DNA of 64,000 bases from Massariosphaeria phaeospora (taxonomy: Eukaryota > Ascomycota > Dothideomycetes > Pleosporales): contig JAADJZ010000011.1 of the NCBI GenBank assembly GCA_011032825.1, positions 1,054,001 through 1,118,000 on the forward strand, in the 5' to 3' direction. The notes under the pieces are model-generated. The model was not told the DNA's origin. It made no database searches and was given only the letters and a program-made list of their open reading frames with translations. Below, in pieces: positions 1-64,000 of the stretch (the first letter of the stretch is position 1; every line of letters starts with the position of its first letter). The translations under genes were made by a program, and so were the position numbers.

Positions 1-2212
1 TAAGCCTCTCTTACGTACCGCATGTGCTCAGCGTCTAACGATAGCAGGGGGCTGAAATTGGAATGTATCGCGTCTTTAGTAAGCCACACTTCTCTTTTAA
101 CAGAGAACGAGAATAACTTAGCTTATTGTGACAAGCCTGCGCCGATGAAGCACCATCCGACATTGTTCTTGCAGCGCTCAACCAAGCATTCATCGACGGG
201 AATCACATCATTACAGCATCTTTAGGAGGTGCGGATAGGTGGTCGGCAGCGATATCTGTAATCGCCCAGCGTATCTTTGACAAAGGTGTCATCTGGTACA
301 ACACCTCTCCCTCATTGTGAACTCTTGCTAATCCTCGTTCATAGCACCTTCGCCGCTGGAAATAGCCGCCGCGGCGGCCCATTCATGGTGACACACCCCG
401 CGAGCTCAAAAGACGGCATTGCTGTAGGATCTGTGGAAAATTCCGAAATCCCCTATATTCTGCTGAATGCTACTTGGAGCGCTGGCAACTCAAGTCCCAT
501 TACTTTCGGGTGGGTCCACGGGCGACCAAGTGCCTGGGGCAATGTTTCTCTGCCTCTCTATGTCGGCGACCTAGACGACATGACCTGCGATCAGTTCTCC
601 AATGCCGACAATCTGACAAATCACATTGTGTTGCTGTTACCGGATATCTGTCGTCCTTGGTATTCTAGTACATATGCAGCCAGGAAGGGTGCTAAATATG
701 TCCTTACATATGGGGAGGGCGAAAAGTGAGTTCTGTACTTCGAAGACCCTCAACTTGTCTCTGACGCATCATCTCAGGCCGCCGATCGTTGAATTTCCTG
801 ATCCTTCGTCAAAGCTAGAATACTCGCTGCCCACAGCCGTGGGATCATTGCCGTATTCGGTAGCATCGAAATTCGTTACACTAACACAGAGTGGTGAAAC
901 CCTATTCTTGAGTATAACAGACCCAGAGTTGGCAGATAAATAGTAAGCCTCTTCATTCTCGTCCTTTCAACCAATCTAATATCTTTCAGTGTCGACTCTC
1001 TACCGAATACTGGAGCAGGCTTCATGAGTAGCTATAGCAACTGGGGTCCCACATTTGAGCTTGATACGAAGCCGGATATATCGATACCCGGAGGCTCCAT
1101 CCTGTCTCTCTTCCCTTTGAACCAAGGGGGCTATGGCGTCATGTCTGGCACATCGATGGTAAGTCCATACTACCTCTTCTTTCTAATACACTAAAAAACT
1201 GCAGGCAACGCCACTTGCGGCAGGAATCTTTGCGCTGTTGATCGAAGCACGTGGCGAGCTCATGACTGACTTGAAGAACCTGGTCCGATCAACTTCAAAG
1301 CCGCTCAATTTCCTCGATAGCAAGGAACCTGTGCCTTACCTTGCTCCGGTCTCGCAGCAAGGCAGCGGAATTGCTCAGGCTTGGGACGCCGTGCATGCAA
1401 ACGGGATACCCAGTATATCTAAGATCGTTCTCAACGACACCGATCACTTCGTACAAACTCACGATCTCACCGTCAAAAATGTCGGCAACAAGTCAATCAC
1501 GTATCTCTTTAGCAACCGAGGCGCTCTGACATTCTACACATTGGAACCTAATTCCTTTTCGCCAGCGGAAAAGCCACAACTCCTCCCTCGATACGCGACT
1601 GTCAAATTCAGCGAGTCAGTCGTCACCATACTTCCCGGCAACACGACGATCGTATCGCTCTCCTTCACTCCACCCGCAGACCTCGACGCCAGCCGCATTG
1701 CAGTGTATTCCGGTTTCATCACCTTAGACGGCTCCACCGGCGAAAGACTCAGTATCTCATACCAAGGCGTTGTCGGCAGCATGCGCAACATCACGAACTT
1801 GGGGTCTGCCATCATGAAAGAGCCCGATTCCGGTCCCAACTTCATCTTGCCAAAGGACCCATACACCCGGACTGCGAATGTCAGCTACCAATATCCCAGT
1901 TACACTCTGAATGCCCCGTTTGGCATTCCCTATGTTGACTACGCCGTCTTCTCGGTGTCTCGGAATGCTAGCACGAGCGGCACGAGCAGTCTGGGCGAGT
2001 ATCTCGGTAGTTTACCGCCTTTTCCGTTAGAGTTTCTATCGCCATTGAGCCAGCAGCGGCTCAAGTGGAATGGGCTGTTGTACAATGGGTCGAGAGTAGC
2101 GGAGGGAAGATATGCTTTCGTGATTAAGGGGTTGAGGATCTTTGGGGACAGAGAGAAGGAGGAAGATTACATCACGCAAAGGTTGGACGATTTTGGGATC
2201 GAGTACCTCTAG
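1..2212 (+). CDS. Secreted subtilisin-like serine protease (S8), 5' end outside window
   Basis: Endopeptidase of the fungal subtilase group with a C-terminal Fn3-like domain, expected to be secreted. The window opens inside an intron (positions 1-47). Exons with matching phases: 48-78, 136-295, 345-725, 778-942, 990-1158, 1205-2212. Visible landmarks in order: GMYRVF, a run ending in ITASLGG, the oxyanion segment TFAAGNS, an inserted stretch of about 130 residues resembling a protease-associated domain, then the catalytic serine motif GVMSGTSMATP, split by the intron at 1159-1204. After it come about 320 residues of beta-rich sequence (HDLTVKNVGN, then VSLSFTPP), typical of the Fn3-like/DUF1034 region of cell-envelope subtilases, with many N-glycosylation sequons. 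The signal peptide, propeptide and catalytic Asp and His lie to the left of the window. Family assignment is firm; substrate is unknown. Confidence 0.9.
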
Positions 2213-2666
2213 GGGCAAGGCTTTGGGAATAGTCTCTGTGTCACGGTTAGATTGAGAGGTTCATTCAGGGGTTAGTTTCATTGATTCGGACACGGAATAG
2301 CCATGCACCTCCCTGGCATAACTCATTTCCTCTACCCACCTAGGTGACCTTACCCTCTTACGTCTATATGCAGGCTTTGATTAGACATTGCCTAGTATAC
2401 TAGATACAATAGGGCTTTGCAAAGGTATAGGTACACTCTTTACCTATTGCTAGAAAGTCCTATACTATCAAGAGGATCCCCTCAAGTCTATCGTCATCGG
2501 AAATGAATTCTGCCAGGGGGGTGCATGCGCTTTATCAACTCTTGGCCGCTTGATCCATCTTGCTGGCGGCTCAGTGTAGTCTGACAGTCAGTGAGACTCG
2601 GTACCTAAGTACGCCTCCTATCTCTCGCTCACCAACACTCAGTTCTCCATCTCTTCTACCCCGTTC
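2213..2666. other. Intergenic, convergent 3' ends
   Basis: Lies between the 3' ends of the subtilase (+) and the small unknown gene (-). No convincing coding frame, repeat or RNA gene is visible. Confidence 0.5.
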
Positions 2667-3338
2667 TCATGCTCGACACTCTCCAAAACCACCACCCCCT
2701 TCAACCCCTCCCTCTCCTTTCCCATATCCTTGACCTCCAACCCCAACCCCTTCACCCATCCCAACAACGAGATCCACCTTGCGCCTCTCCAACCACAACA
2801 CCACCTTCTGAAGCCCACCACCCTCCTCCGCATCACCGTGAATCCGCATCTCCCACGCTGCACTGTTGTCGCGCCACAACGTGAGGAAATCCGCAAGCGT
2901 GGTGAGGGCCCTGAGCATCCTGTTCACGGCGGGGAGGCGCATGGTGTAGGTTACGGAGGGGGCGTGGGCGGTGAGCTTGATCAGGGGCAGCATGTCTAGG
3001 GAGGCAGCGTCGGGGAGCATGATGGTTATGTTGGGTTTGCGGGCGGGTTGGGCTGCGCGCTGCGGGTGGGCGGCTTGCGCTTCTGGGGAAAGGGTGCTGA
3101 GATAGGATTGGATGGCGGCGGGGGTGGTTGTGATGCTGCGGCCGTGCATGTAGAGGTGGGGTTTGAGATCTGTAGGGAGAAGTTGTCAGTGGCGCGATAC
3201 TAAGGGGTGGGGAAACGAGGAGGTGTAGATGGGTAAGAACTTACCGGCTGGGATGTTTAGCTTTGCGATAGTAGCAGGGGTGGGTCGTGGTTTCGGATTT
3301 GGGTTGGGTTTCGCTGGGTTCGCTGGGATGCGCGCCAT
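2667..3338 (-). CDS. Hypothetical protein, two exons, about 198 residues
   Basis: I do not recognise this family. Exon 1 is 3338-3245 and exon 2 is 3169-2667; the 75-nt intron has a GTAAG donor and CTACAG acceptor, and the phases agree (1 nt then 2 nt). The ATG at 3338 is chosen because it is in phase with exon 2 and opens a proline/lysine-rich leader (MARIPANPAKPNPNP). The middle (residues ~60-130) has alternating hydrophobic stretches such as ITIMLPD and YTMRLPAVNRMLR, then WEMRIHGDAEEGG and a run VVLWLERRKVDLVV, which looks like a small folded alpha/beta domain. The C-terminus is glycine-rich and probably disordered. No signal peptide or membrane segment is seen. The intron and codon periodicity support a real gene; the function is unknown. 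Confidence 0.55.
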
Positions 3339-3876
3339 TGGATTGGGTTGGGAGAATTGGAGTTGGCAATTGGGGCTCTGACCGCTTTGTAGACGGTCAA
3401 GGTTGCACGGTAAGGTGGGTAGAGTAGTGGGGGATCCATGTGTCGGATGGGATATATATCATAGGTTAGGGACTGACTCGTGGTGTTCGAGGTGTTCGAG
3501 GTGTTTCACCGCTGTGTGCGGTGCTGGTAGGGCTTCTTGAGTGAACCACGGATTTTGAAGGGGAAAAATGTTAGTTCTTGCTGTATTAGTGTGGAAAAGC
3601 ATGCTATTTCAACTGTATCCTGTAAAACTTCTATAACACCCCCTATCCGGACATGATTGAATGAATCGTGAGGCAAAGTGCCTTGCTTTTTTTTTCCCTA
3701 GAAAGACTTACAACCAAAGCTGCGCAAAGAAACTTTCGATAGCACTGGGTCGACTATCCTTTTGAATAGACTGCAGCCTCCAGTTAATGCTAACCACTAA
3801 CGTTGTTCTGAGTAAGTTAGTGTGAGAATTAAAATTTGTGAGTTGGTGAGGTTCGCTTATTTACTTTTCGGATCAA
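3339..3876. other. Intergenic between two minus-strand genes
   Basis: Holds the upstream region of the small unknown gene and the 3' flank of the F-box gene. It contains a T-tract near 3688 and short tandem words (a doubled GTGTTCGAG near 3484-3500). No gene is seen. Confidence 0.4.
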
Positions 3877-5468
3877 TTAGAACACTCCATTGTACCACAT
3901 CCGATGGTCTTCGTCTTCGCTAGGTGGCTCGGTGCAAGTGGTGGCGAAGAAAAAATGCAGACCGTCATGGCAAGTATAATCAGCGAGGAGACCTCGGAGA
4001 TGCGGATAGAATGACTCCTGCGTGCGGAAGATGTCATGCACGCAGAAGGGCCCACGCCCACATAGACAGTAGCCGCAGGACACACTTTGAATTGCAGGGA
4101 AGTCGCCTAGAAATCTTAGTAATGTACTAACCACGAACCGTTCAACTTACCGAGAGTGATACTGAAAGCAACTTCGAAACTTATGTTTACTTGCTGGAAC
4201 ATGGCTTTGTATCTCCGATAGTCGTGCGTAAACAATGTGCGCTTGCACCAGAACTCTTCACTATCTTCATACTTGCAAGTAATTTTAATCTCCCTTAGGC
4301 ATGGAAACTGACCCATAGCGCAAGCCAGGTACATATCCTGCAGGTTTTGCTCGTAGTCTATGTGGGTGCCGAGAGGAGAATCGAATGTGATTGATTCGAT
4401 GCTCTTGGGGACCATGTGGGGCATTGACCTCTCGTTATTGACGTTTTCGTTGCCTAGTAATATAGTAGAAGGCAATCTTAGAGTTCTTAACCTGGTTAGG
4501 GATGTACACTCCCCACATTTCCCGAAGAAATTTGGCCAGTGAAAGCTTTTCGAATAACCATATATTCCGATCGATACACTCTCCAAGGTCCCAGCGTGTT
4601 CTAGGAGGGGTTCAGATATGGAGGTGTACATCCCACGGCGAACGCCGTCGATTCCAGTGCACTAGAAGCGCTTCAGCGCTTTGCATGCCAGTATCGCAAT
4701 TTTGATTATCCGACTCGAGAAGTGCGGGTTTGTAAACGAGAGACTCTCAACTCTTGCGGTCCGTTCAGGCCATGTCCAAACGGAGCCATATAGTGTGTAA
4801 TTATCTTTCTCTTTGAATCCTAGGGCGTCCACGATTGTTAGGTCAACTAAAGAAGGCAATAAGAACAGCGGAAACATCGCCTCAAGCCGGATGATGGTCA
4901 TATCGACGCTCAGGACTTTCAGTGATGAGAAGTCATGAATTCGACCAAAGCTACGACCAAGAGCAATCTGGCCGAGGCCACGGATCCAGAATGGTATTTC
5001 AGGGGAACCCGACCAGCGTCTAGATTGGCGGTGTATACAGAACTTCTCCACTTTAGGAGCACTGAAGATAAGGAGGGCAAGAACCATGGAATGTCCCTCT
5101 TGTGTCAGGTATTCAATAGCTTCTCTCTCGGGGACTTGAAGAGACTCGGCAAGCGCCAGACACTGGTTGGGATCGCGCACGGTAAAATCAAACCTGCCCG
5201 GAAGGAAATCATGAAACCTAAACACCTTCGGGAGTGTTTTGAGCTCAGGTCGACTTATCAAAGTCGACAACAGTTCGGAGGTTGAGCACTTGTGGTCGAG
5301 GGCGTCTATGACTCCATATAGAAATGGTGTAGCAATCCTATTGAAGCGTTGGCATACCAAGCAGATCCGCGCGAACAGGGCCATTCCATCGTAAGAGTTG
5401 GTGCAAGTAATGGGAGCGACCAGACCCTGGAAGATTTGGAGAACGAGTTCATCGGGCAGGCCGTCCAT
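3877..5468 (-). pseudogene. F-box/LRR-like protein interrupted by one in-frame TAG
   Basis: Likely substrate adaptor of an SCF ubiquitin ligase. The start MDGLPDELVLQIFQGL is a classic F-box (residues 1-45). The frame runs from 5468 to a TAG at 4664-4662 (268 residues) and then continues in the same frame without interruption through weak leucine-rich repeat sequence (for example LTRLRTLRLPSTILLG) to a 44-nt intron at 4150-4107, whose donor is GTAAG, acceptor TTCTAG and branch ACTAAG, with matching phase; the last exon is 4106-3877. Reading through the TAG gives 515 residues, a usual length for fungal F-box/LRR proteins. One change of CAG to TAG would explain the break. A 268-residue truncated product, stop-codon readthrough or a sequence error remain possible. 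TATAAAA lies at 5636-5630, about 160 nt upstream of the ATG. Confidence 0.7.
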
Positions 5469-5974
5469 GATGAAAGTTGGGTTTTTGAAGCGGCCACGAT
5501 ATCGCGTTCAGATCAGGAGTCGCTGCGGAATCGTGGTATTGGGGGAGAAATAAAGATATGTTTTCGCGTTTCCAGATGAGAGATTGCGTGTGTGGGAGAA
5601 GAGATGAGGAGGACGAAAAGAAGCGAAGATTTTATAGGAGTCGTCTTGACGAACCATGGTTCCGATACAAATAGGACCACTCAACACACGCTGAAAACAA
5701 ATGAAACTCATCGCACGAGTGCGTGAGAAACCTTTTTCCTGATCATCCCAAGAACAAGAAACCACTCACGTGCCACTCAGCGTCGATAGATTTGAGTTCG
5801 CTAAAGACACGCTAAAGTGACGCTAATTCATATTAAGTTAGATCGGGTGCGATAAACTGTACTGTTGCCTTACAGCACCAAACACATCAACGTCCTAAGT
5901 TTCGTCCCACACTGTATATCGCCGAACAAAAGGACAGGCTCAAGCCCTTGAGCTCTACCCCTCACGACCTTAAG
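5469..5974. promoter_or_regulatory. Divergent intergenic region of F-box gene and ELRN-motif gene
   Basis: About 500 bp between divergent starts. It holds TATAAAA on the minus strand (5636-5630) and a 74-bp segment (5603-5676) with a diverged second copy at 28069-28190. A short open frame here overlaps that repeat and is not supported as a gene. Confidence 0.4.
5603..5676. repeat. Dispersed diverged repeat, copy A
   Basis: Shares GATGAGGAGGACGA at its left end, the block TCTTGACGAA then CATGGTTC in its middle, and TACAAATA at its right end with copy B at 28069-28190, in the same orientation. Copy A lacks about 45 nt present in B. It overlaps the putative TATA box of the F-box gene. I read the match by eye; no alignment score was calculated. 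Confidence 0.6.
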
Positions 5975-6569
5975 ATGGTTTCAACCGAGGATATAGCCGC
6001 TCCAGTAGAGAGCGGCGGCGATGGGACCACTGAGCAGGCTCTGGCACGGAGACCCGCCTTCCCATTCCTCAAATTATCAGCTGGTAGGTGGCGTCGTCTT
6101 TTCGCGGCATGCCTCGAAATTGACGTCGATAGAGCTCCGTAATACCATCTACGAATTCGCCGCTGCCGATGCCGAAGAAGAGCGCCTACTACTTACGCGC
6201 CGATGCAGCCGCACTGCTGACGATCAGGAGAAGTATCGAAACTCGCACACATACTTGGGCTTCACGCAAGTGAATCGCTTGATCCGCAGCGAGTTTCGCT
6301 CCATGCTGCTGGCGAGGATGAAGCTTTTTATTCTGCTTGCCGACATCGAAGCTTGGGAACGCACCTTTAACACTGATGGCAATGAATCCAATCGAGTAGA
6401 CAATTCTCTTGACGACGCAATTTGTCAGTACGATATCAAGATTCTGATAAGGAAGGAGCTGCGGAAGATGCGTGATGGAGCTGCCGAGCAGGCTACGCTA
6501 CTCGCACTGGACGTCAGATGCACCGACTCAGAGATAAGACTTGGAAGTTGCAAGAAGAAAGGTCTATAG
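5975..6569 (+). CDS. Small fungal protein with ELRN-type F-box-like motif
   Basis: Predicted 181 residues from exons 5975-6083 and 6133-6569; the 49-nt intron (GTAGGT...GATAG) restores the reading G|AG and joins KLSA to ELRNTIYEFAA. The phrase FPFLKLSAELRNTIYEF matches the N-terminal motif of a very common fungal family (LPPELRNxIY), often annotated as F-box-like. The rest is helical and charged, with TYLGFTQVNRLIRSEFRSMLL, as in that family, where this second block follows the motif. Family members usually continue for 100 residues or more beyond this, so the gene may be short or truncated: an open frame in another phase follows (6518-6778). The ATG at 5975 is the first in frame. Function is not established. 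Confidence 0.6.
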
Positions 6570-7242
6570 CTGGAATGAGGAAGACCAACGTATTATCGAC
6601 CAGTCTTAGGAGGGAAGTACTTGTCAATAGGTTGTCTAAACTTGCAGATAGCAAACAAACGAGACTAAACTCGTCGCAGGAACACGCAAAAAGATTCAAC
6701 CTATCTTGTTCGTCTTTTGTCGGCGTGACCTATCCATGTCCCGTATGCATGGCATGGATAGGATTGGTCCCGTCGTGAACCAGAGGCGTTGTTTATTTCG
6801 AAGCGACATCTATCAAGAGGTTACGTCGACTCAACCCCATCCCCTACTCACGACTTTATCAAGACCATCGCAACTATTTTAAGCCGACCCTAACAACTGC
6901 TTCATCATCAAGAGGCAAACAATCAATAGTTCAGCAAACGTTCCGCATCAAGCGTTTGATAGCGTTGCCAAGCGCCGCACAGCCCCGTTGCGATCGATCC
7001 TCTGGGCCAAGCGCCGCCTGCAACCTGCCATGTAGCACACCTCCGTTACATACACCTGTTCCGCTCCCCCCACGACGCCTTCGTTGGGTAGTTTGTGTGT
7101 CGCGATGCAGTGTGCAGAGGCCTCCTTCTGCTGTTCTTGATTCTTTCCTCCTCTACGTCGCTCGTTGACCATCCAATCGTTCCGTCCCGTCTCTCGTTCA
7201 TTCATTCACCGCACCCCCTCAGGTGCACCCCCTCAGCCCACG
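6570..7242. other. Intergenic
   Basis: Pyrimidine-rich from about 7020 to 7240, as in fungal core promoters. Short open frames are present on both strands, but none shows a protein-like sequence. Confidence 0.4.
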
Positions 7243-8263
7243 ATGGGCAACCTCAACGGCATCCGCACCGCCTGGCTCATCGCCCCGCCCATGCTCCTCC
7301 TGCTCCCGCTCTCCATCATCCTCGTCATCCTGGAGCGCATCCCGCACACGCTGCTCCTCGCGCAAGCAGTGCGCAACTGGCGCACCGGCGACCGCACCCT
7401 CAGCCTCTCCTCCACCCCCACCGACTCCCCGTCCTCGTCCCCGTCCACGGACATAATCCTACACATCAACTACGCGCCCGCGCTCGCCATCCTCGGCGTC
7501 GGCGCCGCCGCCTACACCATCAGCGTGCTGAGCATCTGCGCGATCTGGGAGCTGCGGCGGCAAGAAGGCGCGGCGGCGCACCAGCGGAAATGGGCGTGGG
7601 TGACGCTGGTGCTAAATCTCGCGGTTGGGGCGGCGAGCGCGGCGGTGCTGGCGTGGGCGAGCGTGCTGCAGAGCGGCGAGGATAAATGGCGGGGATACGA
7701 AGATGTGGGGAAAGCTGGAGAGCGGCGGTTCACGACGGAGACGTGGGTGTGCCAGATCAAGCAGTTGGATCCGCAGCAGGACTGGGCGGGTCCGGCGTGC
7801 GGCCTCGCGGTAGGTTCTGCTCTATACACCGTTTGTTCTGGGGTTATGCGAAGGGACGCTCACTAATGTACGATAGAAAGCCACACGCTTCACACTCATC
7901 CCGCTCGCCCTATCCTCCGCGCTAGTCATAGCCTGCACATGGATACTAGTCAATGATCGCGGCGGTGTCAAGTGGCTGTTTGGTAGTAAGGGGAGATATG
8001 GAGCGTTCCCGGACGCGTTCGAGTTGGCGCCGCCGGGCCAGCATGTGATGCCTATGGCGCCTCAGTACCTGCAAATGCCTATGGCGCCTCAGTACCAAAT
8101 GCCTATGGCGCCTCAGCAGCAGTACCCATCGCACGGGCAGCTCGTGTATGCGCAACCTCAGCAGTTTGGCATGGTGCCGCCGCCGCAGCTAGTACCGGCA
8201 CAGCCTCAGCATCAGCAGCAGCTGTCGCCAGGGGGCCAGAAACAGCGTGTGGTTTTCGGATGA
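7243..8263 (+). CDS. Four-pass membrane protein with Pro/Gln-rich tail
   Basis: Predicted 317 residues from exons 7243-7809 and 7877-8263 (67-nt intron, phase 0, GTAGGT...GATAG). Four hydrophobic segments are visible: about residues 10-32 (AWLIAPPMLLLLPLSI), 76-100 (ALAILGVGAAAYTISVL), 112-138 (WVTLVLNLAVGAASAAVL) and, after the intron, 193-214 (FTLIPLALSSALVIACTW). A loop before segment 4 holds WVCQIKQLD. The topology (N-terminal helix, loop, three helices, cytosolic tail) resembles uncharacterised fungal four-pass families, including MARVEL-like proteins, but I cannot assign one. The tail after residue ~235 has three near-identical units of MPMAPQY(L)Q followed by QP-rich sequence, likely disordered. 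The start is the first ATG of the frame that precedes the first helix. Confidence 0.75.
8048..8119 (+). repeat. Three in-frame 24-27 bp coding repeats
   Basis: Three units beginning ATGCCTATGGCGCCTCAG encode MPMAPQ followed by YLQ, YQ or QQ. They lie in the tail of the four-pass membrane protein. The nucleotide identity is high, which points to recent expansion. Confidence 0.85.
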
Positions 8264-8572
8264 AGGACGGATGAGGACGGCCCAGCGCAGCCCCCTATAT
8301 GGTAAACAAAATCAAAGAAAAAAATCTAACGTAATCTTTTGTTATTCCGGTCTCTTTCTAGTGCGAGCACTTGCACTAATGAGCGATTTAGCTGACTTGA
8401 TACTGGGGAGCTGTTCATGCGAAGAATTCAACGACTCCGAACGGTCGACAGACATGCAGACAAACCACGGCGTTATCAGCAAACAGCTCAAAAACACAGC
8501 GACGACGACAGTAGAACGCACCCTAACTATCGAAACCAACGCAAGACCGCAAAAAGAAGGACCACCCACCCC
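8264..8572. other. Intergenic, convergent 3' ends
   Basis: Separates the 3' ends of the membrane-protein gene (+) and the HET gene (-). Nothing recognisable. Confidence 0.4.
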
Positions 8573-10901
8573 TCACACCAACACAAACCACTCATCATCC
8601 GCCTCCCCCTCCGCCCCCTCTTTCCACGCCTCCCCCCCCATAACCCCCTCCACCCACGCCGCACCCACAAACTCCCACCCCTCACCTCCCTCCCCCGTCC
8701 TCGCCCTTACCACACACGGCACCTTACTCCCCCGAAACACCGCCACCCGATCCCCCTCTCTGCAACTATAACTGCCGCACCCCAGCCACCCTTGCTCCGT
8801 GCGAAACACCGTGCGCCACGCACTAGAAAAGATATGCTTAATCGCCGCACGCATAGTCTTACTGATCCAGAAATTGCCGACGAAATTCACGTCCGCGAGC
8901 GTGTCTTCCGGCAGCACGAGCCGCGTGCGCTGCACGCTGTCGGGTGTGTGGGCGCGCTCGATCAGCACGGCGAGGCAGCGCGCGATGGTGGCGTTGCTGA
9001 GGGGCTCGAGCCGGTGTTTGGGCGCTTCGCCGTTCAGCAGGACGCGCACGAGGGCGGCAACGGCGTCGGCGTCGGCGTCGTCGCCGCTGCGGCCTTTTCG
9101 TTGCTGTTGCGCCACGGCGTGCCAGGTGCCGATGCAGGCGACCAGGCTGTCGGCATACTGCCCGCTGTTCTCGACGGCGTTGCCGAGCAGCGTGGTGCTG
9201 TGGTCTGTTTTCCAGGGGGTGCCAACAGCAACGATGATATCGAGGCGGCGGCCGCGGACGCGCAGACTGCGGCCGTCGGGCAGGAAGTCGTACGTCCAGG
9301 ACGAGTCCCCCGAGACGCGCTTGTCGGTGCGCGTCGTGAGGTGCAGGTGCGGCGGGTTGTCCGGCGTCCACCTGTGGATGCTGCCGGAGAAGTCGGGCAC
9401 CCACGACGGGAGGCCGAACGCAGCGGCGCCCGCGGAGCCCTCCGTCACAGAAAGAATGTCGAGATTGGCGTCGTGCTGGACGATGGCGCGGGCGGCCTCT
9501 GTGTACACGACCGCGACGGGCTTGTCGTAGTCCGGGTCCGGGAGGCGGAACCCCAGGCGCGCGCACACGCCATACAGGCCGTAGATCTTGTCGTGCGGGC
9601 GGCCGGCCTCGAGGCTGAGGGCGACGCCCGCGACGAGCGAGAGCAGGCTCATGCCGAAGTTCGACACGGGCTCGCCGGCTTCGTGCCTGCGGACGAATTC
9701 CTGCACGGCGTGGTGCCGCTCGAGGTACTGGCGCCAGTGTAGGGACTCGCTGTTGAGCTTGGAGTAGGGCAGCCGTGTGAAGTCGGCGGCGATGATGAGC
9801 GTCCAGAAGTGCATCATCGAGGCGCCGCAGTAGAACATGACGTCTTTTGCGAGGGCGACTTCTTGGAAGACCTGGACGGGGCGTTAGTTGAGGAAGTGGG
9901 GAGATGGTAGAAAGGGGCAGACAATCAAGCAAATCAATGCACATACCCAGGTCCGCCGGAACCACGGCAAGCTGAGCACTGGATACAACTTTCCATACGG
10001 AAACTCGGGCGTATACGCTGTGTCATCTCTTCAGCACTCAATCCCCAGATACGTGGACTTGAACGCCCATGCCGGCCCACTCACCAAGAACATCATCCGC
10101 AACCCGCTCATACTCGACCCTTCCCTCCGCCTGCAGCGGCCCCGCAACCTTCGCCTTCAGATACGCAGCCTGCAGACTTTTGATAGCTTGACACGCGACA
10201 TCCGTCGCCTCCGTCCCCTCACTCAGATGCACCAGCACCTTAACAGCGCGGCGATACACGTCCTCCATCATGGCGACCTGGGTGTTGCGTTCGGCGCGCG
10301 CGGCCGCGTCGGCCGCCTGGTTGATGCAGATGCTGTCGACCCAGATCAAGCGCTCGGTCTTACCGCGCAGCATGCGGCGCAGCGCGGCGGCGCAGCTGGC
10401 GGTGATGGCGAGCGGCGCGCCGGAGATGGTGATGCAGGCGACGGGCGTGGCGTCGCCCCAGGTATAGGAGAGGGCGAAGTACTCGGGGGGGTTGTCGAGG
10501 GAGGCTTCCACGATGGAGCCTTCGAGGGGGAGTGCCCGGTGGTCGGTTCGGAGGTCGCGTAGCCGGCGCTGGAGGTGGAGGATCCGGAAGTTTCTGGGTT
10601 GTTTAAGGGGCGTGTATGCGAATGGTTTGCGTTTGCTTGTGGTTGCCGGTGCTGGTGGTGGTGTTGGTTCCGCTGTAGGCTGTTGTTCATTGCAAGTCTC
10701 AGTACCTGGAGTAGCAGTAGTAGCGGCCTCCAGTTCTTCAGCTCTTTCCTCTGCACATGTCGGTGGTTGCCCATTAGTCGTCACCTGACCTGGTGTATCC
10801 ACATGATGGTCAACAGCAGCACGTTGCGATGTTCCGCTCCCTCCCGTCCCAGCATCACTACTCTCCTTTGTCCGTCTTGAAAGGCGTTTGAGCCACTTCA
10901 T
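8573..10901 (-). CDS. Heterokaryon-incompatibility (HET) domain protein
   Basis: HET proteins act in fungal non-self recognition and regulated cell death. Predicted 728 residues from exons 10901-10085, 10017-9947 and 9871-8573, with introns in phases 1 and 0. The first ~95 residues are low-complexity (Ser/Thr/Pro/Glu). The HET domain follows: LHLQRRLRDL, EYFALSYTWGD (about residue 140) and LIWVDSICINQ (about 185), then the usual MEDVYRRAVKVLVHL. Exon 2 holds the conserved FPYGKLYPVLSLPWFRRTW and exon 3 opens with VFQEVALAKD, so the RRTWVFQE motif is split by the intron. Further family features are KIYGLYGV, DPDYDKPVAVVYTEAAR and LPSWVPDFS. The C-terminal ~250 residues show no known effector domain. 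A 441-residue antisense frame is a GC-driven shadow. Confidence 0.92.
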
Positions 10902-11622
10902 CTCGCTCCATGAGCGTCATTAGAATGCGTATTTGCGAATGACGTGCCTTTAAGATGTTAGCTATCTGCGGGAGCTATCTTCTTGGCATGCAAGGCTGCA
11001 TGGCTGCATGGCTGGAAAAAGCAATTTATACGAGAAAATACGAACGAAGCATGCGACTCTAGTGATTTTTCCTGATTTGGCGATACAAGGGTCGGATTAA
11101 GCCGCTTTGTTGATCTAGTACCTAGATGCGGGCATGGAAATTGTTGAGCACTAGACTGAGCTGATGTTTGTATAGGGCTTGCGAGATAGTAGGCGGTTCC
11201 GCACGCAGTGTGTGCGGTTACGCTTGTTGAGCTAGTGTAGTGAGATCTGAGGGTCTGGGTGGCTTAGGGTGGAGGTCTGAGCGCAGGAGGGTGTGAATGT
11301 CGATGATGGACGTTGTGGTGGTTGTCGGACGGGTTATAAGGGTTGTGCTAGACCCAGTTACCACTGCGCACAGGATGCTCCCCTCTACTCTGTACTGCTT
11401 TCATTGTGACTATACGTCCATTTTCTTCAATAAGAAACTCCACTACGGATTCCTCGTAGTCATGCGTTAAACCATGTACATAATTGAGCCGCCAAAAGAA
11501 ATACTCGTTATAACCTTGCCACCTTTGGTGCTGAGCCAGTTTGTGAATAGGAATTGGGCAAGCAACATGAGCCTAAACTCCTCAGAGTTTGCTGATTCTC
11601 GAAAACAGCCCAGTCTGCATCA
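10902..11622. other. Intergenic
   Basis: Upstream region of the HET gene and 3' flank of the reticulon-like gene. It contains short repeated words (GCATGGCTGCATGGCTGG near 11000) but no supported gene. Confidence 0.4.
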
Positions 11623-13247
11623 TCAATCTCTGTATCTGTCCATTGTTGACTGAGAAACACCGCGCGGGCGGCTCGCCATGTCATGCGTGGCAGCTCCATG
11701 TTCGGTCGCTACACCTGTCCTCGCGTCGCCAGTCTGGCCATCCAAGTACGCTACCGGATACTGCTGGTATTCCGTGTCAGACTGCTCGACGACGTTTGTC
11801 CTGATCGATCCGTCCCGGTGGGCGGCGTGGTCGGAGGAAGGGGCCGAAGCATTGCTCACGTATCCCTTCGCATTGCCGTAAGTCGAACTCGCAATGTCTT
11901 CAGTCTCGTTGACAGCGTTCCTTCCCATCTGGGGCACCTTCTTGATGTTGTCCGCGGCGGTTCCAGACATGTTGGAGGCAGTGCCTCGGGCTTGTGCTGA
12001 TAGATTGGCAGCTGTCTGCCCTCCCTGAGAAGCCAGGTCAGAGGCTTTGCCGGACAAATCGGAGGCAGTAACTCTAGCTTGCGCCGAGATATTGCCAGCT
12101 GTTTGTCTTCCTTGAGAAGCCAGATCGGAAGCTTTGCCGTACATGTCGGAGGCGGTATCTCTGGCTTGCGCCGATAGGTTGCCAGCCGTCTGTTTTCCTT
12201 TCGAAGACAGCTCGGCAGCCTTGACTCTACCATCGTGACCAAGTTCTTTGCCTTTCTCCGCAGCTACGTTGGCCAGTTCTTGAGCACGGACACTTGCATC
12301 GTGGGCTGCCCTACGACCGCGTTCCGAAGAGGCGAGGGGAGCGACGAAGATTGAGGTCAGGACGACAAAGGTGAACCAGAACGGAGTCACCAATTTGGTC
12401 AGCCAGAACAAAGCGAAGAAGCCGAGGAAAGTCTGCAATTCGTCAGCTGAAGCCCCATGGTCGGATGGATTCATATCCAGGTTCAGTAAGACAACAACTT
12501 ACAGCGAAGGTCTTGTCTAGATCTTGACCGAAAATGATTCTCTGTCCTTTGTCCACGGCGTACTGAATGAAATCATGAACATCCTTCAGTGTGGCGTTGA
12601 GGGTCGGCTCAGAGATTCTCCTGTACTCCTTGGGCCGTAGACGGGCGGACAAGGAGCTGCCGCTGACTGAGCGGCTGGCGAATTCCGTGACAGACACCAC
12701 TGACACGTTGAGTTAGACAGGTATCCATTGCAGGCTGGCGGGTCGGGTGGTTACATACGTCCAAGAATGGTCACTCCAGCCTTCAGGGCTAGTTGAGTGA
12801 GAGGCAAGTGATGTGCCCCAAACAGGACGCCTGTAGCGCCGAGATATACGGCCAGAGTGCGGACCGGATCTTCCCACTGGAGAGGAACTTAGCAACAGCT
12901 TTGTGGCCAAGATTGTATGTAACTTACATTGATGTACTTATAGAGACTATCCGAGTTCTCTGCGGCACCCTAATGGTTAGCAGAAGCCCTGCATTCCCTC
13001 CCTGATATGCCCGTGTAGACGTACGCAGGATCTGCTTGATCGGTCCAGTTCGTTCCGGTTCTGGATGGTTTCGTTCGTATAGCGCCTGTTGAACTGTTGC
13101 AGCAACTACAAGAAAACACAACATGTAAGCAGTTGACGAGGGCTGGCTGGCTTAGTAGGTGCTGGCAGACTCACTATCTGCTGTCTCCTGTTCGGACTGC
13201 GGACCACCGCCCGAAGCAGGGAGGACGACGACACTCGGTGCACTCAT
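11623..13247 (-). CDS. Reticulon-like ER membrane protein with LEA-like repeat tail
   Basis: Reticulons insert hairpins into the ER membrane and shape tubules. I join six exons with matching phases: 13247-13175, 13105-13025, 12959-12928, 12876-12759, 12699-12503 and 12432-11623, giving 436 residues. Reticulon landmarks are NSDSLYKYINWEDPVRTLAV (exons 3-4), a first long hydrophobic stretch (LGATGVLFGAHHLPLTQLAL), the linker SVTEFASRSVSG...RPKEYRRI, and a second stretch in exon 6 (FLGFFALFWLTKLVTPFWF). After the domain come three 29-residue repeats (GKQTAGNLSAQARDTASDMY...), amphipathic and rich in Ala/Thr/Ser, resembling LEA or lipid-droplet-binding helices; these are unusual in reticulons. 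The acceptor of exon 3 could instead be 11 nt earlier but only the chosen one keeps phase. Confidence 0.85.
11938..12198 (-). repeat. Three 87-bp tandem coding repeats
   Basis: Each unit encodes 29 residues starting G(K/R/G)QTA(G/A)N(L/I)SAQAR and ending ASDLASQ in the first two copies; the third is degenerate at its end. They lie in the last exon of the reticulon-like gene and keep frame. Confidence 0.8.
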
Positions 13248-14067
13248 AATGATCGTATGGTTTCGTGGATGGTTCGGATGAGTCGTAGGAGGAGTCGTAG
13301 AATGTCGTAGGATCAATCGTGGATGAATCGAAGGTGTAATATCCGTGGGTGTCTGCAGCGAGAGAGCGACAGTTGACTTGCGTCCCTAAGAACGGCAAGA
13401 CCAAAACATTTCGTCATACTGACTTTTGTGACGTCGCAGTTACGCAGTTACGACCCACAAGCCCAACGGACGTACAATAACCTTGGAAGCCACGGTACAG
13501 CATCAAGCTGCCTCCGCGATTCTGTTGCGTGAACCTATGATAGGTGTGCGGATTAGTGCACTAGGTGTCAACACTTAGAGGGGCTTTGAGCACGACCACA
13601 TGTTATTGTGAGGTAAGCTGCTAACACGAGCGGTCCAGTGGACCGCTCCCGGGAGAGTGAGCCGGGGCGCAGTCTTGTATAGGTGCTACGAAAAACAGCG
13701 CCACTTGATTCAATAGTTGGTCTTCCTTCGTGGTTGCGAATCGTAACGTTTGTAGGGACTATCAATCAAGCAAGGGGGATTGGGTGTTTTCCGTGTTTGT
13801 TGATACCGACGATTGTCTCCTGTGAAGGCAGAAGGAATTGGTTTTTGTCACGTACGCTAGCACCACTGTTTGCTCCCTTCTTCGCTCCAATCCCGAGCAC
13901 CGCAAATACATAGACAATGCGCTGAAGGTGAAGCAGGGACACCTGTTTGTGGGCATGGCCTGAGTTCCGTCGAGGGCAACAATGAATTATTCGTAATGAG
14001 TTGTTCGTAAGATGCCCATGAATAGTTATCACTCCACAGAGTCCAGTGAAACTATAACACATCGAGC
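13248..14067. other. Intergenic between reticulon-like gene and COG8
   Basis: Holds the promoter of the reticulon-like gene and the 3' flank of COG8. Short repeated motifs (TCGTAGGA/TCGTAGAA near 13280-13310) occur. No gene is supported. Confidence 0.4.
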
Positions 14068-15552
14068 TCAACGTATGGGACTCGCGGCTCTCTCCACCGG
14101 ACTACTCGTCCGTCCCGCCCCAACACCAGAAGCCAGTAGTTCCAACCTACTCGCCTGCACGCGGTGTTTCTTCATGACTTCCACCCACTCCTCCTCCACC
14201 TCTTCATCATCATCTGCATCTCCCAGTTCCAGTCTCAGATCCTCTTCCAGCAATGCGATCATCATGCTGAAATCAGCGCCGAGTCTGCCCAGGGATCCAG
14301 CACAGTACAGAACCTGTGTCAGCAGCGATTCCCGCGAAGACCGGTCTTGCACGTTCGGGAGATAGGCGCGCAGGGTATCGAATAGAATCTCGACGAGGTG
14401 GAGCGGAAAGGTGGCGAGAGCGGATGGTATTGGTTGTAGGGGATTAATGGGTCCTGCCGTCGGTTTAACGGCGGGGGCTGTGGCTTCGTCTGAGCCCGGG
14501 GCGGGCAATGCGGACGGGAATATGCTCTTGTACATGGATATTATGGCGAAACTCTGCTCTCGGAAGACTTCGAGGTATTTCTTGAGGTATTTTTCGGTCT
14601 GTTGGCCTACAGCCCACCCTGCGTCACCTTTAGCCTTTCCGTTGAGTCGCTTCTCGGACTCTTGATCGGCGAGCTCGCGGAGGGGGTCGAGTGCAGATAA
14701 CATCGACTCTAGACAGGCCAGGCGGCACACCAGGAACAGGGCCCCAAGACTCCCCTCACCGCTTCCAATGCTGGTCTGTCGGGTGGACCAGGATTCGTCC
14801 AGCTCAGGGGCAACGCGGCGCAGCCATCCGATGGTTCGCATTGCGCCGGCCAGCTTGATGCCTTGCGATTGGAGGCTGGTGACTAGGTTTGTGGTCATGG
14901 TCTTCATTTCCTGCTCTGCCTGCGAGGAGAGGGATGAGATGAGCTGCGAGTTTGGATACAGCGTGTGGAGGCGCTTGATGTGCGCGTAGAGATCCAGCGC
15001 CGAGGCATAGTTGGCGTTGTGTACGGCGGTGGACGTCGTGGCTGCGGCTTGGGACGGGGCTGTGGACGACGAGATGGCGGAAGAGAGCAGGGTAGGGAGG
15101 TCCAAGACGTCGGAGACCCTGTCGATATTGCGGGCCAGCAGCATGGCTTTTCTCCGCCGGTCGAGGATGGCGTTCTCTGAGCTCTTGGTGTACTTTTGCG
15201 CAAAGGACTGCGCCGCCGTCTCCAGCTGCGGGAGCCCGGTGTGGATTGTGCCCGCATCATGTCCAATCTGTGGCAGCGTGTCGCGGAGGTGGGCGAGGTG
15301 GTCGGTTGACGAGATGATGGGCTTGTGCGAGCGCTTGGAGAGGGCCTGGAGGGAGCGGAGGATCGAGTGCGAGCTCTGCGACAGCGACTGCTGCTCCGAC
15401 GACGTGAGGGCGGCGAGGGGCAGCGTGGACAGGCGCGCGAGGTATGCGGCCGTCACGGCCTCGGTGGGTGACGGCCGGGCGGTGGCGTGCGTGGCGGCGG
15501 CATCGTGGGCGTCGAAGTAGGGAACTAGCAGTTCGTAGAGCGGGTCGGCCAT
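14068..15552 (-). CDS. COG8: Conserved oligomeric Golgi complex subunit 8
   Basis: COG8 belongs to the COG tethering complex, which docks retrograde vesicles at the Golgi. The single exon encodes 494 residues, starting MADPLYELLVPYFD. Family features in order: a Leu-rich N-terminal region (YLARLSTLPLAALTS), a helical rod with SEQQSLSQSSHSILRSLQAL, LETAAQSFAQKYTKSSE and NIDRVSDVLDLPTLLSS, then the conserved core MRTIGWLRRV, LFLVCRLACLESML and YLKKYLEVFREQSFAIISMYKSIF. Toward the end is HLVEILFDTLRAYLPNV and LTQVLYCAGSLGRLGADFSMM. The length fits fungal COG8 with a shortened C-terminus. Coiled-coil tendency is strong and no membrane segment is seen. Its ATG lies 204 bp from the divergent start of the UBE2O-like gene. 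Confidence 0.9.
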   Translation of the reverse strand: MADPLYELLVPYFDAHDAAATHATARPSPTEAVTAAYLARLSTLPLAALTSSEQQSLSQSSHSILRSLQALSKRSHKPIISSTDHLAHLRDTLPQIGHDAGTIHTGLPQLETAAQSFAQKYTKSSENAILDRRRKAMLLARNIDRVSDVLDLPTLLSSAISSSTAPSQAAATTSTAVHNANYASALDLYAHIKRLHTLYPNSQLISSLSSQAEQEMKTMTTNLVTSLQSQGIKLAGAMRTIGWLRRVAPELDESWSTRQTSIGSGEGSLGALFLVCRLACLESMLSALDPLRELADQESEKRLNGKAKGDAGWAVGQQTEKYLKKYLEVFREQSFAIISMYKSIFPSALPAPGSDEATAPAVKPTAGPINPLQPIPSALATFPLHLVEILFDTLRAYLPNVQDRSSRESLLTQVLYCAGSLGRLGADFSMMIALLEEDLRLELGDADDDEEVEEEWVEVMKKHRVQASRLELLASGVGAGRTSSPVERAASPIR

Positions 15553-15756
15553 TGCTGTCTCAATCGGCCTTCACAGCAATCGTCAATCATCACAGTGAAT
15601 GGTGAATGTTGAGCGCAGAGGAGAGGCGCCGAGAGCCGCACAGGCTTGGCATTTGGGGCCCCGGCGAACGGCAAACGGCGACGCCCGCCATCGGTCGCCC
15701 TGGGGCGTGCAGGCTGCACGTCGCACGGCATCCATGTTGAATTGTTGATTTTTGCC
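15553..15756. promoter_or_regulatory. Divergent promoter of COG8 and the UBE2O-like gene
   Basis: Only 204 bp separate the two ATGs, so both core promoters and 5' UTRs must share this segment. No TATA box is evident. Confidence 0.6.
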
Positions 15757-18700
15757 ATGGACCTTTGCACGACTGGCAGCAGCAGCAACACGGCCGCGTC
15801 CGCAGACCCGCCCGGCCTCGTCGAACGCTTCGTCGAACGCCTCCTCGCCCGGCTCTTCCACGACCGCTTCCTCCGCCCGTCGTTGAGCCCCGCCCCGCCG
15901 GCCGCCTCGCAGCAGCAGCAGCAGCAGCCGCAGCCCCCAGCCAACCCCCACGCCACGCCCGGCCACCACCACCACCACCTCCCTCGTCCTGCCAATCCTG
16001 CCCTCGCCGCCTTCGCGCTCTCTGCCCACTTCCGCAGCGACCCCTCTGCCCGCGCGCCACAGCCCACCACGGCGGCAGGCATGCCGCAACAGGTCGTCTT
16101 CTGCGTCGAGGACACGGTCAGCCTGAAGCACGACCGCTACAGCGTCGGCGTCGTCGACCGCGCCTTTGGCGATATCGACTCGCACTCGCCCCGCCCGCAG
16201 CGCGACTACGGCGAAGACATCGAGCGGCACCCCGACATACCCACTGAAAAATTCGACAAGTTCATGAAAACCGGCATACCGCCCCGAGGCACCGTCTTGA
16301 TTTCCTGGCAGACATCCCTCCGCACCGAGCTGATCCAGGAAGCCAACCTGGACCTGCTCGACCGGGCACTGTATGTCGGCGATGTCGTCAAGCGCGACGC
16401 AAAGCACCCCATGAGCGGCACCGTCATTGGCACCGAGGCCGTCTGCACCCTCTTCCCCGCAACCATCTTCAACAGCGGCCATTTCGCCCAGTCCCTCCTC
16501 GAGCAGGCGTCAATCAGAGGCGTGCCGGCTGACGAGCTGATCAACGTGCACGAGTACGTCGAGGGCGCCTTGGTCGTGTACGAGGACTGGATCGGCCGGA
16601 TAGAGCACGCCGAAGACGAGGTGGCGGTCAAGCTGAGTAACAACTCTGTCGTCGTCGTCGAGAATCCAGAGGAACTGCACAACAATGATCCCATGCTCGA
16701 TCGCATGAGCGTCGGCGACATGGTCGAGACGGAGAAGTGGAATCTGCGGCGTGGGCGCTGGCGCTATGGGGCCTTTGATCCTCACGTGCGACCGTGAGTT
16801 TTGCGTCCAAGATCTCAAAGCTGGATACGCTTGCTAACTTTCGCAGGAAAGGCATGGTGGTGCAGACGCGCACTACCGAAATCGACGTACACTGGATATC
16901 GAGACGCTTCGGTACCTCTACCGACGAGGGTTCCGCGGGACAGGAGCCGCCTACGCACTTGTATACCGATGATCTGGAAAACGCACGCTTTTACATATAC
17001 GACGCCTCGCGTTGCGCGGCCACTACGCTCCCAGGTTCGGGTGCAGAGCGAACCTACCACGTCACTGAGGTGGCTGTTGGCGACCGGGTACGCTTCAAAG
17101 ACCTGGATGCAGCTGCACTCAAGTATGACGGAACCAACTCGCATGGAAAGGTAACAAAACTACCGCGGACCGAATCGCTCGGCTACGATATGAATGTGTA
17201 TCTGGTCATGTCCACCCAGACCAAAGTCACGGTTCAGTGGCAAGATTTAACCGTTACCGAAGATCAAAGCATATCCCTTATTCCGGACCCGAACGTCGAG
17301 GACGAAGATGAAGTCTGGCCGGGCGAAATAATCTGCACAAAATTCGAGCAAAGGCCGGACAGACCGGACGACGTAAAATGGACTTTTAAACCTGCGAAGG
17401 TGGGCATAGTCCAATCTGTCAACTCCCGCGATCGCATCGCTACGGTCCGGTGGTTTGCGAATCCCAACATCAACTTCTGGGCCGACGACCTTATCCCACC
17501 GTCCGAAACCGGCGCGCTCCGCGAGGAGACAGAGGATGTTAGCTTATACGATATAAAATCAACGCCCAGCCTGACACGACGCCGCGGCGACTTCGTCCTA
17601 ATCCATCCCGACTCTATACAGTCCATACCAGGGACGATCGGCCCAGACTGGTTTGGCGAAGTCATCGATCTAGGCCTTGACGGCAAAGTCGTCGTGAGAG
17701 TTGGAGCTGCGAAACCTGTTGTCGACGTGCGCGTCTCTCCTGAGCGAGTGACACTTGTCTATAGCAGCGACATGGATGACACACTCTTCAACATGGCTGC
17801 GGCCGACGGGGATTCGGAAGATGATTCTGAGGAGGATGACGGCTCAGACTTTGACACTGCCTCATACAACGAGATGTGGGTCGAGTATGAGGGCATGGAG
17901 GGCGAGCCCGCCGACTCCAACAATGAAGAAGACTGGTCCACTGAGAATGATGATGATGAGTCAATGCCAGATCTTGAGCTACCGGATTCCGTAGAGACGT
18001 CGAAGACGACCCCAGAGGTGCACTCGGATCCGGACGGCAAATCGCCCACAATCCCTGGAAACCCTGCCTCGAACGAGGAGACATCGGACAGTCCAACGCC
18101 CATGGACGAAGATCCCCAAGTCTCGGTTCCACCCCAAAATCCGACCACCGATGCGGAGCCTCCAGCATGCTTCGTCGTTCTCGACTCTGCTCCGCCGTCC
18201 GATCACCACTACGTTAGCAATTCTCACACGGAAGCCCATACTTTTATGCGAAAGGTCGCGAAAGAGCACAAAATACTTCGCACCTCCCTTCCGCCTGGCA
18301 TCTTCGTCCGAACATGGGAATCCCGCATGGATTTAATCCGCGTGCTCATGATCGGTCCATCAGATACACCATACGAATACGCCCCGTTCATCATCGACTT
18401 GCAACTCGGCCCGTTGTATCCGCAGACCCCTCCAGAAGCCTACTTCCACAGCTGGACGAATGGAAACGGCCCCGTCAACCCCAACCTATACGAGGACGGA
18501 AAGATCTGTCTCAGTTTGCTAGGGACGTGGCACGCCGACGAGCGCAACGAAGGCTGGAGCCCGACCAAGAGCACGCTCCTGCAGGTCCTCGTATCCATCA
18601 TGGGCCTCGTGCTCGTCAAAGAACCCTACTACAACGAAGCAGGCTACGACGTCCACCGCGAAGCCCCCGAAACCAAGCTCAGCAGCGCCCTCTACACGGA

Positions 18701-18980
18701 GCGCGCCTACTTCCGCTCTCGCGCCTTCATCGTCCACGCCCTCACTACCGACGTCTTGCCCTTCGCCGACGAACTGCGCTATCTGTACCGGCGGCAAGCA
18801 GACGATGCCCCACGGTTGCTCGACAGGGCCATCGAGGCTTCGAAGGCGATTCTGCAGCGCAGCGAGAAGGGGAAGGAGGAGGGCGAGAGGGATGGATTGC
18901 GGAGGATCAGCTTGGGCGCTGTGGTCATGTTGAGGAGGCAGGTGGTGGCGTTAGAGGGTTTACGAGACGCAGAGCGGTAA
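15757..18980 (+). CDS. UBE2O-like ubiquitin-conjugating enzyme E2
   Basis: Large E2 (or E2/E3 hybrid by comparison with human UBE2O) predicted at 1056 residues from exons 15757-16793 and 16847-18980; the 53-nt intron has the branch GCTAAC and phase 2. The N-terminus has poly-Gln and poly-His tracts, then SH3/KOW-like beta modules typical of UBE2O ([59 protein letters not shown]). An acidic region follows (about residues 655-720). The C-terminal UBC fold spans about 812-985 and holds [13 protein letters not shown] and the active-site motif [16 protein letters not shown], with Cys about residue 900. The start is the first ATG in frame; the codons before it only start at TTG. Human UBE2O ubiquitinates ribosomal and other basic proteins; that this protein does the same is inference. 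Confidence 0.9.
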
Positions 18981-19674
18981 GGGGGTTGGTTGGTGGACTC
19001 GGGCTTCAACACGACGGCAAGAAGGGAATTCTCGACTTCGCAAGCATCTCGACTCCCGAAGAAACGCATTTAGGAAGTGCTCGGCGCATGGATTGCATTG
19101 CAATGGTGTTGAATTGGCGGACGGTATGGCGTGGTATGGCATGAGATTAGTGCTCCTGGTAATTGATATTGGTAAGGGGCTACGACTGACGTTGACTATA
19201 CCATACGTATGACTGCCTCGTAACAAGCCCTCGATAGAAAACTAGACAGACGTCATATCGCTCAACCATTTCGGCGTGCGCATGACGTGGTTATCGGGTT
19301 TATAACCCCCTTCTGAACGGACGCCTAGTACGTGCCGCCCCGCACCGCACCGCCTCAAGCGTCAAGCGTCCTCTCATGCTATCCTCAGGCTTACCCTTGC
19401 CCTATTCCGTAAACGGCGCGTAAGAGCCGCCTAATCAAAGTATCTACTCTTAATTGCCTCTCTCTCTCGGTGGGTGTAGATGGAGAGGGGGATTCTTCAA
19501 GGGTGTGTTTTGCTGCTGGTCGTGCCTTTTTTAGAGCTGATACGGGAGCTGATGCTGGAGGTGATATGACGATTGATTTGCTCGCCTGTGTGTCTGTCTG
19601 TTTGTTCTGTCTGTCTATCTGTCTATCTACTTACAGCCCTTCTTTTCTCTTTCTCGCGTGCCTACCTACATACG

Positions 19675-19709
19675 TATCTACATACATACATACATACATA
19701 CATACATAC
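19675..19709. repeat. CATA/TACA microsatellite
   Basis: About seven to eight CATA units, preceded at 19590-19630 by a related imperfect TCTG/TCTA tract. Confidence 0.95.
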
Positions 19710-19941
19710 GAGGAAAGGCTGTGGGTTTGCTACGGGCTGAGCTGCTCGACCCCGTACTGGTATGGTAGATCGGCGGTTCGGATTCAAAATTACTTTGCTG
19801 TTTTGCTCGTTTGGCGTTTCGCGTAGGTATGCACTGGGCTTTTGTAGCAGCGTGTATCTATGCATCTGTGGCCGTGGCGGAGTTTCGCAGCAAACAGCAC
19901 CGTCCACCGTCCGCCTTATTCTTCTTCTCCTTCCTCTCCAC

Positions 19942-19978
19942 TATATATATATATATATCTCTCCTCCTCTCTCTCTCT
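19942..19978. repeat. TA tract followed by CT tract
   Basis: About eight TA dinucleotides run directly into CTCTCTCTCTC. A second TA tract is at 20579-20592. Confidence 0.95.
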
Positions 19979-20331
19979 AACCCTCAGTCCCCTTTCTCAG
20001 TCCCCTTTCCTCAGCCCATCACCTCATACCATTAGGCTACATCGCATTCCTTCCTCAGTAAAAGATCTACTCACTACAGTACTGTACTGCATTCCCAACG
20101 GGTCAGCAGTTAGTCACTATATGTATACGCTACTAAACTACGATGCCAAGACAGTTCAGTTACTCAAGTTAAGTTGAGTTTCTTAACTTAACCGCTTTTA
20201 ACCCTTGTCGTGTCGTTTCAGAATCGCGTTGAGTTGTTGTTGCTAGTGCTGCGGGTGGTGGTGGTGGTACACTAGATAGTATCTCTATGCAACAACACTC
20301 GTCTTCGCGTCCCGTCCTACTGTACTATAGT

Positions 20332-20362
20332 TTAGTTAGTTCAGTTCAGTTCAGTTCAGTTT
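20332..20362. repeat. TTCAG pentanucleotide microsatellite
   Basis: Four perfect TTCAG units flanked by TTTAG variants. A CATCT tract lies nearby at 20622-20644. Confidence 0.95.
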
Positions 20363-23300
20363 AGTGCAGTTTCAAAGTCATCACAAATCCCAGTCTTGAG
20401 AATAGAAACTATACACACTTCACTCCCAGCGCTTCGCTCTACTTCGCTCCACTTCACTGCCCGAGCTGAGCTTACCTCCAACACTTTCTCGCCCTGCAAA
20501 AACTGCCCAGTCCGCTTCCCTGCCTGACTGCTAAATACCAACACACCACACCACACTCTTACCCTACTATACTTCAGCATATATATATATATACATCTAC
20601 CTTTTCTTTTCCTTTCTTTACCATCTCATCTCATCTCATCTCATCCCGCGATAACACTGTACTACGTTGTCTTTTCCGCGGTGGCGCACGTATACAGTAG
20701 GTATTAAGGTGTTGATTTCGCCTCGTTCCACTCACTCGCTACAAGGCTGTCTGTCCGAGTGTTTGGTTTTCTGTATGTTTAGCATATTAAACGCACCTGC
20801 TCCCTGTGTAGTGCAGTGCAGTATAGTACCTGAACGCCCAGGAACTTCCACATTCGCCGCAGAACGAACCGGGCGTGCGCAACTATAGCTCCTACGTTGC
20901 CGCTAGACCACACTCCTCCATACCCCGCCGCACACACATGTCAACCACTTCATTCATACTCCGTAATCTCAATCCCACAAAATCGTTCAGCCCGAACACA
21001 CCTCCCCAAAGCCGGCGCCATGTGAAGAAATCAGCGGGTTAGCGAGCGCGAGCGAGCGAAGCGAAAATTAACAAGAATTTGCGGAGCCGCGACCGTTGTT
21101 GTCCGCGCGGATCTCTGCTTACGGACAGATAGTCGTGGGGGTTGGGTTTTCGCCGTTGTCAACGGTTTTGTGAGGGAGGGGTTCATGCAGGAGGAGACAG
21201 ATGTGGTAGGTGGAAGGATGATCGGGTGGGTAGGAGGGGCAGGGCAGGGATCGGCGAAGTGGGGGAGCACTATATAGGAAGCTTGAGTGTTGACTAAGAG
21301 GCGGTTATGTGAGGGCGAATTTGGGGGGTTGTTGAGCGTTTTGGTAAAGAAGAGAGGATGGAGAATCGAGGATTAGGATGCGGTTTGATAGAAAGCAGTG
21401 TACGGAGGATAGGACTGCAAAGTTGAAGTTGCGAATGGTCGAAGCAACATTGAGTGGCAGTGACGTGATGCCTAGGTAGTTCGGAAAGACCAACGTACTG
21501 AGTACATGCATGGCACTACTACAGTTAAGTGCAGACAGATGAGAACGCAGATGGAGTTCGAATCTCTTGAGGTTTTATCCGCGACCGTATTGGAGAAGTG
21601 GACGCAGAAAGGAGTTGGGCACTAAGATGCAGGAACAAAAACGTACCACTCTGTCGTAGACATGACGCAACTGTCCAAAAGGACGCCGAGCGCAGGCGGC
21701 CACTTCTTTCTCTAGGGACTCGATACGAGAAACATGGCTTGCCTCACGATAAGATCAGGCGCCAGTCGCGTCGTCGAAACGCGCGATCACGCCACGTCCT
21801 GCCCGGCAAGTCGCGCGGGCTAGAGGCTAGTGCCGAGGCAGAAAGGTTTTCCAGTGCTTGTTGGGTTGCCACCTCAAAGCAGGCACATGGCCGTGAAAGA
21901 TGCCGTGTCCGGGGTTGGATGCCTCTTAACGAAGCTGTGGGCCGGCATGCAGCCTGTTTCAGAGCTCGCTCCAACGTCCGAAACCCTGCCGGACAGCCTG
22001 GGCCCTGGACGGCGGGGCCCCTGCGCATCTGCTCTCGGCTCTTGCAGCGGGACAGGGCGGGATGTGGGTCTGGCGGCGTTTGGAAACTTGTCAGCCACAT
22101 GCGAGACCCAGACCCAGGCGAACTGCCCACCACGAGTCCCACGTGTCACGACGCGGTCGCAGTTGGGATGCGGCACCGTGGAGACGAAAGGATTTTTGCT
22201 GTGCATGCCATGCAAAGAGTGCGGCCTGATGCGGATTCAACGCAGCTGAGTGCTTTCCAAATACAGCCGCGGATAAGAGCGCACGTCTACTGCGCAACAT
22301 CGATATTCGACTCCGATGATTAACGCCAAGTCGAAATTTCGGGTAGGTTGGTGGGTGATTTGGCTCCGCGGAGCGGGTCATTGAGCTGAGCACTGCGTTC
22401 TCGGCTCTGGGGATTTTGACTGACTCGCCGAAGGAGTGTGCGTTTGATCGATGCAGGGTTGTTCGAGGCCGCAGCTCCATCACCACAGCCGTGAACGTTA
22501 CTCTGGACAAACCAAGCAATAATCAACTACCTACCATGATCGGAGGAGTAATGCGCACAAAGAGCCGCTGCATGTTCGCTACTGTGCATGCGCATAATAT
22601 AGAGGGGGGGGGGGAGAGTGACAGAGGCATCACCTGTGTTTGAGCGTAGCGACCGCAGACGATGGCGTTCAGCAGACTTTGGTCGCTGTTTGGTGCTGGC
22701 TTAAGTGGCGATTGTGCATAGCTTCATGGTCGAAATAGCACAGCGTTGTGGCCAGAGCATTAGTGGATATCAGGGCCATCTGCGAGAGGGGGCTGAACAA
22801 GATACTGACTGCCCTCGAAGCCAGAGACGTGGGAAAGTGGATAGCAAGCAGAACTGACCCACATGTGACGGTGAATCCTGCCCTCTCTTCATGCGTGCTG
22901 AGCTCTAGGGTGGTGTTAGTGGCCTTGATATAAAAGTCACGACTCAGGGTCCCGGTGGCGGCAGCATCGTCGGTGGAGGGCCTTGGACTCACGCTGCATC
23001 GTGTTGAAAGCCTTGCACTGTGCATGTTTGAGGTTGATGCACTCCACTTTACCTTGTCTAGATGCCTGGGGGCAAACAATATCTGTCTCAGTGCTGGCAG
23101 GAACCAGCTGATCCAAGCCTCGGCCGAACATGGCTCTCAGATGATGAAGTGCATACGAAGCATTGGACTGCCTGCCGGATGCATGCCACAGGAGAATAGC
23201 TGCAGGCTGGAGTTGCTGTGGGGCAAAAGCCGTTGTATTCCGTCGGAAGGGTTTGGGGCCGGCTGCGCACTCTATCCTCCACTCTATGGCTGCCAGACCA

Positions 23301-24020
23301 TTGGGTGACAGCAGGGCTTGATGCATCGCATCCAGGTAGGCGGAGCCCCCAGCGGCGAGTGTGGAAAGCCTGAGGCCGTGGAGTAGGATACTAGGTAGAT
23401 GGTACCGAGAAGGCGCCACCAATGTTTAAAAGGAGCTGGCCGGGTGCTACGGTGAAGAGGCTGCATGTATGTGGGTAACGACCGAGGCGAGGAGAGCGAC
23501 TGCGGTGGAAATGGAAGTGGATACTAGTACGGAGTACCACGACTGCAGTTTGCGGTGCGGTATGCAGTGCCAGGCAGTGGTTTTGCAGAGCCAATGGGGT
23601 GCAGTCCTGTTGATGAGAGGTGGTGGTGGTGGGGTTTGCATCGGCCGCGGCAACAGGACGACAAAGAAGGCATGCCGGGATGGCGTTCACGTGCAGGGCT
23701 GCGGCAAAGCACAGCGAGCCAGCCGGCTGTGTTTCGAGGTGCAACGGCTGGAATCTGGATACATGGCAGCGCAGCGCAGTCGAGCGTCGATTGTCGCACA
23801 GTTTCGTGGTTACAGCCGGCGAGGGGAGGGTGACTGAGACGGCGGGTGGTGGCCGTTTGCCTGGGCAGGCACGACAGGTGGCGGCTGCTGTGCGCGGCAG
23901 GGCTGCGGAGGGGAAAGCGAGGGCTGCAACACGTCGCTGGTGAAGGGCAGTCTGCGGTGGGAAGTGCAGCCTGCGGTGGTCAGGGTGTCAGGGTGGGCAG
24001 TCAATATGCCGCGGGCGGAG

Positions 24021-24050
24021 TTGGCAGGTTGGCAGGTTGGCAGGTTGGCT
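24021..24050. repeat. TTGGCAGG tandem repeat
   Basis: Three copies of an 8-bp unit in a G-rich stretch. A second array of a 7-bp unit, AGAGAGC, lies at 24226-24257. Confidence 0.9.
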
Positions 24051-24993
24051 ATTGGCTTCACGCGGCGAGTCGCTGGCTGGCTGGCGGCATGCCCAGGTGG
24101 GGACGGCAGCCGCGGTCGGGGGGAGCTTCCATGATGCAGCAGCCGCGGGCAGCAGCAGCGGCAGCGGCAGCGACGCGTGCAATTCCGAAGAGGCCAGCCG
24201 CGAGCGAAGATGTGGTGCCGAGGCGCAGAGAGCAGAGAGCAGAGAGCAGAGAGCAGCCGAGTCAGCGTGTGTGAACCATCGTTAGTGGTGACTCTCGTGA
24301 GCGACGGCACGCACCCACAAATCCACTCCACTGCCACCCACCGGCGCGGGTACCACGACCACGATCCATCACCCATCGTCAGCGCTCACCCAGCGCCCAT
24401 TATTCTCCCGCCGCGCGCCCCCTGTCGCCCTCGGCCGCCTGCCACGCCTGCTGGTCCAGCGCACACCTATTCGGCTCTAGCGCGCGCCCCAAAGCGTCGG
24501 CGGGCGTGCGTCGCGCTCCAAAGTCGTGCGCCGAATCCGCTGCCAACCCGCCAACCCGCCAAACCGCCAAACCGCCTGTGCATGACCCAACCCGCCGGGC
24601 CTTGCCCATGCCTCAGCGCCTCAGTAAATAGCCCTCACACCCCGAGCCCATCCTGCCACCGACCCGTTCGACCACGCCGCTCGCCGTCTCGCACTACCTA
24701 CTCCGCTGGCCAGCAGCCCGCGACGACGACGACACCTATACTCTGTACACCCCGCGCTGTCTCCTGCGCCGCACCAAACGAAGAACGACTGGCCTTCGTT
24801 CGACCGTCACGCCGGGTTCCCGCTTTCGCCCTCGCCGCCTGTCCTGGGGTTCGTTGCTGTTTGCCGGGATTTCTGACGACCGCCTGCATGTCTGACTGCT
24901 GAGCCCTCTACCTCCACATCTCGACTATTTCCTGGGTCCACCTCGCACCACCATTTCGCTACCGTCCCGCGCCTCGAGTCCCCCACCGCAAAC

Positions 24994-26220
24994 ATGTCGA
25001 CCTCTGGCGGACCGCCGCTCGAGACCAAAGATGTCGAGCGCCGCAGCAGCTTGAGTAAATACTGCCCTTTTCTTATATCTTGAACTTTCCCCAAATGCGC
25101 AGTTACTAACCGGTCAAAGGCAAATACGTCAAACGCATGTCGAGCGTTTTCAAGAAGCCGGCCAAAACCAGCTCCTCCGAGTCGGCCGCGCCTTCCTCGC
25201 CCACCCTCAAAGCCGGAGAAGAAGCTTCCACTCCGTAAGTGCACTCGCCAGAAAGACCTGCCATTCCCCCGCCTGTGCTAACCATGAACACCAGTGCCGC
25301 TGCAGCACCAGCATCAGCTCCCGCTCCTCCGACCACCAAGACGCAAGAGCTCAATCGCCACGCCATGCAACAGGAACGAGCTCGCGCCCTGTTTGCCAAA
25401 TACGGTCTAACGCTGGAGTCGCACGAGTGGATTTCTACAGCCCCGCCGCAGCAGCCCATCAGCGTGCAGCGTGTCGAGAAGCCCATTCGCATGCGCGTTC
25501 ACCGTACCTGCCACCATTGCGGCACCACGTTCGGCGGCGACAAAACCTGCTCAAAGTGTGAGCACTCGCGCTGCAAGAAGTGTCCTCGTTATCCCAAAAA
25601 GCGGACTCCGGGCGAGAAGGCCAAGGAGGCGGCAGTCTTGCCGCAGCCCAGGAAGAAGAAGCTCCTGACGATTCCCTCCAAAACGGGAGGGGAGCTAGCC
25701 TACCAGCAGGCCAGACAGCGTGTCCGCCGCACCTGCCACAAGTGCGAGGCTCTCTTCGTCCCCGCAACAGCCACCGTCTGCGAGGGCTGCCGCCACATCC
25801 GATGCACCAAGTGTCCGCGCGAGCCAGCCAAGCTCAACAAGTGGCCCAATGGCTATCCCGGCGATGTGGACGCCGACAGCGATGCCGGGGCCGACGCTGA
25901 ACTAGAAAAAGCCAAACGTATCTGGAAAAGGCCGAGGACGCGGGTGCGCTGGGAGTGCGAAGAGTGCCATAGTCTCTTCATGGAAGGCTCCCCGCAGTGT
26001 CCCGGCTGTGGCCACGAAAGGTGTGAAAAGTGCACCAGAAATCCGTGAGTCTCGCATGATGTGCTTCTACAGTGGCTCGTCGTACTAACACTCGACCAGC
26101 CTCAAACGGGTAAAGAAGGAACAAGAGTTCGACCCCGACGTTGTACGCGCCGTCGAGGCGAAACTGCGCGCTCTGGCAATGGGAGCCGATCCAGTGCCTC
26201 TTAGCGCGGGCGGTACCTAG
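24994..26220 (+). CDS. Cys-rich protein with three zinc-ribbon-like repeats
   Basis: Predicted 348 residues from exons 24994-25054, 25120-25234, 25295-26044 and 26100-26220, all phases consistent. The N-terminus (MSTSGGPPLETKDVERRSSLS) and the block KYVKRMSSVFKKP are followed by a Pro/Ala linker and a helix (ELNRHAMQQERARALFAKYGL). Three copies of C-x2-C ... C-x2-C-x4-C-x2-C come next: CHHC...CSKC...CKKC, CHKC...CEGC...CTKC and CEEC...CPGC...CEKC. Each is preceded by a basic R-V-R/R-T-C-type segment. Such repeats should bind zinc; the arrangement recurs in uncharacterised ascomycete proteins as far as I recall. The end is basic then helical (VVRAVEAKLRALAM). A regulatory or RNA/protein-binding role is a guess; the gene structure is well supported. 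Confidence 0.8.
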
Positions 26221-27343
26221 CTCCGGCCCGTCACTGCACTATCTATTACGATTGCGACAACGAGTAACGACGACGTAGCTTTGCGCCGTGGCGAGCAAGA
26301 TGACGGATGCTCCTACCACCAGTTCGCTGCCTTACCCAAACCACTTTTGCACGCGGTCGGTCGGTTCTGCCTCAGATCTTAACCTAGAGCCGGTAGAGGA
26401 TTTATGGATGGCTCGCACGAGCTATCTTGTCTTCATACCGCACTGAGACAGCAATACCATCTTAACCTTCCTTCATCTGTTCAATTGCCTGCCTTGTCGT
26501 TCCCCTGTGCTATCTGGCCCATGCTAGCTAATCCCTCTCTAGCTAAAATGTTTCCACGTCGAACTCTAGCTCCGTCCCACAAATGTCACGTTATGTAGGC
26601 GGTTTCCAAGGTTTCCCTCCGTCGGCCGCCCGTCTGCAATACCACATGCAGTGCAGGTCTAGACTTTCGATTATTGTGTCATTGAGTGGCTTTTTGTATG
26701 TTTGTATCACCACTGTGGTCCGTCAGCCCAGACGCGCAGCGCGAGCCGATTACCATACCCTGGCGCCGGGTGCAACTGCAACGCCATGCGTCCCCGTTCC
26801 ATTGAAACTTTCCAGTCCCGCCAATGCGCACCTGTCTCGCTTCTCCACCCCCAAATCCAGACGCGCCCACGCAACTGACATGCCCCAGGGCCGTGGGTTG
26901 AGTGAGCGCTGGGAAAACTGTAAGGTGCGTCGCCTGTCAATCATTTCTAATCGGCCCGGACGTTTATCTACCTATGTCCACCGCGTTTCTGCAGCCGCGA
27001 ACCCGCACACGCTGCTGGCGCGCTGCGTTGCGTTGTTAAGAGGGCCCGGGTGTCGTGCACCAGTAACTACACTACATCACGCAGGCAGGCTGCTTGCACG
27101 TCTGTCCGTCCGGCTGTCCAGCGCATACATACTGTCTCTCGTATGATTTTCTACTCATCGCCTGAGCGGTCGCACAGTGGCGCCGCAACAGAGCGTGGTG
27201 AGTGGAGTCGGCTGCGTCACACGCGTCGCACGCGATGCTTGTGCGACTGTGGAGCTTCGAGCTTGGTTTGGGTCGAGCGAGGCGAGGCTGCGGCGGAAGG
27301 TTGGGCTCGGTAGGAACTGAACTAAACTGACCCATGGGTGAAG

Positions 27344-27410
27344 TACTCGGGCCCAAAGTTTCTCCGAAAAATCTTCGCGAGATTTTTCGGAGAAACCTTG
27401 GGCCCGAGTA
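27344..27410. repeat. 67-bp near-perfect inverted repeat (hairpin)
   Basis: Two 31-nt arms, 27344-27374 and 27380-27410, are reverse complements with a single mismatch, around a 5-nt TCGCG loop. The outer arm ends read TACTCGGGCCC and GGGCCCGAGTA. It lies outside any gene, 3 bp from a GTAGCTAGAT/AAGT repeat tract. Confidence 0.95.
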
Positions 27411-27439
27411 GTAGCTAGATATCTTATCTCGTGGTAGCT

Positions 27440-27466
27440 AGCTAAGTAAGTAAGTAAGTAAGTAAT
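27440..27466. repeat. AAGT microsatellite
   Basis: Five AAGT units directly downstream of the hairpin. Confidence 0.95.
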
Positions 27467-27660
27467 CAAGTAAGTGTATATGCACAATATTCAATTCACC
27501 ACCGTACGTACCCTACAACCCTACGTACTTACAGAGTTGCTATCTCCAAGTTCAAAGCATGCTCATCAGTACATATTTATGTACCTATTCTTTTATGCCC
27601 AGTACAACCGGCTCCGCTGCGTCGGCGTCGGTGTCGGTGTCTCGGAGTGTCCGACTCACG

Positions 27661-27690
27661 CAACGCAACGCAACGCAACGCAACGCAACG
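27661..27690. repeat. CAACG pentanucleotide microsatellite
   Basis: Six perfect copies of CAACG. Confidence 0.97.
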
Positions 27691-28068
27691 CGCAAAAATC
27701 CTTCGCGCCCCTCGGGTGCGTCCGTCGGCGAAAACCTGAAGCTAAGTTAACTTCGGCAAGCATGAATGTCGCGACCCTAAACATATGGCTTGGCAACTGA
27801 ACTGAGCTGTTTTGTAAGTAGCAAGATCGTCGCCTCGTTTTGTTTTGTTTTTTGCGAGTGCAGTCCAGCGGCCCCTAGCTCAGCCCGACAATTGGGGTTG
27901 GAGCGGGAAGGGGGGGAGGGTTCTGAGACGGGGGTGATGGGATGGGATGGGATAGGAGGGAGGGGGCACCGCTCCTTTGCATCTTGGTTAAGTATGCGCT
28001 GCACGGCGCTGACGTGTCTATCTATCAATCAATCACCCAATCACTCAATCGCGAATGGAACAAGTCCG

Positions 28069-28190
28069 GATGAGGAGGACGAGAGTAGCGAGAAGAAGAC
28101 TTTATCAGAGTCATCTTGACGAATCATGGTTCTGAGAGTGCGGCCCCACAAAATGGCCACCTATTCAGCTTCCGCTGAATACAAATAAGC
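28069..28190. repeat. Dispersed diverged repeat, copy B, with internal insertion
   Basis: Matches copy A (5603-5676) at both ends but carries about 45 extra nt (roughly 28136-28179), which include a small hairpin, ATTCAGC-TTCC-GCTGAAT. No gene lies next to it. Confidence 0.6.
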
Positions 28191-29636
28191 CTCCCTTTAA
28201 GCATCCGCGCGAACTTTTATACGCATCTATGCATCCCATCCCATCCCATCCAACAAACAAGCAAGCCCACAAGCAAAACACCAAGCATTCCTTCCCTCCC
28301 TTATCACCATCGCCATCCTCCACGACTCAGAAAAACCTATTAATAATTCATCCTCTCCTGCTTCCGGTAACCAGCTCGTTCGTTATTTAGCACTGGATGT
28401 GAAGCGAGCACGCGTGCTCTGACGCTCTGGGCTCTGGGCTCTGACGCTCTAGCTTAGTTTATTTAGCTTCCGCACCTCGTCATCTCCACAATAACCCGCA
28501 TTCCGCCAAACCTCCGATCCTCGTTATCCCTTGATATCGGGGAGATTGATAAGCGCGCTCGGCTCGGCTGATGGGATGCGGTGGGGATCTGGAGCCGAGC
28601 TGAGCTGAGCTGGTGGCGTGCGGTTCGGTTTGGTTCCGAGAAGAAGGCGGGTGGCTGTGGTTGAAGGCAGGCAGGCCTTTGTGAGTGCGAGTGTATTTTG
28701 GGCTTGTTCCAAGATCATCGTCGCGGCTATGAACTACAAGTAGGTGGGAGGTCCTAAGCCGACCTAGCCCCCTTTACCGTACAGGTTTCGTTATACATGG
28801 GTTCTACAGTAGAGATAGTATCCGTAGTAGGTTCCTACATACTACTGCCGTCAACATTCCTATTATCTACATTACCCATCCAGAAACAGACCAAATGCTC
28901 GTTCTGATTAATCGATCATATGTTCAGACTAAGAAGCTGTGGATTAGCTACCTGATGACATACCAAAAACTACTCTGTAGCAAGAAGGGGATTCTGTATT
29001 AACGAAGGGGATTTGCGAGATAGTAGGGGAGTGTGGGTACACAACGACCAGCCATCTCTAACAAGCAAACGTAGACATGCCACACCAAGACAAAAGTCCT
29101 CTACCTGCCAGCCAAGGACCAACATGTAAGCTAGCTATCCAAGAGCCAAAGACAACACAAGATTAGGTGTCCTCCCAAACAGCGAACAACGACCGACAGC
29201 AGGATGCGGTTATACCTACATGTCAACACTCTAGCTAGGTCCAAGACCGAGCAAGAAGCTTAATAGTATTGTCTCCAACACGGTGAAGCCCCCATATAGA
29301 ACCATCGCCTCCTTTCACTCACATTTCCCCAGCAACCGCCAACCTACCCACCGAACCTATAATCCCACCAACCCATTCATTCCCCGACACATACACCACG
29401 CTCTTTCACCAGCGCCGCGGAACGACACTTAGCGCGCCTGCTGCGTTTCTCCTACCGGGACCCCCTCTAGATCCTATAAAATCCCCTCTCACCTACTCCA
29501 CTAACTCGATTCCTACATTCGCAACCCACCCACTTACCACCTACCCACAACCCCATATACCTTCCAACCCGCCAGAAGTCTGCGCCGGCCCTCTTTCAAT
29601 CACCCGCGCCTCACTGGCACCACCATCACCGCAGTG

Positions 29637-31238
29637 ATGGACGGGAATCCGCCTCTGCAACCGGGCTCAGCATCCAACCAGCGCGGAAACGTTGTTGGTA
29701 GCTTGACCAACGATCAGTATGACGATATATTGTTTGGACCGTCAGACAGCGACAATGGCGAACCCACCGGCGGTGCAGCAACAGCAGACGAGCATGTTGA
29801 AGAAGACTCAGCGACGCAGGACAACGCAGCCGTGCGCAAGCGTGCTGCCCAACTGGACCAGGATACATCCTTCTCAGGGCCTTCCAAGAAGCGGCGCCGT
29901 TCGCAGACATCGACAGTGCCTGCGGATGGAAGCACTAAACGGGGACCACATCGAGATGGGTTTAAATCCGTTCTGTTTGATGGGACTGATAGCAGTTCTG
30001 AAGACGAGCTACTGGAGAAAACCGACAGTGCGGCGGGTAGACGTGCGAAGAAGCGACGGGTGCCACAGCACGAACAGCTCGACGTCGACACCGAACTCCA
30101 GCGCGAAGACGGGACTTCCAAAGTGCATCCTAAGGAGCCGTTGACAGCAGAGAATCCGGATTTGTTCACGGGGGATAAAGGGCCGGACACGAAAGAATTC
30201 GATTATGAGCCTGAATTGCGCCCACGAACTACCAAACCTCCTATCCCTCCTATCCCTCCTCTTGTCAAAGGCAAGCTCGCCCGTCCGACCGAAGCTGACG
30301 TGTTGCATGAGCTAGATCCCGTCGACCGAACCTGGGACGAATTTCGGGTAGCAGCTCCTGGATACCTTAGGATGCTGGATCCGTGGGCCAGCAGTAATTC
30401 AAGATGTGCATATGTGTGGAAGATCTTCCGAAGAATCCGTGGATTCCCGTTAAGGGGTTACCCAGATAATCGCTACACTGGAACCTTGGACCCATGGGAT
30501 TATGGTGAAATCAAAATAGCTTATACGGGTTCTCCAAAGGTGGCACGAAAGTGTTGGAGTCTTGGTATGGAGGTCCACGGAGTGCTGGTGTCCTCATTAC
30601 TGTTCCGGGACTGGCTCTATTCGATAAATGACCATGCGCCCTGGAATGGATGGGATAGCATCACGCTAACACCTATTGGATGTAAGTCGTTCAATCCAGT
30701 GATATGTCCATGGCTAATGGTGTTTTTAGTACTCAAGGAGTTGGACCGCCGTCTGATCGAGGCAGCTCTCGAGCGGACAGTACAACATACGTCCGGAGAA
30801 GGCTACAGGATGCAATTAGGAATGCTACGCGAGATTTCGGACGATGATGTCTACATTGAGCCGCCGTGGTCACATCAGTCTCCTGAGGTAAACAAGTCTC
30901 GACAGTTTCTCGAGGCATACGAGTTTCAACGTTTTTTTACTGAACGCTTGGCGGAGTCTGCACAAATCGTAAAGCAGAGAGCGAGGGAAGAAATGGCGGA
31001 GGACGACTACGACGAATCTATGAAACGCGCGAGATCGATGGAGTCGGTCGCGCGGAATTGGGAAAGTCGAGCTTGGACTGTTTACACTTGGATGATGCGT
31101 CCGGACTCGAGAGCAGTTGGTACGACTAAAGGAGCTGGCATGCCGAAGGAGATAAGTGTGCGGTCAGGTTATGTGCACATCCACCCACCAAGCTCAGACG
31201 GGACATCTAAGAGCAAAGTGGATCTAGAACTGCAGTGA
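29637..31238 (+). CDS. Hypothetical nuclear-type protein
   Basis: Predicted 517 residues from exons 29637-30681 and 30730-31238. The 48-nt intron (GTAAGT, branch GCTAAT, TTTTTAG) is a multiple of three and has no stop, so an unspliced reading would also be open, but splicing gives the smoother TPIGLLKELDRRL. The first ~190 residues are acidic, Ser-rich and disordered, with basic clusters KKRRRSQ and RAKKRRV that look like nuclear localisation signals. A folded region of about residues 215-350 is aromatic-rich (WDEFRVAAPGYLRMLDPW, RGFPLRGYPDNRYTGTLDP, WKIFRRIRG). A charged helical segment (AREEMAEDDYDESMKRAR) and a WTVYTWMMRPD block follow. I do not recognise the family; nothing suggests enzymatic activity. 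Confidence 0.75.
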   Translation: MDGNPPLQPGSASNQRGNVVGSLTNDQYDDILFGPSDSDNGEPTGGAATADEHVEEDSATQDNAAVRKRAAQLDQDTSFSGPSKKRRRSQTSTVPADGSTKRGPHRDGFKSVLFDGTDSSSEDELLEKTDSAAGRRAKKRRVPQHEQLDVDTELQREDGTSKVHPKEPLTAENPDLFTGDKGPDTKEFDYEPELRPRTTKPPIPPIPPLVKGKLARPTEADVLHELDPVDRTWDEFRVAAPGYLRMLDPWASSNSRCAYVWKIFRRIRGFPLRGYPDNRYTGTLDPWDYGEIKIAYTGSPKVARKCWSLGMEVHGVLVSSLLFRDWLYSINDHAPWNGWDSITLTPIGCKSFNPVICPWLMVFLVLKELDRRLIEAALERTVQHTSGEGYRMQLGMLREISDDDVYIEPPWSHQSPEVNKSRQFLEAYEFQRFFTERLAESAQIVKQRAREEMAEDDYDESMKRARSMESVARNWESRAWTVYTWMMRPDSRAVGTTKGAGMPKEISVRSGYVHIHPPSSDGTSKSKVDLELQ

Positions 31239-31455
31239 TTCCAAGTGGGGTCGGCAGGTTTTCAACGGTTTCGGCATCGTTTGGTAGGCCTTGGAATCAA
31301 CGACGAAGACCTCTAGGACTAGGTCTTGAGACATGTACCGGCTTTGGGCGTTCTGATACACCATCAGTATAACAAACAGTCGCTATTATATGCATACTTT
31401 ATTAGCCTCATTCGGGCTCCATATGTCGACCTGGTGTCCGTATCAAAGGGTCTCC

Positions 31456-32058
31456 TCACGACCTTCCAAGCAAATCCCCAAGCAGACTACCCCCAGCCCC
31501 ACCCGCACGGCCTCCTCTTCTAGCTTCCATCAACAGCCACTCCCGGAGGAACTCTTTATTCTTCATCTGCTCCGGCTTCGTAAGCTTGGTCTCCGTCTGC
31601 GCCTCCTGTCTGCTAAAAGCGAGAAGTGTAGGCATTGACATTATCTACCAATCCATTAGCAATTGTTTCCAGCAGTCCCACATTTACGCGTCGTGACAGC
31701 ATACCATGTACTTCACCCCCAGGTCGCCAATCAGTACACTGTCTAATTCCACCTCAGCGAACCCTAATCCGCCTTCTTGTTCGCCGACTTTTTCGTCCTC
31801 GATCAGCGCCTTCACGATCGGTTTGACGGCTTGACACGTTGTGCACCAGGACGCGCTCCATAGCGTTATCAGAGGCCGGTTTCCGGCCGCAGAGACCATT
31901 GTTAGGGTGTGGAGGTCTTGTGGGGTTCGGATGTTATCGAAGACGCGGTTCTGGTTCGAGCGTTCTAAGGAGGCGCCGAAGAGCGTTCGGTGGGGCTGGC
32001 ATCGTGAGAGTCGGAGAGCGATGCGAGGGGATATAAGACGTGATGATCGGAGTATCAT
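31456..32058 (-). CDS. Mitochondrial thioredoxin-like protein
   Basis: Predicted 180 residues from exons 32058-31705 and 31644-31456, phase 0. A thioredoxin fold is shown by LITLWSASWCTTCQAVKPIV, with the redox pair in WCTTC, then VELDSVLIGDLGVKYMIMSMPTLLAF, in which the cis-proline motif SMPT is split from its preceding strand by the intron. The N-terminus from the chosen ATG (MILRSSRLISPRIALRLSR) is Arg/Ser-rich, lacks acidic residues and looks like a mitochondrial presequence. An in-frame ATG 34 codons upstream (32160) is possible but adds a less typical leader. The C-terminus has KKPEQMKNKEFL-type helix and a Gly-rich end. A disulfide reductase or chaperone role in mitochondria is inferred. 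It is followed on the same strand by the large gene's 3' end about 300 bp upstream. Confidence 0.82.
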
Positions 32059-32356
32059 TGTTGAGGTGGCTGGTTGAGACGACTCGTGCTGAAGTGTAGG
32101 GTGTGAAAAGAAAGGTGTGCAGACACAGGAAAGTGGAAAGTACGCGACTCGCGACGTCATCTCGCCAAGCCGCTAGGTGTGATCCGGCGTAGCTACTCAT
32201 TCTATCCGACAATCACGTCTCAGAGAAGTGATTGTATCCTGGATTGCTTCAAACCAAATAGACTAAAGAATTCCATTCGGTTGGACAGGCAAAACAAAAC
32301 TACCTAGGTATAAGAAAGTACAAACAAAACCAAGCAGAACGAAGAAACTAAAAGGA

Positions 32357-35300
32357 CTACCAGTCAGAACTATCCGAATCCAACATAACGACATCCACAT
32401 CCGTGTCATAGTCGTCCAAAAAGGCCAAGCTATCGTGATCGCTGTCCACCTCATCGCTGTCCATCATCCATTCATCCCTTCCGGAGATATCCCACTCATC
32501 ATAATCGTCTCCTCGTTTTAAAATCTTGCTCTCTGCAAGTACGCGTTGTAAAATGGCTTCAAAATCATCTGGCGCCTGGACAGCAACATTTCCAGTCCCC
32601 TCTTCCTCTTCCTGTGGAACTTCCAGCCCTAGTGCCCTTCTATCTTCTTCAAGTTGCCGAAACTCGTCTTCCTCCATCACAATATTTTCAACCTTATAGT
32701 CTGTCGTGAGCATGGTAGAGAAGTCCACATTAGTATTCCTGTCCATCTTATAGTGACTTCCATCATCTCGAGCCAGGTCGTGTTCCGCAGCTACATCAGC
32801 GGGGATAAAATCACTTAGATCCGGTGCGAGAGATTGATAAAACCGTCGGTCGGCCAGCACATACTCAAGCGATGTTTCCTCCACAAGGCCACGACAGATA
32901 AGCCACGCGACTAGTAACTGCCAATCGACTAGACCGTTCAGTGCGAGCCTAATCATTTGGTAGAGTTCGGGGTAGAGTCCGGTGGCTCCAAAGTTTGCGG
33001 TAGGGTTTGGAGTGAGTCCTAAGGCCAGAATCCACGCATTTACAATGGTGTGAAGGGCTGAGTGCAAATTGTTGACTTGACGTGCCACTTTAACGCCACG
33101 GTAAATGGTTTCGAATTCCACGAATTCGCCTCGGAATCTATGACCGCTCGTCCAGCCTAGGTTCTCAGCAGCTCGCTGGACGGCCGGATACAGGGACTCT
33201 CGGACCCGTTGACTTAACTCCGATAGCTCCTCAAGACTATCAAGGACGTATGCTCGGAAAACATGTGTGTCCGGATCGCCCTCATACTCTTCTTCCTCTT
33301 GGATGACAACGAGGAGTGTACGCGGAATTTTATCAATTATTTTTACGGGCATGAACCAACAGCGACGAGGTCTAGAAACAACAAAATCGACGTCGCGGTG
33401 GATTCCACCACGACAGCCCCAAGCGATATCGGACCCTTGGGCAATGGCGAAACCTGCGTTGCTGTAGCCCGAGGTGAGCTGACGCTCATGCAAAGGCCTG
33501 ACAACGGACGCAATGCCTGCCATAACATTGTCTCTCGTAAGGAAGGCCACCGTATCGCCACGTTGTAATCTTTCCCAGGTTGGTAGCTTGGTTACTGGGT
33601 CAATGCGGCGTTCCATCTCTTCCATTATCTCTTGCAACAGACCATATCGCGCTTTGAAGTATCTGCAATGCCCGTTCTTGTCATCCTCGTTAAGAGTTGG
33701 TAGAGTCTTGTTTAGATACATGTTGAACCGTTCGGCGAGATTTGGAACTTTCCCAGGATCTTCTCCTAGATGCTCAGCAAATTTAGCCAGAGTCGGAGCA
33801 TCGGCAGCAGATGGTGAGTCTTCTCTCCCGCCTTCCGTCTTCTTCGAGAAGTGAACATTGAGTGTGCGATCATATGGGGTCTTGTCGATGGAGTCTTGTG
33901 CTAATTCATCATCCTGAGCCGCCATCTTTTTAATCCTATCTCCTAATGTGTTTTCTCCTATTGTGTTTTCGGAATCGGCTAATTGGATAAGAGTACTGTG
34001 GAACCGAAAATGCTTCTTGACAATCTTTGGGCCACTGCGTTCTGGAATGGCGATGAGGTTACGGCACTTTAGAAACGCGAAGAGAGTAAGCCAGTCTAAC
34101 AACCCCTGACAGGCCAGTTCGGCGAGGTTCTTGATCTCCTTGTATATTTGCTCAGTCATTTTTTCCAGCTCATGGTTTGGATGCAGTCCGAGTGCTAAGA
34201 TCCACGCGTTTACAATAGCATGGTAGCCGCATCCGTATTTTGCACCGTGACGCGGAACCTTGACATTCCTCCATACTTTGCTAAACCCGATCTGGTCCTG
34301 ATCGTTACGGTTACTGTGCCATCCCAAGTTTCTTGCAGCCTCTTCGATTTTGGCGAGCAGAAACGGTCTAACGTCCGCGTAATGTTCAGGAGCAGGGTCC
34401 AGTATATAGGTGCGGAATTCTGACTTGTCTTTTTCTTCTTGTAATACGACCAGGAAGGTATGTTTATGCTGTTCCCCTGCGGATTTTCCAGTATTTTTAC
34501 CTCCTTTGTTCTCTTCTCGAATGTTCTTAACCTCTACGTTGAGTTCTCCGTCCACGCAAAAGGGCATAAACCAGCACCTTCTGCTACGTGCCACTCTCAC
34601 CGCCGTGTCTTGATGGCCAGTTCGAGCCATCGAGATCCATGAGCTCGTCGATAGAGTATACCCACCGGCGTGTCTACCGTTACTGAGCGGTTGGATGCTA
34701 TCTATAGCTCCTACGACGCTAGATATAGCTGCCACGATGTCTTCATCCTCAAGAAACCCTCCGAGTTTTGGTAGTTCTTTTGACTTGGTCCCCTTGAGTT
34801 TCCCGGACATGAGTTTCTGGACCTGTTGCAGCTGTTTGTTCTTCTTAAACCAGTACTTGCAAGCATCAACCAAAGCCATGGCTTCATGTAGTTCCTGGCC
34901 GGTTGAAGAATCGGGAAGGTAGTATTTGTGAAAGTCGCTTGCGATGTTCTCGAGGCTGGAGTCCTGCAGGGATAAGCCGGTATGTTGTTGGAGTCTCCGT
35001 TCTATCCTGGCAACAACATCTGACGCCTCGTCTAAATTACTATTGATATGGCGGTCCCAATCTTGGTCGACCTGGGCCGCACTTCGATTAATATCAATAT
35101 CTATGCCCCATTCTTGAAGCTCGCGAACACGATTTTTAGTGTCTTCAGTCCAGCTATCAGAGGGAAATGTCGAGTTGTGTTTTCTGCCATCTGGAACTCG
35201 AAGTAGGTTATTGGCATAGATCATTATTCGAGAAAGCTTTTTCCCGTGCGACTCCGCTTCTTCAACCTTGATCTCTTTAAGATGGTCTTTGAGCTCTTCT

Positions 35301-38300
35301 TCATCCTGGATTCTCAGCGTATTCGTGATTCTTGCAGGGGAAGGGACCACGTCCGAAGTAACGAAGTCGTGACAGCGAAGAAAAGCGTATATCAGTGACC
35401 AATCTGCAAGACCGGCGCGAGCGAGTTGAACTATCATTTGTAGCTCTTCAAGAAAATTTCCACTTAAATCGGCTTTGAAGTCCGGATTGACCGTCAGTCC
35501 TAACGCAAGCGACCAAGCGTTGAGAATCACCAGGAAACCGCACAGCCAGTCATTAACTTGCACAGCGCATCGGGACCAGGTGGCTGTTGCCGGCTTGTCT
35601 CTTTCGAAGTCATCTATAGTCCTGTGGGTTTCCCGCCACCATCCAGAAGACCTTAGAATATTCCACGCAATGCCGAACACTAGGTCGCGTGTGTCATCCT
35701 CCAGGACCCACGGCATAGAATCTAGCACGGAAATCGCGGGTAAACCGTCACGGTCAAACCGCATCACTAGTAGTATAATGTGAGTTCCTATATGGCTGCT
35801 CAAGCGCTCGTTCTGGTCCTCGTTCAGCTTTCGAGACCCTGGGATGAGAGGGACGATCATTGGCCGGCCAGGACGGATTGCTGCATACTCCGGAAAAAAG
35901 TCACTGATCATCCCGCATAATTGTTTTTCAAGCGCAGGAAGGAAACTCATGGCTCGCACCGGACCAAGCGAATTTGTTGGTGTAGCATATTGGCCCCTCG
36001 TAATGGCCAACGTGACTGATGCGATAGCCATATCTACATCCACTTCTTCCAGCCACTGTCCCATACCCATCGCAACATGGATTCCTGCGAGTAAGTTCTG
36101 TTTATGGCTGTCCTCGGAAATCTCAGCCAATCTTTTGCGGAGATACCCACAAGGATCATCGACAGCGGCGGGAATGTCAGTTGTGTCAATTTGAGCTGGC
36201 TGTCTTTGCAAACGGACGTACCATTCCCGTAGTTGACTAGCGGGGAGCGATGCACGCAACCGACGACCTTGATATAGTGTTGGAACTCGTTCAGTCCTGT
36301 CTGTCTCGTCCCAATTATCGGAAGCGAATTCATTGCTGTGCGGTTGACCCGTCGGGAACTTCCAGTTGTTATGGAACGGCATGTCAGGCTGCTGAGATCT
36401 CCACTGCCTTCTCGCTCTCAAATAGGCTAGGTGCGAGTCCAATCTTTTGTCGTTTATAGCACGTCGGAACCTGCGGTCTGGATTAGGAGGACGCTCCTCC
36501 GCGACAAATCCGTGACAGCGCAGAAACGACCAGATCAGCTTCCAGTCCGCGGTACCGTCCAGGACTGTTTCGACAACAGTTTTGGCTTCCAACCAGAAGT
36601 CTCCGGTAGGTCGAAAGGCGGAGCGGGGTTGGAGGCCAAGGAGGACGCTCCACGCATTGAATATGGTGTAGTATCCGCTTTGCCAGTATCGATTTTCCCC
36701 GTTGAGCACTCTGTTAGTCCACATGGTGAACTCTGGTAGGGAAGCTTCCAATCCAGAATTCCACCCATTACTCTGGATCAGCTTCGAAGACTTAAGGTGA
36801 GTGATTCTTCGCTCCTTCTGGTTCGCGATCCATGGCGCAGAGTCAAGAACATAGATTTTGATTAGGTCTTTGGGGCCGCCAGGCTCGTCAGCGTCTTCAG
36901 TGGGCTCAACCTGGACAGCAACGAGAACTGTGTGTTGCTGCCAACTCCAAGGGAAAAGGAGCAATCTACCCTCTCCAAAGACCGAGGCGTCGGCACTTTC
37001 ATTTGGAACATTTGGAAGAACTGTCGAGCGGAGTGTTGCAAGATCGATCGCCGCCAAACCTTGCCTAGGAGGTTGGAACGATGTAATTGCCTGGTTCACT
37101 CCAGCTATAGCTTGGAATATCACATCCCTATCAAGTCCAAACTTGTCCTCGTCTGATTTCTGTACATTTTCAGCAATGATTGGCTGTGCTGGAATATTAT
37201 CACGAAGGTATGCGCAGGCATCGAAGTCCTCCGGGATGTCAACATCTTGATCGAATCGGGTATCTAGCTCTCCCAAAGAAGTGTTGGGGTTCGTACGGAT
37301 CAGATCAGGGACCACTTCTTGTTTGTAGTTATCATCCCAGCGATCGGATTGGAAATTACCGGTGTGTGTTCTTCCTGCCGGAAGTTGAACTCGAAGTTGT
37401 CGCGAAAAATCGAAGAGAACATGTTGAGAGTCCCATCGCGCAGCTCGTTCTGCATCATCGGCAATCGAAAAATTAGGCCCGTGTCTGAATCGGCGATTCT
37501 GTGGTGGGGAGCGAACTTTGTTCGTAATGAAACCATGGCATCTGAAAAACGCTAGGAGCAACTTCCAATCGAGCGAACGATGATCGATGGCAAGGTGAAT
37601 AAGCTTTCTTGCTTCTGTGATGAATTGCTCTTCAATTTTGGGCTTGAATGTGACATTCAGCTCTAACCTCATTGCTAGTGCCCATGCGCTCAGGATTGCG
37701 TAAAATTGGCTTCCCTCTTCATCACCCTTCTGCGCGGCTGCTACCCAGGTGGCACTTTGAGTGAACGGTTCTTGCGTCTCTTCATCATCGTCGGTAATGG
37801 ATCGCCACCAATGTGTTTTTCGCAGCACGGTCAAGGCGGACTGGTACACCGTATCTCGATCCGATTTCGAGAATATCCATTGCCTAGAGTCCAAGACATG
37901 TACAGTAGCAGTGTAATCTTCGTCGGGCTGTACAACTAGGAGTACCATGTGTTCATTGTGCAGCATAGGCAGCAATAATGGCCTCCCAGCACGCACAACC
38001 CTCTTAGGAACCCTGTTCGTATGAGACTCCGCTGTGTCTGGCAAAGAGCCGTATTCCAAGAGACAGAAACCGGACTCGGGGTTTTGACGGCCATTGATAG
38101 CGCAGATAACCGTGTTGAGCGCACCCAGGAGCAAGTCCGGTAAGGGTTTCCCAACATGTGATTCAGATGAGTCAACAAATTCATCTTCCAATTCTTCGAG
38201 GCGTTTCTTGAGATAGGCGCAGGGTGTAGAGCCCTCGAATATATCGCCATCTGTTGGACTCTGTGGGCTCTTTGACCTGTTAGAGCTACTGGAGCTTCTT

Positions 38301-39594
38301 TTTTTGACAGGGGTTGGTATGGCATCATGATTCAAAGCTGGATCGATTAGTTTCTGGTTTGCATTCCCATGTGCATGCACTTCGGCCGGTATAACTGGGT
38401 CTTGTTGAATTGGGTTTTGTTGAGATGGGACCAGGGGAGCAGCAACTTGATTCGAAGGACCTTGCTTCGGAGGGACTGAACCTGCGGGAATTTCCGACTG
38501 TACTTCGTCCTGCTGATCCACGGCCTGTTGATCCGCAGCTTGTTGATCCGCAGCCTGTTGATCCGCAGCCTGTTGTTCCGCAGCTTGCTGTCTTTCATCT
38601 TGATACTGGAGGTCGTCTATCTCCTCCCAGACCACGGTCAAGTCATCATCCTGCACATCGTCTCCATGGCCATCCGCGGGCTCTGCACCTGGAGCACCTT
38701 GCTCTTGTGGCCTATACGACAAGTCATCTCGTCTTCGCCAGAAGAATATCGGTTGACCGAGTAACTCGATGACGGTGAAATCGTCCAGTGATCCAATCCA
38801 TAGCTCTCTGACTTGCTCCTTTTTGGTTTTATTAGCCTTGGAGTTGTCATACTGAAAGGTTTGCCCGTTGACGATAAGGTTTGTGTTGTTTGGGACCCTG
38901 ATCCAATAGCGGTGATGCTCTTCGCTTTCGCCTCGGACACGGACGATGTCGAAGGTTTGTGGCTCACCATCACTCGGAGTGCTAACAGTACATAAATAAG
39001 TTAGTCATGTTCAGTTTATAGGGCCTGCGTTGCGGACACCCACATAGTGATTCTCCAGCTTCCACTTAACGTGATCACGGGATGGTCGTCTGATCTCGAA
39101 GCTACAACCGCTGTCTCCCCAGTTGCGCCGAAGAGGGCCCTCGAATTCTGACTAGGATTCCCAGTAGCACCAACATGTTGTTGAAACGTACGCGCCAAAT
39201 CCTGCGAGCCCCGGTTAACGTTCCGGATCGCCGCCTTGCGGTTGGCACCTGTACTAGCCAGAACAGGAGACCAGATCGGCGAAGGATCAAGAGTCTTTGC
39301 GCGCGATTTGGTATCTTTGTCCCAGACCCTTCTACTGAGACGACAGTCAAGAAGTCTCGAGGCGAACTGGAAAGTTGCGTCGTCATCCCCCGGCGAGGTT
39401 TGTCTTGGAAGGATCCACTGAATTACTTTTTGCGGCGGGCTGACTTTCTTGTCTTTCCGCTGTGGAGCGTTCTTGGTTTCTGATTGGGAGGGGTTTGATG
39501 TTGGGTCTCCATTCCCAGTGTTGGCTTTTTTGGTCGGAGGCTCGTCGGCGCTAGGTTTCGCTGAGCGCTTTCTGCCGCGTTTCTTGGGACCCAT
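32357..39594 (-). CDS. Giant protein with five tandem Ulp1/C48-like protease modules
   Basis: Predicted 2391 residues from exon 1 (39594-39044) and exon 2 (38981-32357); the 62-nt intron is phase 2. The long frame opens only with TTG at 38722, and upstream sequence in frame (DDFTVIELLGQPIFFWRRRDD) shows it continues to this intron. Residues 1-25 carry a nuclear-localisation-like cluster (GPKKRGRKRSAKP, PPTKK). About residues 165-270 form an unassigned domain; 320-345 is a DQQAA repeat. Five modules begin near residues 438, 773, 1128, 1558 and 1956. Each has His-x19-29-Asp-Ser/Pro then Cys or Ser after 55-60 residues, in [C/S]-x4-I-x2-AW. Module 3: His1251, Asp1271, Gln1325, Cys1331 (Gln six before Cys, as in Ulp1). 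Module 4: His1691, Asp1712, Cys1768. Modules 1, 2 and 5 have Ser; module 5 also lost His. The tail is very acidic. A SUMO- or ubiquitin-like peptidase or binder is inferred. Confidence 0.85.
38520..38590 (-). repeat. 15-bp coding repeat (DQQAA units)
   Basis: Four to five copies of a 15-bp unit encoding Asp-Gln-Gln-Ala-Ala/Val, with a sixth Glu-Gln-Gln variant, near the start of exon 2 of the large gene. Confidence 0.85.
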
Positions 39595-40397
39595 GTTTGC
39601 GACCGAAGCGTATTCAGAAAGGGTTGGAGGTAAAGCTGCCACAGCAAAGAGGGGAATGCGAAGTTCATGGTGGGTGATTGGTGCTTTGTCTGAAGAGAAC
39701 AATGAGAGTTCCGGATTTGTCACTTGGAGTTTGAATCAGAGTAACAACAGACAATGCAAGCAAGATGACTAAACGTGACGACGTAAATCGAAAATCGCTC
39801 TACAATACCAACATCGTTTGAGGTTGGGTCTATCTTGAAAACTGGCCTTTCCTAATCAGGCTAGCGACACTAGTTTTGGGAAGCAAACAAAGAGCTTCTA
39901 TACCTCCATAGTTCAACCGTCTTTCCTCCTCGAATCTTTAGTCCCGCATTTTGTGCTCGGAGAGATGCTGTTGTGATGTTACAAAACCCTACGTGTCTGC
40001 ACTATAGCGACAACCGACGTGGCCCAGCATGCTGTATGATTCAGTATGAAGGGATGCAAGAGAGACATCCATGCAATGCCCTAGATATCAGACCAGCCTC
40101 AACCCCAAGCCTTGCGATAGTGCTTCTGATTTAGAACAAGTGCCTCAGGTGGCACCTAGAGCATCTGTCTCCGCGTGCCCTGCGGACTCTCTCAGCCGCG
40201 TAATGTTCCCCTGGATTGTCGTCCAGGCGGTGGTGCGAGTAGGCTACTTCTAACATTGGCGCATGGAGACGGGCACCATAACAGCGGAGCGTGTATCAAC
40301 TGACAAAGGCCGTTCGTAGCATCTTGATGTCCAGGAATGGTGTTTCGACGACTTCTGTGATTCGCGATCTTATGGCTGTGACAAGGTTGATCCCACT
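39595..40397. other. Intergenic upstream of the large protease-like gene
   Basis: Promoter region of the large gene and 3' flank of the bZIP gene. No other gene seen. Confidence 0.4.
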
Positions 40398-41391
40398 TCA
40401 GGCTCGTGTGTTTGAGTATCTATCCATCATGTGGAACACAGTGGTGTTGTCCACATAGCATTCTTGGGGAGGCGCCCGACAAGCGAAGTCGGTTTCCATC
40501 TCGGGTCCTACGTCAGATCGCATTGTCCGGATTATGTTGGCAGCGTCAACGCAGGAAGAATTGTTGTAGTAGGCGACCGCATCCGGAACGTAGGCTGGCT
40601 CACTGGAGTAGCCCCACGAGCTGTTGAGAGGTTGCTCATATGGGAAATTGTACGGCGGGATATCCTCGGATTTGATTTCTGGAGTGTTCATTGCTCCTGT
40701 GTAGAACGGAGTGCTATGATAGCCCGGGGGAGTCCCCATACTGGAAGCCGATACTATCGAGCTGGGGCTGGGGGAGTCGTTGCTGCTAAGGGCTGCAGCA
40801 CGTTGTGCTGGTATGGTGATTGGTGGAACCGCGGGAGTGTGTGGCGCCAAAGGTGCTGAAGTTGCTTGTGCGTTTGATGGTGAAGGGCGATTGCATATGA
40901 TCCTTCGGTCTAGCATAGTGTTGAGAGCGGGTGCGGCCGAGACGTGCTCATACGGTTTGTCGTTTGGACCGCCCACGACAGCAGCGATCTCGGTATCTAG
41001 AACACCCCGTTCACGTAAAAGGGCGCGGAGCTTTCTGTTCTCCTCCAGTACCTTCCTCGCTGCGCTCTGGATCTCTGAAGAAGCCTCAATTCCCATCTGT
41101 TCGCAGCTCCGTAGTTTGGCTTCAAGCTCGTGGAGGTACTGTTTTCTTCGTGCACGTGAACGGCCTGACAAGAAAGCGTGTCAGTATGACTATGACAGTG
41201 TTTGCGGACTGGTTTATGCAAGCCAGCTGGGTTGGAAATCATAACACGGAGAAAAAGAGGTACTCACGTTGGTTGTCTCTAATTCGGGCGAGGTTTTGTG
41301 CCTTCTATGATGCACATTAGCAGAGCACTGACTGGATGACATGAATGTCATTAGAGCGGGAAGTCCATACCGATGCCTTGGTCTCATTCAT
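40398..41391 (-). CDS. bZIP transcription factor
   Basis: Predicted 274 residues from exons 41391-41371, 41304-41268 and 41164-40398; phases 0 and 1. Joining the exons gives MNETKAS-KAQNLARIRDNQRR-SRARRKQYLHELEAKLR, so the basic region (NLARIRDNQRRSRARRK) is assembled only after splicing. It is followed by the zipper (YLHELEAKLRSCEQMGIEAS...VLEENRKLRALLRERGV, about residues 28-75). The motif matches the fungal bZIP subgroup with RxRRKxYLxELE. The remainder is Ser/Pro-rich with a central region likely for activation (NTPEIKSEDIPPYNFPYEQP) and cysteines near the end (SSCVDAAN, FACRAPPQECYVDN), a pattern seen in fungal secondary-metabolism or stress bZIPs. Target genes cannot be read from the sequence. 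It is divergent from the membrane-protein gene at 42105. Confidence 0.88.
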
Positions 41392-42104
41392 GGTGTTGTC
41401 GGACGCGAAGCAATGATAATGAAGGCGTTAGAGTCGGGGGAGTTGATGGCCGGGATTTGGATAAAGCTGGTCGCTGGTGCATATTAACAGTATGATGGCA
41501 TCGAGTCCATCTTAAAAGAAGAGACGCTGGGCATGAGACGCCATCTTTTTGCTAGCCAGTCCACCCCTGCCCGCCCGTGCAGACGTAGGCACGCAGGATG
41601 GCAAGGGTGAGGGTGCTCGGACGGAGCGAGGGGCTTGTGGAAATCCCTCTGCCGGGGTCGAGTAATTGTATCCCGCTTTAGCAGACCGGAGATGACATGT
41701 GAAATCTTACGCGCGATCGGGATGATGCGAGGCTAGCACCAATCGGGGATAAGCGCGGCACGTGATGGGCCAAGCCCCTGCCCAGGACGCTGTGTCAGTA
41801 TCAGTATGCGGCTGAGCTCAACACCACGCCAACGCCGCGACACCAACGCCGCGACCGACCCCCTTTCCCAAGCTTCGAAACCACCCGCAGCTGCTATCAC
41901 CGTTCACTCACTGCGTACATCATTCTGGGGCCCTAGGTATTCCCCAGGTCAGCTGGAGAAGGACACGCCGGCACGTGCTCCCCGGGGCCATCGAGGCAGT
42001 CCACACCTCCAGCCGCATGCTATAATACAGAGCAAAGTTCTATCAGTTCGTGTCGCCTAACCGGCTGCTTGTTCTGTGCGACAACCCTTATACCCCACGG
42101 CGAG
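41392..42104. promoter_or_regulatory. Divergent intergenic region (bZIP / membrane protein)
   Basis: 713 bp between two divergent ATGs. CACGTGATG lies near 41760 and could be a bHLH or bZIP site. No gene is seen. Confidence 0.4.
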
Positions 42105-43023
42105 ATGGGGTCCTGGGGGCTATCCTCGTCTCAGAACGAAGGACGTTTGGATCCTACATATCGCTACGAGACTTCTTGGATTCTCCCCCCTAGACTGCTC
42201 TTTTTCATCAGGGCGCTACTCTCATTGTACGCTTTTGTGACACTATTTTTCATTTTTGGCTGGAACGGTAGCCATGGCATGTCTGAGGAGTCCAGGCACT
42301 CTTTCTCGTATTTCACCCACTTAACCTACTGGGGCCTTGCGTTTTACTATGCCTTTGCGGCTTCACACAGCTGCAGCTATTGGTTGACTGGGACATCTTT
42401 CCTCGCCCGTTGGCCACGCGCCCTACAAGGCGCCCATGCTATGCTTTACTCCACCGTTGTAGTCTTCCCTTGGATAGTTACCGGTAAGTTGTGGTGCAGT
42501 CTCTTAACTGCAGGATACTGATGTGGTGTGTGTAGCTGTCTTTTGGGCGCTTCTTGCTCCGAGCGATGGCTTCTCGTCCCCGTTCTCATTGTGGAGCAAC
42601 ACGTCACAGCATGCATTGAACGCGTCCTACGCTCTTTTCGAAATCGTCTTCCCCCGGACGGAGCCACCAGCGTTTCTCCAGATGGTCCCCATTGTTGTGA
42701 TTCTGGGACTATACCTTGGATTGGCCTATCTCACTCTCGAAACAGAAGGTTTCTATGTATACGAGTTCTTGGATCCAAGGACGAACTCGACCGGAATTGT
42801 CGCCGGATATATCGTCGGAATACTCGCCGCAGCTGTCGTTGTATTCCTCATTGTACGATACGTGATCGTGCTGCGACTCTGGTTAACGGAGAAGAAGTTG
42901 GGAATGGCAGGAAAATTCCGCAGCAGTGGGAAAGCGAAAATGGTGGTCGGGAAGAGTCCCACTGCACAACGTCAGAGCGAGGTAGCACCAACCAACCGGC
43001 CGAGTCCTGGGCTCATGTCTTGA
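42105..43023 (+). CDS. Multi-pass fungal membrane protein
   Basis: Predicted 288 residues from exons 42105-42483 and 42536-43023 (52-nt intron, phase 1). The N-terminal phrase MGSWGLSSSQNEGRLDPTYRYETSW leads into about six hydrophobic segments: LLFFIRALLSLYAFVTLFF, FTHLTYWGLAFYYAFAAS, AHAMLYSTVVVFPWIVTAV, MVPIVVILGLYLGLAYLTL, and VAGYIVGILAAAVVVFLIV, with a weaker one at the AVFWALLAP junction. The tail is basic and Ser-rich. A Tyr-rich HLTYWGL segment recalls rolling stone/FAR-17a-type proteins, but I cannot prove membership. N-glycosylation sequons (NTS, NAS, NST) lie in the loops. Function is unknown; location is probably plasma membrane or ER. Confidence 0.8.
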
Positions 43024-45634
43024 CCGCCTGCCATTTCCTTACAGAACCGATACCGCGGGTGATTATTACGCGCAAATTTGATTAATTCTCGCACGTCTCC
43101 GAGCACCCTCCCCCCACTACCTAGACACCCACCATGCTTTTTTGCTCAGACACTCGATCGCACACATGGGTCCCTGTTGCGCCAGACGCTCATGCCACAT
43201 GGGCAGGTCTAGCTGCATCAAGTGATTGCCCATGACCTTGCAAGCGCGCCTAAGTCAGGCTTGCTTTTTCTTCGTTGCAGTCGGCTCTTTCCGCATTGCT
43301 GCAACATTCTATCGCTGACGAAACCCACAAAACATTCGCTCTAGAGTGTACGCATTGCCGGCATCCAGGCTCGACGCGCAAACAACTGATGAGACGCCGC
43401 GCATCACAACGCGTACCATCGTGGCTTCCTGCTGCGGCGATTGGCGGCTCAGCGTCAACACTTGTTGTCTGACAAGGCACACCTCCACGTCTCTCCGTCT
43501 GAGCGCTTCTTGGCCACGATTCTATCACCGCTCCGCTACCCGTGGCCGAGCTTGTCGCAACCCCCTCGAGATGGCGTGCGCGGTCCTCGTCCAACAATTG
43601 GGCTAATGCGTGCGCTACACGAGCCGGTGCTGTCAACGAGGATGCTGCATTGTCTGAATGGCCGGCGCAAGCACCCCTGGTGGAGATCACACGCGGTGTG
43701 GATTCTGCTCCACTGAATACTCAACGTCACCTGCGAACTTCGAAGCTTCGTGCTGCAAAGCAAACTCTGCACTTCTGAACCTTGGGCGAGCTTAAAATGC
43801 GGCGAGCCAATCAAGGCCCACACATGAGATCAAACGAATGCCAAGTTTCACGGGCGGAGTTAGGCGTCAGGCCAACACCGTCTCGTAGACTACAAGCGGA
43901 AAGGCAATAGAAGGTGGGTTTGCAGCTTCTAGAAGTAGGCTAAGGCTGACGTTGTCGCAGATTTACGAGCTTTCGAGAGGCATACGATAGAAACCTCGGT
44001 CACTTCGTCTTGTAGTTGGTCACAATGTCGGCCTTGTGTTTTTTCTGGACGGCTCTTTGAAAGGGGTTGTGTACCCCAATACATGACCCTGGATGAGGAA
44101 ATGGTTTTCTTTTGCATACGTGCCACTAGGACGCAAGCCACTTACGAATTTGGAACCGTGCTATCTCACCCGAGTACAGTTCTCACAACTGGAATACACT
44201 GCACGACTCAATGTGAGTACGTGCAAGGACGCCAGCTGCACTTCCGCGGATCTGGAACCATAGCTGTCCAGACGGAGCGACTTGCGGCTCACTAGAATAT
44301 GAATATCATATCGACAAGTTCATCGCGTGTTAGCTCTGGCATACCACGATCAGTCAGGGGTCCACATGGCTGCTAGAAAGCATTGAGCAATGATAAGGAG
44401 GAGAAATGGGTCTATCCGAGTGGTGAGCGCTAGCCATTCACCGCGTCTTATTTTGATCAACATATCGGAGCATCAGTGCACTGAAATGGCCGTAGGGGAG
44501 GCCTACAACACTGGTTATTGGGGTCAACACGTCGACCCTCTACAATGCACCGGCACAGATCATACACTACAGCGTACGTGAAAATTACCGTTTTCCAATG
44601 TGGACAGTATTTGGTCCGAAGATGCGGACGCGTCCGTCTCGTCTTTTGGCAACACCTGGTGTCTAGGAATTATCGAGCTTAGCAATCGACGTTTCCGGCC
44701 CTGTGACAAGGCATACGGACAGGCAAGGCACCCTTCTAGCGCACTTCCAAAAAGACTCTTGCGTGGCGCCCAGTAGTGGTGTTAGTAACATTGGGGTTTC
44801 GGATCATCGAAACGAGAAGGTCGATATTAGATGCCAAGAGGTGCCCGTGATGGCAAGCTCGAATCGTCAGTGGCCGGCTCGTTGCCTTCCCCGCGTTATC
44901 TTGGTGTAGTGGGGAATTGATCGTACGACTTTCTCGAAAATAACTCCCAATCGCGACCACCGCTAACGCAATGAACGTTCGCTTGGTTTCATATTCAACG
45001 GCAACCAGTTACCAGACGACGCCAAGAAAGGATACGCCATTAGAGGCTTTCGTCCTAGTGCAAAAAGTAACGTGGTCGGAGCCTCATATTTCCACGCTAC
45101 AGGCCGCCTGCCAGATCATGATGGCTGGCTGCGGGCTGAATGGCTAAGCAAAACCTTGGAAGGCTGCAACAACTCAACGCACGGATGTCGGACTAGACTG
45201 GTCATTTTCGCGACCAGTCCAGCCATCACTGTCGTTCGTTGCTACAGCCTGAGGACCCCGGCTGCACACCCTACAATTAAGAGTACTTGACGCTGCCTGG
45301 ATCGTTAAGTAACATGGGGCCCAGCACTGACCGAAAACCATTTGTGGAAGGTAAAATTTAGATAACGCAGGAAGGGCCTCATCTACTTGATGAGTTGTAT
45401 TCCAATGGTTGCGAGCTGCAAACCAAGTCGACATGAGCGTGAGGTGTACCATTTGTCATGGCAAAACGTTACCAACTTCGCCCCACCCGCCGTTGGCTTA
45501 TCGATAAGGCCAACATGGCGCACAAAGTCCTTGACTCGGAATACGAGATATGGAAATAACGACGAATCAACTCTTACACCGCACCAACCCAACGGTCCCA
45601 ACCTCAGTATTCAGGGCCCGCCATTCTTCACAGC
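43024..45634. other. 2.6-kb intergenic region, no supported gene
   Basis: Short frames on both strands lack recognisable protein character. A 108-codon frame without an ATG runs from 44967 to 45290 (contains NGNQLPDDAKKGYAIRGF and LPDHDGWLRAEWLSKTLEG) and looks more protein-like than its neighbours, but no splice partners were found. Confidence 0.4.
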
Positions 45635-46720
45635 ATGATCGAAGTCGTTTATGTGATACGGCACGCAGTAAGTAGATGCGCGGTACTCCACCAGAAGCCC
45701 CTCCTAGCGCATACGCCGATTTCGGCGTTTACGCCTCTCGCATCTTGCAACACATTGACACTCAAACCCCGTGACACGCGTCTAATGCGATCCCATCTAG
45801 TTTCGGGCGAATTGGGTGGTCAACCCTCACACGGGTGAGTATACGGCTTCGACCGCTACTCCAACTGGTATCCCCACAGACCCTCCCCTTGCGGCGCACG
45901 GGGTGGCACAGTCCGTGGAACTTGCCAATTACCTTTGCCGTCTGGAGCCCCCAATCGATAGGATCTATTCAAGCCCATTCTCTCGCTGCCTCCAGACCCT
46001 GAAGCCGGCGACGGACCGGCTATTCGCGGAAGGCAAGGCCGGAGGCAAGATCAGGATAGACCGTGGAATAGGGTGAGAAGTCTGCCTCATTGTCTTCCTC
46101 CATGGCGAGTATCTAGTTCACCAAACTAACTATTCACTCCAAGAGAATTCTTCGGTCGTGCCAACTTCGAACACCCCACCCCACCAGGCCTCGACCTCCT
46201 CAACCCACTCTTTGAACACCTAGACCAAAACTATGAATCAAGATACATTCCCGCTTCTAGAGGTGAATCACTCCTTGAGCTCCATGAGCGCGTTAAGGAT
46301 GCCATGACTGCCATTGTCGCAGCCCTGGACGACGACTCTGGACAGCCGAAGGCACTCTTGATATGCACACATGCTGCAACCATGATCGCTATAGGTCGTG
46401 CACTGACTGGCTGTATGCCATCTAGCCTCGAAGAAGACGACTTCCAGTGTTACACGGCATCACTATCTAAATTCAAGAGGAGACGCTTGGAACCCACCAA
46501 CCATGTGCTTGGAGAGTGGGATTGTGTCCTAAATTCGGAAACGAGTTATTTGTCTGGAGGGTCTGAACGAGGCTGGCAAGTCAACAACTTCGGATTGATT
46601 GCTACAAGCGAAATCGGCAGTGTGCTAACGACCGCCAATCACAGGAAATTCAATGGAGAGGAAAGCTTCATCAGCTTTCCCGACCCACCAAAAGACGACA
46701 AACATTTGCTCAAGCTGTAA
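45635..46720 (+). CDS. Histidine-phosphatase (phosphoglycerate mutase) family protein, possible TFIIIC Tfc7 relative
   Basis: Predicted 293 residues from exons 45635-45667, 45801-46072 and 46144-46720; phases 0 and 2. The first exon carries only 11 residues, MIEVVYVIRHA, ending in the catalytic RH motif; it continues as FRANWVVNPHTGEYTAS. Other branch-1 features are IYSSPFSRCLQT (second Arg), ESLLELHERV (the Glu), and LLICTHAATMIAIGRAL with the second catalytic His. Residues ~215-293 form a separate C-terminal part (GEWDCVLNSETSYLSGG, ERGWQVNNFG), which lies after the phosphatase fold. In yeast, TFIIIC subunit Tfc7 has a phosphatase-like N-terminus plus a C-terminal beta-barrel, so a Tfc7-type role is plausible. 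Whether it is an active phosphatase is open, though the RH...H residues are present. Confidence 0.85.
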
Positions 46721-49700
46721 GCTTTAGACATTGGGTCCTCTCGCGCGACCAGTAAGCGGCTTCGGATGGCCGCGGGCGCAATACGAATCGCACGCACCTG
46801 GCCGCCAATGACCACGACACAGAACCCCAAAGTTCATCAGCCAACCAAGTGTCACATCTCGACGCCATTATGAATTAAATCTCGATCCCAAAACTCGATT
46901 CACATCCCTTTACGTTTTCATTGTGACTTGACACAGTTCGCTCCACCCGAAATACTGACCGCTGTCCACAGCGAATAAACTCTTACTTTTACCACCCGTC
47001 TCATGCACCGTTTTAACTCTGTACCACGATACCGTCCGAACAAGCTTATCAGTCTCCCCTGCACATCGTGCAGGTAATCACCATAACAGAGGCACAGTAA
47101 TGCTGCATTACCGGGTCAACGGGATCGCAGCGCGTGGCAGCCAAACCCGGAGCGGAGAATGGCAACAGCACAGGCACCCAGGAACACAAACAAGGCATTG
47201 GCGTGACCGTTGGTGGCGGTGCGCGTGCGCGCACAAGCACAGCGCCGGATGGGGATTGTGTGGCGGGTAGTTTCTTATTCCGTCTGAGCTCGACTTAGAT
47301 CTGAGGTTGAACTATCCCGTGGCTTTGGGCTCGGGTACACGCAGGCGCAGGCGCGCGGCGGCGGCGGCGGCGGTTAGGAACGGGGCCTCGGGAGAGTCCT
47401 CGCGCCGGGACCGTGGAAACGTCGGGATTGAACGATGGTTCCATGAGAAGGGCCGACTTGTACCGTTGATTTGGGTCCTGTTGTAGCTCTGACATGTAAG
47501 ATCGGGATGGCGGGTGTCTGACAGGTGAGTTTGTGGGGAAGAGAGCTGTGGCGTCACTGGTTCCAACTTCTCGACTTCCACGCCTCATGCGCCTGCCTGG
47601 GCTTGGGACTATCTTCTCAGATGGCGTCCGGTGGCGTTGCTTGGTACACACGGCTGAGGGTCCGGTGAAGAGGTTGACTGACTTTGTTCTTCTAGCACGC
47701 CAGATTCCTACCCTTTCCAGCGGCCCGCAGCAGACTGTTCGGGCCACATAGGTGGTAAGGCGAAGAGCTAGACGTCTTTCCACGACGGACTAGAACACCA
47801 CTCTTTTTTCGACGCAAGTCTGCTGGGTCCGGGGTCTGAGCCATGCAGCTGGAGGGGCATGTGTGGCTTTGATAGATCAGCAAATGGCTTCCCGATAAGG
47901 TAATTCGTCCTGGCCTATTCCCCATACTGTCTCATGTTTATTACCACCTCAGAAGTTCTCAACACCAATATTGCTTTCTACTCCTTCACATCGCGCTTAT
48001 TGCCACACATGGATGCAGGTTGTTCGTATTCTTGCAGCAGCAGTGTGCCCATGGCAACATCATTCCACACTCGTTTCATCAGAGGTGTCAACCCACTGGC
48101 GAGTTGTATGCCGCCGTCTATATTCGCATTTCAGTACGCCCAGCGGCCCAACAAGCACCAGCAGGAGCTCTGATCGGCAACCTGCGGAACCAGAGTCCGC
48201 CATGCACCTACCCCAGCCTGACGAGTCAGTACCAAGGCGGGCCACTCTCCGAGCGAATAGTGCACAGCGCGAGGCTTGACGCACAGTCGATCGAGGCTCC
48301 ATCGTTCGCTTGTTCGCTTATGTCGCTTGCCAGCAAGATCGTCAGCACCTCGTGAGTCGTCGCTCACGTCGACCGCCTCGCCACCATCACCTCGTCCAAA
48401 CCCGGGAGCATCATGCTTATTCGCCTATTCCGCCCCTGGACAAACTCTGCTAGGTAGGGACTACGCTGTCCCACTCTACTCGGTGCTCCATACTCCGTAC
48501 CATCTTGAACACCTCTTCGTAGTCGTACGAGACTGAGTGCGCCACCAGCCTACGAGTCGTGTTTCACTAGCCTCTATAAGTCGCTACCAGGACGTGGCAA
48601 TCTAGCGCTACCATCTCGCACACACCATCCCACTGGTATCGAGATTACCGTTCGTCAGCCTGTTGATTTGGTGTGCCTTCTAAGGCGGTTCTAGCGGTAT
48701 CTCCCGGTGGTCTAACTTTACCTCGTATGTGCAATGCAGTGTTCGAAGGAAGTCCTCTACCCACCACTAGTCTCCTCATATCGTCGCTTTGACCGTGAGT
48801 CCATGACCGTTGACCACAGCTTGCCATTCACCGAATCGAGGGATGGTACCGCCTTCATCCAGGGAAGTCCAGCTTTGATTGCGCGAACGAGCGCATCTCC
48901 GAATCCATGAAGCCCCCTCTCAGCATCAGGTTAGCGGGGCTGTCCGCCGACCCTGCGCAAGATCCGAAACTCAAATCCCATATACTCCAAAAGTGACCAA
49001 CCCCTCACTGCACCGGACGCTAGCAGCCACACCAGGCGCGGTACACGCACCGAAAAGTACGATACGCAGCACGCCTCCTGCACATGCTAACGTCAGTTGG
49101 TTCTCCACGCTCCAATCACAGTTCCAGTCATCATGAAACGAACGAGCCCAGTAAAATTACCCCAAGTGCCCAGTGCCACGACCGGCTCACTCCATCCGAC
49201 TACCTGGCTTACCCCATCCGTCTGCCTACATAAGAATCTATTTTCGAGAAAGCTTCAGCCCTCAATCACGGGGAAAAAAGCATCTATGTCGGCGACGAGC
49301 AAGCACAGAAGAGCAGAGGCTGGGACTGGCAATCCGAAGCTCGGGTTATTTACCCTCTTCATCGTGGAGGATGCTTTCCCCCGTCTCCCAGCTGTGAAAC
49401 CTGGGCAGAGCGCAACGACGTCGCGCAAGCGTGGGGGGAGGCCCAGAGCACCGGGGTTTCCGGCTCGAGGTTCAACCGTGCACGCTAACGTCAAGTAGGG
49501 TCCTGTTGGCGGGCACTAGCCTACCAGTCGCGGGCCTGAGGGCTTTCGGCACTCAAGCTGTCCGAGTGTGCGTCTTCGGTTCGTGGAAGGATGGGATGGA
49601 AGAGGAAGGCTCGGCGCCGAGCAGAGGCGGTGACGGCGGTTCCGGCCTATGAGGCACGATTGGGCTGCGGAAAATGCGAGGTGTGGGATCCACAGAAAAA

Positions 49701-49985
49701 ATGGAGGTGAGAGAGTGCGGGGGTGCTGCTGAATATAGCAAAGGGGAGGTATAATGGGGTGATGTACAGTCGGCTTAGTCAGTGATCGGCCGTGCCTCGG
49801 TAAATATTCCGAACGCGTCAACGCGTCGTCCCTCTCACAGTGCAGACAACAACCACACGCACAAACCACGATCAACACCACAACCTGCTCTCTGCATAGT
49901 ATACATCTGAAAGCAGTCGTCCTCAATCCCTCGGCTCGATACCTCGCACTGCGAAAAGCTTTCCACCAGAACACACCTCCCCACA
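46721..49985. other. 3.3-kb intergenic region, no supported gene
   Basis: Contains a GGC tract at 47355-47373 and many short frames on both strands with chance-like composition. The last ~180 bp are the promoter of the RNase H2C gene. Confidence 0.45.
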
Positions 49986-50599
49986 ATGCTCTCCATACAA
50001 AAGGACTCCACCAACACGCAAACCCATACCCCGCACCTCCTCCCCGCACGCATCAACCACGACGGCCCTGTAGAAGACACCCAGAAATACTGGAAGCCTG
50101 AAGTCGACGACAAAGGTCCGCGTCCCACTCCCACTCCGTCTCTCAATCCCGCACTCTCATACTTCCCAATCTCCCACCCTGTCCATACCCCACACCACTA
50201 ACCCCCGTCGCCGCAGGCAAACACCACGCCTACTTCCGCGGCCGACACCTGCACGGCACCGCGCTGTCCCTACCGCACAACTACACCGGCGCGATATTGC
50301 GAGTTACGGAGAAGGACCTGCCACAAACACAAACACAACCACAGGGACAAGCACACAAACGCAATCAAGAAGACGACGACGAAGAGGATGGAGAGGAGTC
50401 GGATAATGTCGACGTCAAGATCGCGGAGCAGATAGGCTCGTTCGACGAGTTCGTTGTGTGGGGCCATGGCGAGGAGGTGGATGCTGGTCGGGATATGTAT
50501 GTGAGGGGGTTGAGGGAGTGGGTAGGGTTTGCGGAGGCGATGCATGGGGAGGAGGCGGAGGAGGCGGAGGATCGGGGTGGGGAAGGGAAGACGGCATAA
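49986..50599 (+). CDS. RNASEH2C: Ribonuclease H2 subunit C
   Basis: Non-catalytic subunit of RNase H2, which removes ribonucleotides from DNA in the nucleus. Predicted 170 residues from exons 49986-50115 and 50217-50599; the 101-nt intron ends GCCGCAG and restores DDKGKHHAYF. Family landmarks are HLLPARINHDGPV and YFRGRHLHGTALSLPHNYTGAIL, the beta-barrel segment shared with RNH203/RNASEH2C, then RVTEKDL. A family-typical acidic, low-complexity insert (QEDDDEEDGEESDN) is followed by the C-terminal strand and helix IAEQIGSFDEFVVWGHG, the conserved FDEFVVWGH of fungal orthologs. The length is usual. The start is the first ATG of the frame. Confidence 0.88.
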
Positions 50600-52018
50600 A
50601 ATAGGGCGTTTGGGTGTGCGTGTGTAGCTAGTACTCGTTATTGTATATGTCGGATGGGGAAAGGAGGTATCGGTCATGATGCGATCGATTGGATAGGATA
50701 GAGATACCTAGGATACAGTAGGAGGAACATGATTCATACGACAAAGGTTTATATCATGGACCTAGGGGTTCACTCTATATGGCAACCACTGAACTGCTGC
50801 GTTGATACCTGCAGACGTATACAACGGCCCTCGCTCTCCTATGTCTTGCTCCTGCACACGCATGCACTACCCTCACCCTTAACTCCACAACCTACTTGCA
50901 CCGTACACACCACCTTACCATTTCCTGCACTACCACAGCCTCCCGCATCATCACAACCAGCCCGCGTTCAACAAGATGCATTATCAGGACGCCGCTACTA
51001 TCTGCCAGCACGACAGCACTTTGCAAACAAACACAGGCACAAGTACAAGTCAATCGGTAGTTATCCATTTCCAACTAAACGGCAATCATGCAACCAAAGC
51101 ACACGACAGTGTATACGTAACCGCTAGCACTTTTCTCTTCCCCAAGCCGCAGCGAGAGTGAGAGTGAGAGTGAATAATCTATCATCCGAGTGCATATTGC
51201 CACTATGTAGCGTTATCTCTCTCCCTGTGGCTGGCTGGCTGGTTATTCGTACTGTAATGGAATGGAGGAATGGAGGATAGATATCAGAAGCTGAACTGAG
51301 CTAAACTGACCTGTGTATCGACGTTTTACTTAGCGCCTGGATAACGTGTAGGTTGAGTGACGTGATGTGATGTGATATAACATGTACACCGGACCGGCAA
51401 ATGGCTCTTCCAAAACAATTCAACGTACCGATACGACCGATACACCGAGCAAAACCGCGTGTCTAGAGAGATACCTGTTTTCGGCGTGGTGGAGTGAGGA
51501 GCAAAGAAGAGGCTTGTATAGATACATTTTCCTCGTGCTCGGCCTTGATGCTGCCCTCTGCGATACAATAGACACCTAGTAATAGTACATGCGAGAAGAT
51601 CCCAGATTTCACAGCTAGTATATAGCGGAGAATACAGGATAGTAGTATAAAGGAACTCGGAACAGTATGGCTATGTGGAAATAAGAAGGTGGGAATTAAG
51701 GCTGGCGGAAAAATACAGAGTTTAATACGTATGGAGATGGACGGATGGCTTCGTTTGAACAGCCGAACAAGAAAATGGCGTGCAGCGGATGGACGTAGGA
51801 CGGCGATATGCGTGCCGGATTGTAGGCTTCGGGGGAAAGCAATGTGTACTCTGAGAGTGAGAGAGAGAGAGAAAGATTGCGTGAGGGCTATCTAGGCAAT
51901 AGCAGTCAACATGCAAGATATCTCCCAACTAGGTACGCTTCTAGGTCACCATGTCAGACAGTCAAATACCACACGATGCCATTGATTACGTCTAGATGCC
52001 AGTGCTACAAGCCTAGCC
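50600..52018. other. Intergenic, convergent 3' ends
   Basis: 1.4 kb between RNASEH2C (+) and ESF1 (-). Purine-rich tracts (GAGTGAGAGTGAGAGTGA near 51157; GAGAGAGAGAG near 51856) and a GGCT tract near 51230. No gene is seen. Confidence 0.45.
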
Positions 52019-54180
52019 TCACACAGCCTTACTCTTAGCCTTCACCCTCGCCGCCAAACTCTTCAGATCATCCGCCTCCACAACCCGCTCCTTCTTCTTC
52101 ACCACCTTAACCTCACCCTCCGCGCCATCACCATCCCGGTCCCGTTTCCTCTTCTTGCGGCCCTCCTCCAACAACTTCTTCATCCCGTCCGTACCCTTAA
52201 ATTTCGGATTCGTCGGATCGATAGCGAAATCATGACTCTGGTACAAGCTCGCAAACCGCGGGTCCTCGACGTTAATCTTGAAGCTGTCTTCGACGACAGC
52301 CGGGGCGGTAGTTTTAGCCTTCTTGCCGCGTTTCTTGTTCTTGGCTTTCTCCGACTTGATGATGTCGTCCATGTCGAAGTGCTGCACTTTGGAGCGCTCG
52401 TCGTCGGCCATGAGGAGCTCGAGGTGGGCGCGCTCGGCGGCAGCGGCTTGGTCTTGCGCGTCGCGCTCAGCGCGGCTTTTGGCTTTCTTGGCCTTCTTTT
52501 CTTCGCGCTCGAGGGCCTTTGCTGCGTCGGGGTTCGAGTCGAAGAAGGGATCGTTCCATGGATCGCCACTATCGGTCTCTGCTTGTGGTTTTGGTTCGGG
52601 CTCTGCAACTTCTGGCTGCTCGGCAGCTTCTCCGCCATCTTTGGTGGCCTTTGCTTTCTCTTTGCGCTTTGCCTTCCGCTCCTTTTCTTTCCTCACATAC
52701 TTCTGTAGCGTAGTCTCTGGCGTGTTCTCGAACACGGACCCTTTTACGTTTGTGGATAGCCCGGAGGCGAATGTCACCTGCATTTCACCCTCGGGTCGTT
52801 CAAAGTCACGATGTCGTTTCGAGGGTTGCGATTTCGACTGTGCACTTTTGTCCGGGGCGTCTAACCCGAGAGCTGCTCGAAAGCTAGCCGCTTTGTCGGT
52901 CTTAGTAGTTTCCACCTCGTCTTCTTCAGACGACGCATCCGAGCCCAGATATGCTTGCAACTCGTTTTCATCGATTTCTTTGCGAGAGAAAGCTCGTTTC
53001 TGGGCTTCCTTTCGCGTCGTGTCGTCGGCGTCCCACGTTAATTCGACCTTTGAATGTGACAGGGCGCCAGTTGTGAACTCATTTGGTTTATAAGTGCTGG
53101 ACAACTCTGTACATTGGTCGCGAGGGTCCTCGTCGAACGAGACTTCATCGGGAATGAATCGCAGGTCAAAGAAGTTAGCGCTAGAGAGGTATTCTCGGCC
53201 ATCCAGGTTGTCGTAGATGGACTTGGCAGCGTTTGGAGAGGAGCAGGATATTACAGCGTAGTAATAACGCAGTCGCTCTAGCTGGTATGCACGCAGCGCC
53301 TTCGAGTCGAATTCTTCCCCAGTATCATCCGTTGTAGGCCCTTTGTGGGCTTCTTCCTCCTCCTCCGAATCGGAGGGGTCGGGGGATTCTGCTAGTGTTG
53401 TGATATCGTCCTTGTTTTTTTGAGTAGTGGATGCGAAAATCGTGCGCGGCGGTCCCTCGAGCTCCTCGTTCTGCATGCGCTCCATGCCAAACTCGCTGGG
53501 GTAGATTGTAACGCTGAGTAGCTCTTCATTAGCTGGGACAAACGAGCCAGCTACTGCCATGATATCGGCTGCCCGCATGTTGTCCCAATCCATGTTGACT
53601 ACTGCTAACCGCGAGGTGACATCTCCCATGGGGACCTCGCTGGTTTGTGGCGCTAGTTCGGTCTGCGCTTCAACCTCATCGTCCTCGTCCTCTTCCTCGC
53701 CAGAGCTTTCTTCCGACGAGGATGACAGTCCGCCATCTCTGATCGGATCGTAGTCGGGCTTGTCTACTTTGGCCAGCTCTTTCAACACAGCCTTATCCCG
53801 CCGCTTTGTTTCCTGACGCTCGGCTTTCGGCTCTCCGTCGTCGTCGTCGTCGTCATCGTCCAGCTGGTACAGCCGCTCAATGTCTTTCTTCCCGGCATCC
53901 ACGTCGATCTTGCGGCCATATCTGTCCACCGACGCCTTGCTGTAGAAGTCTGGGTCGGTGCGCAGGCGTGAGAAGCGCGGATCTAGTTTCGTCTTCGCCT
54001 GCTTCCTCGATGGCAGCCGGAACTTGGGGTCGGTCCCGAAATTAGTGAAGCGGCTGTCCCCTGGGACTGGTCAGCACGCGCCTAGCAGCGAGGTCATATG
54101 ACCGGTGCGAAGGTAGACATACTGGAATTGGATTGGGAGGACCCAGCTTTTGGAACCGTCGGTCGTTTGGGTAGAGGCAT
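52019..54180 (-). CDS. ESF1: Pre-rRNA processing protein Esf1
   Basis: Nucleolar factor needed for 18S rRNA maturation in yeast. Predicted 699 residues from exons 54180-54123 and 54060-52019 (62-nt intron, phase 1). The true N-terminus lies upstream of the long frame's first Met: MPLPKRPTVPKAGSSQ, then DSRFTNFGTDPKF and LDPRFSRLRTDPDFYSKASVDRYGRKI. The conserved RNA-binding-like region follows: DWDNMRAADIMAVAGSF, LLSVTIYPSEFGMERMQ, LRYYYAVISCSSPNAAKSIYDNLDG, LRFIPDEVSFDE, all characteristic of Esf1. The C-terminal third is Lys/Glu-rich coiled coil with the NUC153-type motif DPRFASLYQSHDFAIDPTNPKF. Acidic patches (LDDDDDDDDGE, EEEDEDDEVEA) fit a nucleolar protein. Its ATG is 294 bp from the divergent start of the microprotein gene. 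Confidence 0.93.
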
Positions 54181-54474
54181 GGTGCCGCTCGCGGATGTAT
54201 CGGCCTAACGCTGTCGCGACAAAAATTTGGTGTTGCGCCCTTGCACGCCAAGAGTTCGATGCCTTATCGATAGTGCACCTCGGGCCTTGGCTCGGCTAAC
54301 TCCGTGGGTCTGGGGAAGGCGCGAGCGCGTTGGTTGCATCATGGGCAGACTCGGGGAGGAAACCGGTCGTGTGAGCGTCCTTTTGCGCACTTTGACGTCC
54401 CCCGCTCCTCTTCACACAAGCGATAGCAGATCGCACCCAGCTCCCTGAGTGAGAAGTCTACCGAAGTACTTCCA
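54181..54474. promoter_or_regulatory. Divergent promoter of ESF1 and microprotein gene
   Basis: 294 bp between the two ATGs. No TATA box is obvious. Confidence 0.5.
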
Positions 54475-54985
54475 ATGGCTTTCCCGAGGCTGTTCACGTA
54501 AGTGTTCTCTACTGACGCTGGGCACCTTCTCGTACCCTCCCACGGCACAGCAGAGGCCGAGTACACTTATACACACCCTGCTCCCATTCTACCACGGTTC
54601 TATGCATGTTAGAGGTGGATTTGTATCACTTCCTCCTCGCCATTGGCTTTAGCTACCAGATGCTGTCGTCAGCCGTCGTGCAGGCAACGATCAGGGCTAC
54701 AATGGACCATGCTGACCGATGCATAGAACGCGTAATATCGCTCTCTTCTCGGTCGTATCTCTTGGAGGTGGTTACATGATGTTGAAGTCGAAGACGCTGG
54801 CAGAAAAACAGAGGGAAAGGGCTACGGGCGACTTCAGTGTGTCTGTGGACAGGTCTGGTATGAATCATCCCATCATCTCGAAACCATACCGTTGGGGTAT
54901 AGCGTGTCGTCACAAGTTCACAAGCCCCTGATCGTTATTTCTGCTTGAAAATGTGCTGACTTGTTGAACAGGTGGAGGTATTTGA
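54475..54985 (+). CDS. 55-residue single-pass microprotein ending SGGGI
   Basis: Assembled from three short exons, 54475-54497, 54727-54857 and 54972-54985, whose phases (2 then 1) agree; introns are 229 and 114 nt. The product starts MAFPRLFTTRNIALFSVVSL; the segment IALFSVVSLGGGYMML is a likely membrane helix. Then come charged residues SKTLAEKQRERATGDFSVSVD and the ending RSGGGI. The end VDRSGGGI/V is, from memory, the hallmark of a conserved fungal small-protein family of mitochondrial type, so the splice model is well supported by this ending: the last exon supplies only GGI and the stop. No exon exceeds 131 nt, so a simple frame search would miss it. The exact function is unknown. Confidence 0.8.
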
Positions 54986-55942
54986 GGGCAAATCGGGAGC
55001 CACGATACCATGACGACTACTTTACTGGAACACACATAGACGCGGCGGTACTTTGCGTTTTTATCCCTGCAAGCGCTCCCGATCTCTCTCATAGGAATGT
55101 TACAATGAACACCGGGTTAACCACCGCCTGCAGTGTCATCAGAAATCGACCATGCATGTGAGTGACACTCCTTTGGCTATTTGTCTTCAGGGCAATGCGA
55201 ACAGTCCCATGAGAGGGGCACAACATGCGCCGGAGATTTTCAAGGATTACCAGCCGACTTCCGATAACACGCCCTTGGGCCGGGCCTGCAATGATCCTTG
55301 GACACATGGAATAGTACAGAGTACCTACACCAGATCGATCAGAAGAGAGCGGAAGTCAGATTCGCTAAATTTCTTCTTTTGTTAGTCTACGTGTCTCAGC
55401 TGCTTTAGCTTGGCTTACTCAAATTGCGCAGCTGTTGGTTATGCAGATGCGTCTTCGCTTGCTAAAAATAAGCTCTCAGCCTCTTAGTTTTGAAACCCGT
55501 CAGCAACGGCAGAGGCGAGTGCTCGTAGTGGAAATCCTCAACCAGCTGCTCTACTGAGTGTGCCGTTTGCTATGCATGGTAGAGTGCGCGCCTCGCGAAT
55601 GAGACTGGCGTGGTCTCTAGCCTCAGCTGCGCTTCAACTCAGCCCGTATTCTAAGTATGCGCGTCAACTTCGCTTATCTTCCTCGACTGCAGTGGATTGG
55701 CCAGTATTCGTATGTAGGGACGCAATGCTAGATCGAATCGAGGGCTAAGCCTTCCCTAAACGCCATTTTTACCAGCTCCGGGGTTCGGTGCTGATGGCTC
55801 AGCTGCGGCGAGCAGGCATTGTTCTCCGGCCTGCTAAACGGCCTACCTTCTCATTACCTATCATGTCCGCTGACGCTGCTCCGCTGTTCCTTTCCTGTGC
55901 ATACCTTCACGATTCTATCACCTCTTTTTGCGCTCGATCACG
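54986..55942. other. Intergenic
   Basis: About 950 bp without a supported gene; promoter of the next gene lies at the right end. Confidence 0.4.
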
Positions 55943-58900
55943 ATGGGAGAATCCTCGAAGTACTACAATGCGGAGGAATACATCAGTGGGAAAAAGAACC
56001 AGGGGAAGAACGTTAGGAACCCACCGGGGGCGAACTTCCTGGCGGCCGCCAACCACATCAGGAAATTCTTCGACGGGAAGAACTTCAACTGGGCTGCTTT
56101 CGGCGGCCTGGCAATACACTGTCTAGGATCCCGGCGTGAGATAGCAGATATCCACATTGTCTACGATGACAGAGACTTTCATCGCATCCAAACAAAGCTC
56201 GAGGCGGACTCAAGGTACGCTGAACTTCCTCTGTGCACCTTTGAGAGGCTAGAGTAGTAGCTAACACGGTAATAGAATGCGTTTACCCCAAGGGATGAAT
56301 GCGCTGTTTCCCTCGAAACTTTTACTTAGTACTGGACCAAAATATAAAGATGCTGGTTGTACCGAGAACATGGATATCGAGGTCAATATTGTTCCTCCAG
56401 GCATGTTGCTCCAGACGTTGTCGGCAGGGTGACCTTCTGACCATGGCACCTAGGCTCCTATGGAACTCCGCCCAATGACGTCTTGAGAAACCACCAAGCA
56501 TTGCAACGATTAGATACCAACGGAAAAATAAAGAACATCAGGATTCTTGATATACTCTATCTCGTAAAGACTTCGCTAGCACTATATAAGAATCAAGAGC
56601 TCAACTGGGATCCGAGAAAAGACATATTGTTCCTATGTCAGAATTTCGGCAAAGAGACAGCATCGATCCGGAACCACCTAGATCCAAGACAGATGCATGA
56701 ATCATTTCTGGGGACCTCCTATTTCGCCAAACTCCCCCTTGACGATCAGCGGAGATGCTATCACGTCTTGGTAGGACAAGAGCCTCCTCCAACGATGGAG
56801 TTAACTACTCCTCCGCCAGGATCTAGGACTTTGAATACAGCTGCTGTACGCGTCGCGAGGCCGCGAATATCGACTCACGTGTCGTCACCTGCTCTACATA
56901 CTGCGATGCAGCAGACCCCCGCATACTTGGGCCCACTCAGATCCGAACAACCTAATAGCTCTCTCCATCCTACAGGTCCCCACGTACTACAAGCACACGC
57001 AGTGCCCATTTACTCCTCCGTCGGTCGCGATGGACACCCAAGGTACCGACCAGTCAGCGCTCCGAATGCACCCAGTGCAAACCAAAACCCAAGTCCGAAG
57101 ACAAATGTTACCAATGGTTCACGGCCCGACCTTGTGCAACCTCAAGCGCCACAACAACAAACACACAAACCGGTCTATGTAGCTGCGCGTGTAGTCGAAG
57201 TTAAAACCGTTCATAATCGCGTACAGACTCAGATGGTGTCCAGTCATTCATCCGGACCGTCGATGGGGAACCCTCCGCGAAAACCAATGCCAAACTCGAA
57301 TGTTGGCTACATGGTGCATGGCCAGTCCTCCGCTCCCGCGCCTCTGGGTGCTCCTTTCCAAGTCCAGACCGCCGCTCCGGTCCGCAGTGCTACAGCTGTT
57401 GCTACAACGGGCGTCCGTTCAAGCCATAACCCAATACCCCAAAAGTCGCAGCAAGGTGCCCATAATGCTCCATCTCATGTTTCCTCTAGCAACATCGGGC
57501 CCCGACCGGTAGAGCCTTACAGGATTTCCCAGGCCACGTCAGCGGGAGTACGACCTCAAGCGAGAGCAAGCTCTCACACTCATCAACACATTTCCAACTC
57601 CGTTGACACCCATGCTTCGGCGCAGCCTCAATACAATAACGTCGAACATAGTCGTCACACTTCACCAGGGTTGAAATTAGTCGGTCCTCAAGGAGTATAC
57701 ACTTCTCCGCCAAAACCTGCTCAACCCATACAATCTGCTCCGCATATCCCTCCAACCCAAACATACCAGTCTTCATCCCACCCAGCACAACCCTTTACAC
57801 ATCAAACGCAGCAATTACCGACGAGATCGCTTAATGAGGACGCAGCTTCCCAGGCTCACCTACAGCAGCCGGTTGCTCCATTGCCAGTGGGAAACCCACA
57901 AGCTCGAGCAGCACCACCCCAAGGTCTTCCCGCAAGTCTCATGATCGGCGGATCCAGACCTCAGCGCCACTCAACATCACAACCTCGCCAAGTCAACGGC
58001 GTTCCCATGCTCCTGACCAGTCATCAAGGATACTACTCTCCTCCGTCTTCTGCGCCGAACAGCACGCACCCCAGCCCCCAGGCCAAACCCGCTTCAGTTG
58101 CGGGGTACAAAGCCTATTCTGTGCCTATCAGTCCGCCCATGCCGCCTGCTACGGCGCCTGCGAAGCTTCAACACCCACCCCCAATGCTGCACATGGAAGC
58201 TGCGATGGCTCCAGCGCAGCATGTCACGTCTCAGTATGGAGTCCCTTCGGTTCCGGTGGCTGCACGTCAGACTTCTCCCGCTCGAGATCCACATGCATAT
58301 CATGTCAACACATCTTCCTCAGTCCTTCCGACTCCTGCATACAATCACCACACAAGTCACACAGAAACTACCATGACCGCTGGAGCTACGATGGTCACTG
58401 CAGCCGCCATCCCCACCGCTGGATACGGCGCACACTTCTACACTACCAACGAGCAAACAACCACGCACATCCACCACGAAAACTATGCAAACCACCCCCA
58501 CCACATGCCTTCCGAACTGCCCGCATCCACACCCACACCCCCTCTCCTCCAACTCCAATCCCCCTTCCTCCGCGACGCCGCCCTCGCCATCGCCGAAACC
58601 CCCTCATCCGCCTACCAAACCCCCATCGACTGGCAGCAAGTCCCCGCGCCGCTACAAACCAAACTGCGGCTCAGCATCCAGCCCCAGCTCAGCGTCCAAA
58701 CGCATCAACACAACGACAACCAAGCCGCCGCCCCTGCGGACTCGCCCTCCGCCTCCGACGACTTCACGCCCACCCACCAGCGCAACATCTCGCTCGAGTC
58801 GCATAGTTCAGAGGAGCTGGCTGCTGAGTATCGCCTTGAGCTTCCGGATTCCGGGGACATGTTCAAGAGTCCGATTGAGCTGGTTGAAGGGGGGCTGAGT

Positions 58901-59044
58901 TGGGGGGTGGGAATGGTGGGAGTGGGAGTGAGAGTGGGAGTGAGCAGGTGGTGCTGGGGAAGTGGGGGGTGGAGGCGGATTATGAGGGGGATGGGTATGA
59001 GGAGTATGATTGGTGATGGGGGGAGTGGAAGATCGTTGTTGTAG
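55943..59044 (+). CDS. Nucleotidyltransferase-like protein with long Pro/Gln-rich tail
   Basis: Predicted 995 residues from exons 55943-56214, 56276-56400 and 56454-59044. The second intron (56401-56453) begins GCATGT, a GC-AG intron, which alone restores IVNIVPP-G-SYGTPPNDVL in frame. Residues ~1-200 form a folded domain: FGGLAIHCLGSRREIADIHIVYD, DFHRIQTKLEAD, a segment with NMDIEVNIVPPG and IRILDILYLVKTSLAL. The G-G...D-I-x-I-V and D-I-E-V pattern is like the nucleotidyltransferase fold of fungal proteins with kanamycin-type NTase domains; catalytic acids would be in DIHIV and DIEVN. The next ~700 residues are Pro/Gln/His/Ser-rich and disordered. The end contains a likely frameshift at a six-G run (58889-58894); the other frame reads an acidic tail and stops at 59016. 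Confidence 0.75.
58889..58894 (+). other. G-run at probable frameshift
   Basis: Six G residues. In the current frame the next 50 codons read as Val/Gly/Trp/Met-rich sequence (WGVGMVGVGVRVG). With one more G the frame reads GAELGGGNGGSGSESGSEQ then VEADYEGDGYEEYDW and stops at 59014-59016, which is much more like a natural tail. Confidence 0.6.
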
Positions 59045-59314
59045 CGTGATGCTTTTGGAGGGTTTGAGCGTGCGCGTTTTCCGGTTTTGCGGGTTCTGGT
59101 TGCGTTATCTTTGGTGCATATACCCATTTCTTTAGGAGCGGGGCAATGCATGGTATCGCTTGATACTGATATAAATACAATACGAATAATGGCACCGTCG
59201 AAGCGCACAGTCTCCACCGTGTACTCCAAACTCCAAACCCGCTGCCAACCAACTCCCCCACGAAAAAGATTAACACAGGGCAACCAGACTCCAACGCCAA
59301 CACAAGGAAACCCA

Positions 59315-61104
59315 TCACCAATTCCACGTCCGACTCGCCGCCGAAAACACCGGCGGCTTCCAGATCAAGCGATCCGGATCGATACTGCGCCGGCCCTTAA
59401 TCTTCTCCTTCGCCTTCTGCCGCTCGCGCTGCTCGATAACGGCATCTGTCAAGACAATGACATGCTGATTCTTGCTGTATCTCAGCATATTTAGATTCTG
59501 CAGGGTATGCAGCACATCATTCGTCGTCATAGCGCTGGCGGCGCCCAGATCCTCGATATTCGCCTCGACGCGGTCGTCCATAAGCGCGTCGACAATGGTT
59601 TCCTGCCAGTAGGCGCGGTAGCCCAGCAAGCCGAGATCGGACAGCGGCTTCTCGGGCGAGCCGAGCTTGTTCTCGCGCTTGGACAGCAGGTAGGAGAAGT
59701 CGATGAGCAGCTTGCCGAAGCCCTTGCGCTGGTACTGCGGCAGCGTGAGGATGCACGCGACATTGTAGCCCTCGGCGGACTCCTTTTCCTTGGAGAAGTA
59801 GCCGACCAGGTGGCAGCCGTGCTGGTCGCGCGTGGCCATGCAGTAGAAGAGGAAGGGGTCGACGTCGTAGTACAGCGTCTTGTGGTCGAGGAACAGCTTC
59901 GAGAGCAGGCACAGGTTGCGGCACCACGTGCGCTGGCGCCGCCCGTCGATCTCGAAGAACGAGACGAAGTCGTCGCGGTAGATTTCGTTGCCGGGTGGGT
60001 GTAGGAGTGTGCATTTGGCGCGGTGGCGCTCGAACGGCGTGACTTCGCCGTAGTAGGATAGGCAGAATTCGCAGATGTAGACCATGTCTGAGTCGACGAA
60101 GTCGATGGGGTAGGGCGAGAAATACCAGGGCTCGATTTCGTATTTGCCCATTTGCACTTTCTCGAGGTTGCGCACGCGCGAGATTTCGGTTTGGTTCTGC
60201 GTCATGGAGCCCGAGGTGCGCAGCTTTTCGATCTCGTCTTCGCGGGAGTAGAGGTGGTCGGGGATGGCTTTGGCGGTGGCGGCGGCGTCTTGGATGTCGA
60301 CGAGGTCCATTTCCTCGTCCTCTGGTTTGGGCGTGGCGCCATCGTTGACTTCGCTGGTAACGACCAGTTCTTTATTCTCTTTGCCGCTCGCTTTGCTCGG
60401 TCGTGGTGCTTTGCCGGGGAGGTTGACACTGCTCGCTTCTGGGGTGTCTGAAGCGTCCCTATCTAGCTTGCTTCTTGAGCGCTTGGGATTCTTCTGGTCT
60501 GACCTCGATGGAGCCTTTTCTTTCTGAGAGGCAGCAGCCTTCTTCTTCTCAGGTTTCTCAGGGGCTGGCCATTCGACCTCCCGTAAGAGATCGATACGTT
60601 CGGAGCCAACCCATTCATCGAGACGCTTGTTGAACTCTTCGTAGTGGACATAGAATTTGGATTTGCCTCGACGCTGCTGGATAGATAGAATTTCAGCTTT
60701 TCGCGATTCGCCATCCTATGTTGTGTGTTAGTGGCTGTTGAGAGATGCACTGGTATGCGGCCCCATTGTAAGATATGGTGTCTCAAGACGGACTGTATGA
60801 AGAAATGGTAAATCAACAGCATATAAACAGGCTGATAATGGCGGTACGGTGGGGAATCTAGAGTTAAGAAATGATAAACATTCCCGTTCTGAAGGGCACA
60901 TGCTAGGCCGTGGTCGCAAGATCGCCATTACTCACCTTCTCAACGAATGCTTTCACCCCAACCCTGCATTCAACGTATTAGCATTCAAATCCCAGAGCAT
61001 GCAGACGGTATCGCAACATACCTCAACGTCGCCAGGGTGGCGAATCCCTTTTCCAGAGGTACCGGCGTGCCACTCGGCTCATGCGATTCTTCGCGCGGCG
61101 CCAT
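59315..61104 (-). CDS. ESA1: MYST histone acetyltransferase ESA1
   Basis: Catalytic subunit of NuA4, acetylating histones H4 and H2A. Predicted 503 residues from exons 61104-61022, 60963-60936 and 60715-59315; the 28-nt middle exon supplies VGVKAFVEK. Joining gives the chromo-barrel domain: [39 protein letters not shown] (residues ~29-80). A Lys/Pro-rich linker leads to the MYST domain (about 215-500): zinc finger CEFCLSYYG...HRAKC, the autoacetylation-site region [12 protein letters not shown], active-site strand [13 protein letters not shown], acetyl-CoA loop [12 protein letters not shown], and catalytic Glu in [17 protein letters not shown]. All key residues are present. The start is the only ATG that precedes the chromo region in phase. 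The divergent neighbour REX4 starts 280 bp away. Confidence 0.95.
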
Positions 61105-61384
61105 GGCTGCACTGGACCGTTCCTGAGATTATCGCAGCGAAATAATCGCGTTGTGAATTATGGCGGGCGCGAGAAGTCGATGAGTCCTTTGTCGCAATAG
61201 CGACGCTGAGGTGGCGCCCGGGCTCGGTGCCGCGCCTAGTCACGTGAAGAGAAGTGCACGTACCACATGTCACTTTCTGCGGAATTTCGGCGGGGGTAAA
61301 GCAGAGCTGCAAACACAACGAACGATCCACACCGACCAACAAACGGAACCGCACACACCGCTATGCCTCGCCGGTGACACAGCA
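61105..61384. promoter_or_regulatory. Divergent promoter of ESA1 and REX4
   Basis: 280 bp between ATGs. A CACGTGAAG (E-box-like CACGTG) lies at 61240-61248. Confidence 0.5.
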
Positions 61385-62449
61385 ATGGCGCCAATCGACC
61401 TGAGCGGTCTGTCTAGCAACTGGAAGAAGCTGCAGAAAACTCTTCCGCTGGCGAAACCTCCGTCTTCGAAGCTCGAGGCCCAGGAACAGCAGGGTGCATT
61501 GAAGCGCAAGAGATCTACGAAGCTCGATGGAGAACGCCCCCATAGGACTTCGAACTCGGTGAATGGTGCAGCAAAGACGACAGTATACAAGCGCGCCTCG
61601 ACCCGAAAGCGCCAGAAGATGGAGGAACCAGCCTCCATCGGAGCCTCCGTCAAACAGCATGACCCCAAGACGCTCTCCCGCAGCGTCTCCATGCCCTCAC
61701 TCAAGCACGCACCCCTCCTAGCCTCCTCCAAAGCTGCCGCAGAGTCCCTCTCCATCCTGACGCCCTCGGCCGCCCACCCCGACATCGAGAACGAAGGCGT
61801 ATCCTCGACCGCGCTCCCCGGAAAATACATCGCGCTGGACTGCGAAATGGTCGGCACGGGCCCGGAGCCCGACCGCGACTCAGCCCTCGCCCGCGTCTCC
61901 GCAGTCAACTACCACGGCCACCAAGTCTACGACTCATACGTGCAAGTCAAAGTCGCGGTCACCGACTACCGCAGCGCGGTATCGGGCATCCACCCACGCC
62001 ACATCCGGCACGACACGGCACGGCCCTTCAAAGAAGTCCACAACGACCTCAAGATCCTGCTGCAGGGCCGCATCCTGGTGGGCCACGCGGTGAAAAACGA
62101 CCTCGACGCCTTGCTGCTCAAGCACGACAAGCGCTTCATCCGCGACACGTCCAAGTACTCCAAGTTCCGCGAGCTGGCGAATATCCCGGGGCGCACGCCG
62201 GGCCTGAAGCTGCTGGCGGAGAAGCTGCTCGGCGTGGAGATCCAGGTCGGGGCGCATAGCTCGGTCGAGGATGCAAGGGCTACTATGGCGCTGTTCAAGC
62301 TGGAGAAGGACGGGTTCGACACCGAGGTTATTAGTCGGTATGGGCATATAAGAATGGATGCTGCGGGGCCGGAGGTCGACGTGGGGGGCGGCGACGCGGT
62401 GACGAGGAAGTCGAAGAACAAGAAGAAAAAGAAGAAGAAGAAAAACTAA
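61385..62449 (+). CDS. REX4: 3'-5' RNA exonuclease Rex4
   Basis: DEDDh exonuclease implicated in pre-rRNA processing (ITS1 region in yeast). The single exon encodes 354 residues from ATG 61385 (MAPIDLSGLSSNWKKLQ), which matches the usual Rex4 N-terminus better than the open TTG extension upstream. Residues 1-145 are basic and low-complexity (LKRKRSTK, RKRQKME). The exonuclease domain begins at YIALDCEMVGTG (Exo I: Asp and Glu) and includes SYVQVKVAVTDYRSAVSGI, LKILLQGRILVGHAVKNDLDAL (Exo II Asp), and AHSSVEDARATMALF (Exo III: His and Asp). The catalytic set Asp-Glu-Asp-His-Asp is complete. The protein ends with a long lysine tract, probably nucleolar targeting. Convergent with the aldo/keto reductase. 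Confidence 0.93.
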   Translation: MAPIDLSGLSSNWKKLQKTLPLAKPPSSKLEAQEQQGALKRKRSTKLDGERPHRTSNSVNGAAKTTVYKRASTRKRQKMEEPASIGASVKQHDPKTLSRSVSMPSLKHAPLLASSKAAAESLSILTPSAAHPDIENEGVSSTALPGKYIALDCEMVGTGPEPDRDSALARVSAVNYHGHQVYDSYVQVKVAVTDYRSAVSGIHPRHIRHDTARPFKEVHNDLKILLQGRILVGHAVKNDLDALLLKHDKRFIRDTSKYSKFRELANIPGRTPGLKLLAEKLLGVEIQVGAHSSVEDARATMALFKLEKDGFDTEVISRYGHIRMDAAGPEVDVGGGDAVTRKSKNKKKKKKKKN

Positions 62450-62778
62450 GGTGGCTTAGTTGGCAGACAATGGTTATTTGGGCGTTATGGATGTGCATGG
62501 ACACGGTGGCTGTTGTTGGTTGGTACCCTCAAAAAGTTGGACGAGGTGCATTTATGTATTGGTATGTGTGACGGCAGAATCGTGATAACGTGTCCGGGCT
62601 AGATGTTATGGTTATGGGCTCCAGCAAGGGGTGTGTAATTATACAACCCGCGAACATAGACACCCTGAAATACTCAACAAAAGTTCATTTGACAGACCGG
62701 AATCTTGAATTCTATCTTGACGTCTCTCCATCTCGTTCCTTTCCTACGCAGCATCATCACCTTCCCGAGTGCACACGC
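62450..62778. other. Intergenic, convergent 3' ends
   Basis: 329 bp between REX4 (+) and the aldo/keto reductase (-). Nothing recognised. Confidence 0.4.
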
Positions 62779-64000
62779 CTACAGCCCATGCGGCTTGATA
62801 GGCCTCGTATGCGGCACACTATCCAACTTGCCCGCATACTTCAATATGGACACATCCGAGCTGGTCATGCGCGTGCTATACTTATCCCCACCAAACTCAA
62901 ACAAGAAGTTCATCGGGAACCCAAGCTCGAACTCCGCCGCCCCATCAATCTCATCAATCTCCTCATCCTCCAGCTCCAAACCCAACGCCTCGATATTGCC
63001 CTTCAGGTGCGCCACATTGCGGCCGCCGACAATGGGGAACACGTACGGCGCCTTGTGCATGACGTAGGCCAGGGCCACGCTGGTGATCTGCGTGTTCTTC
63101 TTCGTGGCGATGGCCTCGAGCTTCTTGGAGATCTGGATCTGCTTGTCCGAGGGCGGCGCCATGTTGCGGCCCTTCTCGTTGGCGGCGCGCTTCGCTTCCG
63201 TGGTGAAGTTGCCGCCGCCGAGCGCGCCCCAGGGCGCGAGCGCCATGCCTTCGTCGCGCGCCATGGGCAGGATGTCGCGCTCGAAGTCGCGGTCCGCGGC
63301 GGACCAGCGGCCCTGGTAGACGCTGAAGGGTCGCAGGCCGTGGTTACGCGCGTCTGGTAGGCCACCGGCTCGTCAGCTACGAACTCGCAAAACGGGGGGG
63401 ACCGGCAAGCACATACACTCGTTCGCCTTGCTCACGACCCACGCCGGCGTGTCGCTCACACCCAGATACAGCACCTTGCCGCTCGCCACGAGGTGGTTCA
63501 AGCTCTGCATCAGCTCGGGCACGCCCGTGGTGAAGTCCCACCAGTGCACATACAGCAGGTCAAGGTACGTGGTCTGTAGCTTCTTCAGGCTGGCCTCGAC
63601 GGACACCTTGAGCGACTTGGACGAGTTGCCGGCGTAGTTGGTGCGCTGGCGGGGGGTGCTGTTGCGCGGGTCGGGGAACGTGGTGGTGAATTTGGTGGCG
63701 AGCACGATCTCGTCGCGGTTGTTGCGCGCGGTGAGCCATTCGCCGATCCAGAGCTCGGATTCTTCGTTTTGGTAGTTGTTGGCGCTGCGGGGGTAAGTGG
63801 TGTGGTTTCGTATGCGCTGGGATGGGATTGGGGATGGGGGACATAGATGGTGGGGCAAACGAGTGTGGGGTACGAGCATCTATCTCGGGAGCTCTGGTGG
63901 GGTAGATGACGCTCATAACTCGGGAACCGGGCCAGGTACTCACGTATCGATGAAATTGCCCCCCTGCTCAAAGAAGAAATCCAGAATCTCAAACGTCATC
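62779..64000 (-). CDS. Aldo/keto reductase (AAD/NorB type), 5' end outside window
   Basis: NADPH-dependent oxidoreductase of the aryl-alcohol dehydrogenase/norsolorinic-acid-reductase group. Exons in the window are 64000-63944 (running in from the right edge), 63784-63417 and 63353-62779; phases 2 and 1 agree. The first exon reads TFEILDFFFEQGGNFIDT and joins to ANNYQNEESELWIGEWL, giving the Asp and Tyr of the catalytic tetrad. Then come DEIVLATKF (Lys), DLLYVHWWDF (His), LVASGKVLYLGVSDTPAW and, after the intron, YARNHGLRPFSVYQGRWSAADRDFERDI, the family's signature YxAxDRDFERDI-type segment. Near the end are VALAYVMHKAPYVFPIVGGRN and LEDEEIDEIDGA. The substrate is unknown. Only the N-terminal ~60 residues appear to lie outside the window. 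Confidence 0.92.

Follow-up and report, generated by a model that had tools for sequence, protein, structure and literature searches.

A tandem array of Ulp1-like modules, many of them without the catalytic cysteine, in a protein of Massariosphaeria phaeospora and its relatives in Pleosporales

What kind of protein is encoded by a long minus-strand gene in a 64,000-nucleotide stretch of the genome of Massariosphaeria phaeospora (the window; host genome size 42 Mb), and do its repeated modules, which a preliminary description took to be five Ulp1/C48-like proteases, all have the residues needed for catalysis? In the ORF reading of the window, a minus-strand frame is open for 2121 codons (32357-38722), and the stop at 32357 ends this long frame. 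Six intron choices leave the frame open; a 62-nt intron (39043-38982) links it to an ATG at 39594, and the resulting product of 2391 amino acids bears out the protein length that had been proposed. The window protein corresponds to NCBI model BDV95DRAFT_607134 (P0001), which differs at its 3′ end only, where the model passes over the stop and continues into a downstream thioredoxin-like gene (Table 1). The NCBI model of the Alternaria rosae protein contains the same fusion, which points to a conserved gene order. We take the fused models to be, most likely, an annotation error and the thioredoxin-like gene to be separate, because of the in-frame stop, the gene's own ATG and presequence-like start, and the ending of a relative, P0008, which shares 91-96% identity with the A. 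rosae protein in its modules and closes with the family's FLDxY; on these grounds the thioredoxin is unlikely to be a true C-terminal domain of the array protein. (Note that the thioredoxin-like ORF scores 19.8 bits with PF00085, under the cut-off of 23.5.) About 13 kb from the array gene lies a gene for a UBE2O-like ubiquitin-conjugating enzyme (16794-18980, plus strand; UQ_con 65 bits, SH3-B_UBE2O 30 bits), a closeness that is probably coincidental.

Table 1. Features of the array gene and its downstream neighbour, in window coordinates.
Feature	Position	Strand	Remarks
Whole array gene, 2391 aa	32357..39594	-	Exon 1 39044-39594, intron 38982-39043, exon 2 32357-38981
N-terminal basic stretch PKKRGRKR..PTKK, nuclear-localisation-like	39523..39594	-	Read from the sequence; localisation putative
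N-terminal beta-rich domain ..VNGxTF..IGxLxxFTVIELLxQPIFFWR	38681..38977	-	Common to relatives; strands in model of low to middling confidence
Module 1, residues 428-749	37286..38251	-	H528, D548, Ser608 replaces Cys; predicted non-catalytic
Module 2, residues 763-1092	36257..37246	-	H867, D897, Glu at -6, Ser952 replaces Cys; predicted non-catalytic
Module 3, residues 1117-1478	35099..36184	-	H1251, D1271, Q1325, C1331 complete; predicted active protease
Module 4, residues 1548-1920	33773..34891	-	H1691, D1712, C1768; His1762 at Gln position; possibly weakened
Module 5, residues 1946-2298	32639..33697	-	Arg2071, D2098, Q2152, Ser2158; predicted non-catalytic extra copy, module-4 group
Acidic C-terminal tail with family motif FLDxY (FLDDY in window protein)	32360..32431	-	Read from the sequence
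Thioredoxin-like gene downstream of array	31684..32160	-	Own ATG; presequence-like start by eye

Each module spans about 320-370 residues, and the starts reported for the five (residues 438, 773, 1128, 1558 and 1956) proved to be exact. A profile built from any four modules scores the held-out fifth at 115-156 bits, against a best score of 9.1 bits among shuffled modules (500 shuffles per module, 262-323 of which were reported by the program), which rules out chance repetition. The motif (C/S)-x4-I-x2-A-W is present in all five modules, and module 3 has each of the four residues that had led it to be likened to Ulp1. Three further traits that the preliminary description gave to every module hold for four of them: the Cys-Xaa-Tyr-Leu/Phe start and the V-L-D-S motif are missing from module 4, which begins CKYW and reads ILDP, and the His is present in modules 1-4 but is replaced by Arg in module 5. 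A Cys occupies the nucleophile site in modules 3 and 4 only, the other three having Ser there, and Gln is found at -6 in modules 3 and 5 only. This residue census rules out five active proteases; the repetition and the tetrad of module 3 stand, but the tetrad is incomplete in modules 1, 2, 4 and 5. Judged from these residues, the capacity to cut looks to have been retained in one module, perhaps two, and the others look like dead copies that have been kept.

Two protein searches, each of which scored the 7990-7998 candidates with the most shared words, returned relatives of the same design, so the protein is not unique; at least 18 distinct proteins (the window protein included) have three to five modules. 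The family list is incomplete, since P0002, P0004, P0005, P0008, P0009 and P0010 were absent from the later search. The hosts named, for 7 of the 18 proteins, are M. phaeospora, Polyplosphaeria, Alternaria, Neocucurbitaria, Massarina, Melanomma and Lophiostoma, all of which belong to Pleosporales; because hosts are named for these seven and the searches need shared words, a spread beyond Pleosporales is possible. A single-module search, which likewise scored the 7990-7998 candidates with the most shared words, gave, among the matches listed, three proteins (P0011-P0013) of 178-567 aa, which are apparently partial. The P. fusca protein also has five modules, its extra one being third in order rather than fifth. 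Local alignments of the M. phaeospora proteins with those of A. rosae give 34-40% identity for modules 1-4 and 67% for the thioredoxin-like neighbour, which argues that the array evolves faster than the gene beside it. Of note, P0004 and P0008 are 62-96% identical (in 50-column windows) through the end of module 1 and 12-67% identical thereafter, a drop that may reflect either recombination exchanging modules or a chimaeric metagenome contig. In a separate study, an accessory chromosome of Parastagonospora nodorum is reported to bear two genes annotated as Ulp1 protease (PMC8146201).

Modules were assigned to types by position; for proteins with three or five modules, the first tree was read. 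When 69 modules are placed on a tree, those of type 3 form one group (97/94), types 1 (99/99) and 2 (99/96) are separate, but the first module of the Lophiostoma protein joins type 2, and type 4 forms one group together with two extra modules (100/100), type 4 alone not being one. This grouping of modules by position argues for an old four-module array, and the place of the extra dead modules within the type-4 group argues that they belong to the type-4 line.

The predicted models of modules 2 and 4 have the Ulp1-like fold of clan CE, which normally serves to take off ubiquitin-like tags. In a structural search with these two modules (one domain per match list), the top matches were SENP2, Ulp1, SENP1 and SENP5, with 8-16% identity in the structural alignments to Ulp/SENP rows. 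Foldseek returned nothing under E 0.001. A PDB search (E up to 10) with a profile of nine third modules returned one chain, 6dg4 (E 8e-4), which is an Ulp1-like SUMO protease from Chaetomium thermophilum whose four catalytic residues are in register with those of the third modules. Pfam C48 (PF02902 Peptidase_C48) gave no match in the window protein at E up to 1, nor in its module 3 searched alone. Among eight relatives scanned, P0004, P0007 and P0014 exceed the C48 cut-off, in the third module, P0003 scores 19.4 against a cut-off of 20.7, and P0017, P0018, P0020 and P0021 gave no match at E 0.1; with the window protein and five of these eight relatives under the cut-off, Pfam scans can miss the family. 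Against the genome's own ULP1, hhalign gave a probability of 30.5% for type 3 and of less than 8% for the other groups. At least four relatives are named ubiquitin-like protease family in UniRef. We consider it probable that this Pleosporales protein is a cysteine isopeptidase built of several Ulp1-like (peptidase C48-like, clan CE) modules, and that it most likely acts on a ubiquitin-like modifier in the nucleus, even though the missing Pfam C48 matches, the Foldseek result and the weak hhalign result all count against this reading.

An alternative that we regard as unlikely is that the array is a canonical Ulp/SENP SUMO protease with additional copies of its catalytic domain. The four top structural matches favour this alternative, as does the W-L-x-D contact, which is partly kept by type 3 (W in 14/18 modules, D in 11/18, and Glu in 2/18, including the window protein). 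The W of this contact is found in 0/31 type-1 and type-2 modules (two of which are truncated there), which speaks against an Ulp1-like SUMO grip. In Ulp/SENP proteases, one Trp of the tunnel comes directly after the catalytic His, and His-Trp was itself observed in the Ulp/SENP-type sequences that we compared; a Trp at this position was found in 0/36 type-3 and type-4 modules, which argues against a canonical SUMO protease, counts against our preferred reading as well, and leads us to place the array outside Ulp/SENP proper. (Conserved Trp residues in the tunnel position the di-glycine; PMC4281951.) Moreover, direct sequence similarity is weak, and the genome holds five C48 matches, including separate ULP1-like and Den1-like genes (named by eye), so that the canonical roles look filled. 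Given the missing His-Trp and the partial W-L-x-D, we name the substrate as a ubiquitin-like modifier, with SUMO as one candidate. A little less likely still is an enzyme that belongs to clan CE but differs in substrate or chemistry, be it a protease of peptides other than ubiquitin-like modifiers or an acyltransferase like those of the clan's YopJ branch.

The catalytic residues of all modules bear on a further alternative, namely that the protein is structural, every module being a scaffold, the Cys residues relics, and catalysis absent. The census leaves out P0001 (the same gene as that of the window), P0011-P0013 and profile matches of 30 bits or less; it takes in P0006 and P0020, which start within a module, several further relatives without an N-terminus, and a P0009 model without part of modules 1 and 4, and its counts are not independent, since P0008 and P0009 are closely related. 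Cys is missing from 35 of the 69 modules (Ser 19, Ala 9, Thr 3, Gly 2, Leu 1, Val 1), as would suit a structural protein. Type-1 modules, counted with P0018_m1, which the tree places with type 2, have Cys in 0/17, Asp in 16/17 and His in 8/17, the His being lost in 9/17. Type-2 modules have Cys in 0/14, His in 12/14, Asp in 14/14 and Gln in 12/14, with the His, Asp and Gln sites at the 88th to 96th percentile of columns and the Cys site at the 61st; two type-2 modules lack the Gln, and window module 2, with its Glu, is among them, which counts against our preferred reading, as does the loss of His in type 1. The extra modules have Cys in 0/2, and type 4 has Cys in 17/18 and the full tetrad in 9/18. 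The full tetrad of type 3 is found in 17/18 modules of the census and is invariant in 9/9 aligned modules; its positions lie at the 88th-95th percentile of columns while the relatives' third modules are 33-39% identical to that of the window protein, which is difficult to reconcile with a mere scaffold. Even the module-3 Cys is missing from the Lophiostoma protein (P0018), but the fourth module of that protein is complete, and 18/18 proteins have at least one complete module. We therefore consider a purely structural role to be improbable. The idea that the array is a domesticated or active transposon protein, prompted by the C48 proteases that some eukaryotic DNA transposons carry, is highly improbable, given that no paralogue or further copy of the gene was found in the 42-Mb genome (by searches that set lower bounds; one other row, E 0.55), that no transposase domain was found in frame, and that the thioredoxin gene adjoins the array in A. 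rosae as well, judged from the fused model.

If the array is a Ulp1-like isopeptidase, as we favour, it would descend from an ancestral array of four modules, and module 3 would cut by the Ulp1 mechanism, with a His-Asp pair, a Gln forming the oxyanion hole and a Cys nucleophile. (The catalytic machinery of Ulp1/SENP is a Cys-His-Asp triad with an invariant Gln; PMC4281951.) Module 4 would serve as another cutter; roughly half of the relatives have its complete tetrad, and the window protein has a changed one. Modules 1, 2 and the extra module 5 would have lost the Cys and kept the fold, most type-2 modules keeping the remainder of the active site, and these Cys-less modules would most likely bind the modifier or a modified substrate, or shape the array, instead of cutting. 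A more elaborate version, which we put forward tentatively, is that of a single-chain editor of modifier chains in which modules 1 and 2 serve as natural traps for modifier units or conjugates and modules 3 and 4 cut; the length of the array and the number of traps would choose the chains, and modules would be gained, lost and silenced with one live cutter always kept.

The ends of the protein touch on where it might act. By eye, 7/7 proteins that reach the N-terminus (window protein included) begin with a stretch rich in K/R, and FLD lies within the last 60 residues of 13/18 proteins; together, the basic N-terminus and the acidic tail suggest a nuclear protein. Within the acidic tail, after the FLDDY motif, VDVVMLDSDSSD is what we take, by eye, to be a SIM-like sequence. 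For the N-terminal beta-rich domain, no credible sequence match was found in Pfam or PDB.

Should the preferred reading be right, evolution has joined live Ulp1-like cutters and Cys-less copies in one chain, and the array would allow a direct test of pseudo-protease modules as modifier readers and of whether module number can set chain editing. Among the papers listed by searches of the open-access literature, outside which most subscription papers lie, we found no description of tandem C48 arrays. To our knowledge, the Ulp1/SENP SUMO proteases (6dg4, yeast Ulp1 and human SENP2 among them) have a single catalytic domain per chain, whereas the array has three to five, about half of them without Cys and with no Trp after the His; it nonetheless probably works like an Ulp/SENP protease. 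Asp451 of Ulp1 presumably lies in the W-L-N-D motif, a placement suggested by the residues N450/D451. Several protease domains in one chain, as in the array, are also found in carboxypeptidase D and the polyserases, and one of the three domains of carboxypeptidase D is predicted to be inactive, but these proteins belong to metallo- and serine protease families that are unrelated to the array (PMC5683605 and PMC1435904). A Cys-dead Ulp1 that serves as a SUMO trap is a laboratory design, of which we found no natural case in the open-access literature searched. A catalytic domain of Ulp1 that carries Cys580Ser acts as a trap for SUMO, with a preliminary Kd of 12.8 nM for SUMO1, binds SUMO2 chains as well, and depends for its targeting on Asp451, the SUMO salt-bridge residue (PMC3216068). 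That construct, Ulp1(3)C580S, resembles many type-2 modules in having the Ulp1 fold, Ser for Cys and the other active-site residues retained, but it is man-made and has W-L-N-D with Asp451, whereas types 1 and 2 of the array are without that motif. By this analogy, the type-2 modules look like natural counterparts of the Ulp1 Cys580Ser mutant.
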